Positions 1 to 64,000 of a stretch of 64,000 bases of DNA are shown piece after piece; within the stretch, counting starts at the first letter, position 1, and each line of letters begins with the position of its first letter. The translations under genes were made by a program, and so were the position numbers. Location of the stretch: assembly GCA_000161775.1 (NCBI GenBank), contig GG704596.1:3119829-3183828 (forward strand), read 5' to 3'. This DNA is from Ruegeria lacuscaerulensis ITI-1157 (GTDB taxonomy: Bacteria; Pseudomonadota; Alphaproteobacteria; Rhodobacterales; Rhodobacteraceae). The notes below the pieces were generated by a model. It ran no database searches, had not been told where the DNA came from, and worked only from the letters and a program-made list of their open reading frames with translations.

Positions 1-201
1 GCCCAGATCTTGTGTGAGACGGACAAAAGGCCCATCGGGCAAAACCTTCAGCGTTGTCTCGCATGTGGCTGGTTCATGCTCCGGGTCTGCAACACGCAAT
101 GCACCCGATACCATGTAGCCTGCATTCACGAGCTTGCAGGCAACCATCGACAGGAGCCTATCGCTGCGATCCGTTTGAGTGGTTTCTATTGCAGCCAACA
201 T
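1..201 (-). CDS. DUF2478 family protein, N-terminal part (cut by window edge)
   Basis: An open frame of 67 codons begins at ATG (199-201) with a strong ribosome binding site (GGAGGAG) just upstream and runs off the left edge with no stop. The segment reading LRVADPEHEPATCETTLKVL resembles the N-terminal part of DUF2478 proteins, a P-loop-like family of unknown function (established family, my recognition from memory). It lies 12 bases downstream of the hemerythrin-type gene on the same strand, so the two probably form one operon. The C-terminal part is outside the window, so the function cannot be tested further. Confidence 0.65.
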   Translation of the reverse strand, partial: MLAAIETTQTDRSDRLLSMVACKLVNAGYMVSGALRVADPEHEPATCETTLKVLPDGPFVRLTQDLG

Positions 202-213
202 TGCCACTCCTCC

Positions 214-696
214 CTAGTGCGGTTCAAAGCGCGGAAACAAAACAGTGTTTTCCATGGTCTGGTGCTCTGCGAGATCCGATAGAAAGCGCCGAATTTCAGC
301 GTACAGCGCCTGCCAGATACCACTTGCGTGGTCTGGCAGCGTCAGGCCATTCGTCAGCCTCAGAATCAGATCCGTGCATTCCGCGTGAACCTCGTGATCC
401 GCCCGCATCGCGCGGATCGGATGCACGGCTCCTAACGTTGCACCGGCACGCATCAGCGGAAAAAGCAAATACTCTTCCTTCGCCATGTGGTCTTCCATCT
501 CCTGCGCCAATTCACCCAACGCCCATTCCAACCCGCGGGGAAAACAACTGTCTCCTTGGTGGACCTGTGCCGCATGTCTGGCCATGGCCTGCAGTTTTGC
601 GAGGTCCTTGCGATGGACTGCGTGGTAACGGCTGATGATGAAGTCGATCAGCGAACCTGTTTCACGCAAAGTGTGGTCGTTCGAATGGTCTGGCAT
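214..696 (-). CDS. Hemerythrin (HHE) cation-binding domain protein, RIC/YtfE-like
   Basis: The protein has 160 residues and a four-helix hemerythrin-type pattern: histidines in ISRYHAVHRKDL near residues 24-27, HAAQVHQG near 41-46, EDHMAKEEYLLFP near 70 and LAEHQTMENTVLFP near the C-terminus. These His/Glu residues are the kind that bind a di-iron centre. The opening resembles the C-terminal half of RIC (YtfE/ScdA/DnrN) proteins, which repair iron-sulfur clusters after nitric oxide damage. The usual N-terminal ScdA_N domain of about 60 residues with its cysteine is absent, so it may be a stand-alone hemerythrin. It precedes the DUF2478 gene, and an inverted repeat lies about 50-80 bases upstream. 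NO function is inference. Confidence 0.75.
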   Translation of the reverse strand: MPDHSNDHTLRETGSLIDFIISRYHAVHRKDLAKLQAMARHAAQVHQGDSCFPRGLEWALGELAQEMEDHMAKEEYLLFPLMRAGATLGAVHPIRAMRADHEVHAECTDLILRLTNGLTLPDHASGIWQALYAEIRRFLSDLAEHQTMENTVLFPRFEPH

Positions 697-747
697 GTCT
701 GGCGGCTTACTGAAGTCGACGCGTGTGTGCGCAAATTGGCATTAAAG

Positions 748-774
748 ATGCGCATTCCACCGCTTAATACGCAT
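748..774. promoter_or_regulatory. Inverted repeat upstream of the hemerythrin gene, possible operator
   Basis: ATGCGCATT (748-756) and AATACGCAT (766-774) form an inverted repeat with one mismatch and a 9-base spacer. The left arm lies in AAGATGCGCATT, which resembles one half of the NsrR-type consensus (AAGATGCATTT), but the spacer is longer than in known NsrR sites. It sits 52-78 bases upstream of the hemerythrin start codon, where a promoter would be expected. Identity of the regulator is unknown. Confidence 0.35.
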
Positions 775-775
775 A

Positions 776-1258
776 CTAGATACCGATTGGGAACGCGACC
801 ATGCGCCTCACTTCGCCCGCTGTGGCATCGAATGAGACCCGGAGTTCGGAAGCGTCTGCCGTTCGCCCTGAAAAGAACCGTATCGAACACCAATATCGCT
901 TTGCTGGCAGGTGGCGATGCGCGGATTCCAACAGGTCGGCAACCGGGTCAGGACTGATGGCCAGCAAGTGACGAATGCGGCAAAGGAGATTGCCGATAGG
1001 AAGACCTTCGAGCATCAGTCATATCGCGTTCGCGCCACCGAAGAGGGTCAGGTCGGTTACGCTTTCCAGCGTGCCGGTGAGCAGATCGAACACTAGCGCA
1101 TTGCCGAGGTCGAACTGCATCACGACCCTGGATCCTTCGATCTCTTCCCGCGCGTGATGCCGGACTGGGAAAGCCGGAAGCTGCGCTTGGAACGATCTTT
1201 GGGCTGAGAAACTGCCAATCCGTTCGTGACAGCCTATACGCGAAAGATATTCTGGCAA
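776..1258 (-). pseudogene. Possible decayed gene split by an in-frame TGA
   Basis: One minus-strand frame is open from 1258 down to 776 apart from a single TGA at 1019-1021. The first half (79 codons) ends in LTLFGGANAI; after the stop the frame resumes with LMLEGLPIGNLLCRIRHLL and continues for another 79 codons. I do not recognise either half. The whole 697-1422 interval has no other convincing gene. It could be a relic of a gene inactivated by a nonsense mutation, or simply chance open frame in GC-rich DNA. No selenocysteine-type context was identified. Confidence 0.25.
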
Positions 1259-1422
1259 CTGTTTTCGGTCGATTATTTAGACTTAATTTCAATATCTTGA
1301 GAAGACTCAACCAGATCCACACAGCCAACACTGCCAGAGAATATCGGCCCTGAGAGACCAATTTTGGCCGTCTCGACCCGACCGTTGTCAGCAGTTCCTC
1401 CTGCATCCCTCCCCAAACAACG

Positions 1423-1445
1423 AAAAAATCCGGCGGCGGCCGGAT
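1423..1445 (-). terminator. Rho-independent terminator after tRNA-Ser
   Basis: On the minus strand a 7-bp stem (ATCCGGC pairing with GCCGGAT, 4-base loop) is followed by six T residues. It lies 26 bases beyond the 3' end of the tRNA-Ser gene and in the right orientation to end its transcript. Confidence 0.75.
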
Positions 1446-1471
1446 CGGGAGAACGCTTTCGCTTGGGCAAG

Positions 1472-1561
1472 TGGCGGGGAGACAGGGATTCGAACCCTGG
1501 GAACGCTCTCACGTTCAACGGTTTTCAAGACCGCCGCATTCGACCACTCTGCCACCTCCCC
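1472..1561 (-). tRNA. tRNA-Ser (anticodon UGA)
   Basis: Read on the minus strand the 90-base gene starts GGGGAGGTGGC and ends TCTCCCCGCCA, with the CCA encoded. The acceptor arm pairs, the T arm has GGTTCGAATCC, and the anticodon loop is CTTGAAA, giving anticodon UGA for serine codon UCA. A long variable arm (GAACGTGAGAGCGTTC region) is present, as expected for a class II serine tRNA. Confidence 0.95.
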
Positions 1562-1765
1562 GGCGCAGGCAGCGGTCTAAGACGAACATCACCGCGTGGC
1601 AAGCAAAAAGAGGGAATTCTTGCCGAAGCCACGGCCCCAGTCTTTCCTTGGCCCGATGCGCAGGTTATGGTTCGCGCGCAAGTCGGCTGGATACTGGCGA
1701 AAAACCGCAGATCCAGCAGTCGGGCTGGGCTTTGACACGGCCATACAGGCAGGGGAATACACAAC

Positions 1766-2926
1766 ATGAATTCAGCGACAGAGAAGCGCTTTGGACCCTG
1801 GCCGCTTGCGGCTGCGGTGGTGTTGACTGCGTTGACCGGATGTGACGAGGCGTTTCTTGCTGACAAACCTTCACGCGATACCGCCTCTGATACACGGGAT
1901 GAGGGCGGCAAGATCGAATTGCTGCCTGATCTCACCGGCCCATCGCAGCGCGACGTTGAAGCGCCGGACGTTTTTCAGGTGACCGAGGTCGGTCTTTGGG
2001 ACGGGCGCCCGTCGCTGGGCGGCATCTGGGTCGCTCACCCCGATGTATCACAGCCTGAACGTGTAAGGATCACGAACCCCAAAACCAAGAAGTCCGTGAC
2101 CGGCGCCCTGTTCCGCCGCGAACGCAACCTGCCCGGACCGATCCTTCAGGTGTCGTCCTCGGCCGCTGAAAAGCTGGGCATGCTCCCTGGCGCTCCTGAA
2201 CGGCTGGAAGTCGTGGCCTTGCGGCGCGAAAAGATCGAGCCGCCCCAACCAGAACCTGCAGCGGAACCGGCCGACGCCTCACCGGACGCGGCATCCGCCA
2301 AAACAGATGATGCCGTTCCGCAGGCCGAAGCCTCGGCTGGGGAAAAACCGCCGAAACGGAAATGGTGGCAGAAGAAGGCGCCAGAGGACGTGGCAGCAGA
2401 TGTCTCGGCTGAAGCTGCGGCAGCCGGAGTTGCGGCCGCCTCCTCGGCAACCGAACCGACTGCCTCCACGGCAGCAGAAACCGCGGCGACCGCGGGGCGC
2501 TCCTCCGCCACTCTGACTGACCCGGTCGTTGCGCCGCCACAGCAAAAGCCGGCCAAGCGCAAATGGTGGCAAAAAAAGCCGGCCGACGAAATCACCGAAA
2601 CACCGCTCGACCCGATCGCAGGAGCCGCCGCAGCGATCGAGGCGTCAGAGCCGACGCAGGCCGCGACCAAGGCGGATGCGACGGCGTCAAACCTGTCAAA
2701 ACCTTTTGTTCAGATCGGCACATTCGGTCTTGAAGCCAATGCAAGAACCGCAGCCGAAAAGGTCAGTGCGAATGGTTTTTCGGCGCAGGTTCAAAAAATC
2801 ACCTCCGACGGAAAGCCGGTGTGGCGCGTGCTGGTTGGCCCAGCGGCCACGCGTGCCGAGCGCAGAGCAATCCTCGGAGACATGAAGGATCTCGGATTTT
2901 CCGATGCCTTCATCGCCAAGAAATAA
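1766..2926 (+). CDS. SPOR-domain lipoprotein with DPBB-like middle region
   Basis: The protein has 386 residues. An N-terminal hydrophobic stretch ends in the lipobox LTGC at residues 23-26, so it is probably an outer-membrane or periplasmic lipoprotein. Residues about 70-155 resemble the double-psi beta-barrel region of RlpA-type proteins. Residues 160-305 are a low-complexity Ala/Pro/Lys linker that contains the same octapeptide KRKWWQKK twice (near 198 and 264). Residues about 311-386 form a SPOR domain, which binds denuded peptidoglycan at division septa. It lies 15 bases upstream of a D,D-carboxypeptidase gene, which supports a cell-wall role. The function of the Trp/Lys repeats is unknown. 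Confidence 0.85.
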   Translation: MNSATEKRFGPWPLAAAVVLTALTGCDEAFLADKPSRDTASDTRDEGGKIELLPDLTGPSQRDVEAPDVFQVTEVGLWDGRPSLGGIWVAHPDVSQPERVRITNPKTKKSVTGALFRRERNLPGPILQVSSSAAEKLGMLPGAPERLEVVALRREKIEPPQPEPAAEPADASPDAASAKTDDAVPQAEASAGEKPPKRKWWQKKAPEDVAADVSAEAAAAGVAAASSATEPTASTAAETAATAGRSSATLTDPVVAPPQQKPAKRKWWQKKPADEITETPLDPIAGAAAAIEASEPTQAATKADATASNLSKPFVQIGTFGLEANARTAAEKVSANGFSAQVQKITSDGKPVWRVLVGPAATRAERRAILGDMKDLGFSDAFIAKK

Positions 2927-2941
2927 TCCAGGAGGCCCTTC

Positions 2942-4108
2942 ATGCTGTCCTCAATTCGAACGATCCTTTCCGCCTGCTGGCTGATTCTGCTGGCCCTGCC
3001 CGCCTTGGCTTTCGATACGTCTGCCCGGGCAGCCTATGTGATGGACCAGACCACCGGCACGGTTCTGTTGTCGAAGAATGCCGATCAGCCGCTGCCGCCC
3101 GCGTCGATGTCCAAGCTGATGACGCTGTACGTCGCTTTCGAGGCCCTGCGCGATGGGCGCCTGACGCTGGATGAGAAACTGCCGGTCTCGGAACACGCCA
3201 TGAGCTATGGCGGATCGACCATGTTCCTGAACACTCAGGACCGGGTCAGGGTCGAGGACCTGCTGCGTGGAATCATCGTGCTCTCGGGCAACGATGCCTG
3301 TGTGGTCATCGCCGAGGCCCTCAGCCCTGACGGGACCGAGGCGGGTTTCGCCCGATATATGACCCAACGGGCAAAGCAGATGGGCATGAACAACTCGACC
3401 TTCGCAAATTCCAATGGCTGGCCTGCGGCGGGCCACATGATGTCGGTCAAGGATTTGGCCATTTTGGCGGACCGCCTGATCACCGATTTTCCCGAGTACT
3501 ATCCGCTTTTCGCCGAAGAGACTTTTGAGTTCGACGGCCGTGCGCCGTCCAACGTGAACAATCGAAACCCTCTGCTCAAACTCGACATCGGTGCCGATGG
3601 TCTCAAGACCGGCCACACGCAAGAGGCCGGTTATGGTCTCGTGGGCTCGGCCAAGCAGGGCGACCGACGGGTGATCTTCGTCCTGTCGGGCCTCGAGAAT
3701 GTAGCCCGCCGTGCAGAGGAGGCCGAGGCCGTGGTTAACTGGTCGTTTCGAAATTTTGTCGAGAGGACGGTTGCCAGCGCCGATACGCCGATAGCCCAGG
3801 CCAAGGTCTGGATGGGTGCGCAAAAGACCGTAGGCCTGGTGCCCGAAGGCGATCTGACACTGCTGTTTCCGGTGTTGAATGACCAGAATGTCCCCGCCGA
3901 GGTGGTTTACGAAGGACCGATCAACGCACCGATCCAAAAGGGGCAGAAACTGGCCGAACTGGTGGTAAAGCCCGAAGGTTTGCCTGAAATCCGCAGGCCG
4001 CTTTACGCCGCCGAAGATGTCCTGCTGGGCGGCTTCGCGGTCCGGCTGCTGACCGTCGGCGGCATCGTGCTCCAAGACATTCTCAACTCGCCATTGGAGT
4101 CGATGTGA
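2942..4108 (+). CDS. dacC: D-alanyl-D-alanine carboxypeptidase (PBP5/6 type, peptidase S11)
   Basis: This 388-residue protein trims the terminal D-Ala from peptidoglycan pentapeptides in the periplasm. It has a signal peptide (first 23 residues) and the three penicillin-binding motifs in order: S55-M-S-K58 (catalytic serine and lysine), S115-G-N117 and K222-T-G224. The C-terminal beta-rich domain and final amphipathic helix match PBP5. A GGAGG ribosome binding site lies 6 bases before the ATG. It is the second gene of the SPOR protein-dac-tmk-holB-tatD string and overlaps tmk by four bases. Confidence 0.93.
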   Translation: MLSSIRTILSACWLILLALPALAFDTSARAAYVMDQTTGTVLLSKNADQPLPPASMSKLMTLYVAFEALRDGRLTLDEKLPVSEHAMSYGGSTMFLNTQDRVRVEDLLRGIIVLSGNDACVVIAEALSPDGTEAGFARYMTQRAKQMGMNNSTFANSNGWPAAGHMMSVKDLAILADRLITDFPEYYPLFAEETFEFDGRAPSNVNNRNPLLKLDIGADGLKTGHTQEAGYGLVGSAKQGDRRVIFVLSGLENVARRAEEAEAVVNWSFRNFVERTVASADTPIAQAKVWMGAQKTVGLVPEGDLTLLFPVLNDQNVPAEVVYEGPINAPIQKGQKLAELVVKPEGLPEIRRPLYAAEDVLLGGFAVRLLTVGGIVLQDILNSPLESM

Positions 4109-4737
4109 CCGGGCGGGGAATGTTTCTGACTTTCGAAGGCATCGATGGATCGGGCAAGTCCACCCAAGCGCGGATGTTGGCCGAGCATCTTCGCCTCTCC
4201 GGGCATGAAGTTGTCCTGACGCGTGAGCCCGGCGGATCACCTGGTGCCGAAGAAATCCGCAGGCTGGTTCTTGAGGGCGACCCCGACCGTTGGTCGGCGG
4301 AAACGGAAATCCTGTTGTTCACTGCCGCCCGTCGCGATCACCTTGAGCGTACGATCGAGCCCGCCCTGGCGGAAGGCAAGATCGTGATCTGCGACCGGTT
4401 CGCCGACAGCACACGCATGTATCAAGGCTTGTCGCGTGGGGATCTCCGCGCCATCGTGGATCAGCTGCACCAGCTGATGATCCGCCGCGAGCCCGACCTG
4501 ACCCTTCTGATCGACATGGATCCGGAAACCGGCCTGGCGCGCGCCAAGGGGCGACATGGGGGTGAAGAACGGTTCGAGGATTTCGGTCCGGACCTGCAGC
4601 GGCGTATGCGCAAAGGCTTTCTGGAGTTGGCGGAGGAATTCCCCGAACGGTTTCGCGTGATCGATGGCAATCGAGACATGGACAGCGTGTCCCGCGATGT
4701 GACACAGATCGCTCTGCAGGCCTTGCAGCAGAACTGA
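4105..4737 (+). CDS. tmk: Thymidylate kinase
   Basis: The enzyme phosphorylates dTMP to dTDP for DNA synthesis. The P-loop FEGIDGSGKST (residues 10-20), the DR-x motif in CDRFADSTRMYQG and the lid region with RAKGRHGGEERFE are all present. I chose the GTG at 4105, which overlaps the dac stop (GTGA) and has GGAG at the right distance; an ATG at 4120 that gives MFLTFEGIDG is an equally plausible start. Length (210 residues) is normal. Confidence 0.95.
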   Translation: MTGRGMFLTFEGIDGSGKSTQARMLAEHLRLSGHEVVLTREPGGSPGAEEIRRLVLEGDPDRWSAETEILLFTAARRDHLERTIEPALAEGKIVICDRFADSTRMYQGLSRGDLRAIVDQLHQLMIRREPDLTLLIDMDPETGLARAKGRHGGEERFEDFGPDLQRRMRKGFLELAEEFPERFRVIDGNRDMDSVSRDVTQIALQALQQN

Positions 4738-4738
4738 A

Positions 4739-5860
4739 ATGATCAACGAAACTCCAACCCCTGATCAGGTGCCCGGCGCTCCGCACCCGCGCGAGACCCA
4801 CCGTCTCATCGGCCAGGACGCCGCCGAACAGGCGTTTTTGACGGCATTCAATTCAGAGCGGCTGCACCACGGCTGGCTTCTGACAGGTCCGCGCGGCGTG
4901 GGCAAGGCGACCTTGGCCTGGCGCATTGCGCGCTTTCTTCTTGCAACGGAGGACGCGCAGAATGACGGGCTGTTCGGCGGCACCTCCGCCCCGACGACTC
5001 TGGACATCGATCCCGATCATGCGGTCGCACATCGCGTCCGAGCCGGCGCCGAGCCTGGTCTGGCCGTCGTCACGCGTTCGCTGAACGACAAGGAAAAGCT
5101 GCGCAACGAAATCGTGGTTGAGGATATTCGCAGGCTCAGCCGTTTTTTCGGTCTTTCTGCCGCCGATGGCGGGCGCAGGGTGGTTATCGTGGACGCAGCC
5201 GACGAGATGAATGTCAACGCCGCCAACGCTCTGCTGAAAATGCTGGAAGAGCCTCCAGCACGCACGACCTTGTTGCTGATTTCACACCAGCCCTCAAGGC
5301 TGCTGCCCACGATCCGGTCTCGCTGCCGGACGTTGCGGTTGGCACCGCTTTCGCCGGCCGACATGGCGGCCGCATTGGCCCAGGCAGGTGCGGAACTGCC
5401 CCCCAACCCCGATCATCTGTCCGCGCTTGCGTCCGGTTCCGTCGGGGATGCGGTGCGCCTGATCAACTTGGGAGGGCTTGAGATCTACGCCGAGCTGATC
5501 GGTCTTCTGGCCACCCTACCCGGCCTGGACCGTCAACGCGCCTTGGTTCTGGCCGAGGCCGCTGCACAGCGTGGCGCGTCCGAACGATTTGACCTTTTGC
5601 TGAACCTGATCGACATCGCCTTGTCTCGGCTGGCTTTGACCGGCGCGACAGGTACGCCGCCCAGTCCCGAAGCCGCACCGAACGAGGCTGAGACGCTGGT
5701 GCGGCTCTCTGCTTCACCACAGAAGGCCCGACAGTGGGCGCAGACTGCTGCCAACATCACCGCGCGCGCGCGCCATGGCCAATCGGTCAACCTTGACCCG
5801 GCCGCCGTGGTCCTAGATACGGTGTTCAAGATCCAGGAAACCGCCGGCACAAGCAGATGA
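4739..5860 (+). CDS. holB: DNA polymerase III subunit delta'
   Basis: This clamp-loader subunit has 373 residues. It shows the AAA+ fold with a Walker A-like GPRGVGKAT (residues 50-58), the conserved ANALLKMLEEPP segment and an SRC-type sensor in PTIRSRCRTL. It follows tmk by one base, an arrangement common in bacteria. Its TGA stop overlaps an ATG for the TatD-type gene (ATGA at 5857-5860), which indicates translational coupling. Confidence 0.92.
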   Translation: MINETPTPDQVPGAPHPRETHRLIGQDAAEQAFLTAFNSERLHHGWLLTGPRGVGKATLAWRIARFLLATEDAQNDGLFGGTSAPTTLDIDPDHAVAHRVRAGAEPGLAVVTRSLNDKEKLRNEIVVEDIRRLSRFFGLSAADGGRRVVIVDAADEMNVNAANALLKMLEEPPARTTLLLISHQPSRLLPTIRSRCRTLRLAPLSPADMAAALAQAGAELPPNPDHLSALASGSVGDAVRLINLGGLEIYAELIGLLATLPGLDRQRALVLAEAAAQRGASERFDLLLNLIDIALSRLALTGATGTPPSPEAAPNEAETLVRLSASPQKARQWAQTAANITARARHGQSVNLDPAAVVLDTVFKIQETAGTSR

Positions 5861-6671
5861 GCGATACCACGCCCCCCCCGCAATTACCGACAGCCACTGC
5901 CACCTCGATTTCCCTGACTTCGACGGGCAATTGGACGAGATCATCTCTCGCGCGGCGCAAGCGGGCGTGACGAGAATGGTCACGATCTGCACGCGTTTGC
6001 GCAACGAACCTGCCGTGCGCGCCATCGCCGAAACCCATGATCCGGTCTTCTACGCCGCAGGCACCCACCCCATGAGCGCCGCAGAGGAGCCCCTGGCAAC
6101 AGTGGACGAACTGGTTTCGCTGGCCGAGCACCCAAAGTTCGTGGGTATCGGCGAAACCGGACTGGACTACCACTATACCGCCGAAAGCGCCGATATTCAG
6201 AAACGATCGCTGCGCATCCATATCGAGGCCGCCCAGCGCACCGGGCTGCCTCTGATCATCCATGCCCGCGCAGCAGACGCCGACATGGCCGACATTCTGA
6301 CCGCCGAGCACCGCAACGCGCCGTATTCCTGTGTGATGCACTGCTTTTCGTCCTCGGAGGCGCTGGCAAAGGCGGCGTTGGACCTTGGGTTCTACCTGTC
6401 GATGTCAGGCATCGCGGCGTTTCCCAAAAGCCGGGACTTGCGCAACATTTTCGCCGCCGCCCCGGTCGACCGCATCCTGGTCGAGACCGACGCCCCTTAC
6501 CTTGCGCCGCCACCGCATCGCGGGAAACGCAACGAGCCCGCCTACACGGCCCACACAGCACGCGTTGGCGCCCAGTTGTACGGTCTTGACTATGCCGAGT
6601 TTGCCGCCCGCACGCAGGCAAATTTTGAGCGCCTGTTTGCCAAGGCCGCTGCCTACAAGGCTGCTGCATGA
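5857..6671 (+). CDS. tatD: TatD-family metal-dependent hydrolase/deoxyribonuclease, apparent frameshift near the start
   Basis: The body of the protein matches TatD enzymes: the N-terminal metal motif SHCHLDF, GIGETGLDYHY, HARAAD, and the C-terminal DAPYLAPPPHRGKRNEP. The expected start is the ATG at 5857 that overlaps the holB stop, but it reads in a different frame. Between them lies a run of eight C (5872-5879). With nine C the product would begin MSDTTPPPAITDSHCHL and have about 271 residues. No ATG exists in the downstream frame before 5931, and a start there would remove the HxH metal ligands. The gene overlaps the next start by four bases. The shift may be a sequencing error, a slippery run or a real mutation. 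Confidence 0.85.
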
Positions 6672-7474
6672 CCACCCTGCGCTGCACCATTCTTGGCTGC
6701 GGATCATCGGGCGGCGTGCCGCGGTTGGGGGGGCAATGGGGCGATTGCGACCCGAACGATCCGCGCAACGTGCGCCGCCGCTGCTCGATGCTGGTCGAGC
6801 GGGACGGACCGGACGGAACGACTTCGGTCCTGATTGACACGACACCGGACATGCGAAGCCAATTGCTCGACACCGGGACCGGCCGTTTGGATGGCGTCGT
6901 CTATACCCATTCCCATGCAGATCATGTGCACGGAATCGACGACTTGCGCATGATCGTGTTCAACATGCACAGCCGGGTTCGCGTCTGGGCCGACGGCGAT
7001 ACCCAGAACGCCCTGCTAGGGCGGTTCGGTTATGCGTTCATTCAGCCCGAAGGCTCGCCTTATCCGCCGATCCTCGACCTCAAGACAATCGATGGGCCGT
7101 TTGCGGTTGACGGGCCGGGCGGGTTGATCCCGTTCCGTCCGATCAAGGTCAACCATGGCTCGATCGATGCGCTTGGGTTCCGCATAGGCGATCTGGCTTA
7201 CTTGCCCGATGTCGCCGAAATCTATGATGACTCTTGGGCCGAGCTTGAGGATCTGGATTGCCTTGTGATCGACGCCTTGCGCCGCAGCCCACACCCGACT
7301 CATGCCCATCTGGAAAAAACCTTGGGCTGGATCGAGAAGCTGCACCCCAAACGCGCGGTTCTGACCAACATGCATATCGACTTGGACTTTGCCACGGTTG
7401 ACGCCGAAACCCCTGACAACGTCGCGCCCGCTTTCGACGGCATGGTAATCGACCAGCCCCTGCGGGACGGGTAG
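6668..7474 (+). CDS. Metallo-beta-lactamase-fold hydrolase (PhnP/COG1235-like)
   Basis: The 268-residue protein carries the binuclear metal motif H81-x-H83-x-D85-H86 (THSHADHVHG), further ligands in HGSIDALG and TNMHIDLDF, and the N-terminal LGCGSSGGVPR with nearby Cys residues seen in this subgroup. Related enzymes cleave phosphodiesters such as cyclic ribose phosphates or nucleotides; the substrate here is unknown. It is coupled to the TatD-type gene by a four-base overlap. Confidence 0.85.
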   Translation: MTTLRCTILGCGSSGGVPRLGGQWGDCDPNDPRNVRRRCSMLVERDGPDGTTSVLIDTTPDMRSQLLDTGTGRLDGVVYTHSHADHVHGIDDLRMIVFNMHSRVRVWADGDTQNALLGRFGYAFIQPEGSPYPPILDLKTIDGPFAVDGPGGLIPFRPIKVNHGSIDALGFRIGDLAYLPDVAEIYDDSWAELEDLDCLVIDALRRSPHPTHAHLEKTLGWIEKLHPKRAVLTNMHIDLDFATVDAETPDNVAPAFDGMVIDQPLRDG

Positions 7475-7526
7475 CGGTGCTTCCTGCAACGGATCCCAAG
7501 CAAGCAGCGGGAGAATTGGCCGCGAG

Positions 7527-8459
7527 ATGTTGCAGAATCTGATCGATGTCATCCTGCCGGTCTTTCTGGTCATCGGTGCCGGATATGCCGCGACCCTGTT
7601 TGGTTATTTCAAGGAAATGCATGTCGACGGGTTGATGAAATTCACCCAGGGCTTCGCCATCCCTTGCCTGTTGTTCCTCGCAATCGCGCATCTGGATCTG
7701 ACTGCCAGCTTCGACCCTAGATTGCTTGGCAGTTTCTACGCCGCCGCAGGAATTTGCTTTGTTGCGGGAATGCTTGGCGCGCGTCTGATCTTTGGCCGCG
7801 AATGGGAAGACAGCGTCGCCATCGGTTTCTGTTGCCTGTTCTCGAATTCCGTGCTGCTGGGCCTGCCCATCACCGAACGCGCCTACGGGCCGGAAAACCT
7901 GACGGGAAACTACGCCATCATCGCGTTCCATTCGCCCTTCTGCTACTGCGTCGGCATCACCGTCATGGAGTTCATCCGCAATCGCGGTCACGGCGGCACG
8001 CGTATGGTTCGTTCGGTTTTCTCGGCAATGTTCAAGAACGCACTGATCCTTGGCATCACGCTTGGGTTCATCGTCAACCTGAGCGGCATCGCCATTCCGG
8101 CCGTAGTCGACGAAGCGCTGGGGCTGATCACCCGGGCAGCCCTGCCCGGCGCCCTGTTCGCCCTGGGCGGCGTGCTGGTCATGTACCGCCCCGAAGGCGA
8201 CCTGAAAGCCATCGGTTTTGTCTGTTGCGTGTCCCTGGTGTTGCATCCCAGCCTGGTGTGGCTGTTCGGTTCACTTTCTGCTTTGCCGCAGGATCTGTTC
8301 CGTTCGGGTGTTCTGAATGCGGCCATGGCCCCGGGCTTCAACGCATATATCTTTGCCAGCCTGTATGGACGGGCCAAGCGGGTTGCAGCATCATCTGTAT
8401 TGATCGGCACAGGGGTTTCGATTTTGACGGTTTGGGTTTGGCTGACGTTGTTGGGTTAA
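7527..8459 (+). CDS. AEC (auxin efflux carrier) family transporter
   Basis: This 310-residue membrane protein has about ten hydrophobic segments arranged as two halves. The conserved Asn/Pro helix regions (GFAIPCLLF near residue 50 and NSVLLGLPI near 110) are typical of AEC carriers, which export or import small organic acids. The substrate cannot be told from sequence. It stands alone, with 52 bases to the upstream gene and 59 to the next. Confidence 0.88.
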   Translation: MLQNLIDVILPVFLVIGAGYAATLFGYFKEMHVDGLMKFTQGFAIPCLLFLAIAHLDLTASFDPRLLGSFYAAAGICFVAGMLGARLIFGREWEDSVAIGFCCLFSNSVLLGLPITERAYGPENLTGNYAIIAFHSPFCYCVGITVMEFIRNRGHGGTRMVRSVFSAMFKNALILGITLGFIVNLSGIAIPAVVDEALGLITRAALPGALFALGGVLVMYRPEGDLKAIGFVCCVSLVLHPSLVWLFGSLSALPQDLFRSGVLNAAMAPGFNAYIFASLYGRAKRVAASSVLIGTGVSILTVWVWLTLLG

Positions 8460-8518
8460 TTTCAGTTGACTTTGCCCGGCTTCACCGCACCTATCCCTCG
8501 AACAAACAGGAGCGGAAA

Positions 8519-9247
8519 ATGCCCAACGCCGTAATTGTCGCCCATGGTCAACCATCGGATCCAATCCCGGCCGAGGAAGCGTTGAAACGTCTGGCTGCCG
8601 AGATCGACCGCATCACGGCTCGGGTCTCGGTCACGTCGGCGACCTTGGCCGCCCCCGGCGCATTGGAAACCATGCTGGACGGGTTGAGCGGTGAGACAGT
8701 TGTCTATCCGCTTTTCATGGCCAAAGGGTGGTTTGTTACCAGCGCCCTTCCAAAGCGGATTGGCGGCCGCTCGGTCAGGGTGCTCGACCCGTTGGGGGTG
8801 GATCCCGATCTACCTCGGTTGGTGGCCAATGCCATAGAAGCGCAATTGGAGCAGCTGGGCTGGAGCTCCACGGAGACCGATTTGGTCATTGCTGCGCATG
8901 GATCGGGGCGCAGCCGCAATCCGTCGACAGTGGCAATGTCGTTTGCCGGAAATCTTGGCAGGCGCGTGTCGATGAAATCCATCCGGGTTGGATTTGTCGA
9001 AGAACCCCCATCCATCCGCGACGCCGCGATCGGAACCGTCGATACTGCGCTTTGCCTTCCCTTTTTCGCTTGTACCGGCGGCCATGTTCTGGACGATGTT
9101 CCGACCGAATTGCAGCGTGCCGCATTCAGGGGTCACGTCATGCCTGTTGTCGGAGAATTGGAGACGATCAAGCACCACATCGCCCGCTTGCTTGACGCAG
9201 AATTTGCAGCGCCAGATCAGCCGCGCATGGGCACAACACGAGCCTAG
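8519..9247 (+). CDS. CbiX/SirB-like protein (sirohydrochlorin chelatase fold)
   Basis: The 242-residue product starts MPNAVIVAHGQ after AGGAG at a good distance. It has two CbiX-like halves: the first with H9 in VIVAHG, the second with AAHGSGRSRNP near residue 125. These histidines are the usual metal-binding residues of class II chelatases that insert cobalt, nickel or iron into sirohydrochlorin. No cobalamin or siroheme genes lie nearby, so the substrate is uncertain. Its end overlaps the convergent cyclase gene by four bases. Confidence 0.8.
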   Translation: MPNAVIVAHGQPSDPIPAEEALKRLAAEIDRITARVSVTSATLAAPGALETMLDGLSGETVVYPLFMAKGWFVTSALPKRIGGRSVRVLDPLGVDPDLPRLVANAIEAQLEQLGWSSTETDLVIAAHGSGRSRNPSTVAMSFAGNLGRRVSMKSIRVGFVEEPPSIRDAAIGTVDTALCLPFFACTGGHVLDDVPTELQRAAFRGHVMPVVGELETIKHHIARLLDAEFAAPDQPRMGTTRA

Positions 9248-10233
9248 GATCCTGCCTGCGCCTGTTCGCAATAGAACCGGTGGAGCGATCGACCGCTTCG
9301 CTTGGCTGCGTACAACGCCAAATCCGCCGCGTGGAGAATATCGGTTGGGGTCGGAGCGGAAAACTGCGAGCTCAGGGCCGTACCGGCGCTGGCCGAGATC
9401 ACGCAGGGCTGACCTTCGAACTCCATTGGCTGCTTGAGCCGCGAAATCAACCGATCCGCGATCTTGGCCAAGATGGATTTATCCAAAAGGCCCTTGAAGA
9501 TAAGAACGAATTCGTCACCACCGATCCGGGCGACCGTATCATCGCTGCGGGTTTCCTCGAGCATGATGCGTGCCGCTTCGCGCAGCACATGGTCCCCGGC
9601 GGCGTGCCCCAACTTGTCATTGACGGCCTTGAAGAAATCAAGGTCCAAGTGCATCAACGCAAAAGCCGCCTTGCTGGAAACGAGATGTTCGAGGATGTGG
9701 TCCATGGCGCGCCGGTTCCTGAGCCCGGTCAGGGTATCGGTATAGGCCTGCTCTTCGGCTGCCAGCATCGCTCCCTGCAGGCGCAGGTTCAGTGACCGCG
9801 ACGCTTCCATGGCTGCCGATTTTGCCTCGACGAGGTACAGCAACTCGATGGCCAGGTCGGTGCCCGAGAAATCGGCGCTGGTCAGAGCGTAATCGGTCAC
9901 GGCCTCCAATATCGAAATTCCGAAGGACAGGTTGACCACGGCACCCTGATTGTCCGGCAAGGGGGCAATCAATCCCTTCAACGCAGTCTTGGGCTCGTCG
10001 CGGAATTTCAACGAAAGCTTTGCCCCGGCCGCCGCCATAAGTTCTGGAACGGTTGTTACGGTTTTTGGGCGCACCAATTCGAACAGGTTCAGAAAGCCCT
10101 GCCCCGCCATCGACCGGTGCGGACGCAGCTTTTGCAGGGTTGGCCCGACCCGCCGGATACATCCGTTGGCATCCAGAAGGGCGAACATTGGGCACAATGT
10201 CTCCAGCAAGTCTCCAAGTTTGTCGCCATCCAT
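9244..10233 (-). CDS. Diguanylate cyclase with N-terminal HNOBA (heme-NO-binding-associated) domain
   Basis: This 329-residue protein probably makes cyclic di-GMP in response to its H-NOX partner. Residues about 10-130 resemble the PAS-like HNOBA domain of soluble guanylate cyclase (GCIRRVGPTLQKL, FELVRPKTV, LKGLIAPLPD). A signalling helix (130-160) follows, then a GGDEF domain with the intact active motif GGDEF at 238-242. The inhibitory I-site RxxD (R229-S-D-D232) is present five residues before it. The ATG at 10233 overlaps the H-NOX stop by one base (TGATG), so the pair is coupled. Confidence 0.88.
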   Translation of the reverse strand: MDGDKLGDLLETLCPMFALLDANGCIRRVGPTLQKLRPHRSMAGQGFLNLFELVRPKTVTTVPELMAAAGAKLSLKFRDEPKTALKGLIAPLPDNQGAVVNLSFGISILEAVTDYALTSADFSGTDLAIELLYLVEAKSAAMEASRSLNLRLQGAMLAAEEQAYTDTLTGLRNRRAMDHILEHLVSSKAAFALMHLDLDFFKAVNDKLGHAAGDHVLREAARIMLEETRSDDTVARIGGDEFVLIFKGLLDKSILAKIADRLISRLKQPMEFEGQPCVISASAGTALSSQFSAPTPTDILHAADLALYAAKRSGRSLHRFYCEQAQAGS

Positions 10234-10820
10234 CAAGAGCTTCGTGCCCCCAGTTCAAATCGCCGACCTTCGGCGAAGGCGCTCTCGACAAGTGTCATCG
10301 AGATAACGTCAATGCCGTCCCGGTTTCCCAAATGGGACAGAAAGACCAAAGCGCCGTAGTCGTCTGCCATCGCGCGCAGAATTCCGACCAAAACGCTGGA
10401 GTATCCTTCCATTCCCGGAAAGCAGCGAAGTTCGAATTCGTTGGGTGAACACTCGACCAACTCCAGCGCGGGCAGCTCAAGATCGGACACCGCAAGGCGG
10501 ACGCGGTCGGACAGATCGTCCAGGGAATGCAGAAACTCCACATAGGTATCGCCACCAAACCGCAACAGGCGACGCAAACCTTCCATATTTGGATGAGAAA
10601 CCAGATAGGTGCCCAAATCCTCGAGAAATTCATCCCTCGGACGTTTCAGATCCGTGCACAGCGCATCCAGGAGCCGGTAGGACTTTTCCCGGTCATAGAC
10701 CAGCATGGCCTCGAACTCGACAAAGCCCAAGCCCGCCGCCTCGGTCGCGCGCCGCCAGCAATCCTGCCCATAGGTCGCGCAGACAAATGATTGAATAGCC
10801 CTGTTTATCAGCCCGTGCAT
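10233..10820 (-). CDS. H-NOX (heme NO/O2-binding) domain protein, proximal histidine apparently missing
   Basis: The 195-residue protein starts MHGLINRAIQSFV, the usual H-NOX opening, and keeps the Y-G near residue 18, the FLHSLDDL helix and the PALELVECSPNEFEL strand region. In ordinary H-NOX the heme ligand is the His in LDxLHxHL; here that position aligns with S104 in LDDLSDRV. The YxSxR propionate-binding motif is also not visible. H98 is nearby but sits where Gln is found in soluble guanylate cyclase. It may bind heme differently or not at all. I chose ATG 10820 over a GTG at 10853. It is coupled to the HNOBA-GGDEF gene. Confidence 0.82.
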   Translation of the reverse strand: MHGLINRAIQSFVCATYGQDCWRRATEAAGLGFVEFEAMLVYDREKSYRLLDALCTDLKRPRDEFLEDLGTYLVSHPNMEGLRRLLRFGGDTYVEFLHSLDDLSDRVRLAVSDLELPALELVECSPNEFELRCFPGMEGYSSVLVGILRAMADDYGALVFLSHLGNRDGIDVISMTLVESAFAEGRRFELGARSS

Positions 10821-10942
10821 GACCAGCCTCGATCTTACGATGAGCTCGATCACACCCCAGAAATCTTAAGAAACAGCAAACTTCAAAGCCCAAGTTTCTG
10901 CAAATGCACGATAATCCTGCGCATCGGTCTGCCCAGTCCGGA

Positions 10943-12502
10943 TCAGAAATCCGTCGGCGCTCCTCCCTCGGCCTTGCGCCGCGCCACGAAATCGGCAAGC
11001 TCCTCGCGGATGGACGTATCGATGGGCGGAGCCTCGAAGCTGCCTATGATTTCCTTGAACATCAGATGCGCGCGCTCTGCGGTCCATATACCGCCGGCGA
11101 TTTCCCATCCCTCGTAGTTTTTCCAATCACTTAGAAAGGGTTGGTAGAATGCGGTCGTATAGCGATCCTGAGTGTGTTGGATACCAAAGAAATGGCCCTC
11201 GTTTCCCACGGACCGGATCGCATCAAGTGCAATTTCGTCCGGTCCCGTCGCACAAAGCTCTGGCTGCATGTAACGCTGGATCTGTTGCAGGATCTCGCAA
11301 TCCATGATGAATTTTTCGGGGCTGGCGATCAGTCCGCCCTCGAGCCAGCCAGCGGCGTGATAGACCATGTTAGTGCCTGACTGAACCGCCGCCCACAGAG
11401 AATTCGAAGTCTCCCAGATCGCCTGCCCGTCCGGGACATTGGCGGCACACACCCCCGAGGACCGCAGGGGCAGCCCATAAAACCGCGCCATCTGGCCGGT
11501 CATCTGGGTCGCGCGCATATATTCCGGTGTGCCAAAGGCCGGCGCGCCCGATTTCATGTCGACATTCGATGTAAAGGTGCCGATCACACAGGGAATGCCG
11601 GGGCGGACATATTGGAACAGGGCGATCGCACATAGCGCCTCGGCCAACGACTGCGCCACCGCGCCTGCCAGAGTAACTGGCGCCATCGCTCCGGCCAGGG
11701 TGAACGGCGTGACCACGATCGCCTGCCCCCGGCGGGCCAGCCGCAGACATCCGTCTATCATCGGATGGTCGTGCTTGAGCGGCGACGTCGAGTTTATGTT
11801 GGTGTACATCCGGGGCGTAGACTCGAATTCCTCGTGGCTCAGACCTCCGGCGATGCGAACCATCTCCATCACATCTTCGACCCGCTCCTTGCCCAGCGAA
11901 TAGGCGTGCATCGCCTTGTCGGTCAGGGTCAGCTTGTCGTACAGAACGTCCAGGTGCCGCACACTGGCGTGAATATCCACGGGTTCGACCGGATAGCCTC
12001 CGGCAAAATGGATGCAGTTGAAATATTGCGTCAGTTTCAGCAGGTTCTGGCACATCTCCCGGTTGCCGGGCACCTTTGTTCCAATCTCCATGTCCCAATA
12101 ATTGGGCGGCGAGGACACATTCCCGAACAACAGCTTTCTTCCGCCGATCTCGATCGTGCGTTCAGGGTTTCGCGGGGTGATGGTGAAAGTCGAGGGCGCT
12201 TTGCCCACCATCTCCATAACGAAGTCTCGCCCCATTCGCACGATATCACCGTCGACCGTACACCCGGCCTCGCGGAATATCCCGATCGCCTCTTCATTCA
12301 GAAACTGAATCCCGATCTCCTCGAGAATTCGCATCGCGCCATCATGGATGGCCTCAATCCCTTCTGAGGTCAGCGGCTCGGTGGGATGGTCGATGTTGAT
12401 CGGCGGGTTCCACGGCATTTGATCAATGACGGCCGCGCCCCTGCGCAGGGCAGCGCCGGCCCGTCCACCGCTTCGGCGCTTGCGTGTCTTTGTGTCGGCC
12501 AT
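10943..12502 (-). CDS. MttB-superfamily methyltransferase (trimethylamine/betaine:corrinoid type)
   Basis: The 519-residue protein matches the MttB family, whose members move a methyl group from quaternary or tertiary amines to a corrinoid protein. Segments such as MPWNPPINIDHPTEPLTSEG, IHFAGGYPVEPVD and EGHFFGIQHTQDRY are typical of alphaproteobacterial members. No in-frame TAG is present, so it is the non-pyrrolysine type, like glycine betaine methyltransferase MtgB. I chose the ATG at 12502 because GGAGG lies five bases upstream. No corrinoid protein or reductive activase is beside it, so the acceptor must be encoded elsewhere or the reaction differs. Confidence 0.82.
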   Translation of the reverse strand: MADTKTRKRRSGGRAGAALRRGAAVIDQMPWNPPINIDHPTEPLTSEGIEAIHDGAMRILEEIGIQFLNEEAIGIFREAGCTVDGDIVRMGRDFVMEMVGKAPSTFTITPRNPERTIEIGGRKLLFGNVSSPPNYWDMEIGTKVPGNREMCQNLLKLTQYFNCIHFAGGYPVEPVDIHASVRHLDVLYDKLTLTDKAMHAYSLGKERVEDVMEMVRIAGGLSHEEFESTPRMYTNINSTSPLKHDHPMIDGCLRLARRGQAIVVTPFTLAGAMAPVTLAGAVAQSLAEALCAIALFQYVRPGIPCVIGTFTSNVDMKSGAPAFGTPEYMRATQMTGQMARFYGLPLRSSGVCAANVPDGQAIWETSNSLWAAVQSGTNMVYHAAGWLEGGLIASPEKFIMDCEILQQIQRYMQPELCATGPDEIALDAIRSVGNEGHFFGIQHTQDRYTTAFYQPFLSDWKNYEGWEIAGGIWTAERAHLMFKEIIGSFEAPPIDTSIREELADFVARRKAEGGAPTDF

Positions 12503-12627
12503 GCGGTCCTCCGGCATTTGCATACCGTTTCAGCCAAACCCAAGAGACGATGCGATGGCCGCTCCATCTGCGACACGGCGGGTCGGTTTCCAACCATGAA
12601 CTGCCGAAATCTGAATGACTGGCTGGA

Positions 12628-13317
12628 TCAAATGCCCAACCAATCGGGGATGTGCCCAATGTCGGGAAGCACCACATCCGCCAGCGGCTCCAGATCGCGG
12701 GCCGTGGCCAAACCCGTCAAAACACCGACCGTCGTCATGCCGGCGGCTCGGCCTGCCTGAAGGTCATGCAAACTGTCACCAACCATGGCGATCCGCTTTG
12801 GTGCAATCCCCACACGGTCGGCGAACGCCAGCAATTGCCCCGGACCGGGCTTGTATCCATGCCCACTGTCATAGCCGGCGATGAAATCAAACATGTCAGC
12901 GACCCCGGCCGACTTCAGGTGCTGGCGCGCCGGCACTTCGCCGTCATTCGTCGCCACGCCCAGTTTCTTGCCCATCTGTTTCAAATCCCGCAGCAACGCG
13001 GCAAGGGCCACTGCTTCGATCTGCGGTGCACGCGCCGACTCAGCATTGAGAAACTGGATCAGGTTGGGCCGAGACCACTCTGGCAGATGCAGCGCCAGAA
13101 CATCCACGATCTCGTCCACTGTACCGGCGATAACGATGCTGTCGGCCGTATAGGTCTCGGTCTTAAGATCGAAACCAATCGCGTGGCCCAACCTGGATGC
13201 GCGCGCGCGGTCCCCATCACTCAAACGCAGCAACACCTCCCTGCCGAACGCGCCCCATGTGGCCGCGAAATCAAACAGGGTTCCGTCTTTGTCGAACAAC
13301 AGGGCATCAATGTGCAT
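12628..13317 (-). CDS. HAD-superfamily hydrolase (phosphoglycolate phosphatase-like)
   Basis: The 229-residue protein has HAD motif I D9-x-D11-G-T (LLFDKDGTLFDF), motif II at VATNDGEV, a Lys region near GYKPGPGQLL and motif III/IV MVGDSLHDL. An alpha-helical cap lies between motifs I and II. It dephosphorylates some small phosphometabolite; the substrate is not evident. GGAGAG precedes the ATG at 13317. It follows DUF3572 by 26 bases on the same strand. Confidence 0.85.
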   Translation of the reverse strand: MHIDALLFDKDGTLFDFAATWGAFGREVLLRLSDGDRARASRLGHAIGFDLKTETYTADSIVIAGTVDEIVDVLALHLPEWSRPNLIQFLNAESARAPQIEAVALAALLRDLKQMGKKLGVATNDGEVPARQHLKSAGVADMFDFIAGYDSGHGYKPGPGQLLAFADRVGIAPKRIAMVGDSLHDLQAGRAAGMTTVGVLTGLATARDLEPLADVVLPDIGHIPDWLGI

Positions 13318-13343
13318 GTCGCACTCTCCGCGCGGGGTCCCGG

Positions 13344-13628
13344 TCAGGTCCAATGTACATCAGCACCGTCCGATAAAACCGAGCGCGCTCGTCCTGGCAG
13401 GTCGTAGGGAACCGCAGCTGCGTCACAGAATGCCAAGACCCACGAATCGTCAAGCAACAGGAAATCAAGAACCGACGCCAGGAATTCACGTTCTTGCGCG
13501 CGATCACGCAGGTCTTCGACCGACGCTCCGGTGGATCCCAGGAAAACCGGCAACAGCTCTTCGTTGCCCACGACCCACCCCAAGACGTTGAGCGCAAGTG
13601 TTTCGGCGGAATCAGCGGAAATTGACAT
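13344..13628 (-). CDS. DUF3572 family protein
   Basis: This is a 94-residue protein starting MSISADSAETLALNVLGWVV. The pattern with NEELLPVFLGSTGAS and LLLDDSWVLAFC matches DUF3572, a small conserved alphaproteobacterial family without known function. It is divergent from the PleD-like gene, 87 bases away. Confidence 0.8.
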   Translation of the reverse strand: MSISADSAETLALNVLGWVVGNEELLPVFLGSTGASVEDLRDRAQEREFLASVLDFLLLDDSWVLAFCDAAAVPYDLPGRARSVLSDGADVHWT

Positions 13629-13715
13629 AAGAGTCTCGCATGGCGGCATTTGGAAAGGGTTTGTTAACCAGACTCATAAACACTTTCCGGGCACTTGCAA
13701 TCAACGGTGAAGATC

Positions 13716-15110
13716 ATGTCCGCGCAGGGAACCATCCTTGTCCTCGATGGAGTATCGACCAATCGCATCATGCTGAAAGTTCAGCTGACGGCAGCTTGGT
13801 ACCATGTGGCCCAGGGCGAAAAGCTGTCGGGCCTGAGGACGCAATTGCGCCGGGTGCAGCCCGACCTGGTACTGACAGCCCTGACACTGCCCGACGGTAC
13901 CGCGGCTGACGTCAAGAAGTTGATGCAGAGCGACCCGGCGTTCAGAGATGTCCCTGTCGTGGCAATCGCTGCGCATAACGACAAGGCCGCACGGCTGCGC
14001 GCATTGTCCGAGGGGCTGGACGACGTGCTCGGTTTTCCGGTCAGTGACACTTTTCTGTTGGCGCGGGTCCGCAGCCTGCTGCGTGCACGGTCGGAGGCGC
14101 AGGACCTGCAAGGAAAGAAAGGCATCCAACCCTTCGGGTTCGCCGAGGCGTCCGCCCCCGTGCTGGCTCCAGCCCGCATGGGCAGGATCGCGGTTCTGGC
14201 ACAATCGGCACGTCAGGGCACCGTGTGGCGCAAGGCGCTGGCCGAGCGCACAGGAAGAACTGTTGAATCACATACGCTTCCCAACCCGAGCGGAGTTCTG
14301 TCCGGATCTGCCCCCGACGCAATAGTCGTCGAATTGAGCCCCGATCCACAGGGGCTGAACATGCTGGCGGACCTCAAGTCACGTATCGGGGCTCGGCGCA
14401 CTGCCGTCATCGGCATAATTCCCGACGAAAACACCACCTTGGCAGCCGACGCACTGGACCGCGGCGCCGATGCCGTGTGCCTTGGCGGTTTCTGCGCGAC
14501 AGAACTGGCACTGCGGATCGATGCGCTCATGGCGCGCAGGGCGCATGAAGATCATATGCGAGCCGCCCTTTGGCGCGGACTGGAGGAATCCCTCATAGAT
14601 CCGCTGACTGGCCTCAACAACCGCCGCTATGCACTGTCGGCATTGGACCGGATGATGACGCGTGCAACACGGAAAGGCCAAAGCTTTGCAATCATGCTGG
14701 CCGATCTGGATCACTTCAAATCGATCAATGACAGGTATGGGCACTCTGTCGGCGACCAGGTTTTGGTCGAGGCAGCCAAGCGCATGAGGCGCGCCTTTGG
14801 AAACGAAGGGTTCCTCGCTCGGATAGGAGGCGAGGAGTTTCTTTTCGCGTTGCCCGATGCCGACCACCGCACTGCCAGGGCCAAAGCCGAACGTATCTGC
14901 CAACTTATGGCGGCCTCACCTTTCGTCATGCCCACCATACCAACACGTCTGACGGTCACCGTCAGCGTCGGCCTCAAATTGTGCGAACCACCCTTCCAGT
15001 GTCTGGGTGAGGATGGATGCACGGCGCCGGAGCTGGTGAATTGCGCTGACCGGGCTCTTTACGCGGCCAAGAAGGCAGGTCGGAATCAGTTCCGGTTGAG
15101 TGCCGCCTGA
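13716..15110 (+). CDS. pleD: PleD-like two-receiver diguanylate cyclase with degenerate receiver domains
   Basis: The 464-residue protein has the REC-REC-GGDEF order of PleD, a cyclic di-GMP synthase. The first receiver (about 5-125) reads PDLVLTALTLPDG where a phosphoacceptor Asp is expected, leaving A55, and its acidic pocket is reduced to LDG. The second receiver (about 155-275) has Glu at the equivalent place (AIVVELSPDP). The GGDEF domain keeps GGEEF in ARIGGEEFLFALPD, but no RxxD I-site is seen before it. I chose ATG 13716, preceded by GGTGAAG. Phosphorylation control as in PleD seems unlikely; another input is inferred. Confidence 0.85.
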   Translation: MSAQGTILVLDGVSTNRIMLKVQLTAAWYHVAQGEKLSGLRTQLRRVQPDLVLTALTLPDGTAADVKKLMQSDPAFRDVPVVAIAAHNDKAARLRALSEGLDDVLGFPVSDTFLLARVRSLLRARSEAQDLQGKKGIQPFGFAEASAPVLAPARMGRIAVLAQSARQGTVWRKALAERTGRTVESHTLPNPSGVLSGSAPDAIVVELSPDPQGLNMLADLKSRIGARRTAVIGIIPDENTTLAADALDRGADAVCLGGFCATELALRIDALMARRAHEDHMRAALWRGLEESLIDPLTGLNNRRYALSALDRMMTRATRKGQSFAIMLADLDHFKSINDRYGHSVGDQVLVEAAKRMRRAFGNEGFLARIGGEEFLFALPDADHRTARAKAERICQLMAASPFVMPTIPTRLTVTVSVGLKLCEPPFQCLGEDGCTAPELVNCADRALYAAKKAGRNQFRLSAA

Positions 15111-15115
15111 CCCGA

Positions 15116-15580
15116 TTAGCGCTTGCGCTTTTCCTTGCGCGGTTTCGCCATCTTTTCCAGTCTGTCGGCGTAGGCTTGCCGTTCGGTATCCGTCATCGCG
15201 GCGACGCGGTCCAGCCATTTCCGTTGCAAGGCAGACTGAATCTCGGCATTGCTGCGGATCTGCCGGTCAAGCAGCTGCCGAATCTCATCGGCGTCGAACG
15301 GAACTGCCCGCAAGGCACGCCCCAACTCCTTGAAGTGTTCCGACCGCTCTCTGGCACCACGGCGGTGTTCATCCTCCAAGTCGGCGCGAAGTGCTTTCCG
15401 GTCTTTCTCCGGCAACGCCCGGTAGAGCGCGGGCGCAAATTTCGGCGGCGCTGCGCCCGGGCCGCCGTGGAACCGCAGCACGGTTCCCAGAACAACGCCG
15501 GCGACAAGCAAGTTCAGCGCCAGGGAAATGACCAGTAGAACGGAAACCCACCGACGAGGGCGCTTGACTTCTTCCGTCAT
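15116..15580 (-). CDS. Periplasmic CpxP/Spy-like heavy-metal sensor (Metal_resist type)
   Basis: The 154-residue protein has one N-terminal membrane anchor (residues about 12-35) followed by an alpha-helical periplasmic part rich in Arg/Glu (LPEKDRKALRADLEDEHRRG, TDTERQAYADRLEK), as in the CpxP/Spy/RseM-like group. It is the last gene of the EF-hand-sigma-membrane protein operon and overlaps its upstream neighbour by four bases (ATGA). A role as stress sensor or anti-sigma partner is inference. Confidence 0.75.
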   Translation of the reverse strand: MTEEVKRPRRWVSVLLVISLALNLLVAGVVLGTVLRFHGGPGAAPPKFAPALYRALPEKDRKALRADLEDEHRRGARERSEHFKELGRALRAVPFDADEIRQLLDRQIRSNAEIQSALQRKWLDRVAAMTDTERQAYADRLEKMAKPRKEKRKR

Positions 15581-15936
15581 TCGTAATCCTCCAGAATGAT
15601 GGCCTCGAGGCCAAGGTCGGCAATCAGATACGAGCTATCCTGCGTGACGATGAAGTCTGCCGGATCCGGTAAAAAGGACGGTGCCGAAAAACCAACCCAC
15701 AGACCGGCCAGGCTGGCAGCGACCAATCCACTCAACCCCTGCCAGCCGCCCAGACCGTCGAACAGGCCAAGGATCGGGTTACGTCTCGCGGGAACGGCTT
15801 GCTTCTGCCGTTCCAGACGCACCGCTTCGGCGTCGGTCAAGATGCGCACGGCCAGATCGTCCGGCAAATCCACGCTTGCTCTTCGCGCGTCCGCGAACAA
15901 CTGATCCAGATCGCTGTTCTTATCTGATATCGTCAT
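15577..15936 (-). CDS. Single-pass membrane protein of unknown function, possible anti-sigma factor
   Basis: The 119-residue protein has an acidic cytosolic N-terminus (SDLDQLFADARRASVDLPDD), one probable membrane helix near residues 70-95 (GLVAASLAGLWVGF) and a short acidic tail. It lacks a visible zinc-binding anti-sigma motif. The start ATG 15936 has GGAGGAG seven bases upstream and lies inside the end of the ECF sigma gene, so it is translated with it. Position between sigma and sensor suggests a sigma-regulating role, which is inference. Confidence 0.65.
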   Translation of the reverse strand: MTISDKNSDLDQLFADARRASVDLPDDLAVRILTDAEAVRLERQKQAVPARRNPILGLFDGLGGWQGLSGLVAASLAGLWVGFSAPSFLPDPADFIVTQDSSYLIADLGLEAIILEDYE

Positions 15937-16537
15937 ATCCAAGCTCCTCCTTCCTGCCCGCCAGGATCGCGGTCAGCGCCCTTTTGCCACGCGCCACCAG
16001 ACTTTCCACCGCCTCGACCGAGATCCGCATGATCTCGGCAATCTCGGGGTTTGACAGCTCCTCGATGTGTCTCAGAACGACCGCCTGACGCTGCCGCTCG
16101 GGCAACTGCGAAAGGGCCGTTTGCAACGCGTCCAAACGCGTGCTGTGTTGAATCCGTTCGATGGCACTGGCTGCCTCATCCTCGGGCTCGGGGATGCTGT
16201 CCAAAGCATCAGCCGATTTCCTGCGGCGCAAGTCCACGCACAGGTTCAGCGTCACCCGATACAGCCAGGTCGAAATCTTCGCCTGCCCCGGCACCCAATC
16301 CGGCGCGACCTTCCACAGGCGCATCATGGCCTCCTGAGTCACGTCTTCGGCCTCGGCCCGGTTGTTCAACATGCGCAGAGCCACGGAATAGCAGCGCGGC
16401 CCCAAACGGTCGGTCAGAATCCGGGCCGCTGCCGCGTCGCCGTCGGCGAACAGCCTCAGCAACTTCTCGTCGCCGAGTGTTTCCGCGGCGATGCTCTCGC
16501 CGCGGAACGTCTGCGATGAGGACGTCAGATCCTCCAT
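15920..16537 (-). CDS. ECF-type RNA polymerase sigma factor
   Basis: The 205-residue protein has sigma region 2 (NRAEAEDVTQEAMMRLWKVA and KISTWLYRVTLNLCVDLRRR) and region 4 (LSQLPERQRQAVVLRHIEEL followed by the helix-turn-helix ISVEAVESLVARGKRAL). It directs RNA polymerase to a small stress regulon. It lies seven bases after the EF-hand gene and overlaps the next gene, so all four genes form one operon. The signal is not evident, but the partners point to the envelope or metal/calcium stress. Confidence 0.9.
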   Translation of the reverse strand: MEDLTSSSQTFRGESIAAETLGDEKLLRLFADGDAAAARILTDRLGPRCYSVALRMLNNRAEAEDVTQEAMMRLWKVAPDWVPGQAKISTWLYRVTLNLCVDLRRRKSADALDSIPEPEDEAASAIERIQHSTRLDALQTALSQLPERQRQAVVLRHIEELSNPEIAEIMRISVEAVESLVARGKRALTAILAGRKEELGYDDIR

Positions 16538-16543
16538 CCCGCA

Positions 16544-17011
16544 TCAATTTTTGTCTGCGCCCGCACGACCACCTTTCCCGTGGTGCCGGCCCATGCGATC
16601 CTTGGCATCCGCGAATTCCTCTTCGGACAACGACCCGTTTCCGTCTGCATCCATCCGGTCGAACATCTTGTCAGCCCGGCGCGGTTTGGGCAACTCGTCC
16701 TCGGTCAAGAAGCCGTCCTTGTCGGCGTCATGCCGCTCGAACATGGCGGTCACGCGTTCGTTTGCCTTGGCCTGTGCCGCTGCCTGCATTTCCTCAACGC
16801 TCAGTTTGCCGTCCCCGTCTGCATCTGCGGTGGTGAACTTCTGGGCGCGATGAGCCTCCATCTCGGCCTTCGTCACCTGCCCGTCGCCGTTCGCATCCAA
16901 TTCCTGAAAGCTGACCGGAGCGCGATCCCGCGGCCCCTTGGCAAGCGCGGTCGTGCCGGTGACCGCAATCGCAGACAGAACGATGGCAGTGATGAACTTG
17001 GTGCTTTTCAT
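16544..17011 (-). CDS. Secreted EF-hand calcium-binding protein
   Basis: The 155-residue protein has a signal peptide (MKSTKFITAIVLSAIAVTG, ending before AKGPR) and four EF-hand loops: DANGDGQVTKAE, DADGDGKLSVEE, DADKDGFLTEDE and DADGNGSLSEEE. It should be periplasmic and bind calcium. The start is ATG 17011, preceded by GGGAACC. It heads the operon with the ECF sigma factor. The reading frame upstream of 17011 looks non-coding. Confidence 0.88.
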   Translation of the reverse strand: MKSTKFITAIVLSAIAVTGTTALAKGPRDRAPVSFQELDANGDGQVTKAEMEAHRAQKFTTADADGDGKLSVEEMQAAAQAKANERVTAMFERHDADKDGFLTEDELPKPRRADKMFDRMDADGNGSLSEEEFADAKDRMGRHHGKGGRAGADKN

Positions 17012-17231
17012 TGCTCGGTTCCCTTGTGTTATCGCGGCTCTGTGCCGCTGTTTACAACTGTTCAAACGCCGGACCGCAGAGTTTCCGTCGCGCTTTCCCA
17101 GATTTTTTTGTCGAAAAATTTGCCTCGCAGGGTCATATTTCGGGGAACGGCCGGCGCAAAGCGACGCACCCCCCTTTTCGGGCGGGCGAAACACGCGCAA
17201 TATCTGCCGAAATCCGAGCGCGAGTATCACG

Positions 17232-17630
17232 ATGACAGATCAAACCGTCGAAACCATGGCCCAGGACGACCGGCCGACATGGCCAGCCGTGGTCAAAGGA
17301 TTCCGTTGCAAATGCCCCAATTGCGGCAAGGGCAAGCTGCTGCATGGCTATCTGAAGGTCAACGACAGCTGCACCGAATGCGGACAGGAGCTATTTCACC
17401 ATCGGGCAGATGACGGCCCGGCCTATCTGACGATCCTGATCGTCGGGCACCTGCTCGCACCTGCATTGCATGTGTCCTATGTGCATTTCCGCCCCGAGCC
17501 TCTGACCATGGCACTGATGTTCTCGGTGGGCTGTGTGGCGTTGTCCTTGTATCTGCTGCCACGGCTCAAGGGCGCGGTCGTCGGTTTTCAATGGGCTCGG
17601 CGGATGCACGGGTTCGATAACGCCGAATGA
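17232..17630 (+). CDS. DUF983 family membrane protein
   Basis: The 132-residue protein has an N-terminal zinc-ribbon-like part (FRCKCPNCGKGKLLHG and DSCTECGQELFHHRADD) and two membrane helices (about 55-75 and 85-108), as in DUF983. The family has no firm function, although some members sit near cytochrome oxidase genes. It is divergent from the EF-hand gene and is followed 24 bases later by the Nudix gene. Confidence 0.82.
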   Translation: MTDQTVETMAQDDRPTWPAVVKGFRCKCPNCGKGKLLHGYLKVNDSCTECGQELFHHRADDGPAYLTILIVGHLLAPALHVSYVHFRPEPLTMALMFSVGCVALSLYLLPRLKGAVVGFQWARRMHGFDNAE

Positions 17631-17654
17631 TGGCACGGCAGGCCTGATCCGAAG

Positions 17655-18356
17655 ATGACCGTCGACAAATCCGCCATTCGCGATGCGGCCACCGTGATCG
17701 CCCTGCGCGACCGCCACGACAAGCCCGCAATCCTGATGGGCCAGCGCGGCGCGGCCGCGGCCTTCATGCCGAACAAGTTCGTGTTTCCCGGCGGCGCGGT
17801 TGACCCCGAAGACGCCCACGTGCCGCTGGCCACACCCCTGCCCAAGATCTGCCACCAACGCCTGGCCGATCAGGCCCCCGACGGCCTGCAGACGGCGCTG
17901 GCCGCGGCCGCGATCCGCGAGTTGTGGGAGGAAACTGGCCTGATCCTGGGAGAGCCCGGAGACTGGCCCGGCCCCATCCCCGAGGACTGGCACAGCTTTG
18001 CCCAGAGGGGCTTTGTGCCATCGGCCGGTGCCTTGCAGTTCGTGTTCCGCGCGGTGACGCCTCCGGGCCGACCGCGGCGGTTCGATGCGCGATTCTTCCT
18101 GGTGGATGCAGACGCCATCGCCAACGATCTGGACGATTTCAGCCAGGCCTCGGACGAGCTGTCGCACCTGCAATGGATCCCGCTGGACCAAGCCCGCGAT
18201 TTCGATCTGCCCTTCATCACCGAGGTGGTGCTGGCCGAGGTCGAGGCCCGGGTCACCGACCCGGAACCGCCTGCTTCGGTGCCCTTCTTCCTCAACAACG
18301 AGGAAGCCAGCCTGTTCCAGCGGCTCAAAGGCCGCCCGATGCCGGAAACAGGCTGA
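17655..18356 (+). CDS. Nudix hydrolase
   Basis: The 233-residue protein has the Nudix core AAIRELWEETGLIL near residues 94-107 (REUxEExGU). Preceding PGGAVDPEDA is the usual strand-loop. It belongs to the longer Nudix subgroup resembling CoA- or ADP-ribose-type pyrophosphatases, but the substrate is unclear. It converges with the ribonuclease J gene, eight bases apart. Confidence 0.85.
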   Translation: MTVDKSAIRDAATVIALRDRHDKPAILMGQRGAAAAFMPNKFVFPGGAVDPEDAHVPLATPLPKICHQRLADQAPDGLQTALAAAAIRELWEETGLILGEPGDWPGPIPEDWHSFAQRGFVPSAGALQFVFRAVTPPGRPRRFDARFFLVDADAIANDLDDFSQASDELSHLQWIPLDQARDFDLPFITEVVLAEVEARVTDPEPPASVPFFLNNEEASLFQRLKGRPMPETG

Positions 18357-18363
18357 GGCCGGA

Positions 18364-20031
18364 TCACTTCATCCGGCTGATCACAACCGTCACTTCGGGT
18401 TTTTTGCCGATCTCGATCTGCGCGCTTTGGCGCACGATGCGGCGCATGGCCTCTTCCAGCTTGTCGTCGTTGCGCAGCGTCTTGCCGTCGGCCCGCATCA
18501 GGAACTGATTCAGGTCCTCTTCCAGAACCTCGACCAGCCCGGCCCGCGATGCACCGGTTTCCGGCAGGCCCATCGTATCGCACCATGGCTCGCCCAGCGG
18601 CTCGTCGTCTTCGTCCAAGATGACGGTCACGATCACGTGCCCGTTCAGCGCCATGCGGATGCGGTCGCGCACCACGCCGTCCAGCGCGCCGATCTTGACC
18701 GATCCGTCCAGATAGGTGCGCCCGGTTTCGACATAGTCGACCACCTGCGGCGCATTGCCCGACAGGTCCAGCATGGTGCCGTTGACGGCCAGCACACCGG
18801 CCCGCCCGCCGGCCTCGGCCAGCTTGGCATGTTCGCGCAGGTGCCGGTGCTCGCCATGCATCGGGATGACCATCTGCGGGTCGATCAGCGCATGCACGCG
18901 CTCCAGGTCCGGGCGGTTGGCGTGGCCGGACACGTGATACAGCCCGTTGCTGTCATCGACGACGTCCACGCCTTTCTCGCTCAGCTGGTTCATGATGCGG
19001 ATCACGCCGCGTTCGTTGCCCGGAATGGTCTTGGACGAGAACAGGAACAGGTCGCCTTCTTTCAGCTCGATCCCCCGGTATTTTCCACGCGCCAGCTGCG
19101 CGCTGGCCGCGCGGCGCTCCCCCTGGCTGCCAGTGACGATCAGCATCAGGTTCTGGCGCGGCAGGTCCAACGCCTCTTCGGCGCTGAGCACGCGAGGGAA
19201 ATCGGTCAGGATCCCGGTTTCGGTGGCCGCTTCGATCATCCGCCGCATGGCCCGTCCCAGCAGTACGACCGACCGCCCGGCCCGGTGGCCGGCCTCGGCC
19301 AGGGTTTTAACGCGGGCCACGTTCGAGGCGAAGGTAGTTGCCACAACCATACCGCTGGCTTGCTCGACCAATTGAGTGATGGCGGGCCCGACCTCGGATT
19401 CCGACCGGCCGGGATGGGGCGAGAACACGTTCGTGCTGTCGCAGACCAACGCCTTGACGCCGGGTTTTGCCACCTCGGCCCACAGAGCCTCGTCGAACGG
19501 TTCGCCGACCACGGGGGTTGTGTCCAGCTTGAAGTCCCCCGAATGAACGATGCGCCCGGCGGGCGTGTCGATCACCAGCGCGGCACTTTCGGGAATCGAG
19601 TGCGACACCGGCAGGAACCCCACGGTGAAAGGCCCGGCCTTGATCTGCTCGGGCCAGGCCGAGACGGTACGCACCGCATCCTCGGGGTGGCCGGCCTCTT
19701 CCATCTTCTTGCGGGCGATGTTGGCGGTGAAAGCCCGCGCATGGATCGGAGCGCCAAGCATTTCATGACATAGCGCCACGGCGCCGACATGGTCTTCGTG
19801 TGCGTGGGTCACGAAAATCGCCTCGAGCCGGTCGGCCCGTTCCTTCAGCCAAGAGATGTCGGCATAGATCAGGTCGACGCCCGGCGTGGTGTCCATGTCG
19901 GGGAAGGTCACACCCAGATCGACCAGGATCAACCGTTCCTTGCCGGGCGCGCCATATCCGTAGACATAGGCGTTCATGCCGATTTCACCCGCGCCGCCCA
20001 GCGGCAAATAGATCAGTCGTTCACTGCTCAT
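18364..20031 (-). CDS. rnj: Ribonuclease J
   Basis: This 555-residue RNA-processing and decay enzyme has the metallo-beta-lactamase motif H76-A-H78-E-D80-H81, then the HSIPESAALVIDTPAGRIVH region, the beta-CASP motif segments (DSTNVFSPHPGRSE, VTGSQGE) and MHGEHRHLREHAKLA. Both exo- and endonuclease activity are known for the family. Its ATG overlaps the coaX stop by four bases. The order nuoN-birA-coaX-rnj is seen in many Rhodobacteraceae. Confidence 0.93.
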   Translation of the reverse strand: MSSERLIYLPLGGAGEIGMNAYVYGYGAPGKERLILVDLGVTFPDMDTTPGVDLIYADISWLKERADRLEAIFVTHAHEDHVGAVALCHEMLGAPIHARAFTANIARKKMEEAGHPEDAVRTVSAWPEQIKAGPFTVGFLPVSHSIPESAALVIDTPAGRIVHSGDFKLDTTPVVGEPFDEALWAEVAKPGVKALVCDSTNVFSPHPGRSESEVGPAITQLVEQASGMVVATTFASNVARVKTLAEAGHRAGRSVVLLGRAMRRMIEAATETGILTDFPRVLSAEEALDLPRQNLMLIVTGSQGERRAASAQLARGKYRGIELKEGDLFLFSSKTIPGNERGVIRIMNQLSEKGVDVVDDSNGLYHVSGHANRPDLERVHALIDPQMVIPMHGEHRHLREHAKLAEAGGRAGVLAVNGTMLDLSGNAPQVVDYVETGRTYLDGSVKIGALDGVVRDRIRMALNGHVIVTVILDEDDEPLGEPWCDTMGLPETGASRAGLVEVLEEDLNQFLMRADGKTLRNDDKLEEAMRRIVRQSAQIEIGKKPEVTVVISRMK

Positions 20032-20807
20032 GCCGAGCCATTTTCCTTGTTGTAGCGATGGATCACGGTCAGACCGTGCATCGTCAGATCATCTTCAATT
20101 GCGTCAAAGCCCACATCGGCCTGGTCGAACAGCGGCGCCAGGCCGCCGGTTCCGACAACCTTCATCGGCATGCCGTATTCGGCCTTGATGCGGGCGATCA
20201 GGCCTTCGATCAGGCCGGAATATCCCCAATACACGCCCGACTGGATACAGCCAACCGTATTCGTACCGATCACCTTGTCGGGCCGCGACACATCGATATG
20301 CGGCAGGGCGGCCGCGCCTTGGTGCAGCGCCTCGAGGCTGAGATTCACCCCCGGCGCGATCACGCCGCCGACATAGGCGCCATCTGCCGCGACCACGTCG
20401 AAATTGGTGGCGGTCCCGAAATCCACCACCACGACGTTGCCGCCATGACGGTCGAAGGCGCCCGCGGCATTGGCCAACCGGTCCGGGCCGGGAACCGTTC
20501 CTTCATCAATCCTTGGCGGAACCGGCAGCAGGCAATCGGGCTTGCCCACCACGAGCGGTCGGCATCCAAAGAACCGATCGGCAAAGACGCGCAGGTTGAA
20601 AACTACACGCGGCACGGTCGAGGCGATGATGACATCGGTGATGTCGGCCTCGATCCCGTAATGTTTCACCAGGGTCGAGTACCAGGTGAAATAGGCATCG
20701 GCCGTGCGCGCATGATGGGTCGAGGTGCGCAGCGTACACAGGAATTTCTCGCCATCCCAGATCGAGAACACAGTGTTGGTATTGCCGCAATCAATGGCCA
20801 GAAGCAT
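20028..20807 (-). CDS. coaX: Type III pantothenate kinase
   Basis: The 259-residue enzyme performs the first step of coenzyme A synthesis. It has the acetate/sugar kinase-like phosphate motif D6-C-G-N-T10, PDRLANAAGAF, VVDFGTATNFDVV and GGVIAPGVNLSLEAL, all typical of CoaX. It lies 11 bases after birA and overlaps rnj. Confidence 0.93.
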   Translation of the reverse strand: MLLAIDCGNTNTVFSIWDGEKFLCTLRTSTHHARTADAYFTWYSTLVKHYGIEADITDVIIASTVPRVVFNLRVFADRFFGCRPLVVGKPDCLLPVPPRIDEGTVPGPDRLANAAGAFDRHGGNVVVVDFGTATNFDVVAADGAYVGGVIAPGVNLSLEALHQGAAALPHIDVSRPDKVIGTNTVGCIQSGVYWGYSGLIEGLIARIKAEYGMPMKVVGTGGLAPLFDQADVGFDAIEDDLTMHGLTVIHRYNKENGSA

Positions 20808-20818
20808 CTGCGCCCCTC

Positions 20819-21568
20819 TCAGAAATAGACGTCTGCCGCCGGAATGCTGACCCGGCCCTTGGCGGTGTTTAGGACAAGGTTGCCGCCCGCGTCCACCGTT
20901 TCAAACGTCCCGACGGACTCGGACGTGGCGGTACGCGCCGTAATCACCTCGCCCAGCTTCGCGGCCCGAGACAGCCAGGCCGTGCGGATGGGCTCGAACC
21001 CATAGGTCGTGAACTGCGCCTCGTATCGGGCATAGGCGGCGGCCAGTTCCGTCAGGAAGTCCTCGGCCTCGACCTGCGCGCCGGTTTCCGACAGAAGCGA
21101 GACCGGACGCAGCGCGCCCGGCTCGACCGTATCGGGGGCAGGCGCGTCAGCCAGGTTCACCCCAATGCCGATCGCCAGATGCGACACGCCCCGCCCCTGC
21201 CCCGTGCTTTCCAGCAGAATGCCAGCCAGTTTGCCACCGTTCAGCAGCACGTCATTGGGCCATTTCAGCGACAGCCCCGCCGCCCGCCCGGTCACCGAGA
21301 CCACGGCATCGAACAGCGCAAGCGCCGCGACAAAGCTGCGCAGCGCCGCCTGTTCCGGGTTGCCTTCGGGACGCATCAGCAAGGTAGCGGCCAGATTTCC
21401 CTTGGGATTGGCCCAGACCCGCCCGCGCCGCCCGCGCGCCGCCGTCTGGTGATGCGCCATGATCCATACCGGCCCGGCTGCGGTGGGCGCGATACGGGCG
21501 GCCTCGTTCAAGGTGCTGTCCACCTCCTGCAGGATGTGCAGGCCGTATCCCTGCGGCCAGTCAGTCAT
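20819..21568 (-). CDS. birA: Biotin--[acetyl-CoA-carboxylase] ligase
   Basis: The 249-residue enzyme attaches biotin to carboxyl-carrier proteins. It has the ARGRRGRVW nucleotide loop (44-52), KWPNDVLLNGGKLAGILLE and a C-terminal small beta domain. The N-terminal helix-turn-helix of E. coli BirA is missing, so it is a monofunctional ligase. A terminator-like hairpin with five T ends only three bases before the ATG, and I see no normal ribosome binding site. A client is the biotinylated LiuD encoded at 41-43 kb. Confidence 0.93.
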   Translation of the reverse strand: MTDWPQGYGLHILQEVDSTLNEAARIAPTAAGPVWIMAHHQTAARGRRGRVWANPKGNLAATLLMRPEGNPEQAALRSFVAALALFDAVVSVTGRAAGLSLKWPNDVLLNGGKLAGILLESTGQGRGVSHLAIGIGVNLADAPAPDTVEPGALRPVSLLSETGAQVEAEDFLTELAAAYARYEAQFTTYGFEPIRTAWLSRAAKLGEVITARTATSESVGTFETVDAGGNLVLNTAKGRVSIPAADVYF

Positions 21569-21571
21569 CGC

Positions 21572-21598
21572 AAAAAGGCCCGGTCCTGCGACCGAGCC
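21572..21598 (-). terminator. Terminator-like hairpin between nuoN and birA
   Basis: On the minus strand GGCTCGGTC pairs with GACCGGGCC (nine pairs, one wobble) around a four-base loop and is followed by TTTTT. It would end or weaken the nuo transcript. The T run stops three bases before the birA ATG, so it may also affect birA translation. Confidence 0.7.
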
Positions 21599-21622
21599 TC
21601 TCTGATTCGTGCGGACAGCAGA

Positions 21623-23065
21623 TCAATTGACAAGCGTTGCCGCGGCGGCGGTGGCCGCGCCCTCGATCCCGAACTGGTAGAATACACCGATCAACATCAG
21701 CGCCGCCGACCCCATCAGCGCCGCCCACAGAACGGGCGACGACCGGGTGTCGATCGGGTCTTCGTTCTCGTCCCCGAAATACATGTAGAACACGATCCGC
21801 AGATAATAGAACGCACCGATGACCGACGAGATGGCCGAAACGATGACCAACCCGATCAGGTCGGCCTCGACACCGGCCTGCCACACGCCCAGCTTGGCAA
21901 AGAAACCCAGCATCGGCGGCACGCCCGCCAGGCTGAACATCAGGATCAGCACGGCCAGCGCCTTGCCCGGGTCACGCTTGGAATATTGGCGCAGCGCGTC
22001 GATGTCGGTCACGGGCTTGCCGTCGCGCTCCATCATCAGGATGAAGGCGAAGGTGCCGATGTTCATGGTCACGTAGATCGCCAGATACATCAGCATCGCC
22101 TTGATCCCCAGCGCCGTGCCCGCCGCCAGACCGATCAGCGCATAGCCCATATGTGCGATCGATGAATAGGCCATCAGCCGCTTGATATCGCGCTGGCCGA
22201 TGGCGGCAATGGCACCCAGCAGCATCGACAGGACCGACAGCAGCACGATCACCTGCTGCCAATCGGCGACCGCGCCGCCAAAGGCGTCATGCAGCACCCG
22301 CGCGAACAGGCCCATGGCCGCAACCTTGGGCGCGGTGGCGAAAAAGGCCGTGACCGGCGTGGGCGAGCCTTCGTAGACATCCGGCGTCCACATGTGGAAC
22401 GGCACCGCCGACACCTTGAACGCCAGCCCCGAGATCAGCAGAACCAGCCCGATCAGCAGGCCGAGCGAGACCTCGCCATGATGCACCGTGGACACGATCC
22501 CCGAAAACAGCGTGGTCCCCGAGAAGCCATAGACCAGCGATGCCCCAAACAGAAGCAGACCCGAGCTGAGTGCCCCCAGTACGAAGTATTTCAGGCCGGC
22601 CTCGGTCGACTTGGCGCTGTCGCGGCGCAGCGCGGCCACGACATACAGCGACAGCGATTGAAGCTCGAGCCCCATATACAGCGACATCAGATCGCCGGCG
22701 CTGACCATCATCATCATGCCGACCGCGGCCAGTGCCACCAGCAGCGGATATTCGAACCGCAGCATGTTGCGACGCGCCATATAGTCCTGGCTCATCAGCA
22801 GGACCGCTGCCGCCGACAGCAGGATGGCCACCTTGGCAAAGCGCGAGAACCCGTCATCGACGAACATGCCGTTGAAGGCCGGGTTCGTGCCTTCGCCGTT
22901 GACCGCGATCCAGAAGGCCAGCACGGCCATCAGCCCCGCCGTGGCCCAGATCAGCGCAGGGGCCAGCGCGTCCTTCGATGTGTAGACCGCCCCGATCAGC
23001 GCCACCATCGCATAGATCGCCAGAATGATTTCCGGCAGGATTACAATCAGATCAGCCTGGATCAT
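21623..23065 (-). CDS. nuoN: NADH-quinone oxidoreductase subunit N
   Basis: This 480-residue membrane subunit of complex I is one of three antiporter-like proton-channel subunits. About 13-14 hydrophobic helices are visible, with the conserved [20 protein letters not shown] motif and the lysine-bearing [16 protein letters not shown]. It is the last nuo gene and is followed by a terminator-like hairpin and birA. Confidence 0.96.
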
Positions 23066-23080
23066 GTCTCCAAAGCTCCC

Positions 23081-24622
23081 TTAGTGCGAGGCGACCTGGG
23101 TCGCGGCCTCGGCCGCGGCCAGAGCCGTGTCATAGTTCGAAATCAGCGCGGCGGTCGAAGTGCCGATCACGTCGGTGACCAGCGACGGATAGACGCCCAA
23201 CAGGATGGTCATGACGATCAGCGGCGCAAAGATCAGGCGCTCGCGTGTGCTCATGTCGGTGATCGACTTGAGGCTTTCCTTGATCAGGTCGCCGAAGACA
23301 ACGCGGCGATACAGCCACAGCGCATAAGCTGCCGAGAAGATCACGCCGCTGGCCGCCACGGCAGTCACCCAGGTGTTGACCTGGAAGGTGCCCATCAGCG
23401 TCAGGAATTCACCGATGAACCCACTGGTGCCCGGCAGGCCCACGTTGGCCATGGTGAACAGCATGAAAACCAGCGCATAGGCCGGCATGCGGATCACCAG
23501 GCCGCCATAGGCGTCAATGTCGCGGGTGTGCATCCGGTCGTAGATCACGCCGACGCAAAGGAACAGCGCGGCCGAGATGAACCCGTGGCTGAGCATCTGG
23601 AAGATCGCGCCGTCGATGCCCTGCTGGTTGGCGGCAAAGATGCCCATGGTCACAAAACCCATATGCGCGACCGAGGAATAGGCGATCAGCTTCTTCATGT
23701 CCTCCTGCACCAGCGCCACCAACGAGGTGTAGACCACGGCGATGGCCGACAGCCACAGCACCAGATCGGTCATCACCGCCGAACCCACCGGGAACATAGG
23801 CAGGCTGAACCGCAGGAAGCCATAGCCGCCCATCTTCAGCAGGATCGCCGCCAGCACGACCGAGCCCGCCGTCGGTGCCTGAACGTGCGCGTCAGGCAGC
23901 CAGGTGTGCACGGGCCACATCGGCATCTTCACCGCGAAGGATGCGAAGAACGCCAGGAACAGCAAGGTCTGCATACCGCCGACAATGTGGATACCCAGCA
24001 CGCTGAAGCTCTCGGACGAGAACTGGTGCGTCATGAGCGCGGCAATGTCGGTGGTGCCTGCATCCGCATACATCGCCACCATCGCCACCAGCATCAGAAC
24101 CGAGCCGAGGAAGGTATAGAGGAAGAACTTGAAGCTGGCATAGATCCGGTCCTTGCCGCCCCAGATCCCGATGATCAGGAACATCGGGATCAGGCCCGCC
24201 TCGAAGAACAGGTAGAACAGCACTAGGTCCAGCGCCATGAACACGCCCAGCATCAGCGTTTCCAGCAGCAGGAAGGCGATCATGTATTCCTTGACCCGGT
24301 CGGTCACGTTCCAGCTGGCCAGGATGGTCAGCGGCATGATGAAGGTGGTCAGCAGAACGAACAGAACGCTGATGCCATCCACGCCCATCTTGTACTTCAG
24401 GCCCATGAACCACTCGGCCTCTTCCACCATCTGGAAGCCGGGGTTCGAGGGGTCGAACTCGGTATAGATCCCGATCGAGACCAGAAAGGTCACCGTGGTT
24501 GCAACCAGCGCGATCCACTTGGCGTTGCGCTGCGCCGCCGCATCGTTCCCGTGCAGGAACAGCGCCATCAGACCGGCGGAAATGGCCGGAATGAAGGTGA
24601 CAATGGATAGGATATTGTCCAT
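23081..24622 (-). CDS. nuoM: NADH-quinone oxidoreductase subunit M
   Basis: This 513-residue antiporter-like subunit has the family motifs [20 protein letters not shown] and [15 protein letters not shown] with about 14 helices. It overlaps the nuoL stop by one base (TGATG) and lies 15 bases before nuoN, fitting strict operon order. Confidence 0.96.
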
Positions 24623-26748
24623 CAGTGTGCGCCTCCGCCGATCGACATCCAGGTGACCAGGGCCGCGATGCCCAGAACCATCCAGAAGGCGTAAGTGAAG
24701 ATGTAGCCCGTCTGCGCCTTGCCTGCGAGGCGGGTGAAGAAGGGAACGACGCCCATTGCTACTCCGTTCAGGAAACCGTCGATCACCTTGCCGTCACCGC
24801 CCTTCCACAGGAACCGGCCCAGGGCCACGGTCGGTTTGACAAGGATCGCGTCGTAGATTTCGTCAAAGTACCACTTGTTCTTGAGGAACAGGTACAGCGG
24901 ACGTTGGTTCTCGGCCAGGCGGCCCGGCAGCGCCGGGTTCACGATGTAGAACAGGTAGGCCAGCCCAAAGCCCAGAAGCATCGCGACGAACGGCGAGAGC
25001 TTGACCCATTTCGGCGCCGCATGCGCGTCGTCCAGAACATGGTTGTCCGGCGCGATGTACAGCGCGCCCTCGCCCGGTTTGCCGACAAAGGCATAGTGGT
25101 GATCCCCGCCCTTGGCCTTGTCATCATGCGCGGCCTCTTCGCCATGGGATTCGGTGCCATGCGTGTCGTCGCCATGGTCATCGGCCTTGGCGTGGTCACC
25201 GGCCTCGGCATGCGCCTCGGCCACCGGAATGCCATAGAACTTGCCCACCTGATCGGCGTGACCGAAGAAGTTGTTGTACCAGATCATGCCCGCGAACACG
25301 GCGCCCAGCGACAGAACACCCAGCGGCACCAGCATGACCATCGGGCTTTCATGCGCGTGCTCATGCGTGTGCTTGTCGCCCCGCTCCTCGCCATAGAAGG
25401 TCAGGAAGATTAGGCGCCAGCTGTAGAACGAGGTCATCGCGGCGGCGATCACCAGCGCCCAGAACCCGAAGGCCGATCCGCCGGCATAGGCGCTTTCGAT
25501 GATGGCGTCCTTGGACAGGAAGCCAGCAAAGCCGATCGTGGTCAGCGGGATACCGACACCGGTGATGGCCAGCGTGCCGATCATCATCGCCCAGAAGGTA
25601 TAGGGGATCTTCTTGCGCAGGTTGCCATAGTTCATCATGTCCTGTTCGTGGTGCATGGCGTGGATCACCGAACCCGCACCAAGGAACAAGAGTGCCTTGA
25701 AGAAGGCATGCGTGAACAGGTGGAACATCGCCGCCGAATACATGCCCACGCCTGCGGCCACGAACATGTAGCCCAGCTGCGAACAGGTCGAATAGGCGAT
25801 CACGCGCTTGATGTCCGTCTGCACCAAGCCCACGGTCGCGGCAAAGAAAGCGGTCGAGGCTCCCAGCACGGTGATGAACCCGGTCGCACCCGGCGCGAAC
25901 TCCATCAGCGGCGACATGCGGCAAACCAGGAACACACCGGCCGTCACCATGGTGGCCGCGTGGATCAGGGCCGACACGGGCGTCGGGCCTTCCATCGCGT
26001 CCGGCAACCAGGTGTGCAGGATCAACTGCGCCGATTTGCCCATCGCACCGATGAACAGCAGCACGCAAACCACCTCAACTGCGGTCCATTCGCCCCAAAG
26101 GAAGGTCAGCTGCGTTTCCGCCAACTGGGGTGCGGCGGCAAAGATATCCGAGAAGTTGATGCTGTCGGTCAGGAAGAACAGCGCGAAGATCCCCAGCGCG
26201 AAGCCGAAGTCGCCCACACGGTTGACGATGAACGCTTTCATCGCCGCCGCATTGGCCGAAGGTTTGCGATAGTAGAATCCGATCAGAAGGTAGGATGCGA
26301 CGCCCACGCCTTCCCAGCCAAAGAACATCTGCACCAGGTTGTCGGCCGTCACCAGCATCAGCATGGCGAAGGTGAAGAAGGACAGATAGGCAAAGAAGCG
26401 CGGCTTGTAGCTTTCGCCCTCGCGCCACTGCGGATCGTGATCCATGTAGCCGAACGAATAAAGGTGCACGAGCGCCGAAACCGTCGTGACGACGATCAGC
26501 ATGATCGCGGTCAGCCGGTCCAGACGGATGGCCCACGAGGTCGACAGCGAGCCGCTTTCGATCCAACGCATGATCTCGATCTGCTGGGTCTGTCCGTCAA
26601 AGCTGAAGAAGACGATCCACGACAGCAGACAGGCGAGGAACAACAGGCCCGTGGCCGTCCACAGCGCGGCCTTTTCGCCGATGAATTTCCAGCCAAAGCC
26701 GCAGATCAGCGCGCCCACCAGCGGGGCAAAGAGGATTGTGGTTTCCAT
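24622..26748 (-). CDS. nuoL: NADH-quinone oxidoreductase subunit L, with His/Asp-rich loop
   Basis: The 708-residue proton-pumping subunit has the motif [35 protein letters not shown] and the long C-terminal lateral helix region. Unusually, residues about 505-550 form a soluble loop very rich in His, Asp, Glu and Ala ([20 protein letters not shown]), and a smaller His cluster HTHEHAHE lies near 461. The loop lies between transmembrane helices in the C-terminal part. Its role is unknown; metal or proton buffering are guesses. Confidence 0.95.
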
Positions 26749-26754
26749 GATCCC

Positions 26755-27060
26755 TTACCCCTTCATCATGTTGACGTCTTCAACCGCGATGGTGCCGCGG
26801 TTGCGGAAGAAGCAGACCAGGATGGCCAGCCCGATCGCCGCCTCGGCCGCGGCCACAGTCAGCACGAACAGCGTGAACACCTGCCCGACCAGATCGCCCA
26901 GAAAGCTGGAAAACGCCACCAGGTTGATGTTCACCGCCAACAGCATCAATTCGATGCTCATCAGCAGGATGATGACGTTCTTGCGGTTCAGAAAGAGACC
27001 GAAGATGCCGATGACGAACAGCGTCGCCGCGACGGTAAGATAGTGTTCAAGTCCGATCAT
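26755..27060 (-). CDS. nuoK: NADH-quinone oxidoreductase subunit K
   Basis: This small three-helix membrane subunit (101 residues) contains the conserved membrane glutamates in the [10 protein letters not shown] and [12 protein letters not shown] segments that form part of the proton path. It lies four bases after nuoJ and six before nuoL. Confidence 0.96.
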
Positions 27061-27064
27061 GGTC

Positions 27065-27667
27065 TCAAAGTCCCTGCCCCGGTTTCACGTCCTTCAACTC
27101 CAGCGCCTGGGCCGGGTCCCGCATCATCTGCGCGATGACGTCCTGCCGCTTGACGTCCTTGCGATGGCGCAAGGTCAGCACGATGGCTCCGATCATCGCC
27201 ACCAGCAGGATCAGGCCAGCCAGCTGGAACAGAAGGAAGTATTGATCATAAAGGATGAGGCCCAGCGCCTCGGTGTTGTGGCGATCGGCCGGGATCGGCT
27301 GAGCCAAGTTGGCCGCAGCACCTTGCGCGCTTTCCCATGCTCCGAAGGCCATGACGAACTGCATCAGGATGACCAGCCCGATCAGCAGGGCCAGCGGCAT
27401 ATAGCGCGCCATCTCGGCCTTGAGCTCGGCAAAGTCCACGTCCAGCATCATCACCACGAACAGGAACAGCACCGCCACCGCGCCGACATAGACGATGACA
27501 AGCAGCATCGCGACGAATTCCGCCCCCAACAGCACGAACAGTCCCGCCGACGACAGGAAGGCCAGAATCAGCCACAGCACCGAATGCACCGGCTGCCGGC
27601 TGATCACGGTGAAAAGCCCGCCGGTGATGGCGCTGATGGCAAAGAGGTAAAAGGCAAATACGCTCAT
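27065..27667 (-). CDS. nuoJ: NADH-quinone oxidoreductase subunit J
   Basis: This 200-residue membrane subunit has five helices, with the conserved [20 protein letters not shown] helix 3 bearing the pi-bulge. The C-terminal soluble tail is somewhat extended. Its start overlaps the carboxymuconolactone decarboxylase-like gene by four bases. Confidence 0.95.
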
Positions 27668-28086
27668 TGGTCATCTTCCTCGTTTTCGCCCATGGCCTCC
27701 TGCGCCAGCTCCAGCGCCCGGGTCATGGCCGGGATGCCGGCGAATACCGACATCTGACCGATCGTTTCCACGATCTCTTGTTTCTTGGCCCCTGCCTCGA
27801 TGGCATGGCGCACCGTCTGGCGCAGGGCCGTGTCGGCCTGCGCGCCCTGACAGGTCAGCCCGGCCAGCGTCAGCAACAGGCGGGTCTTGGCATCCAGCCC
27901 GCCGGGGTTGACGGTGTTGCCGAACATCATCTCCATGACCTCTTTGGGCATGGTCGGCCACAACGCCTCGAAGCCGCGCATCGCATCGACGGGCGAATAG
28001 CTCTCCAGCGCCGGGTTGAACGCCTTGGCCATGTCATGCGCCTGCTTCAGCATCTGCTCGAATGGGTTCTTGACCGGATCGCTCAT
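27664..28086 (-). CDS. Carboxymuconolactone decarboxylase (CMD) family protein within the nuo operon
   Basis: The 140-residue, all-helical protein has the CMD core [18 protein letters not shown], with [16 protein letters not shown] and [12 protein letters not shown]. The CxxC of peroxidase-type AhpD is not present; only one Cys remains. It is not a complex I subunit in model species, yet it is fused into the operon by four-base overlaps with nuoI and nuoJ, which argues for a role linked to complex I assembly or redox protection. That role is inference. Confidence 0.85.
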
Positions 28087-28577
28087 CTGTACGGCGCGTC
28101 CAGTTCCAGGTTGCGGGCGATCTCGGCTTCCCAGCGGTCGCCGTTCTCAAGCAGTTTCTGCTTGTCATAGAACAGCTCTTCGCGGGTTTCCGTGGCGAAT
28201 TCAAAATTCGGCCCCTCGACGATCGCATCGACCGGACAGGCCTCCTGGCAGAAGCCGCAATAGATGCATTTGGTCATGTCGATGTCATAGCGCGTGGTGC
28301 GGCGACTGCCGTCTTCGCGCGGTTCGGCGTCGATGGTGATGGCCTGGGCCGGGCAGATCGCCTCGCAAAGCTTGCAGGCGATGCAGCGTTCCTCGCCGTT
28401 GGGATACCGGCGCAGGGCGTGTTCGCCCCGGAACCGCGGCGACAGCGGGCCCTTTTCATGCGGATAGTTCACCGTGGCCTTGGGCGCGAAGAAATACTTC
28501 ATCCCGAGCTTGAAACCCTGCCAGAAGTCCTGCAGCAGGAAATACTTGGCGGCGCGGGTATAGTCGATCTGGGTCAT
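28083..28577 (-). CDS. nuoI: NADH-quinone oxidoreductase subunit I
   Basis: This 164-residue iron-sulfur subunit has two ferredoxin motifs, [12 protein letters not shown] and [12 protein letters not shown], that bind clusters N6a and N6b. The start [13 protein letters not shown] at 28577 is preceded by TAGGAGG. It lies two bases after nuoH. Confidence 0.96.
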
Positions 28578-28579
28578 TG

Positions 28580-29617
28580 TCAGCCTCCTACGCTCCAGCG
28601 GGCAAACGCGCCCCAGAACCAATCGAATTTTGCCGCGAAGGACACGAAGACCACCCACACCAGGCTGAACGGCAGGAACACTTTCCAACCCAACCGCATC
28701 AGCTGGTCATAGCGGTAGCGGGGCGTGATCGCCTTGACCATCGCGAACAGGAAGAAGAAGAACGCCATCTTTGCGACCATCCACAGCACACCGTCCGGCA
28801 GGCCCGGGATCGGCGACAGCCAGCCGCCGAAGAACAGCAGCGACGTCAGCGCGCACATCAGGAAGATGGCGATGTATTCGCCCGCCATGAACAGCAGGAA
28901 GGGCGTGGCCGAGTATTCGACCTGATAACCGGCGACCAGTTCCGATTCCGCTTCGGGCAGGTCGAACGGCGGGCGGTTGGTCTCGGCCAGGGCCGAGATG
29001 AAGAACAGGAAGACCATCGGGAAATGCGGCAGCCAGTACCAGCTGAAGAACCCGAACGAGCCATCCTGCGCCCGCACGATGTCGCCAAAATTCATCGACC
29101 CGGTCGAAATGATCACCCCGATGATGATCAGGCCGATCGAAACCTCATAAGAAATCATCTGCGCGGCCGAGCGCAGTGAGCCCAGGAACGGGTATTTCGA
29201 GTTCGACGCCCAGCCCCCCATGATCACGCCGTAAACCTCAAGCGAGGACACGGCGAACACATAGAGGATGGCCACGTTGATGTCGGACAGCACCCAGCCG
29301 TCATTGAACGGAATAACCGCCCAGGCGATCATGGCCAGCACGAAGGACGTCAGAGGCGCCAGGATGAACACCGTCCGGTCGGCGCCGGCGGGGATCACCA
29401 CCTCTTTGACGACGTATTTCAACGCGTCCGCCACCGATTGCAGCAGGCCATACGCGCCCACGACGTTGGGGCCGCGACGCATCTGGACCGCCGCCCAGAT
29501 CTTGCGGTCGCCATAGACCAGGAACAGCAGCGAGATCATCACGAAGGCGACGACGGCCAGCACCTGTGCCAGTATGATCAGGGCTATTCCGCCCGGGGTG
29601 TCAAAGAATTCAGCCAT
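28580..29617 (-). CDS. nuoH: NADH-quinone oxidoreductase subunit H
   Basis: This 345-residue membrane subunit forms the quinone-binding chamber with NuoB and NuoD. It contains the conserved [26 protein letters not shown] and [18 protein letters not shown] segments. Its start overlaps the end of a small open frame that follows nuoG. Confidence 0.96.
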
Positions 29618-29858
29618 TGGTCCTCACACCGTGGGTATTCCGTTTGCCGCCGTTGCCACGAAGCCCGGCCTGACGACCTGAGACTCGCACCGTCCGCGGT
29701 TGGTTTGGCGTGTCGGTGTAAACAGCATCTGCCGCCCGTACGCCACCTTTTTTCTTCCGTTTCACCGGTCGGGCACACGACACGACCGCCGACCGGTTTC
29801 GCCGGGCAGCAGGCATCGGCACGCCGCCGTGCTGTCGTATGACCGCCGCCAGGCTCAT
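29610..29858 (-). CDS. Small basic open frame between nuoG and nuoH (uncertain)
   Basis: This 82-codon frame starts at an ATG overlapping the nuoG stop (ATGA, 29855-29858) and ends eight bases inside nuoH. It fills the only sizeable gap between core nuo genes. The product is very basic, with the Lys/Arg stretch PVKRKKKGG, and I recognise no domain. Coupling on both sides supports it, but its composition is unlike the neighbours and it could be chance. Confidence 0.35.
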
Positions 29859-31840
29859 TCCGCCGCGATCTTCTGCTTGCCACGCGCTTTGGCCAACGCC
29901 GAGAGCTCGGCCATCAGCTGCGAGGCCCGCGCGATCGGGTTGGTCAGATAGAAATCCTTGATCACCGTGCGGAAACTCGCCTGCCCCAACGGCCCGGCCT
30001 CAATCGGTTGGACCTCGTTCTCGGGCACCTGATCGATCTGCGCCAGATGTGGCACCGCCTCGACCAGCGACGTGCGCAGCTGCGCCAGCGAGTCATAGGG
30101 CAGCGCCTGCCCCAGCTCGGCCGACAGCGCCCGCAGTATCGCCCAGTTCTCCTTGGCCTCGCCCGGGGCGAACCCGGCGCGCATCGCCAATTGCGGCCGG
30201 CCCTCGGTGTTCACGAACAGCGCGTTTTCCTCGGTATAGGCGGCGCCGGGCAGGATGATGTCGGCGCGGTGCGCACCACGGTCACCATGGCTGCCCTGAT
30301 AGATCACGAACGGGCCGTCATCGATCTCGATTTCATCGGCCCCAAGGTTGTAGATCACCTCGGCCCCGTCAATCGCGGCCTCGATCCCGCCCTCGGTGAC
30401 GGCTCCCACATCCATCGCTCCAACCCGCGCCGCAGCCGTGTGCAGCACGAACAGCCGGCCCGACAAGGCCTGGGCCGCAGCCAGAACGGCCAGGCCGTCG
30501 GCCTCGGACACGGCGCCCTGCCCGACGATCACGATGGCATCATTGCCTGCCTTTGCATTGGCCAGGGCCGCGCGGTCCTCACCCAGGTGATCATAGTCAT
30601 AGGTCAGATCCGCCGCAGGGCCGATCACCTTGACCGTCGCCCCGGCCAGCCACGCCTTGCGGATGCGCGCGTTCAACACCGGGGCCTCGTCGCGCGGGTT
30701 GGTGCCGATCAGTATGATCTCTTTCGCGGTGTCGATCTCTTCGATCGCCACGTTGCCGACATAGCCCGAACGGTTGCCGATAGGCAGGCGGGCATTGTCG
30801 GTTCGGCACTCGACCTTGCCACCCAGTCCTTCGATCATCTGCTTCAGGGCAAAGGCGGCCTCGACCGGAACCAAGTCGCCGACCAGGCCGGCGACGGACT
30901 TGCCCTTCATCGCGTCCGCTGCGGCCGCAAGCGCCTCGGTCCAGCTGGCCGGGCGCAAAAGACCGTTCTCGCGGATATAGGGCGTGTCCAGCCGCTGGCG
31001 GCGCAGCCCGTCCCAGACAAAGCGTGTCTTGTCGGAGATCCACTCTTCGTTCACGCCGTCATGGTTGCGTGGCAGAATCCGCATCACGACGCGGCCCTTG
31101 GTGTCGACCCGGATGTTCGATCCCAGGGCGTCCATCACGTCGATGGATTCGGTCTTGGTCAGCTCCCACGGGCGGGCGGTGAACGCATAGGGCTTCGACG
31201 TCAGCGCGCCCACCGGGCACAGGTCGATGATGTTGCCCTGAAGGTTCGAATCCAGCGTCTGGTTCAGATAGGTCGTGATCTCGGCGTCTTCGCCGCGTCC
31301 GGTCTGCCCCATCTGGTCCACCCCAGCCACCTCGGTGGTGAAGCGGACGCAGCGGGTGCAGCTGATGCAGCGGGTCATGGCGGTGCCCACCAGCGGCCCC
31401 AGATCCAGATCGTCCACCGCGCGCTTGGCTTCGCGGAACCGGCTGGCCGAGATGCCGTAGGCCATCGCCTGATCCTGCAGGTCGCATTCACCGCCCTGGT
31501 CGCAGATCGGGCAATCCAGCGGGTGGTTGATCAGCAGAAACTCCATCACGCCTTCGCGGGCCTTCTTGACCATGGGCGAGTTGGTCTTGACCACCGGCGG
31601 CTGGCCTTCCGGCCCCGGGCGCAGGTCGCGCACCTGCATGGCGCACGAAGCGGCGGGCTTGGGCGGGCCGCCCACGACCTCGACAAGGCACATGCGGCAG
31701 TTGCCCGCGATCGACAGACGCTCGTGATAGCAGAAACGCGGCACTTCGATCCCGGCCTGTTCACAGGCCTGGATCAGGGTCATGGCACCATCGACTTCGA
31801 TTTCCTTGTCGTCGATCACGATCTTGCGGAGGTCAGACAT
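29855..31840 (-). CDS. nuoG: NADH-quinone oxidoreductase subunit G
   Basis: The 661-residue iron-sulfur subunit has the [2Fe-2S] ligands C37, C48, C51 and C66, then the [17 protein letters not shown] and [11 protein letters not shown] cluster regions and [12 protein letters not shown], followed by a molybdopterin-oxidoreductase-like domain without cofactor. Size is normal for alphaproteobacteria. It lies three bases after the DUF5333 gene. Confidence 0.96.
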
Positions 31841-31843
31841 GGT

Positions 31844-32248
31844 CTAGTTCGCCCTCAAATACACGCCAATGGCGCTGTTTCTTTCGATTTCCCTGCGCCC
31901 CAGCGCACAGAAAGTTTCGGTGTCGTCATAGCTGACGCCGTTCTGGGCCAGATACGCCTCGCCCTTGGCGCGCATCCGCGCCTTCTCGGCATCCGAATCC
32001 ACATAGGCCCGGATCTCGGCATCCGAATATCCCAACTGGTTCGCCTTGGACCGCAGCCCCCACATCACCCCGATCGCCTTCAAACGCCGCCCGCTGATCG
32101 ACGGGCAGTATTCCGAAATCTCGTTCGCGATGGCGATGTAATAAAGCGAGTCGTCAATCTCCTTGACTTCGCGCAAGGGCGGCTTGGCCCCGGCCACGGC
32201 AGGCAGCGCGACGATGCAGGCAACGGCTGCAAGTTTCACGGCTTTCAT
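31844..32248 (-). CDS. DUF5333 family secreted protein
   Basis: The 134-residue protein has a signal peptide (MKAVKLAAVACIVALPAVAG) and two cysteines (EYCPSIS, TFCALG) that may form a disulfide in the periplasm. The pattern fits DUF5333, a Rhodobacterales family found in the nuo operon. The start at 32248 follows AAGGATATG-like spacing. Role in complex I is unknown. Confidence 0.75.
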   Translation of the reverse strand: MKAVKLAAVACIVALPAVAGAKPPLREVKEIDDSLYYIAIANEISEYCPSISGRRLKAIGVMWGLRSKANQLGYSDAEIRAYVDSDAEKARMRAKGEAYLAQNGVSYDDTETFCALGRREIERNSAIGVYLRAN

Positions 32249-32346
32249 GACATATCCTTTCGTCTTGGGTTCCCCAAGACGACGTACCCCCCGGCCGCTA
32301 TGCAATAACGCGCGGCCCTTGCCAGCATGATATGACATGGCACCGG

Positions 32347-32724
32347 TCATGGTCGTTGACACTTCCCGGCAAAGGTCAGGCTGTCATTGTCTATCCGCAG
32401 GGTCTGCGGCTCGGTCTCAGGTCCGACCTTCCACGCGATGCGCGACGAGCCAAAATTCTGGATACAGAATCGCGTGGCCTCATAGCGCCCCGCCTCGCGC
32501 GCGCCATCCAGCGAAGCCGACACGCCCTTGACGGTCACCGTGAAATCGGCCGGCGACCTTTTCTTGTCGACCACCTTCGCCTTGGCGCGAAACGCTTGCC
32601 CGTCGAACAGCACGCGATCCTCGGCATTGCCGCTGCAGGCCGCCAGAACCGTCAGAACCGCCAAAACGCCGGCCATCGGCGCGACGGCCCGGCCACGGGC
32701 AAAAAATGGGTTGGGCCTTGCCAT
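32347..32724 (-). CDS. Small lipoprotein of unknown function
   Basis: The 125-residue product has a hydrophobic N-terminus ending in the lipobox VLAAC at residues 26-30, and a beta-rich domain with two more Cys (RFCIQNFG, GKCQ). Its ATG overlaps the stop of the MAPEG gene by one base. It lies inside the nuo operon, between nuoF and nuoG. I do not recognise a family. Confidence 0.75.
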   Translation of the reverse strand: MARPNPFFARGRAVAPMAGVLAVLTVLAACSGNAEDRVLFDGQAFRAKAKVVDKKRSPADFTVTVKGVSASLDGAREAGRYEATRFCIQNFGSSRIAWKVGPETEPQTLRIDNDSLTFAGKCQRP

Positions 32725-33140
32725 CAGAACGCCGCCACCAAAGCCATGACGCCAAGCACGGCCATGCACGCCCAGGCCACAACATACAGAACGCTTCGCA
32801 GACCGCTGTGCGGCTTGCCGATTCCACGGATGTGAACCACCAGCATCGCCAGGCGTGCCAACAGCGCGATCGAAGCCAGCCAGTTCACCCAAAACGGGCT
32901 GGCCCCCAGCAGCATCGCCGCCAAGGTCACAGCCAGGAAGGCGGGCAGGGTCTCGGCTCCGTTCAGGTAAGCACGGTTCAGGCGATAGGCCTTGTCGGCA
33001 TAGTCCTGTGCCGGTGTCGCGCCGGGCGCCAGCCCCTTGCCCTGCTTGGCCAGCGCCGAGAACGGCGCCAGCAGCAGGACCACCAGCGTAAAGATCACCA
33101 GCGCGGCGATCGCATGCGAATATTCGGCATATGCGTCCAT
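32724..33140 (-). CDS. MAPEG family membrane protein
   Basis: The 138-residue protein has four hydrophobic helices and the motif RLNRAYLNGAETLPAFL, close to the MAPEG signature (RAxRAHxNxxE-FP). MAPEG proteins include glutathione-dependent enzymes, but bacterial members are mostly uncharacterised. It is placed between nuoF and nuoG, five bases after nuoF. Confidence 0.82.
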   Translation of the reverse strand: MDAYAEYSHAIAALVIFTLVVLLLAPFSALAKQGKGLAPGATPAQDYADKAYRLNRAYLNGAETLPAFLAVTLAAMLLGASPFWVNWLASIALLARLAMLVVHIRGIGKPHSGLRSVLYVVAWACMAVLGVMALVAAF

Positions 33141-33145
33141 AGGAT

Positions 33146-34444
33146 CTACTCCGCTGCCATCGCACCCAAACGGCCCGATTTGCGGGCCTTGATGCGGTCT
33201 TCGATTTCTTCACGGAAGTTGCGGATCAGGCCCTGGATCGGCCAAGCCGCCGCGTCGCCGAGCGCACAGATCGTGTGGCCTTCGACCTGCTTGGTCACCT
33301 CGAACAGCATGTCGATCTCTTCCAGTTCGGCCTCGCCGCGCACAAGGCGATCCATCACGCGCATCATCCAGCCCGTACCTTCGCGGCACGGCGTGCACTG
33401 GCCGCAGCTTTCGTGCTTGTAGAATTTCGACAGGCGCCAGATCGCCTTGATGATGTCGGTGGACTTGTCCATCACGATTACCGCCGCCGTTCCAAGCCCC
33501 GAGCCCAGATCGTTGCGCAGATAATCGAAATCCATGATCGCATCGCGCATGTTCTCGCCGCGCACGCAAGGCACGGACGAGCCACCGGGGATCACGGCCA
33601 ACAAGTTGTCCCACCCGCCTCGGATGCCGCCGCAATGAGTCTCGATCAGTTCCTCGAAGCTGATCGACATCGCCTCTTCGACGACGCAGGGGTTGTTGAC
33701 GTGACCCGAGATCGCAAACAGCTTGGTGCCCGCGTTGTTCTGGCGGCCGAAACCGGCGAACCAGTCGGCACCGCGGCGCAGGATCGTGGGCACGACGGCG
33801 ATGGATTCCACGTTGTTCACCGTGGTCGGGCAGCCATACAAACCCGCCCCCGCCGGGAACGGCGGTTTCATGCGCGGCATGCCCTTCTTGCCTTCCAGGC
33901 TTTCCAGCAGCGCGGTTTCCTCGCCGCAGATATAGGCCCCGGCGCCGTGATGCAGGAACAGGTCGAAATCCCAGCCCGAACCGGCGGCGTTCTTGCCCAG
34001 CAGACCGGCGTCATAAGCCTCGTCAATGGCGGCCTGCAGCGCCTCGCGCTCGCGGATATATTCGCCGCGGATGTAGATGTAGCAGGTATGCGCGTTCATC
34101 GCGAAAGACGCGATCAGGCAGCCTTCGATCAGCGTGTGCGGATCGTGACGCATGATCTCACGGTCCTTGCAGGTGCCGGGTTCGGATTCGTCTGCGTTCA
34201 CCACCAGATAGGACGGACGGCCATCGCTTTCCTTCGGCATGAACGACCATTTCAGACCGGTCGGAAAGCCCGCACCGCCACGCCCGCGCAGCCCCGAATC
34301 CTTCATCGTCTGGATGATCCAGTCGCGCCCCTTGGCGATCAGGTCAGCGGTGCCGTCCCAATGCCCGCGGGCCTGGGCGCCCTTCAGCGTGCGCTCGTGC
34401 ATCCCGTAGATGTTGGTAAAGATCCGGTCCTGATCCTTCAGCAT
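33146..34444 (-). CDS. nuoF: NADH-quinone oxidoreductase subunit F
   Basis: The 432-residue subunit binds NADH and FMN and carries cluster N3. It has [13 protein letters not shown] (residues 54-66), [15 protein letters not shown] and the cluster motif [16 protein letters not shown]. It follows the DUF5337 gene by six bases. Confidence 0.97.
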
Positions 34445-34450
34445 CGCGTG

Positions 34451-34678
34451 TTACCTTTGGCTGTCCTGACGCATGCGCCAGAGTTGAAAAATGTTGACGC
34501 CCGCATAGATGAAGGCCGCGATCGCGGCGAAATCAAACAGCAGCGCATAGCGTCCCGGCAGTTCCAGCGCCGGGCCGATGAACAGGGTCATGCCAAGCCA
34601 GATCACCATGGTCACCGCGATGACCACGCCGATCTGTCGGCCCTTGCGGGCGATGGCCTGTTCCTTGTCCTTGTCCAT
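34451..34678 (-). CDS. DUF5337 family small membrane protein
   Basis: The 75-residue protein has a basic N-terminus and two membrane helices (about 18-38 and 45-65). It resembles DUF5337, a Rhodobacterales family found between nuoE and nuoF. I chose the ATG at 34678 rather than a GTG one codon upstream. Function unknown; possibly an accessory membrane factor of complex I. Confidence 0.75.
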   Translation of the reverse strand: MDKDKEQAIARKGRQIGVVIAVTMVIWLGMTLFIGPALELPGRYALLFDFAAIAAFIYAGVNIFQLWRMRQDSQR

Positions 34679-34710
34679 CACACTCCGATACCCGTGTGGG
34701 GCACCGTCTC

Positions 34711-35859
34711 TCAGTCTTCGTAGGTGCCTTCTTTCTTGGCACGTTTGGCAAATTCGGTTTCCTCGCCAGCCGCCAGCTTGGCCGCCTGTTCAATCCAGCC
34801 GTCGCGTTCGATCCGGCCTTTGAATTTCAACCGGGCGTCGACCCAGGCCACCTGTTCAGGCGTCCAGGCCGCGATCTGGTCGAAGTGGTAGAACCCGAGC
34901 TCGTTCAGCGTCTGCTCGAGCTTCGGCCCTACGCCTTTCAACAGCTTCAGATCGTCGGGCTTGCCGCCACGCGGACCAGTCAGCGTTTCGGGCTGGGTTT
35001 CAGACGTTGCGGGCTTGGCTGCGGCGCCCTCGGGCGAAGACGGCTCGGCCTTGTCGGATTTCTTGGGCGCGGCCTGACGGGCAGCAGGCTTGCCCGGTTC
35101 GGGCGCCTTGGGCGGCTTGGGCGCGGCTTTCGCACCGGCGGCCTTGCCGTCCTTTCCCAGCCAGGGCGTCAGGATCGGAACCTCGGTGCCATCGATGCGC
35201 TTGACCGTGTCACCCAGATCGGTGGCCAGCTGAACACTTGCATTGTACTTGGCCTTGCCGGGCTCGTACTCTTTCAAGCTGGTCAAGCCGCCCTTGGGTT
35301 CGGCGGCATAGCGCCCGTTCTGCGGCCCGGGAACCGGAACCTTGCCGGAAGCCAGATCATCGATGATGCGGGCAAAGCTCTCGGCGGTCAGGTCTTCGTA
35401 GTAGTCCTTGCCGATCTGCGCCATCGGCGCGTTCGAGCAAGACCCCAGGCATTCGACCTCTTCCCAGCTCAGCTTGCCGTCCGCCGACAGCTGGTGCGGC
35501 TTGGGCGCGATCTTTTCGCGGCAGACCGCGATCAGATCCTCGGCCCCGCAAATCATGCAGGACGTGGTGCCGCAAACCTGAATATGCGCAACGGAACCAA
35601 CCGGTTGCAGCTGAAACATGAAGTAGAAGGATGCGACTTCGAGCACCCGGATATAGGCCATGCCCAGCATGTCGGCCACATATTCGATGGCCGGGCGACT
35701 CAGCCAGCCCTCCTGCTCCTGCGCGCGCCACAGCAGCGGGATGACCGCGCTGGCCTGACGGCCCTCGGGGTACTTGGTGATCTGCGCCTTGGCCCAGTCC
35801 AGGTTGGCGGGCGTGAAGGCAAAGCTTTCGGGTTGTTCAGGGTGCAGACGGCGGAGCAT
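34711..35859 (-). CDS. nuoE: NADH-quinone oxidoreductase subunit E with long C-terminal extension
   Basis: The N-terminal ~165 residues are a normal thioredoxin-fold subunit with [2Fe-2S] ligands C96, C101, C137 and C141. The family is usually 160-240 residues, but this protein has 382. Residues about 225-300 form an Ala/Pro/Lys-rich linker, and the last ~80 contain a helix-hairpin-helix-like segment ([18 protein letters not shown]). Such extensions occur in Rhodobacterales NuoE, and their role is unknown. The start overlaps the nuoD stop by one base. Confidence 0.95.
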
Positions 35860-37074
35860 TAGCGGTCAATCTCTCCAAATACGACATCCATGGTGCCGAT
35901 GATGGCTGCGACGTCGGCCAGCTGGTGGCCCTTGGCAACGTGGTCCATGGCTTGCAGGTGCAGATAGCCCGGCGCGCGCAGCTTGGCGCGGTACGGCTTG
36001 TTGGTGCCGTCGGCAACCAGATAGACGCCGAACTCGCCCTTGGGCGCTTCGACGGCGGCATAGACTTCGCCTGCCGGAACGTGGAAGCCTTCGGTGTACA
36101 GCTTGAAGTGATGGATCAGGCTCTCCATCGAGGTCTTCATGTCCGACCGTTTCGGCGGGGTGATCTTGCCGCGGGCCAGAACGTCACCGGGGCAATCGCG
36201 CAGCTTGGCGATGGCCTGACGGATGATCGAGACCGACTGGCGCATCTCTTCCATGCGGACGAGATAGCGGTCATAGCAGTCACCGTTCTTGCCGACGGGG
36301 ATCTGGAACTCGAATTCGTCGTAACATTCGTAGGGTTGCGCGCGGCGCAGGTCCCAGGCCAGGCCAGACCCGCGCACCATCACGCCCGAGAAGCCGAATT
36401 GCTGGATATCCTCCTCGGTCACAACGCCGATGTCGCAGTTTCGCTGCTTGAAGATGCGGTTTTCGGTCAGCAGACCGTCGATATCATCCAGAACGGCGGG
36501 GAAAGAATGGCTCCAGGCCTCGATGTCGTCCAGCAGTTCAGGCGGCAGGTCCTGATGCACACCGCCGGGGCGGAAATAGGCCGCGTGCAGGCGCGCCCCG
36601 CAGGCACGCTCATAGAACACCATCAGCTTTTCCCGCTCTTCAAAACCCCACAGCGGCGGGGTCAGCGCGCCCACGTCCATCGCTTGGGTCGTCACGTTCA
36701 GCAGGTGGTTCAGGATGCGCCCGATTTCCGAGTACAGAACCCGGATCAGCGAGGCGCGGCGCGGCACCTCGACGCCTGTCAGCTTTTCGATGGCCAGGCA
36801 CCAGGCATGTTCCTGGTTCATCGGCGCCACGTAATCCAGACGGTCGAAATACGGCAGGTTCTGCAGATAGGTCCGGCTTTCCATCAGCTTTTCGGTGCCA
36901 CGGTGAAGCAGGCCGATATGCGGGTCGCACCGTTCGACGATCTCGCCGTCCAGTTCCAGCACAAGCGCAGAACCCCATGAGCCGCAGGTGTTGCGGGCCG
37001 AAGTTGATGTTGAAGTTGCGGATCTTCTGCTCGCCCGTCAGAGCGTCTTCGAAGCCCTTGCCGCCATCCATCAT
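35859..37074 (-). CDS. nuoD: NADH-quinone oxidoreductase subunit D, with two apparent one-base deletions near the start
   Basis: From the codon for [21 protein letters not shown] onward the gene is intact and typical of the 49-kDa quinone-binding subunit. The N-terminus lies in another frame: [20 protein letters not shown], then [10 protein letters not shown]. The expected [10 protein letters not shown] between them can be read only if one G:C pair is restored at the G pair 36987-36988 and another at 36965, about 22 bases apart. With both, the product is about 405 residues, a normal length. GGAGAG precedes the ATG at 37074. As nuoD is required for complex I, a base-level error is more likely than a true mutation. 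Confidence 0.9.
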
Positions 37075-37146
37075 CCTGTCTCTCCTGTCCGGGTCCACCC
37101 CGGCTTGTCCATTCGTCCCGAGCGATCCGCCCGGAAACCGGAAACG

Positions 37147-37284
37147 TCAGCGACGCCCCCGCGTGTTTTTCCTGGCCTCGGCCCGAACCCGGACCTTTTC
37201 GGCCTCGACCGCCTTGGCCGCCGCCCCCGCCAGAAGGATCCCCAGCGCACCCAGCGCGATCAGTTCCCCCAGCAGTGCGACCAT
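37147..37284 (-). CDS. Very small protein between nuoC and nuoD (45 residues)
   Basis: The product starts MVALLGELIALGALGILLAG, with one hydrophobic helix, then a charged alanine/arginine-rich helix (EAEKVRVRAEARK) ending in RGRR. It begins one base after the stop of the 57-residue gene. Both arrangement and amino-acid pattern (one membrane anchor plus basic cytosolic tail) suggest a real small membrane protein. No family recognised. Confidence 0.6.
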   Translation of the reverse strand: MVALLGELIALGALGILLAGAAAKAVEAEKVRVRAEARKNTRGRR

Positions 37285-37285
37285 G

Positions 37286-37459
37286 TCAGCGACGCTCCAT
37301 CTCTTGCAGCTTCAGCCCGACCCACCACAACAAGGCGATCGTGCCGAACGGAACCAGACACAGCAGGCACCAGTACTTGTTGATCCCGAAGAACGGCAGG
37401 ATCTTGACCATCGGGATGATGGTCAGCGCCGAAAGGATCAACCACCAGATGCCGCCCAT
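37286..37459 (-). CDS. Small membrane protein between nuoC and nuoD (57 residues)
   Basis: The product reads [20 protein letters not shown] in its first helix, then a short loop with NKYWCLLCLVPFG and a second helix, ending LQEMERR. Two membrane helices and a CxxC are visible. Its ATG overlaps the nuoC stop by one base (TGATG), so it is translated with nuoC. Strong coding appearance in a 384-base gap that would otherwise be unexplained. The family is unknown to me. Confidence 0.7.
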   Translation of the reverse strand: MGGIWWLILSALTIIPMVKILPFFGINKYWCLLCLVPFGTIALLWWVGLKLQEMERR

Positions 37460-38064
37460 CACTCCGTCTCCTTTTTCTCATCCCCCGGCAGGATATAGTT
37501 CGCACCCTCCCACGGGCTCATGAAATCGAACTGGCGGTATTCCTGCACCAGGCTGACCGGCTCGTAGACCACGCGTTTCTGCGCCTCGTCATAGCGGACC
37601 TCGGTGTAGCCCGTCGTCGGGAAATCCTTGCGCAGCGGATATCCCCGGAACCCATAGTCGGTGAGGATGCGTCGCAGGTCCGGGTGGCCCGAGAACAGGA
37701 TGCCGAACATGTCGAACACTTCACGCTCGAACCAGTTGGCCGAGGGATGAACATCCACGATCGACGGAACCATGTCTTCTTCGCGCACCGAAATCCGGAT
37801 TCTGATGCGCTGATTCTGGTACATCGAGAGGAAGTGATAGACCACGTCGAACCGCTTGGCGCGCTCGGGATAGTCCACGGCGGTGATGTCGACGAGGGTC
37901 GAGAATTTGCAGTTCTGGTCGGTCTTCAGAAACTCGACGAACTCCACCAGGTTCGACGGGGACACCTCGACGGTCAGTTCCCCGTGGGCCACCGCCCAGG
38001 ACAGGACGCAATCCGGGCGCTTGAGTTCGATATGCGCGCCGAGTTCCTTGAGTGCTTCGCTCAT
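37459..38064 (-). CDS. nuoC: NADH-quinone oxidoreductase subunit C
   Basis: The 201-residue peripheral-arm subunit ends with the family signature in [20 protein letters not shown] and GYPLRKDFP. It lies 12 bases after nuoB and overlaps the small membrane gene. Confidence 0.96.
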
Positions 38065-38076
38065 CTCGGTCCCTCC

Positions 38077-38610
38077 TCAGCGGACGATGGTGCCGGTGCG
38101 GCGAATCTTGCGCTGCAGCTGCAGCAGGCCATACAGCAGTGCCTCGGCGGTCGGCGGGCAGCCGGGAACGTAGATGTCCACCGGAACGATCCTGTCGCAG
38201 CCACGCACGACGGAATAGGAGTAGTGGTAATACCCGCCACCATTCGCGCAGGAGCCCATCGAGATAACATAGCGCGGCTCGGGCATCTGGTCATAAACCT
38301 TGCGCAGCGCCGGCGCCATCTTGTTGGTCAGCGTGCCGGCCACGATCATCACGTCCGACTGGCGCGGGGATGCGCGCGGCGCGATGCCGAACCGTTCGGC
38401 GTCGTAGCGCGGCATCGAGGTATGCATCATCTCGACCGCACAGCAGGCCAGACCAAAGGTCATCCAGTGCAGCGACCCGGTGCGCGCCCAGTTGATGATG
38501 TCCTCGGTCGAGGTCAGCAGGAACCCTTTGTCCTGCAGCTCGGCGTTCAGGGCCTGGGTGGCGACTTCCTTGTCGACGCCCGCGGTGTTTGCACCCGTCA
38601 TCACTCCCAT
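38077..38610 (-). CDS. nuoB: NADH-quinone oxidoreductase subunit B
   Basis: The 177-residue subunit binds cluster N2, with the tandem cysteines in [11 protein letters not shown], then [20 protein letters not shown] and [16 protein letters not shown] chose ATG 38610, preceded by AAGGGGG; an alternative ATG at 38601 overlaps the nuoA stop. Confidence 0.96.
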
Positions 38611-38966
38611 TCCAAGGCCCCCTTCTTCCATTCATAGGCAAAGCCGATGGTCAGAACGCCCAGGAACACCATCATCGACCAGAAGCCGACATCGCTGAGA
38701 TCCTTGAAGCCCACGGCCCAGGGAAACAGGAACGCAATCTCGAGGTCGAAGATGATGAACAGGATCGACACTAGATAGAATCGGACATCGAACTTCATCC
38801 GCGCATCGTCGAACGCGTTGAACCCGCATTCATAGGCGCTGACCTTTTCGGGGTCGGGATTGCGGACAGCCAGAACGACAGCGGCCAGAATCAGGACGAT
38901 TCCAAGGCCCACGGCGACGGCCAGAAACACCAGGATCGGGAGATATTCCCGCAACAGCTCTTCCAC
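38601..38966 (-). CDS. nuoA: NADH-quinone oxidoreductase subunit A
   Basis: The 121-residue membrane subunit has three helices with the conserved [20 protein letters not shown] loop that contains the quinone-channel cysteine. It is the first gene of the nuo operon, with AAAGGAG upstream of the ATG, and lies downstream of a candidate promoter. Confidence 0.96.
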
Positions 38967-39030
38967 GAGTGGCTCCTTTCCTGCGCATCCCGAACGAGAC
39001 GCGCCGTCAATTGGCGTGTTGACTGGACAT

Positions 39031-39059
39031 TCTCTATCCGCGCGGGGTCAGAGGGTCAA
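39031..39059 (-). promoter_or_regulatory. Candidate promoter of the nuo operon
   Basis: On the minus strand TTGACC (39059-39054) and TAGAGA (39036-39031) are separated by 17 bases, giving a good -35 and a weak -10. It lies 65-93 bases upstream of the nuoA start. No experimental support. Confidence 0.35.
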
Positions 39060-39081
39060 CCGAGCACAAGCGCGCATGGCA

Positions 39082-39093
39082 CCGAATATTCGG
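39082..39093. promoter_or_regulatory. Perfect 12-bp palindrome upstream of nuoA
   Basis: CCGAATATTCGG is a perfect palindrome lying about 25 bases upstream of the candidate -35 box of the nuo operon. This position suits an activator site. A second short inverted repeat (CAACGC/GCGTTG, 39099-39113) lies beside it. The binding protein is unknown. Confidence 0.3.
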
Positions 39094-39153
39094 CTTGCCA
39101 ACGCCCAGCGTTGCACTAGGCGCAAGCCCTTGGCTTCAAATGGTCGCGGGCGG

Positions 39154-39942
39154 TCAAACCTTACTATTCCATGAAGGTTTTCGCTTGTCGAAGAAAGCGC
39201 TGATTCCCTCATGCGCCTCGTCCGTTTCCCATCGGTCGACCAGCGCTCGGATCGTGTGGTCGATCACCGCGTCGTCGATGCGCGGCCCGAGGTCCCGAAC
39301 CAGCGCCTTTGCCGAGGCCACCGCGCCGGGCGCACAGGACAGGTAGGGCAGAACCTCGGCCTCGACCGCGTCGGCCAGCTGATCCGCAGGCACGGCCTTG
39401 GCCAGCAGCCCCAGCTCCACCGCCTCGGAGGCGTCGAACAGGCGTGCCGACATGAACACCCGCCGCGCGCGGGCCTCGCCCATGCGGGCGATGACGTATG
39501 GCCCGATGGTGGCCGGGATCAGCCCCAGCCGGGTTTCGGTCAGACCCATCTTCAGGCTGTCCACGCCGATGGCCACGTCGCAGACCGCGGCCATGCCCAC
39601 GCCACCGCCAAAGGCGTTGCCCTGCAGCGCGCCGATCAACGGTTTTGACAGGGTGTTCAGGGCGTTCAGCATCTCGGCCAGCTTGCGCGCCTCGACAAAG
39701 CGGGTCTCGGGGTCGGCGGCCATCTGGGCCTGCATCCAGCCCAGATCCCCCCCTGCGCAGAAGCTTTTGCCCGCGCCGGTCAGGACTACGACGCGCACGT
39801 CGTTGGTTTCTCCCAATTGCGCGGCGGCCTGGGTCAGCTCGGCGATCATCTGCGCCGACATCGCGTTGTGTTTTTCCGGCCGGTTCAGCGTCAGCTTGGC
39901 AACGCCGCGCGAGTCGGTGGAGATCGAGATGGTCTCAAACAT
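39154..39942 (-). CDS. liuC: Enoyl-CoA hydratase/isomerase family, probably methylglutaconyl-CoA hydratase
   Basis: The 262-residue crotonase-fold protein has the oxyanion-hole segments SAQMIAEL and GNAFGGGVGMAAVCDVAIG. Within this cluster it fits the hydration of 3-methylglutaconyl-CoA to HMG-CoA in leucine degradation. It lies nine bases after liuE. It could be another enoyl-CoA hydratase; the call depends on context. Confidence 0.85.
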   Translation of the reverse strand: MFETISISTDSRGVAKLTLNRPEKHNAMSAQMIAELTQAAAQLGETNDVRVVVLTGAGKSFCAGGDLGWMQAQMAADPETRFVEARKLAEMLNALNTLSKPLIGALQGNAFGGGVGMAAVCDVAIGVDSLKMGLTETRLGLIPATIGPYVIARMGEARARRVFMSARLFDASEAVELGLLAKAVPADQLADAVEAEVLPYLSCAPGAVASAKALVRDLGPRIDDAVIDHTIRALVDRWETDEAHEGISAFFDKRKPSWNSKV

Positions 39943-39951
39943 GTCAGCCTC

Positions 39952-40806
39952 TTATCCCGCCCGCATCGCGCGGGCCATTTCCGCCGCTTCGTTCAGCACG
40001 GCAGCGTCCAGTCCGGTGTCATAGCCCAGCCGCTCGAGATGCGCGGCAACGGCTTCGGTGGCCACATTCCCGGCCGCACCCGGCGCGTAGGGGCAGCCGC
40101 CCAATCCGCCTACGGCTGCGTCGAAAACGCGAACGCCCAGCGCAAGGGAAGCATCGATATTGTCGATCGCGCGCCCGTTGGTGTCGTGGAAATGCCCGGC
40201 AAGGCGGGTCGCGGGCACATATTCACGCACCGCCAGCAGCATCCGAGCGATGCTGTCGGGTGTCCCCTGCCCGATCGTGTCGCCCAGCGAGATCTCGTAA
40301 CAGCCGTGCGAGAACAGCAGGTCGGCCACCTCGGCCACCTTGGCGGGGGGCGTCGGCCCGTCATAGGGGCAGTCGGTCACGCAGGAAACATAGCCGCGTA
40401 CCGGCAGGTCGATATGGCGCGCCGCCTCGAGGATCGGGACGAACCGCTCGATGGATTCGGCGATGGTCGCGTTGATGTTGGCCTTGGAAAAGCCCTCGGA
40501 GGCCGAGGCAAACACCGCGATTTCATCCGCCCCGGCCGCCAGCGCGTCCTCATAGCCACGCATGTTCGGGGTCAGCGCGGCATAGCGCACGCCGGGGGCG
40601 CGGGTGATCCCGGCCAGAACCTCGGCGCTGCCGGCCATCTGCGGCACCCATTTGGGCGACACGAAACTGGCCACCTCGATCCGGCTGAACCCCGCCCGGC
40701 TGAGACAGTCGACCAGCGCGATCTTCTCGGAAACCGGAATTTCCCGCTTTTCATTCTGCAGCCCGTCACGCGGCCCCACTTCGAAAATCTCGACACGTTC
40801 CGCCAT
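39952..40806 (-). CDS. liuE: Hydroxymethylglutaryl-CoA lyase
   Basis: The 284-residue TIM-barrel enzyme cleaves HMG-CoA to acetoacetate and acetyl-CoA, the last leucine-degradation step. It has EVGPRDGLQNEKR at the N-terminus, HFHDTNGRAIDNI for metal binding, and the catalytic-cysteine signature region GGLGGCPYAPGAAGNVATE. Confidence 0.93.
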   Translation of the reverse strand: MAERVEIFEVGPRDGLQNEKREIPVSEKIALVDCLSRAGFSRIEVASFVSPKWVPQMAGSAEVLAGITRAPGVRYAALTPNMRGYEDALAAGADEIAVFASASEGFSKANINATIAESIERFVPILEAARHIDLPVRGYVSCVTDCPYDGPTPPAKVAEVADLLFSHGCYEISLGDTIGQGTPDSIARMLLAVREYVPATRLAGHFHDTNGRAIDNIDASLALGVRVFDAAVGGLGGCPYAPGAAGNVATEAVAAHLERLGYDTGLDAAVLNEAAEMARAMRAG

Positions 40807-40863
40807 GGCGGTGCCCTCCTGTTCAGTCCCGGCCCGCCCCGTTCAGGGCGGACGTTCAGGGTA

Positions 40864-42795
40864 TCAGTCGTCTTCCAGCCGGACCAGCGCCGCGCCCGCC
40901 TCGACCTGAGATCCCGCCTCGGCCAGAACCTCGGCCACGACACCGTCGCGGGCGGCCAGCAGCGAATGCTCCATCTTCATGGCCTCGAGGGTGGCCAGCC
41001 GGTCGCCTTCCTTCACCGCCTGTCCCGGCGCGGCGAACACCGCCTTGACCAGCCCGGGCATCGGCGCCTCGACCACGTTGGTGTCACCAGAGGCGCTGAC
41101 ATCGCGGTCCAGCGGGTCCAGCACCTCGAAGCTCACGCCATAGGCGTCGAACACGGTGACATCGTGGCCCGCAATCGCAACCGGAGGCATCGGCTGGGCG
41201 TCGATGATCCAGCGGCCGTTGACCCGTTCGGCGATCACGCTGGTTCCGCCGACCTGCCAGTCCTGCCGGTCTGGCCCTGCGACCTGGACGTCCAGATCCA
41301 GAACCTCGCCGTCGCGCTTCAGCTGAAGCGCCCGGTGCAGCGGGGCCCAGAGGGTAAATCCGGTGTCCTCGGAGGGTTTGTCCAGCCCGGTCGCGGCCAT
41401 CGCCGCCGCAACGGTCATTGCCGGGGTGACGGCGGGTTCGCACACCAGATCGTCCAGATCGCGGCCGATCAACCCGGTGTCCACATCGCCTGCCGCAAAC
41501 CCGGCGTGCCGGGTCAATGCGCCCAGGAAGGACAGGTTGGTGACGGTTCCCGCCACCTGCGTCCGACGCAGCGCGCGGTGCAGTTGTTGCAGCGCCACCG
41601 CGCGGGTCGGGCCGTGCACGATCACCTTGGCGATCATCGGGTCATACCACGGGCTGATCGTGTCGCCCGCGCGCACGCCGCTGTCGGCGCGGCAGCCGTG
41701 CGGAAACTCCAGATGGGTCAGGGTGCCCGTGGCGGGCAGGAACCCTTTGGGTACGTCCTCGGCATAGAGCCGGGCCTCGAAGGCATGGCCGTTGATCGAA
41801 AGCTCTGCCTGCCGCTTGGGCAGGCTTTCCCCGGCCGCGACCCGCAACTGCCATTCGACCAGGTCGATGCCGGTGATGGCCTCGGTCACCGGGTGTTCGA
41901 CCTGCAGGCGGGTGTTCATCTCCATGAACCAGAACCGGTCGGGGCGCAGCCCGTCCGAGGCATCGACGATGAACTCCACGGTGCCCGCGCCCTTGTAGCC
42001 GATGGCCTCGGCCGCGCGCACGCCCGCCTGCCCCATCGCTTCGCGCATCTCGGGCGTCATTCCGGGCGCCGGGGCTTCCTCGATCACCTTCTGATGGCGG
42101 CGCTGCAGCGAGCAGTCGCGTTCGAACAGATGCACGGCATGGGTGCCGTCACCAAAAACCTGAACCTCGATATGGCGGGGCTTGGCCACGAATTTCTCGA
42201 CCAGAACGGCATCATTGCCAAAGGCGGTTCGGGCCTCGCCCCGGGCGCTGTCCAGAGCGGCCGCGAAATCCGCCGGTCTCTCGACCAGCCGCATCCCCTT
42301 GCCGCCACCGCCGGCCACCGCCTTGATCAGAACCGGATAGCCGATGGTGTCGGCCGCGCCGGCCAGATGCTCGGGGTCCTGGTTGTCGCCGTGATAGCCG
42401 GGAACGACCGGGATGCCGGCCTGCTCCATCAGCGCCTTGGCGGCATCCTTCAGGCCCATCTTGCGGATCGCATCCGCCGAGGGGCCGATGAAGGTCAGGC
42501 CCGCGGCCTGTACCGCATCGACGAAATCAGGGTTCTCGGACAGAAACCCATAGCCGGGGTGGATCGCCTGCGCGCCGGTATCCAGCGCGGCCTGAATGAT
42601 CACATCCCCCTTCAGATAGCTGTCGGCCGGAGCCGCCCCGCCGATATGTACGGCCTCATCCGCCATCTGCACATGTTTGGCGGCCGCGTCCGCATCCGAG
42701 TACACGGCTACGCAGGCCACGCCCATCTTGTGCGCAGTTTCGATGACCCGGCAGGCAATCTCGCCCCGGTTGGCGATCAGGATCTTGTCAAACAT
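40864..42795 (-). CDS. liuD: Methylcrotonyl-CoA carboxylase biotin-containing alpha subunit
   Basis: The 643-residue protein has a biotin carboxylase domain (MFDKILIANRGEIACRV, GGGGKGMRLV, EMNTRLQVEHPVTE) and a C-terminal biotinyl domain with LEAMKMEHSL, whose lysine is biotinylated by BirA. The partner beta subunit is encoded at 43.2-44.8 kb, with an ASCH gene between. It carboxylates 3-methylcrotonyl-CoA in leucine degradation. I chose ATG 42795 on the typical start. Confidence 0.93.
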   Translation of the reverse strand: MFDKILIANRGEIACRVIETAHKMGVACVAVYSDADAAAKHVQMADEAVHIGGAAPADSYLKGDVIIQAALDTGAQAIHPGYGFLSENPDFVDAVQAAGLTFIGPSADAIRKMGLKDAAKALMEQAGIPVVPGYHGDNQDPEHLAGAADTIGYPVLIKAVAGGGGKGMRLVERPADFAAALDSARGEARTAFGNDAVLVEKFVAKPRHIEVQVFGDGTHAVHLFERDCSLQRRHQKVIEEAPAPGMTPEMREAMGQAGVRAAEAIGYKGAGTVEFIVDASDGLRPDRFWFMEMNTRLQVEHPVTEAITGIDLVEWQLRVAAGESLPKRQAELSINGHAFEARLYAEDVPKGFLPATGTLTHLEFPHGCRADSGVRAGDTISPWYDPMIAKVIVHGPTRAVALQQLHRALRRTQVAGTVTNLSFLGALTRHAGFAAGDVDTGLIGRDLDDLVCEPAVTPAMTVAAAMAATGLDKPSEDTGFTLWAPLHRALQLKRDGEVLDLDVQVAGPDRQDWQVGGTSVIAERVNGRWIIDAQPMPPVAIAGHDVTVFDAYGVSFEVLDPLDRDVSASGDTNVVEAPMPGLVKAVFAAPGQAVKEGDRLATLEAMKMEHSLLAARDGVVAEVLAEAGSQVEAGAALVRLEDD

Positions 42796-42800
42796 GGCCG

Positions 42801-43217
42801 TTACCCTTTCCCTGCCAGATCTTCCACAAGGCGAAACCGTTCGCAGACCAACTCCATCTTCGGATCGAAGCCGCCGTTTCTTTCGAAATATCTGCGATGA
42901 TCCTCGCGCCAGCCTTCCAGGCTGTCGTTTTCGCCCTCGGCCAGGGCAAACACCTCGTCCACATCGCAATAGCGCCGGACCGTCACATCGACTGTTTCAA
43001 TGACCAGCGCGGGCCGTCCGTCCCAGTCCAACGCGATGTCGCGGCGGCCTGCCTGCGGCATCGCCTCGCCACCCGCCGTAAAGTCGCGCAACGCGCCACA
43101 TGTCGCGGTCTTGTGCCCTGAGCGGACCAGAGCCAGCAATTCGTCGCACAATGCGCGGCTGTCGCCGAACTGAAAGGTCTCGGCCCCCGGATATCTTTCT
43201 TTCAAGCTTTCCAGCAT
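42801..43217 (-). CDS. ASCH-domain protein
   Basis: The 138-residue protein has a pattern typical of ASCH domains of the COG4405 kind: ETFQFGDSRALCDELLALV, SGHKTATC and the segment DWDGRPALVIETVDVTVRRY. ASCH domains are PUA-like beta-barrels thought to bind RNA. It sits between the two carboxylase subunit genes, 13 bases after liuB and five before liuD, and its link to leucine catabolism is unclear. Confidence 0.8.
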   Translation of the reverse strand: MLESLKERYPGAETFQFGDSRALCDELLALVRSGHKTATCGALRDFTAGGEAMPQAGRRDIALDWDGRPALVIETVDVTVRRYCDVDEVFALAEGENDSLEGWREDHRRYFERNGGFDPKMELVCERFRLVEDLAGKG

Positions 43218-43230
43218 CGAACCGCCCCCT

Positions 43231-44835
43231 CTACATCCGGAACACGCCAAAGCGCGTGTCCTCGATGGGTGCGTTCAGTGCGGCGCTCAGCGACAGGGCC
43301 AGCACGTCGCGGCTTTTGCGCGGGTCGATGATGCCGTCATCCCACAGCCGGGCAGAGGCATAAAGCGGGTGCGACTGTTCCTCGAACATTTCCAGCGTCG
43401 GGCGTTTGAATTCGGCCTCTTCTTCGGCCGACCATGTGCCACCCTGCCGTTCGATCCCGTCGCGTTTGACCGTTGCCAGAACACCGGCGGCCTGCTCGCC
43501 ACCCATGACCGAGATACGGCTGTTCGGCCACGTCCACAGGAAGCGGGGCTGATAGGCGCGGCCCGCCATGCCATAGTTCCCGGCCCCGAACGAGCCGCCC
43601 ACCAGCATGGTGATCTTGGGTACGCTTGTGGTGGCCACGGCGGTCACCATCTTGGCGCCGTGGCGCGCGATGCCTTCGTTCTCGTACTTGCGGCCCACCA
43701 TGAAGCCGGTGATGTTCTGCAGGAAGACCAGCGGGATCTTGCGCTGGCTGCACAGCTCGACGAAATGCGCGCCCTTCTGCGCGGCCTCGGAAAACAGCAC
43801 GCCATTGTTGGCGATGATGCCGACGGGGCAACCTTTGACATGGGCGAAGCCGGTCACAAGCGTCTCACCGAACCGATGCTTGAACTCGTCGAAGCGCGAG
43901 CCATCGACCAGACGCGCGATCACCTCGCGTATGTCATACGGCGTGCGCAGATCGGCCGGGACGACACCCAGGATTTCCTCGGGGTCATAGGCCGGGTCTT
44001 CGGGGTTGGCCCAGTCCACCGTCTGCGGCTTGTTCCGGTTGAACGAGCCAACGGCCCGGCGGGCCAGAGCCAGCGCGTGCGCGTCATCCTCGGCCAGGTA
44101 ATCGGCCACACCCGAAAGGCGCGTGTGCACGTCGCCGCCGCCCAGGTCCTCGGCGCTGACGACCTCGCCCGTCGCGGCCTTGACCAGCGGCGGGCCAGCC
44201 AGAAAGATCGTGCCCTGTTCCTTGACGATGATCGTCACGTCGGACATGGCCGGAACATAGGCGCCGCCCGCGGTGCACGAGCCCATGACCACGGCGATCT
44301 GCGGGATGCCCTTCGCGCTCATCCGGGCCTGTTTGTAGAAGATGCGGCCGAAATGGTCGCGGTCGGGAAAGACCTCGTCCTGGTTGGGCAGGTTCGCGCC
44401 GCCGCTGTCCACCAGATAGATGCAGGGCAGATGGTTTTCCTCGGCGATCTCCTGCGCGCGCAGGTGCTTTTTGACCGTCATCGGATAATAGGTACCGCCC
44501 TTCACGGTCGCGTCGTTGCAGACCACCATGACCTCTTGCCCCTGCACCCGGCCGATCCCCGCGATGACGCCGGCACAGGGGGCCGCGCCACCATACATGC
44601 CATGCGCCGCCGTCGCGCCGATTTCCAGAAACGGAGACCCCGGATCGAGCAGGTTCGCCACCCGCCGGCGCGGCAGCATCTTGCCCCGCGACACATGGCG
44701 GTCGCGCGATTTCTCGCCCCCGCCCATGCGCGCGGCCTCGGCAGCGGCAGAGATTTGCGCCAGCGCATCGAGATGCGCTGCGCGGTTTGCCTTGAAGCCC
44801 TCAGAGGCAGGCATGGCTTTGGATGTGAGTTTCAT
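43231..44835 (-). CDS. liuB: Methylcrotonyl-CoA carboxylase carboxyltransferase beta subunit
   Basis: The 534-residue protein has the carboxyltransferase fold with [57 protein letters not shown] and [16 protein letters not shown]. It transfers CO2 from biotin to 3-methylcrotonyl-CoA. Its ATG overlaps the zinc-ribbon gene stop by four bases. Confidence 0.93.
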
Positions 44836-45215
44836 AGGACCTCCACCGAGAACACTTTACGGAAGAAACGGGCGCGCAAAAGAACCAGCAAAAACGTGCC
44901 GAAAACCAATAAGCTCAAGGTACCTGCGATTATCCGCAAGTCACCGCCAGACCCGATAGTGAGCACCAACAAAAGTGCCAGGGAAAAAAACATAGAAAGA
45001 CCAAGCACTAGGGGAAGAACTATCCCCATCAGAATTGCTGAAATGCTGTATCGCCACCGCAAACGAATGTTTGATCGGCAATTTGAACACTGACAACATT
45101 CGTTGATCACGTATCCGGTCACTCCTCCGCGAACTGTCGTCAACAACGCAAACGCGGGCTGCATTTCATTGCACTTTGGGCAGCGAAACCCGGAGATTCT
45201 CGAAAAAAGGGTCAA
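44832..45215 (-). CDS. Zinc-ribbon membrane protein of unknown function
   Basis: The 127-residue product has CPKC (residues 12-15) and CCQCSNC (41-47), a likely zinc ribbon, followed by two hydrophobic helices (about 58-85 and 92-113). It begins at TTG (45215) that overlaps the ligase stop, preceded by GGGGGAAG. The DNA is clearly more AT-rich than the neighbours, suggesting a later insertion into the liu operon. No family recognised beyond the zinc ribbon. Confidence 0.7.
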
Positions 45216-46735
45216 GACACTTCCCCCGCAGCCCGCGCCTTCAACTCTTTCCGGATCACTTTCCCCGTCACCGTCATCGGCAACTCATCCAAAAACGCCA
45301 CCTCGCGCGGGTAAGAATACTGCGCCAGACGGTCCTTGACCCAATCCTGCAACTCGGCACCCGAGGCCTCAGCCCCCGGTTTCAACACCACATAGGCCTT
45401 CACGATCTCGGTCCGCAACGGGTCAGGCTTGCCGACCACGCCCACGGTGGCCACCGCCGGATGGGTCAGCAGGCAATCCTCGATCTCGGCCGGGCCGATG
45501 CGGTAACCCGCCGAGGTGATCACGTCATCCTCACGGCCGACAAAGCGCAGATAGTCGTCCTCCCACACGCCGCGGTCACCGGTGATCAGCCAATCGCCGC
45601 GAAACTTCTCGGCCGTGGCCTGCGGGTTGTTCCAGTATTCCAGCAGCATCGAGGCCGAGCCGCGCCGGATGGCCACGTCGCCCTCGGCGTCGGTCGGGTT
45701 GCCCGCGGCGTCAATCACCGCGACCTCATGCCCCGGCACCGGTTTGCCGATACAGCCCGGGCGCACGGGGAAATCCTCGGCACAGGAGGACACCACCATG
45801 TTGCATTCGGTCTGGCCGTAGAATTCGTTGACCGTCAGACCAAAGGCCCGCTGCCCCCACGCCAGCATTTCCGCGCCCAGCGGCTCACCACCCGAAGCCA
45901 CGGACCGCAGGCCGGGGATCGTCACGTCGGCGGCCTTGAGCATCCGCAGCGCCGTGGGCGGAAAGAACACGTTGCGCACGCCGCCGCGCGCGATCACATC
46001 CGCGCAGGCCTCGGGGGTAAACTTGTCGAGCCGCGCGGCAACGACCGGAATGCCCAGCGCCAGCCCCGGCATCAGCACGTCGAACAACCCGCCGATCCAG
46101 GCCCAGTCGGCCGGCGTCCAAAGGCAGTCGCCCGCGCGCAGGTGGTTGTGGCTGATCGAAACGCCCGGCAGATGCCCGGTCAACACCCGGTGCCCATGCA
46201 GCGCGCCCTTCGGCTTGCCCGTCGTGCCCGAAGTATAGATCAGCACCGCCGGATCCTCGGGGCCGGTGTCAGCGAAATCCACGGCAGGCCCGTCCGCCCC
46301 CAGCTCGGACACGATCAGCGGCTGCGCCAGATCGCCCAGCATATCCGCGCCCTCGCCGTCGGTCAGCACATACCCGGCCCCCGCATCGCCGATGCGCGAG
46401 GCCAGGGCATCGCGCTTGAACAGCTTGAACAACGGCACCGAGATGGCACCGATCTTCCAGATGGCCAGATGCGCGGCCGCGCACCATGGCGACTGGCTGA
46501 GCAGCACGCCGACCCGGTCGCCGGGTTGCACGCGGCCCAGCAACCCGCGCGCCAGCCGGTCGGTCATCTTTCCAAGTTCACCATAGGTGATCTCGGTCAC
46601 AGCCGCCGAAGACAGATCGAGGATCGCCACCTGCTCGGCGGGCCGCGACAGGCATTGGCGCGCCATGTTCAGCTTGGACGGCATGTCCCAGCCCTCACGC
46701 TGACGCAAACCGGGTATGACCTCAACGGGACGCAC
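45212..46735 (-). CDS. AMP-dependent acyl-CoA synthetase/ligase
   Basis: The 507-residue protein has the adenylation motif TSGTTGKPKGALHG (A3) and later core GRRDDVI-like GREDDVITSAGYRIGPAEIED and C-terminal catalytic lysine in TVTGKVIRKEL. It forms an acyl-CoA via an acyl-AMP. In the liu cluster it may activate acetoacetate, isovalerate or a similar short acid; the substrate is inferred. It probably starts at GTG 46735, since the conserved WDMPSKLN lies upstream of the next ATG-based core. Confidence 0.85.
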   Translation of the reverse strand: MRPVEVIPGLRQREGWDMPSKLNMARQCLSRPAEQVAILDLSSAAVTEITYGELGKMTDRLARGLLGRVQPGDRVGVLLSQSPWCAAAHLAIWKIGAISVPLFKLFKRDALASRIGDAGAGYVLTDGEGADMLGDLAQPLIVSELGADGPAVDFADTGPEDPAVLIYTSGTTGKPKGALHGHRVLTGHLPGVSISHNHLRAGDCLWTPADWAWIGGLFDVLMPGLALGIPVVAARLDKFTPEACADVIARGGVRNVFFPPTALRMLKAADVTIPGLRSVASGGEPLGAEMLAWGQRAFGLTVNEFYGQTECNMVVSSCAEDFPVRPGCIGKPVPGHEVAVIDAAGNPTDAEGDVAIRRGSASMLLEYWNNPQATAEKFRGDWLITGDRGVWEDDYLRFVGREDDVITSAGYRIGPAEIEDCLLTHPAVATVGVVGKPDPLRTEIVKAYVVLKPGAEASGAELQDWVKDRLAQYSYPREVAFLDELPMTVTGKVIRKELKARAAGEVS

Positions 46736-46799
46736 TGTGATTTTCCATTGTTTTACAGCCCCTTGGACGAAGGAGGCGATGCGCCGAAGTCGACGGGAT

Positions 46800-46813
46800 T
46801 TGATGCAGATCAG
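46800..46813 (+). promoter_or_regulatory. Candidate FNR/FnrL box upstream of ompW
   Basis: TTGATGCAGATCAG matches the FNR consensus TTGAT-N4-ATCAA at nine of ten conserved positions. It lies about 52-72 bases upstream of the ompW start. A CACTAT-like -10 (46836-46841) would place the box near -41, the position for class II activation. OmpW is FNR-activated in E. coli. Confidence 0.5.
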
Positions 46814-46871
46814 AGTCCCGCCGCTGCCGGACGACCACTATCGGCCTGCAAACGAAACCAAAGGCATGAAA

Positions 46872-47477
46872 ATGACCAAGAAACTCGCCATCCTTGCGCT
46901 TTCCACCGCCGTCGCCGCTCTGTCGACCCCCGCCTTCGCCCAGTCGCAGGGCGACTGGACCCTGGGTATCGGCGTCGGGTATCTGGACCCGAAATCCGAC
47001 AACGGTACGCTGGCCGGATTCAGCGCCGAGATCGACTCGGACACCCGCCCGATCTTCACCGCCGAATATTTCATTCGCGACAACCTGGGCATCGAACTGC
47101 TGGCCGCAACCCCGTTCAAGCATGACGTCACGCTGGGCGGAAGCGTCGATGCCGGCAGCGTCAAGCACCTGCCGCCGACCCTTTCGCTGAACTATCACTT
47201 CCCGACCAACAGCGCCTTCAAACCCTATGTCGGTGCGGGTCTGAACTATACCATCTTCTTCGACGAGGAATCGCCGCTGGGCGATCTCAAGGTCGACGAC
47301 TCGTTCGGCGTGTCGCTGCAGGCCGGCCTGGACTATATGGTCACGGACAATGACGCGGTTCGCCTGAACGTCCGCTGGTTCGACATCGACTCGGACGTCA
47401 CGCTGAACGGCGCGAACATCGGCAAGGCCGAGATCGATCCGTGGCTGGTCGGCGTGTCCTACGTCCATCGCTTCTGA
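46872..47477 (+). CDS. ompW: OmpW-family outer membrane beta-barrel protein
   Basis: The 201-residue protein has a signal peptide ending AFA-Q and an eight-strand barrel pattern, with the OmpW motifs ATPFKHDV, KHLPPTLSLNYHF, FKPYVGAGLNYTIFF and a terminal phenylalanine (HRF). It forms a small hydrophobic channel. I favour ATG 46872 (AAAGG seven bases upstream) over ATG 46866. It is the only plus-strand gene in this block, ends at a clear terminator, and is preceded by an FNR-like box. Confidence 0.9.
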   Translation: MTKKLAILALSTAVAALSTPAFAQSQGDWTLGIGVGYLDPKSDNGTLAGFSAEIDSDTRPIFTAEYFIRDNLGIELLAATPFKHDVTLGGSVDAGSVKHLPPTLSLNYHFPTNSAFKPYVGAGLNYTIFFDEESPLGDLKVDDSFGVSLQAGLDYMVTDNDAVRLNVRWFDIDSDVTLNGANIGKAEIDPWLVGVSYVHRF

Positions 47478-47492
47478 TCCTTCAATTGGATA

Positions 47493-47526
47493 CGCCTCGC
47501 CGTGACCTCGTCGGCGAGGCGTTTTT
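47493..47526 (+). terminator. Rho-independent terminator after ompW
   Basis: A perfect 10-bp stem CGCCTCGCCG/CGGCGAGGCG with a nine-base loop is followed by five T. It lies 16 bases after the ompW stop and just before the convergent ivd stop; the hairpin may also stop the minus-strand transcript. Confidence 0.85.
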
Positions 47527-47528
47527 CT

Positions 47529-48692
47529 TCAGAGCATCTTGTTCATCAATTCCCGGCCGATCAGCATCCGGCGAATCTCGCTGGTGCCCGCGCCGATCTC
47601 CATCAGCTTGGCATCGCGGAAAAGCCGACTGACGGGTGCGTCGGCCAGGAACCCGGCGCCGCCCATGGCCTGAACCGCCTGATGCGCCTGCACCATCGCC
47701 TGCTCGGACGCATAGAGACAGCACGCGGCCGCATCCTGCCGGGTTACATCGCCCCGATCACAGGCCTTGGCGACCTCGTAGATATAAGCCCGGGCCGAGT
47801 TCATCGCCGTGTACATGTCGGCGATCTTGCCCTGCATAAGCTGGAAGGTTCCGATCGGCTTGCCGAACTGCTTGCGCTCGGCCAGATAGGGCATGATCTC
47901 GTCCAGGCAGGCAGCCATGATGCCGGTGCCGATCCCGGCCAGCACCACACGCTCATAGTCGAGGCCAGACATCAGCACGGCAACGCCCTTGCCTTCTTCA
48001 CCCAGCACGTTCTCGAAGGGCACCTCGACATCTTCAAAGATCAGCTCGGCCGTGTTCGAACCGCGCATGCCCAGCTTGTCGAAATGGGGCGAGGTCGAGA
48101 AACCGTTCATCTCCTTCTCGATCAGGAAGGCCGTGATGCCCTTGGACCCGGCCTCGGGGTCGGTCTTGGCATAAACAACCAACGTATCGGCATCCGGGCC
48201 GTTGGTGATCCAGTATTTGTTGCCGTTCAGCCGGTAATGGTCATTGCGCTTTTCGGCGCGCAGCTTCATCGACACCACGTCCGACCCAGCGCCTGCCTCG
48301 GACATCGCCAGGGCCCCCACATTCTCGCCCGAAATCAAACCCGGCAGGTACTTCCGCTTTTGCGCTTCAGAACCGTTCAGCTTGATCTGGTTGACGCACA
48401 GGTTGGAATGCGCCCCATAGGACAGCGAAACCGAGGCCGAGGCCCGCGCGATCTCTTCCACGGCGACGACATGTGCCAAGTACGACATGCCCGCCCCGCC
48501 ATATTCCTCGGGAACTGTGATACCCAGCAGCCCCAGGTCGCCCATTTCCTTCCACAGCTCGTTGGGAAAGGCGTTGGTCTTGTCGATCTCGGCCGCCATC
48601 GGCTTGACCCGCTCCTGCGCCCAGCGGTGCACCATCTCGCGCAGCGCGTTCACATCTTCACCCAGATCGAATTGCATTGTCGCCGTGAACAT
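47529..48692 (-). CDS. ivd: Isovaleryl-CoA dehydrogenase
   Basis: The 387-residue acyl-CoA dehydrogenase catalyses the first dedicated step of leucine breakdown, isovaleryl-CoA to 3-methylcrotonyl-CoA. It has [37 protein letters not shown], and the C-terminal [20 protein letters not shown] region. The start at 48692 is preceded by GGAGAG. An operator-like palindrome lies 20 bases upstream. It is separated from the other liu genes by the ompW gene on the opposite strand. Confidence 0.92.
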
Positions 48693-48712
48693 CCGCGCTC
48701 TCCTCTTTCGCG

Positions 48713-48734
48713 TTAATGAACAGGTGTTCAATAA
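48713..48734. promoter_or_regulatory. Near-perfect palindrome at the ivd promoter, probable repressor operator
   Basis: TTAATGAACAGGTGTTCAATAA contains a perfect TGAACA-GG-TGTTCA core and extends to 11 bp per arm with one mismatched pair. It lies 21-42 bases upstream of the ivd ATG, where a repressor would block the promoter. The shape is typical of TetR-family operators; the protein is not in this window. Confidence 0.55.
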
Positions 48735-48783
48735 ACTGATACAGACCTTTCCACGCGCGGTCAATCATCGCGTGACCCAAATG

Positions 48784-48806
48784 AAAAAGCCGCCCTCGGG
48801 CGGCTT
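48784..48806 (-). terminator. Rho-independent terminator after the aminotransferase gene
   Basis: On the minus strand an 8-bp stem (AAGCCGCC/GGCGGCTT) with a four-base loop is followed by TTTTT. It lies 43 bases beyond the aminotransferase stop in the right orientation. Confidence 0.75.
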
Positions 48807-48848
48807 GTGCAGGGTTCGAGCGTGCGCCGCATGGCGCACTCGATTGAA

Positions 48849-50040
48849 TTACTGTTGGAAAACAGCGCCGACCTCGGCGCGGATGATGCCGGAAATCAGG
48901 CGGCAATCGTCCAGCGAGAAGGTCAGCGGAACGCGCATGTCGATGATCCCGCGCAGAATCCGGTCGGTCTCGGGCATCCGCTCCGACTCGGCATAGCGCC
49001 AGCTGTCATAGCGCGAGGTGAACCCGGTTGGCTCCGCCCCGCCGAACCATTTCAGCTCGACCCCGCGATCGGCGCAGCGCCGCAGAACCTCGGCGATCCG
49101 CTCGGGCGCCCAATCCAGCAGAAGGAACTGGATCGATGAACCGACATAGCTCTCCTCGGCAGGCCGCTCGACGATCGTCAGGCCGGGCGTGCCGCGCAGG
49201 CCCGCCTCGATCTCGGCATAGCGTTCGTTCCAGCGACGCACCTGCCGATCCAGATCGCGCAATTGGGGCCGCAGGATCGCCGCGCGCAGATTGTCCATCC
49301 GCCCCGACACGTTCGGCGTGGTGTACTTGATCCGCTCGAACACCTCGGGACCCGGCGCCGCAAGGTGGCGTTCATACAGCATGTACGAGCCCGACAGCAT
49401 CGTGGCCTTGGCCGCCAGCATCTCGTCATCGGTGATCAGCAGCCCCCCCCTCGCCCGAGTTCACATGTTTGTAGGTCTGGCAGGAATAGCAGCCGATCGC
49501 CCCCTGACGGCCGGACAGTTGCCCGCGCCAGGCGGCACCCATCGTGTGGGCACAATCCTCGATCACCGTCACCCCGGCGGCGTCGCACATCTGCATCAAC
49601 CGGTCCATGTCACAGAGGTGCCCGCGCATGTGGCTGAGCATCAGAACCTTGGCGCGGTCCAACTTGGCCTCCAGATCGTCCAGATCGATGGTCAGCCCCT
49701 CGGTCACGCCGACGAAAACCGGGCGCGCATTGACCGAGGCGATCGCCCCCGGCACCGGGGCCAGCGTGAAAGCGTTGGTCAGAACCGCGTCTCCCGGCTG
49801 GACCCCCACGGCACGCAGGGCCGTGGCCAGCGCATAACCGCCCGATGCCACGGCCAAGCAGTATTTCGCCCCCATCTGCGCGGCAAATTCCTGCTCCAAC
49901 AGGGCGGTTTCACTCAGCTCTCCGGGGGCCACGTTGTAGCGGTGCAGCCGCCCGTGGCGCAGAACGGCCAGCGCCGCCTCGATCGCCGCGTCGGGGATCG
50001 GCTCCTGTTGGGTGAAACTGCCTGAAAATCGCTCGGTCAT
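48849..50040 (-). CDS. DegT/DnrJ/EryC1-family PLP aminotransferase, apparent frameshift
   Basis: The N-terminal half (MTERFSGSFTQQEPIPDAAI... to CYSCQTYKHVNSGEGG) and C-terminal half (LLITDDEMLAAKATMLSG...) join in one frame only if the G run on the minus strand at 49443-49450 has seven rather than eight G. The lysine of QTYKHVNSGE is the expected PLP site, and EDCAHTMGA holds the PLP-binding Asp. The joined product would be 396 residues, a normal length. It makes amino sugars or related compounds in this family; the substrate is unknown. As written it is broken. Confidence 0.82.
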
Positions 50041-50080
50041 GGCGTCGTTTGTGGGGCCAGTCGCAGCCCGGGTCAAGAGA

Positions 50081-50752
50081 TCAGGCCGCCGCGCCCACAA
50101 GCTCGGCGACGATTGCTGGCAGATCGTCGAAATGGTGCAGCAGCGCCTCGGGCTGCAGTGCGGCCATGTCATCGCCGGACGGGCCGAAGGTCACAAGGAT
50201 CGAAGGCACTCCGGCGGCGCGGGCCGTATTCCTGTCGGTATCCGAGTCGCCCACCAGTATGCAGTGGTCGGGATGCCCGCCGGCCCGGCGCGCGGCTTCG
50301 CGCAGCGGTGCAGGGTCAGGCTTGCGCACTGGCAGCGTGTCCGCCCCCACCAGCGAGCCGAACAGCGCCCGCGCGCCCAGCCGCGTCATCAGCAGCTCGG
50401 CCAGCGCCTCGGGCTTGTTGGTGCAGATGCCGACACCGTATCCGGCGGCTTTCAGCGCCTCGACCGCCTGCAGCGCACCGGGATAGAAGGTGGTGCGGGT
50501 GTCGATCGCCTGCGCATAAGCATCCAGAAGGACCGGGTAATAGGCATTCACGGCTTCTTCGTCATAGGCGCCCACGCGTTTCAGCCCGTGAGTCAGCATC
50601 ATCCGCCCCCCGCGCAAGGCCACGCCCGCATCCTGCCCGTGCACCAGCACATCGCCATGCCCCATCTGCCGGAAACAGTGGTTCGCCGCCGCCAGCAGAT
50701 CGCCCGACGTATCGGCCAAAGTCCCGTCCAGATCGAAGATGACCGTGCGCAT
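50081..50752 (-). CDS. gph: Phosphoglycolate phosphatase
   Basis: The 223-residue HAD hydrolase has motif I FDLDGTLADT (residues 6-15), motif II ICTNKPEAL, the lysine in RKPDPAPLR and LVGDSDTDRNTARAAG. It removes phosphate from 2-phosphoglycolate formed during DNA repair. The start at 50752 has GGAGACAGA before it. It is divergent from glmU. Confidence 0.85.
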   Translation of the reverse strand: MRTVIFDLDGTLADTSGDLLAAANHCFRQMGHGDVLVHGQDAGVALRGGRMMLTHGLKRVGAYDEEAVNAYYPVLLDAYAQAIDTRTTFYPGALQAVEALKAAGYGVGICTNKPEALAELLMTRLGARALFGSLVGADTLPVRKPDPAPLREAARRAGGHPDHCILVGDSDTDRNTARAAGVPSILVTFGPSGDDMAALQPEALLHHFDDLPAIVAELVGAAA

Positions 50753-50885
50753 TCTGTCTCCTTGCTCGGCAGGTTTGCGCCATGTCGTGTTGCAAACGGC
50801 AATCTTGTTTGATGGCCGAACGGCTTGCGCCCCTGCCCTCAGCGGATAAAACGGACCGCGACAAAACAAAAGAGAAAACGCATTC

Positions 50886-52238
50886 ATGAGCACTGCCCTT
50901 GTCATCCTTGCCGCCGGAAAAGGCACCCGGATGAATTCGGATATCCCAAAGGTCCTGCACCCGATCGCCCAGGTTCCTATGCTGGTGCACGCCATGCGCG
51001 CCGGGTCGGTTCTGGCACCCGAACGCACGGTCATCGTCACCGGCCACGGCTCGCAGGCGGTGGCCAAGGTCGCGCAGGCCGAGGATGAAGACGCGCGCAT
51101 CGTCGTGCAGGACCAACAGTTGGGCACCGCCCATGCCGTCGCCCAGGCGCGCGCGGCGTTGGACGGGTTCACCGGCGACGTGGTCGTTCTGTACGGCGAC
51201 ACCCCGTTTCTGCAACCCGACACGCTGGAGCGCATGATCGCCGCGCGGGCCGACAACGATCTGGTGATCCTGGGTTTCGAGGCCGCCGACCCGGCCCGGT
51301 ATGGCCGCTTGGTGATGAACGGCGACGCCCTGGAGCGGATCGTCGAGTTCAAGGACGCGTCAGATGAAGAACGCGCCATAACATTCTGCAATTCAGGCCT
51401 TCTGGCCTGTGACGCCGGCACCCTGTTCGACCTGATCGACGCGGTCGGAAACGACAACGCCTCGGGCGAATACTACCTGACCGACGTGGTCGAGATCGCG
51501 CGCGACCGCGGCCTGAAGGTCACCGCCGTTTCGTGCGACGAGGCGCAGACGCTGGGCGTGAACTCGCGCGCCGATCTGGCCGCGGCCGATGCCGTGTTCC
51601 AGGCCCGCGCCCGGGCCGAGCTGCTGGATCTGGGCGTCACCCTGATGGCCCCCGAGACGGTCTTTCTGGCCGCCGACACGGTGATCGGCCGCGATACGGT
51701 GATCGAACCCAACGTGGTCTTCGGCCCCGGTGTCACGGTCGAAAGCGGCGCGACGATCCGGGCGTTTTCGCACCTGGAAGGCTGCCATGTCAGCCGCGGC
51801 GCCGTGGTCGGCCCCTATGCCCGGCTGCGCCCGGGGGCGGAACTGGCCGAAAACACCCGCATCGGCAATTTCGTCGAGATCAAGAATGCCGAAATCGCCG
51901 AGGGCGCAAAGGTCAATCACCTCAGCTATGTCGGGGATGCTTCGGTCGGCGCGGGCACGAATATCGGCGCGGGCACCATCACCTGCAACTATGACGGCGT
52001 GATGAAGCACCGCACGGTGATCGGCGAGAATGTCTTTGTCGGCTCGAACACCATGCTGGTGGCCCCGGTCACCGTGGGCAGCGGCGCGATGACGGCCACC
52101 GGCACCATCGTGACCCGCGACGTCGAACCCGACGCCCTGGCGGTGGGCCGCGCCAAACAGGAAAACAAGCCGGGCTATGCCCGCAAGCTGTTCGAGATGC
52201 TGAAGGCGAAAAAGGCACGCCGGGACAAGGGAGCCTGA
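50886..52238 (+). CDS. glmU: Bifunctional GlcNAc-1-P uridyltransferase/GlcN-1-P acetyltransferase
   Basis: The 450-residue enzyme makes UDP-GlcNAc. The N-terminal pyrophosphorylase has LAAGKGTRMNSDIPKVLHPI, and the C-terminal part is a left-handed beta-helix with hexapeptide repeats (NISARAPSPAT-type region, GSNTMLVAPVTVGSG). It lies four bases before glmS. Confidence 0.95.
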   Translation: MSTALVILAAGKGTRMNSDIPKVLHPIAQVPMLVHAMRAGSVLAPERTVIVTGHGSQAVAKVAQAEDEDARIVVQDQQLGTAHAVAQARAALDGFTGDVVVLYGDTPFLQPDTLERMIAARADNDLVILGFEAADPARYGRLVMNGDALERIVEFKDASDEERAITFCNSGLLACDAGTLFDLIDAVGNDNASGEYYLTDVVEIARDRGLKVTAVSCDEAQTLGVNSRADLAAADAVFQARARAELLDLGVTLMAPETVFLAADTVIGRDTVIEPNVVFGPGVTVESGATIRAFSHLEGCHVSRGAVVGPYARLRPGAELAENTRIGNFVEIKNAEIAEGAKVNHLSYVGDASVGAGTNIGAGTITCNYDGVMKHRTVIGENVFVGSNTMLVAPVTVGSGAMTATGTIVTRDVEPDALAVGRAKQENKPGYARKLFEMLKAKKARRDKGA

Positions 52239-52242
52239 GTAA

Positions 52243-54066
<1,824 letters not shown>

Positions 54067-54072
54067 GCCGCC

Positions 54073-54759
54073 ATGCCGGACAGCCCTTTGGACCAGATCA
54101 GGGCCCATGCCGACCCGGACCGGGCCGCCCAGATGGCGGCCTATCACAAGGTCGACCGCCCCTATCTTGGGGTCCCGAACCCGGTGCTGAATGATCTGAC
54201 CAAAAGCTGGCGGCAACAGATGGACGTGGACGCCCGTATCGCGCTGGCCGATCAGCTGTGGCAGACCAACATTCACGAGGCGCGGCTGGCCGCCGCCAAG
54301 CTACTGACGCAGGCGCGCATCCGCCCCGATCAGGCGGTTTGGGACCTGCTGCAAAGCTGGCTGCCCGATTTCGACGCCTGGGCGGTGGCCGATCATGCCA
54401 GCATGGCCATGCAAAAGCGCCTGTGGGCCGATCCGTCGCGGCTGGATCAGGTCGAAGGCTGGACGACCTCTGATCACATGTGGACCCGGCGCGCGGCACT
54501 GGTCGCCACCCTGCCCTGGACCAAGCAAAACCACCCCAAGCCCGAGGACCTGCAGCGCCGCGACCGCATCCTGGGCTGGGCCGCCAGCTATGTCCCCGAT
54601 CGCGACTGGTTCATCCAGAAGGCGGTGGCCTGGTGGCTGCGCGACCTGTCCAAACACGACCCCGACCGGGTACGAGCGTTTTTGGCCACGTACGGTGACG
54701 CGATGAAGCCCTTTGCCCGCAAAGAGGCCGGCAAGTACCTGAAAGATCAGTCGGAATAG
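54073..54759 (+). CDS. DNA alkylation repair protein (AlkD-like HEAT repeats)
   Basis: The 228-residue, helix-rich protein matches the DNA alkylation repair family, with YLGVPNPVLNDLTK, DQLWQTNIHEARLAAAKLL and the tryptophan-rich WTTSDHMWTRRAALVATLP. AlkD removes N3- or N7-alkylated bases. It lies six bases after glmS, and its 3' end overlaps the convergent lipoprotein gene by 13 bases. Confidence 0.88.
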   Translation: MPDSPLDQIRAHADPDRAAQMAAYHKVDRPYLGVPNPVLNDLTKSWRQQMDVDARIALADQLWQTNIHEARLAAAKLLTQARIRPDQAVWDLLQSWLPDFDAWAVADHASMAMQKRLWADPSRLDQVEGWTTSDHMWTRRAALVATLPWTKQNHPKPEDLQRRDRILGWAASYVPDRDWFIQKAVAWWLRDLSKHDPDRVRAFLATYGDAMKPFARKEAGKYLKDQSE

Positions 54760-55160
54760 ACGTCCAACTCGACCAGTTCGTCAAACGGCACCAGCAGGGC
54801 GCGCATCGCCTCGAGCGAGAGCCGCCCGCCGCCGCCCTCGGGGCCGGGCGCGGGAACCAGCGTCACATAGGCCTGCGCCCCGGTCTTCGTCACCACGACC
54901 CGGCCATTCCGCTCGGCTTGCACCAATGGCGTTTCCAGCCAGCGCCCCGGCTTGTTCGGATCGCCCAACCCCGCGATCGTGCGTTTCGCACCACTCCAAC
55001 CGGGTTGCGCCGCCGCAACGGGCTGTGCCGCGACGACCTCGGTTTCGGAGACCACCGCATCCGGTTGAACGGCCGGCGTTTCTGGCGACCGGTCCAAGGT
55101 CTGTCGCACCGCATCGCAGCCGGTCAGAAACGCAGGAAAAAGGAGAAACAGGTATCGCAT
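54747..55160 (-). CDS. Small lipoprotein of unknown function
   Basis: The 137-residue product has a signal peptide with lipobox FLTGC at residues 11-15, a Pro/Val/Ala-rich linker and a beta-rich C-terminal part (GRVVVTKTGAQAYVTLVPAP, ending LDVYSD). Found between alkD and moaA. I do not recognise a family. Confidence 0.7.
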   Translation of the reverse strand: MRYLFLLFPAFLTGCDAVRQTLDRSPETPAVQPDAVVSETEVVAAQPVAAAQPGWSGAKRTIAGLGDPNKPGRWLETPLVQAERNGRVVVTKTGAQAYVTLVPAPGPEGGGGRLSLEAMRALLVPFDELVELDVYSD

Positions 55161-55251
55161 CCGACCAGCCTACCCTTGCCCGCGCCCGTGTTCCACCCCT
55201 CAAGCGCAGTTCTGACTTGTCGCAAGGCGCCGGGCGCTTTACCTATTGAAC

Positions 55252-56259
55252 ATGACCGCTCCGCTGATCGACCCGTTTGCCCGCGCAATCACCTATCTCC
55301 GCGTCTCCGTCACGGACCGCTGCGATTTCCGCTGTGTCTATTGCATGTCCGAAAACATGACCTTTCTGCCCAAGAAAGAGCTGCTGACGCTGGAAGAACT
55401 GGACCGGATGTGTTCGACCTTCATACGGCTGGGCGTGGAAAAGCTGCGGATCACGGGGGGCGAGCCGCTGGTGCGCCGCGGGATCATGGGCTTCTTCGGT
55501 TCGATGACCCGGCATCTGGACAGCGGCGCGCTGAAAGAGCTGACGCTGACCACCAATGGCTCGCAACTGGCCCGGTTCGCCGACGATCTGTATGCCGCCG
55601 GCGTGCGGCGGGTGAATGTCTCGCTCGACACGCTGGACGAGGACAAGTTCGCCCAGATCACCCGCTGGGGGCGGTTGAAACAGGTGCTGAGCGGGATCGA
55701 TGCCGCACAGAAGGCCGGGTTGCGCATCAAAATCAACGCGGTGGCCCTGAAAGGGTTCAACGAGGAAGAACTGCCCAAGATCACCCGCTGGTGCGCCGAG
55801 CGCGACATGGACCTGACCTGGATCGAGGTCATGCCCATGGGTGATATCGGCAACGAGGACCGGCTGGACCAGTACTGGTCGCTGAAGGACGTCCGGGCCG
55901 AATACGAAAACCACTATACCGTCACCGATCTGGCCGAGCGCACGGGCGGACCGGCGCGCTATGTCCGGTTGGAGGAAACCGGGCAAAAGATCGGTTTCAT
56001 CACGCCGCTCAGCCATAATTTCTGCGAAAGCTGCAACCGCGTACGCCTGACCTGCACGGGCGAGTTGTACATGTGCCTGGGGCAAGAGGACATGGCCGAC
56101 CTGCGCGCGCCCCTGCGCGACGACCCCAACAGCGAAGAGCCGCTGGAACAGGCGATCCGCGCGGCGATTACCCTCAAGCCCAAGGGCCATGATTTCGACT
56201 ATTCCCGCCAGAAGATCGACGGCCAGATGAGCCGTCACATGAGCCACACGGGCGGCTGA
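55252..56259 (+). CDS. moaA: GTP 3',8-cyclase (molybdenum cofactor biosynthesis)
   Basis: The 335-residue radical-SAM enzyme has the first cluster motif C24-x3-C28-x2-C31 ([10 protein letters not shown]), the second cluster at the C-terminus ([21 protein letters not shown]) and [10 protein letters not shown] for SAM binding. It converts GTP to the first molybdopterin intermediate. I prefer ATG 55252 over a TTG two codons upstream. No other moa genes are in the window. Confidence 0.94.
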
Positions 56260-56260
56260 C

Positions 56261-57559
56261 ATGGCAGACCAGTCGGGGCAACCCACGGCGCTGTACCGTG
56301 TGTACTGCGCGTTGACGTCCATCGCCATGCCATTGGCCTGGCGCACCGTTCGCGCCAAGCTGCAGACGGCGGGTGTTTCCGAGGTCCGTCGGCGCGAGCG
56401 GCTGGGCCATGCGAGCCAGCCCCGGCCCGACGGTCGGTTGATCTGGTTCCACGCGGCCAGCGTGGGCGAGAGCCTGTCGGTTCTGAGCCTGATCAAGCGC
56501 ATGAGCGAACGGATCGAGGATGCGCAGTTCCTGATCACCTCTGGCACCCCGACCTCGGCGGCGCTGGTGGAAAAACGTCTGCCGCCGCGCACCCGTCACC
56601 AATACCCCCCGCTGGACAGCGCCAGACCGGTGGCGCGGTTTCTGGATCACTGGCGGCCCGATGCCGGCGTCTTCGTCGAAAGCGAGATCTGGCCACGCCT
56701 GATCGTCGAGACCGCCCGGCGCGGGACGCCATTGGCCCTGCTGAACGCGCGCCTGTCCGAGAAATCGGTGGCCGGGTGGAAAAAGCGCCCCGACACCGCC
56801 CGCTATGTCCTGAGCCAGTTCCGCCTGTTCCTGACGCAAAACGACCGCACGGCCGCAAACCTGATCGCCATGGGCGCGCCCGCCGATCTGGTGCAGCCCG
56901 GAACCAACCTCAAGGCCATGTCCGATCCGCTGCCGGTGGATCAGGACACGCTGACGCAGATCCGCGCGCAAATCGGCAATCGGCCGGTCTGGATCGCCAG
57001 TTCGACCCATGCCGGCGAGGAGGAGACCGTTCTGGCCGCCCATGCCGAATTGCTGAACCGCCGGCCCGACCTGTTGCTGCTGCTGATCCCCCGCCACCCG
57101 GAACGGCGGGACGAGGTCTGCACCCTGATTGATGCCGCAGGTCAAAGCCACGCCCAGCGCAGCGCCGGGCAGCCGATTACCGACGACACGCAGGTCTATG
57201 TGGCCGATACATTGGGCGAAACCGGAACGTGGTACGCGTTGTGCCCGATCGTGTTTCTGGGCGGATCGCTGAAAGAGATCGGCGGCCACAACCCGTTCGA
57301 ACCCGCACAGGCCGGGGCCGCGGTGATCACCGGTCCGGGTTACTACAATTTCGCCGAGACATTTGCCCCGCTGGTGGACAGCGGTGGCGCGGTCGAAGTC
57401 GCTTCGGCACCCGAGTTGGCCAAGGCGGTCGAGCTCTGGCTGTCGGACAGATCGGCGCTGGCAGCAGCGCAAGCGGCGGCGCAGTCCTGCGTGAATACCC
57501 AGAAATCGGCGCTGGATTCGGTTGTGGATACGCTATGCGACAAGCTGGGCCTTAACTGA
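56261..57559 (+). CDS. waaA: 3-deoxy-D-manno-octulosonic acid (Kdo) transferase
   Basis: The 432-residue glycosyltransferase has an N-terminal membrane anchor region, FHAASVGESLS, the GTPTSAALVEKRLP nucleotide region, ASSTHAGEEE and GGSLKEIGGHNPFEPAQAG at the C-terminal donor site. It adds Kdo to lipid A. It follows moaA by one base, so the two are probably cotranscribed. Confidence 0.92.
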   Translation: MADQSGQPTALYRVYCALTSIAMPLAWRTVRAKLQTAGVSEVRRRERLGHASQPRPDGRLIWFHAASVGESLSVLSLIKRMSERIEDAQFLITSGTPTSAALVEKRLPPRTRHQYPPLDSARPVARFLDHWRPDAGVFVESEIWPRLIVETARRGTPLALLNARLSEKSVAGWKKRPDTARYVLSQFRLFLTQNDRTAANLIAMGAPADLVQPGTNLKAMSDPLPVDQDTLTQIRAQIGNRPVWIASSTHAGEEETVLAAHAELLNRRPDLLLLLIPRHPERRDEVCTLIDAAGQSHAQRSAGQPITDDTQVYVADTLGETGTWYALCPIVFLGGSLKEIGGHNPFEPAQAGAAVITGPGYYNFAETFAPLVDSGGAVEVASAPELAKAVELWLSDRSALAAAQAAAQSCVNTQKSALDSVVDTLCDKLGLN

Positions 57560-57572
57560 CCGGCAAGCGGCA

Positions 57573-57592
57573 GCGGGGGCCTGCGCCCCCGC
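57573..57592. terminator. GC-rich hairpin between convergent waaA and M20 hydrolase genes
   Basis: A perfect 8-bp stem GCGGGGGC/GCCCCCGC with the loop CTGC lies between the two convergent genes. No T run follows on either strand, so termination is uncertain. Confidence 0.4.
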
Positions 57593-57599
57593 CACGGTA

Positions 57600-58763
57600 T
57601 CAGGCTGCGGGCATCCGCTGTTCGACGATCTCGGCCCACCAGCTGCACCCGGCAGGGATCGCCTCGTCGTTGAAGTTGTATTCCGGGTGGTGAACCATCG
57701 CCGTGTCACCATTGCCGACCAGGATATAGGCGCCGGGGCGCTCCTCCAGCATGTAGGCAAAATCCTCGCCGCCCATGACCAGAGGTGCCTCCTCGCAATC
57801 GCCCGAGACCGACTTGGCCACCTGGGCCGCGAACTCGGTCTGTTCGTCGCTGTTCACCATGACCGGATAGCCACGCATGTAGGTCACGTCGGCCGTGCCG
57901 CCGAACGTGGCCGCGATGCCCGCGCAGATTTCCTTGATCCGCTTTTCCGCCAGGTCTCGCATCTCGCTGCTCATGGTGCGCACGGTGCCCTTGATCTGCA
58001 CCTTCTGCGGGATCACGTTGAACGCCTTGGACGAGGTCTCGAACGAGGTGACCGAGACGACGACCTGATCGATCGGATCGGCGTTGCGCGAGGCGATGGT
58101 CTGCAGCGCCAGAACGGCCTGCGCCGCCATTACGGTCGTGTCCACCGTCTCGTGCGGTTTGGCCGCGTGCCCGCCCCGCCCCTCGAAGGTGATGTCGAAC
58201 TGGTCGGTCGCCGCGAAGAACGCCCCCGGCCGGATCGAGAAGCTGCCGACCGGCTTGCCGGGCCAATTGTGCATCCCGTAAACCTCCTGGATGTTCCAGC
58301 GGTCCATCAGGCCGTCCTCACACATCTCGCGGCCGCCACCGCCACCTTCCTCGGCGGGCTGGAAGATCACTACCACGGTGCCATCGAAGTTGCGGGTCTC
58401 GGCCAGGTATTTCGCCGCGCCCAGCAGCATGGCGGTATGCCCGTCATGGCCGCAGGCATGCATCGCCCCCGGTGTTTTCGAGGCGTAGTCGAGGCCCGTC
58501 GCCTCGTGGATCGGCAACGCGTCCATGTCGGCCCGCAGGCCGATCACACGACCCTTGGTGTCGGACTTGCCCTTGATCACGCCGACCACCCCGGTGCGGC
58601 CAATCCCCGTAACCACTTCGTCGCAGCCGAATTCCTTCAGCTTTTCGGCCACCATCGCACTGGTGCGGTGGGTCTCGAACAGGATCTCGGGGTTTTCGTG
58701 CAGGTCCCGTCGCCATGCGGTGATTTCGTCCTGCAACTCGGCAAATCGGTTCTTGACTGGCAT
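57600..58763 (-). CDS. M20-family amidohydrolase, copy 1 (hippurate hydrolase type)
   Basis: The 387-residue enzyme hydrolyses N-acyl amino acids. It has the metal-binding segment HACGHDGHTAMLLGAAKYL, FQPAEEGGGGG, the AHNWPGKP and DRWGI features, and MGGEDFAYML at the end. The neighbouring copy 2 is of the same length and nearly the same sequence. The likely substrates are N-acetylated or N-benzoylated amino acids; unknown. Confidence 0.9.
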   Translation of the reverse strand: MPVKNRFAELQDEITAWRRDLHENPEILFETHRTSAMVAEKLKEFGCDEVVTGIGRTGVVGVIKGKSDTKGRVIGLRADMDALPIHEATGLDYASKTPGAMHACGHDGHTAMLLGAAKYLAETRNFDGTVVVIFQPAEEGGGGGREMCEDGLMDRWNIQEVYGMHNWPGKPVGSFSIRPGAFFAATDQFDITFEGRGGHAAKPHETVDTTVMAAQAVLALQTIASRNADPIDQVVVSVTSFETSSKAFNVIPQKVQIKGTVRTMSSEMRDLAEKRIKEICAGIAATFGGTADVTYMRGYPVMVNSDEQTEFAAQVAKSVSGDCEEAPLVMGGEDFAYMLEERPGAYILVGNGDTAMVHHPEYNFNDEAIPAGCSWWAEIVEQRMPAA

Positions 58764-58789
58764 TTTCGCTTTCTCTCTCCTTCAAAGCC

Positions 58790-59953
58790 TCAGGCCGCCG
58801 GCATCCGGCTTTCGACCATTTCGGCAAACCAAGAGCATCCGATCGGGATGATCTCGTCGTTGAAATCGTATTCTGGGTGGTGCAGCCCGGCGCTGTCGCC
58901 ATTGCCCAGAACTATGAACGCCCCCGGCCGTTCCTGCAACATGAACGAGAAGTCCTCGCCGCCCATGACCATCGGTGCCTCGAGGCAGCTGCCGCCCACG
59001 GCGACGGCTGCGGCCTCGGCATGCTGCGTGGGCATTTGGGCGTTGATCGTCACCGGCACGCAACGGGTATAGGTCACGCGCGCGGTTCCGCCCATCGCGG
59101 CGACCACGCCTTGCGTCACCTCGGTCAGGCGGCGCTCGATCAGGTCGCGCATCTCGTTCGAGTGGGTGCGTACCGTGCCCCGCACACGCGCCGACTGCGG
59201 GATCACGTTGAACGCGGTCGACGAGGTCTCGACCGAGGTGACCGACAACACCGCCTGCAGGGTCGGATCAGCATTGCGCGCCACGATGGTCTGCAGGGCC
59301 ACGATCACTTGCGACAGCATGACCGTCGTATCTACTGTGTCCTGCGGCTTGGCCGCATGCCCGCCCCGCCCGTCCAGATGGATGTCGAACTCGTCCACCG
59401 CCGCCAGCAGGGGCCCCGAGCGAATGGCGAATTGTCCCATGGGCAGGCCCGGCACGTTGTGCATGGCATAGACTTCCTGAATGCCGAACCGGTCCATCAG
59501 CCCGTCCCGGCACATCGCCTCGGCGCCGTTTCCGCCCTCTTCGGCCGGTTGAAAGATCACCACCGCCGTGCCGTCGAAATTGCGCGTCTCGGCCAGGTAT
59601 TTCGCGGCCCCCAGAACCATCGCCGTGTGCCCGTCATGGCCGCAGGCATGCATCGCCCCCGGTGTTTTCGAGGCATAGTCGAGGCCGGTCTGCTCCTGCA
59701 TGGGCAGCGCGTCCATGTCGGCCCGCAGGCCGATCACCCTGCCCTGCGTGTCGGCCTTGCCCTTGATCACGCCGACCACGCCAGTGCGGCCAATCCCCGT
59801 CACCACCTCGTCGCAGCCGAATTCCCGCAGCTTTTCCGCAACCAGCGCGCTGGTGCGGTGGGTGTCGTAGAGGATCTCGGGGTTCTGGTGAATGTCACGC
59901 CGCCATGCGGTGATTTCGGGATGCAATTCGGCAAAACGGTTTCTGACGGGCAT
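58790..59953 (-). CDS. M20-family amidohydrolase, copy 2
   Basis: Same length (387) and motifs as copy 1: HACGHDGHTAMVLGAAKYL, FQPAEEGGNG, GRGGHAAKPQDT and MGGEDFSFML. Start MPVRNRFAEL at 59953. Some DNA stretches, such as the one around 59633-59675, are identical or almost identical to copy 1, which suggests a tandem duplication with gene conversion. It lies just upstream of copy 1 and downstream of argE in transcription order. Confidence 0.9.
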   Translation of the reverse strand: MPVRNRFAELHPEITAWRRDIHQNPEILYDTHRTSALVAEKLREFGCDEVVTGIGRTGVVGVIKGKADTQGRVIGLRADMDALPMQEQTGLDYASKTPGAMHACGHDGHTAMVLGAAKYLAETRNFDGTAVVIFQPAEEGGNGAEAMCRDGLMDRFGIQEVYAMHNVPGLPMGQFAIRSGPLLAAVDEFDIHLDGRGGHAAKPQDTVDTTVMLSQVIVALQTIVARNADPTLQAVLSVTSVETSSTAFNVIPQSARVRGTVRTHSNEMRDLIERRLTEVTQGVVAAMGGTARVTYTRCVPVTINAQMPTQHAEAAAVAVGGSCLEAPMVMGGEDFSFMLQERPGAFIVLGNGDSAGLHHPEYDFNDEIIPIGCSWFAEMVESRMPAA

Positions 59954-60006
59954 GCACGTTTCCTTTGCTGCCGACGCCCAAGCCTGCGGCCCGGCGCCAG
60001 CACGAG

Positions 60007-61173
60007 TCATGCGGCCAGTTTCCGGACCAACCGCTCCATGAATTGCTGCCCCGAGTCGAACTGGGCAACGGATATGAACTCATTGGCTTGATGGGCCTGC
60101 GCGATGTCGCCCGGCCCGCAGATCACGGCCGAATAGCCGGCCTCCTGGAACTGCCCCGCCTCGGTGCCATAGCTGACGACATGGGTTGCATTGTCGCCGG
60201 TCAGCGCGCGGACCAGCGCCTCGGCCTCGCCCTCGGGTTCGGGGACCAGCGCGGGAACGGCAAAGCTGGGCGTCACGTCGATCCGCGTCTCGGGGCGGAC
60301 CTGCTGCATCCGCGCTTCGACCGCGCGCACCTGCGCGAGATAGGCGTCGCGCCATGCGGCGGCACTTTCGCCGGGCACCACGCGGAAATCCATCATGAAC
60401 CGGCAATCCCTGGCCGTGATGTTGTGCGCCGTCCCGCCCTGGATCATGCCCACATGGCACGTCGTCCAAGGGGGGTCGAACGCCGCCGCAAGCGCGCCGG
60501 GCTGCGCGGCCATGTTCTTTGCGTTCTGCTGGTTGGCCCAGTCGATGAGGGGGGCCGCCTGCATGATGGCATTCACCCCTTCGTGCAGGCGCGAGCTGTG
60601 GACCTCGTGGCCCACCACATGCGTGTTGTAGCCATAGCTGCCCTTGTGCCCGGTCACCGCCTGCATCATCGACGGTTCGCCCACGATCACCGCCGCGCCT
60701 TTGGGCAAGGCCTTCTGCATCGCCGCGATCATCGGCGGAGCACCGGTACAGCCGACCTCTTCGTCGAAACTCAGCGCCAGTTGCAACGGGCGAGCCACGC
60801 CCGCATGGTGCGCCTCGACCAATGCCCAGATCGCAAGCGCGTCAAACCCTTTCATGTCGCAGGTACCGCGCCCGAAATACTTTCCGTCGCGCTCGGTGAC
60901 CGTGAAGGGGTCGCTGTCCCAGGCCTGCCCGTCCACCGGCACCACGTCGGTATGACCCGACAGAACCACCGCACCCGCTTGCCACGGCCCGACATGGGCA
61001 AACAGTGCCGCCTTGTGCGGCTGGTCGGGGTCGGGCCAGCGGTGGGCCTCGATACCGTGACTTGCCAGATAGTCCTGGACCCAGTCGATCAGGGGCAGGT
61101 TGCTGTCGCGGCTGACCGTCGGAAAGGCGATCAGCCGCGTCATGATTTCAAGCGGTGTCAGGCGCCGCGCCAT
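60007..61173 (-). CDS. argE: Acetylornithine deacetylase (ArgE family, M20)
   Basis: The 388-residue protein has LSGHTDVVPVDGQAW, FGRGTCDMKGFDALA, DEEVGCTGAPPMI and the C-terminal IPGPGDIAQAHQANEF-like IC-GPGDIAQAHQANEF region typical of ArgE/DapE-type deacylases. It would remove acetyl from N-acetylornithine. I chose ATG 61173; a TTG three codons upstream overlaps the ABC gene. It is close to peptide uptake and amidohydrolase genes, so a broader deacylase role is possible. Confidence 0.87.
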   Translation of the reverse strand: MARRLTPLEIMTRLIAFPTVSRDSNLPLIDWVQDYLASHGIEAHRWPDPDQPHKAALFAHVGPWQAGAVVLSGHTDVVPVDGQAWDSDPFTVTERDGKYFGRGTCDMKGFDALAIWALVEAHHAGVARPLQLALSFDEEVGCTGAPPMIAAMQKALPKGAAVIVGEPSMMQAVTGHKGSYGYNTHVVGHEVHSSRLHEGVNAIMQAAPLIDWANQQNAKNMAAQPGALAAAFDPPWTTCHVGMIQGGTAHNITARDCRFMMDFRVVPGESAAAWRDAYLAQVRAVEARMQQVRPETRIDVTPSFAVPALVPEPEGEAEALVRALTGDNATHVVSYGTEAGQFQEAGYSAVICGPGDIAQAHQANEFISVAQFDSGQQFMERLVRKLAA

Positions 61174-61178
61174 CGGGA

Positions 61179-62999
61179 TCAATATCCGCTGTCGGTGGTC
61201 AGAATGAAATGCCCCGGCTCGACCTCGCGGTATTCAGACGGCGCGGGCTGATAGTCGATCGGATGAATAGGCGATGGGATCGGTTTGAAATTCAGGTCTT
61301 TTTCCGATTTCCGCCGGTTCGGGTCCGCGATAGGAACCGCCTTCATCAGCGCCTGGGTATAGGGGTGCTGCGGGTTCTCGAACACCCGCGCCCGCGGGCC
61401 CAGTTCGACGATCCGGCCCAGATACATCACCCCGACATGGTGGCTGACACGTTCGACCACGGCCATGTCATGGCTGATGAACAGATAGCTGAGCCCCAGT
61501 TCGGACTGCAGTTCCATCATCAGGTTCAGCACCTGCGCCTGCACCGACACGTCCAGCGCCGAAACGGCCTCGTCAGCGATGATCAGCTTGGGGTTCAGCG
61601 CAAGGGCGCGCGCGATGGCGATGCGCTGGCGCTGGCCGCCCGACATCTCGTGCGGGTAACGGCGCATGAAGCTGCGCGGCAGGTGCACCTTGTCGAACAG
61701 CTGCGCCACGCGGTCCTGCAGCTCCGAACCCGAGGCCACGCCATAGTTGCGCATCGGCTCGGCCACCTGGTCGACCAGCTGCATCTGCGGGTTCAACGAG
61801 GCGAACGGGTCCTGAAAGATCATCTGCATGTCCAGCCGGGCCTTGCGCAGGCCCTTCTGGTCCAGCTTCATGATGTCGACGCCATCAAGGTCCACCTCGC
61901 CCGACAGCGGCTCGATCAGCCGCAGGATCGAGCGCCCGGCCGACGACTTGCCGCAGCCGGATTCACCGACCAGGCTCAGCGTCTGACCCCGGTTCAGCGT
62001 GAACGAGACGTCCTCGACCGCATGCACGTTCGAGATCGTGCGGCGCAGCAGCCCGCCCTTGACCGGGAACCGCGTGGTCAGGTTGCGGACCGTCAGCAGC
62101 ACGTCCTCGGTTCCGGGAATCGGGGCGATGTTCTGACCCTCGACCCCCAGCAGCTTCATCGGTTCGGGCGCGGGTTTGCCGCGCATCTCGCCCAGCTTGG
62201 GCACTGCGGCCAGCAAGGCCTTGGTGTAGTCGTGCCGGGGGTTCTCGAAAATCTCGGTGACGGTGCCCTCTTCGACCTTTTTGCCGCGATACATGACCAC
62301 GACGCGGTCGGCCATCTGGGCGACCACGGCCATATCATGGGTGATGAACATCACCGCGGTGCCGGTTTCGCGTTTCAGCCGGTCCATCAGGGCCAGGATC
62401 TCGGCCTGAATGGTCACGTCCAGCGCCGTGGTGGGTTCATCGGCGATCAGCAGGCGCGGCTCGCAGGCCATCGCCATGGCGATCACCACCCGCTGACGCA
62501 TCCCGCCCGACAATTCATGCGGGTACTGCTTGAGGCGCCGTTCCGGTTCGGGGATGCGGACCTGTTTCAGCAGTTCCAGCGCGCGCGCCTCGGCCTGTGC
62601 CTTGGACATGTTCTTGTGGATCCGCAGGCCCTCGGTCAGCTGCCGGCCGACGGTGAACACCGGGTTCAACGCCGTCATCGGTTCCTGGAAGATCATCCCG
62701 ATCTCGTTGCCGCGAATCTGCTTCATCAGGTCCTGATCGGCCTTGGCCAGATCCAGCTTGTGCCCGTCGCGCCGGTCGAACAGCAACTCGCCGCCCGCGA
62801 TCTTGCCCCCGCCGAATTCCACCAGCCGCATCAGAGACAGCGACGACACCGATTTGCCCGACCCCGATTCGCCCACGATGCAGACGGTTTCGCCCGGATG
62901 GACCTCGAACGAGACATCTTCGACGCCGACGACCGGGCCATCCTTTGTCTGGAATTCGACCCGCAGTTTTCTTATCTGGGCAATAGGCTGGTCCAGCAC
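61179..62999 (-). CDS. Peptide ABC transporter ATP-binding protein with two fused ATPase domains
   Basis: The 606-residue protein is a fusion like DppD-DppF. The first domain has Walker A VGESGSGKSVSS and signature LSGGMRQRVVIAMA; the second has VGESGCGKSSAGR and MSGGQRQRIAIARA. Both end with the oligopeptide/dipeptide signature region (NPQHPYTQALMKAVP). GTG is the start, with GGGAGAG upstream. The solute-binding protein gene is divergent, and permeases are expected after it. Confidence 0.92.
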   Translation of the reverse strand: MLDQPIAQIRKLRVEFQTKDGPVVGVEDVSFEVHPGETVCIVGESGSGKSVSSLSLMRLVEFGGGKIAGGELLFDRRDGHKLDLAKADQDLMKQIRGNEIGMIFQEPMTALNPVFTVGRQLTEGLRIHKNMSKAQAEARALELLKQVRIPEPERRLKQYPHELSGGMRQRVVIAMAMACEPRLLIADEPTTALDVTIQAEILALMDRLKRETGTAVMFITHDMAVVAQMADRVVVMYRGKKVEEGTVTEIFENPRHDYTKALLAAVPKLGEMRGKPAPEPMKLLGVEGQNIAPIPGTEDVLLTVRNLTTRFPVKGGLLRRTISNVHAVEDVSFTLNRGQTLSLVGESGCGKSSAGRSILRLIEPLSGEVDLDGVDIMKLDQKGLRKARLDMQMIFQDPFASLNPQMQLVDQVAEPMRNYGVASGSELQDRVAQLFDKVHLPRSFMRRYPHEMSGGQRQRIAIARALALNPKLIIADEAVSALDVSVQAQVLNLMMELQSELGLSYLFISHDMAVVERVSHHVGVMYLGRIVELGPRARVFENPQHPYTQALMKAVPIADPNRRKSEKDLNFKPIPSPIHPIDYQPAPSEYREVEPGHFILTTDSGY

Positions 63000-63280
63000 G
63001 CGCGCTCTCCCTGAGGGCTTGTTCGATTTTGGTGCCGAACGCTAAGGCGGCAAAGCGGGAAAAGTCAAACCCATTGCCCGATTTCGCGGCGGCAAGGCTT
63101 GCAATTTTCCAAAACTCTGTTTCGATACCCCGCGTAACCGCGCCGAAAAACCTGCGCAGGCCGCACGAAACGAAGTCTTTTTTCTTTTCGTCACAGCAGC
63201 TTGCCCCAGGCGCGGCAACGCCAAATCCGCAGGCCTTGCGGAAAAATCGAGACACGAATGTGTCCAACATGGAGTGTATG

Positions 63281-64000
63281 ATGAAACTCAAAGCCCTTTT
63301 GCTCGGTGCGATTGCGGGCACGGCGCTGGCCCCGATGGCCATGGCCGAGCGCGGATCGGACGGCAATGTCAGCATCATCTACTGGCAGGCGCCTTCGATC
63401 CTGAACCCGTTCCTGTCGGGCGGCACCAAGGATGTCGAGGCGGCGTCGCTGGTGATCGAACCGCTGGCCCGCTATAACCAGGACGGCAACATGGTGCCCT
63501 ATCTGGCGGCCGAAATCCCCACGGTCGAAAACGGCGGTGTCAGCGAGGACCTGACCTCGATCACCTGGAAGATCGCGCCCGGCATCACCTGGTCGGACGG
63601 CACGCCCTTTACCGCAGCTGACGTCAAGTTTACCGCCGACTACTGCATGGACCCCGAAGGTGGCTGTGCGCAGGTGACCAAGTTCGAAGGCGTCACCAGC
63701 GTCGAAGTTGTGGACGATCTGACCGTCAAGGTCACCTTCGACAAGCCGACCCCGTTCCCCTACGGTCCGTTCGTCGGCGGTGAAAGCCCGATCATTCAGG
63801 CAGCTCAGTTCGCGGACTGCATGGGCGCCAAGGCGCCGGAATGCACCGAGCAGAACTTCAACCCGATCGGCACCGGCCCGTTCGTCGTCACCGAGTTCAA
63901 GCCGAACGACGTGATCACCTTCAAGGCCAACGACAACTATCGTGACCCGAACAAGCCCGCCTTTGCCACCGTGACCTTCAAGGGCGGCGGCGATGCCACC
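63281..64000 (+). CDS. Peptide ABC transporter solute-binding protein, N-terminal part (cut by window end)
   Basis: This open frame of 240 codons has a signal peptide (KALLLGAIAGTALAPMAMA) followed by the family 5 pattern: LNPFLSGGTKDVEAASLVIE, ITWSDGTPFTAADVKFT and NPIGTGPFVVTEFKPNDV. It is the periplasmic binding part of a dipeptide/oligopeptide transporter. I chose ATG 63281, six bases after GGAG. Its divergent neighbour is the double-ATPase gene. Confidence 0.9.
   Translation, partial: MKLKALLLGAIAGTALAPMAMAERGSDGNVSIIYWQAPSILNPFLSGGTKDVEAASLVIEPLARYNQDGNMVPYLAAEIPTVENGGVSEDLTSITWKIAPGITWSDGTPFTAADVKFTADYCMDPEGGCAQVTKFEGVTSVEVVDDLTVKVTFDKPTPFPYGPFVGGESPIIQAAQFADCMGAKAPECTEQNFNPIGTGPFVVTEFKPNDVITFKANDNYRDPNKPAFATVTFKGGGDAT

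Follow-up and report, generated by a model that had tools for sequence, protein, structure and literature searches.

H-NOX genes are commonly read as nitric oxide (NO) sensors. The stretch of 64,000 nucleotides of the Ruegeria lacuscaerulensis ITI-1157 genome analyzed here (contig GG704596.1; hereafter, the window) encodes an H-NOX protein with serine in the place of the expected proximal heme ligand, directly followed by the gene for a predicted diguanylate cyclase. A sequence-only reading had proposed a heme-free or differently liganded sensor that retains coupling to a cyclase. The gene and the positions within it that matter here are:

10233..10820, minus strand: hnox, an H-NOX (HNOB) protein without proximal His, 195 amino acids plus stop (Pfam PF07700, PDB match, model and fold search)
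10527..10529, minus strand: codon of H98, the candidate replacement ligand of the sequence-only reading (sequence)
10509..10511, minus strand: codon (TCC) of S104, the position of the proximal heme ligand, with Nostoc H105 opposite in the alignment
10470..10472, minus strand: P117, aligned to the conserved H-NOX proline and invariant in its class (178/178)
10410..10424, minus strand: degenerate YxSxR site, C133 x P135 x M137 (CxPxM; sequence alignments)

By profile, alignment and predicted fold, the 195-residue protein is an H-NOX in both descent and fold. A profile search matched residues 2-156 to Pfam HNOB (PF07700; E 5.9e-23; bit score 82, cut-off 25.5), and in a PDB comparison the top solved relatives were the entries for Nostoc Alr2278 H-NOX (E 4.4e-21). 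The AlphaFold2 model, which was built from 83 related sequences and without heme, reached a mean pLDDT of 91.0 and a pTM of 0.86, and resembles Nostoc H-NOX (Foldseek E 3.7e-14, TM 0.81 to 0.82) and human sGC beta (VIA Z up to 21.7). Beyond H-NOX itself, the folds ranked next were TRAPP Bet3 types (one palmitate-bound) and BcsD, at Z ~9, a range rated middling. A single HNOB protein was detected in the source genome; the nearest match, in R. intermedia, is 85% identical.

The proximal helix aligned without gaps to both Nostoc and D. shibae H-NOX. S104 lies opposite Nostoc H105, which we take to be the proximal heme ligand, and opposite the His of D. shibae H-NOX (LDDLSDR vs LDDLHDR). The sequence-only reading had called for this alignment and for a structure prediction, and its serine at the expected place of the proximal His is confirmed by the former, with an H-NOX fold predicted by the latter. 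Its remark that no clear YxSxR motif is present also stands, the site being CxPxM. Among the 81 closest sequences (the window protein counted, some duplicates), none has His at the proximal site (S 40, P 25, A 15, T 1), and the missing His is thus not a matter of chance. Judged from its residues, which lack both of these hallmarks of heme binding, the H-NOX of the window is likely heme-free. P117 aligns with the conserved H-NOX proline, which is named as a heme contact in a passage of PMC7108781.

The partner gene overlaps hnox in the sequence TGATG, and was resolved as follows:

9244..10233, minus strand: HNOBA-GGDEF protein (GGDEF profile, model); the ATG at 10233 is preferred to the in-frame TTG at 10236 chosen by the gene finder
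9754..10206, minus strand: HNOBA-like region (Pfam PF07701, E 0.0021)
9538..9549, minus strand: I-site RxxD (RSDD; sequence); present in 173/176 partners in the class
9508..9522, minus strand: GGDEF active-site motif (sequence); present in 176/176 partners in the class

The Pfam GGDEF profile matched the partner with E 1.8e-40. HNOBA in the partner alone scored 18.0 bits, under the cut-off of 23.4; in the aligned partner family it was matched in 59 of 61 members (window counted) at E up to 1, the best being 3.8e-8. The HNOBA-like domain, the intact GGDEF site and the intact I-site of the sequence-only reading were all recovered, the first through these relatives and the others as motifs in the sequence, and we assign the partner as an HNOBA-GGDEF protein and predicted diguanylate cyclase. 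Its model comprises a mixed alpha/beta N-terminal domain, a long helix of 37 residues (128-164) and the GGDEF domain. In sGC the domains run PAS, coiled coil, cyclase, and the three parts of the partner model follow a like order, the comparison being by order alone.

HNOB matches were found in all 54 genomes of the genus, in at least 221 of 295 genomes of the family sample and in at least 238 of 292 of the order sample, and a single-protein search of the taxonomic-class sample gave a match in 10 of 387. H-NOX sequences were obtained from 263 of 264 loci, and dropping 35 duplicates left 230 distinct rows, two reference rows included. These were split by regular expression into a canonical class and the class to which the window protein belongs (hereafter, the class); the D. 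shibae sequence (L111) was reassigned to the latter by hand, with which the tree described below agrees. In 179 distinct proteins of the class, which come mainly from the better-scoring end of the family and order matches listed, the proximal residue is Pro in 100, Ser in 31, His in 25 and Ala in 12, and more rarely Arg (3), Asn (2), Gln (2) or Thr, Glu, Lys and Tyr (1 each). The proximal His is missing from 154 of the 179 members examined, and the His-less state is the rule, not the exception, among those sampled; the His share of 25/179 is probably too high, because sampling favored high-scoring matches. Y133 and S135 of YxSxR occur together in none of the 179, and P117 and G146 are invariant (178/178 rows at that count). 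In the canonical class, proximal His is present in 50 of 51 rows and the Y and S of YxSxR in all 51. One canonical-class H-NOX (L108 / L148) has Gln at the proximal site (ELQAEVHKLYP); it belongs to genome G138, which also encodes a second H-NOX (L149), with Pro at this site.

A GGDEF gene lies directly downstream of hnox in 176 of 178 loci of the class (window excluded, D. shibae included), a count that covers His-bearing and His-less members alike; the remaining two loci end too early. The partners were matched from their N-terminal part in 173 of the 176 cases, and a GGDEF partner of this kind occurs at 8 of 50 canonical loci. The suggestion that the proximal ligand was lost and the pairing with a cyclase kept, made for this locus alone in the sequence-only reading, therefore extends to the class. 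Two loci carry possible broken copies or sequencing errors: in a congener (G032, C2:184019-184487) the hnox match is split across two frames, and in a family member (G323, C24:241161-241622) a TAA falls within it.

The sequence-only reading had further named H98 as a residue that could replace the proximal His, and the class does not bear this out. H98 is present in 119 of the 154 His-less members against 14 of the 25 that bear His, a weak trend toward the former (Fisher p 0.07 for 14/24 vs 119/154). Its absence from 35 His-less members, its presence in over half of the His-bearing ones and its predicted orientation leave it without support as the replacement ligand. On the predicted helix 93-110, H98 would lie ~240 degrees from S104, off the face formed by residues 97/100/101/104/107/108, so that helical-wheel geometry would place it away from the heme pocket. 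Other candidate ligands are also frequent in His-less members, namely H2 (147/154, and 20/25 of the His-bearing), H76 (128/154) and C133 (115/154).

We placed 130 rows of the class and 20 canonical rows on a quick tree (SH-aLRT support alone, with 88 of the 147 inner branches left open and stars less trusted by the tool), leaving off rows under 140 residues, rows of the class at least 80% identical to a kept one, and canonical rows at least 60% identical. The two classes separate (99, starred). Within the class, the tree implies about 14 changes between His and non-His, at least six of which are forced by starred branches; His-bearing rows occur near the base of the class and also singly within Pro clades. 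Most proximal residues seen can be reached from a His or Pro codon by a single base change, and the codons of the close set are all NCN. Median dN/dS is 0.084 for hnox (122 close pairs) and 0.104 for the cyclase gene (61 pairs), values taken from closer relative pairs because dS between the window and its relatives is near saturation (1.16 to 1.50, three relatives). Thus, hnox is under purifying selection.

NO physiology was considered as a reason for keeping His and dropped: NnrS (PF05940), which we take as a marker of NO metabolism, was found in 15 of 24 His and 53 of 98 non-His genomes (Fisher p 0.50), and a tree-based comparison had six pairs on starred branches, too few for a test. Trp, Phe or His at position 135 is commoner with proximal His (17/24 vs 13/106, p 2e-8, phylogeny not removed), and tree-based pairs were unable to reach significance for this co-change. 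An aromatic residue or His at the old Ser of YxSxR may hint at a reworked heme pocket in the His-bearing members.

Three further genes lie around the pair:

8519-9247, plus strand: CbiX-family gene, convergent with the cyclase gene
10943-12523, minus strand: MTTB (trimethylamine methyltransferase-family) gene, upstream of hnox
13695-15110, plus strand: receiver-GGDEF protein, ~3 kb from the hnox start

Three GGDEF proteins were found in the genome, two of which, the receiver-GGDEF protein and the H-NOX partner, are in the window. The MTTB gene accompanies the pair at 46 of the 50 close loci and at 66 of the 137 loci of the class that span at least 4.4 kb; for the CbiX-like gene the counts are 27 of 50 and 13 of 137. 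Absences among the 137 are soft, as many of these loci end within ~1 kb of the cyclase gene. With such counts, the idea that the CbiX-like neighbor points to a tetrapyrrole ligand was dropped. The full CtrA site is TTAA-N7-TTAA; no copy with up to one mismatch was found in the window, where 1.63 are expected by chance. GGDEF, MTTB and HAD family genes adjoin the hnox pair, and a figure legend in PMC8738867 lists MTTB, HAD and GGDEF among the neighbor families of five H-NOX groups taken together.

We propose, with a probability of about 0.6, that the His-less H-NOX has no canonical hold on heme iron and controls the cyclase independently of heme, most probably inhibiting it through the HNOBA domain and the coiled coil. 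In ordinary H-NOX proteins, binding of NO releases the proximal His and the subdomains rotate, as described in a passage of PMC7108781. Where the proximal bond is never made, the resting state may resemble the histidine-released, NO-bound form, and it might be tuned by some input, or by none. The model offers a hint, and only a hint, that it is closer to the activated state: its VIA Z against human sGC beta is 21.3-21.7 for NO-activated and 19.0-20.2 for inactive structures, but the NO-bound and unliganded S. oneidensis forms tie (19.4 and 19.5), unliganded K. algicida H-NOX gives 20.0, and the ligand-free compact form of Manduca (9oxn_B, 19.1) exceeds the active one (6pat_B, 17.2). We also entertain, tentatively and as a rather doubtful extension, that the Rhodobacterales class was uncoupled from heme, switching between His and other proximal residues at least six times with the pairing kept, so that in most of these bacteria the H-NOX fold would carry a heme-independent input to c-di-GMP signaling, with His-bearing members such as D. 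shibae as exceptions.

Several other explanations bear on the same evidence. It is possible, though we would not favor it, that the old heme pocket accommodates a different small ligand or responds to redox signals, making the protein a sensor of something else. The purifying selection on hnox fits such a role, as do the positions opposite Nostoc W74 and M144, presumed to line the pocket, which are kept as smaller aliphatic residues (W74 to L in 127/130, M144 to V in 109/130). Against it, we know of no ligand for the pocket of a His-less H-NOX, and the proximal site has no fixed residue, with P, S, A, R, N, Q, T, E, K and Y all seen. PMC8738867 further states that Group 5, the group of such proteins, has no conserved Cys, although C133 is present in 115 of 154 His-less members here.

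An unlikely reading is that the protein still binds heme, through H98, H2, H76, C133 or no residue at all, and senses NO. The possibility that heme is retained even when no axial His is present counts against our preferred reading, and the candidate ligands are indeed frequent in His-less members, H98 slightly more so than in His-bearing ones; for P. denitrificans, an NO-based model is also retained by the authors of PMC5588039. However, H2 is common in His-bearing members too, H98 is often missing and predicted to lie off the pocket face, and YxSxR has lost its Y and S. A former NO sensor in the course of decay would agree with the loss of His and YxSxR and with the split match of the congener, but we consider this very improbable given a match in every genome of the genus, the low dN/dS and a GGDEF motif in every readable partner. 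A misaligned but ordinary heme H-NOX, with its proximal His elsewhere, has nothing found in its favor, is already refuted by the gap-free helix and retains hardly any probability. Our preferred reading remains heme-independent control of the cyclase.

The iron ligand is missing in most members examined, and the reading as NO sensors is therefore unsafe for this class. Three genera (g210, g55 and g266) each have both His and Pro members, and with these natural pairs, which differ at the proximal residue, the contribution of the iron-histidine bond to cyclase control could be tested cleanly.

The sequence-only reading implied that such a pair was new; however, passages of PMC5588039 (2017) and PMC8738867 (2022) describe His-less H-NOX/GGDEF pairs. 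The former reports that P. denitrificans H-NOX is without the axial His, like that of Rhodobacter sphaeroides, with reference to earlier work of 2003 and 2013, and the latter, a review, defines a 'Group 5' in which fewer than 10% have His and most have Pro, and poses the question of how they could sense anything. The His-less class is thus already known; the present analysis adds a count across the class, evidence that the proximal residue switched repeatedly while the partner was retained, and, in D. shibae, a relative with His that allows direct comparison. We place the window protein in Group 5 by its relation to P. denitrificans and its missing His, not by a similarity network. In the open literature, H-NOX with Ruegeria returned the D. 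shibae work alone, and H-NOX with Rhodobacterales and proline, and H103G with H-NOX and S. oneidensis, returned nothing; likewise, no biochemistry of a His-less member was found there, and no published tree of His switches was met, though none was sought by name. The excerpted review also cites a Silicibacter H-NOX/kinase pathway.

With canonical H-NOX proteins (Nostoc Alr2278 and others) and sGC beta, the window protein shares the fold, P117 and G146, but it has neither their proximal His nor the Y/S pair of YxSxR. Heme-free action, as proposed here, is also described for V. cholerae H-NOX in excerpts of PMC7108781, but there it involves Cys oxidation at a zinc site in a protein that keeps its His and can bind heme. 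A close parallel in arrangement is Pden_3719 and DgcA (Pden_3720) of P. denitrificans, where, according to passages of PMC5588039 and PMC8738867, an H-NOX without axial His likewise overlaps a GGDEF gene. The homolog in P. denitrificans HAMBI_2443 (tblastn, 36% identity over 97%; GGDEF frame downstream) has Pro where the window protein has Ser. In the excerpted text of PMC5588039, an hnoX mutant is partly biofilm-deficient, a mutant without both cyclases overproduces biofilm, and NO has effects independent of H-NOX; inhibition of DgcA by H-NOX is what its authors propose. D. shibae H-NOX and Dgc1 belong to the same class as the window pair, with 45% identity between the H-NOX proteins and the GGDEF gene downstream; D. 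shibae H-NOX differs in keeping the proximal His and, in its NO-bound form, is reported in passages of PMC7232146 and PMC8846402 to inhibit Dgc1.
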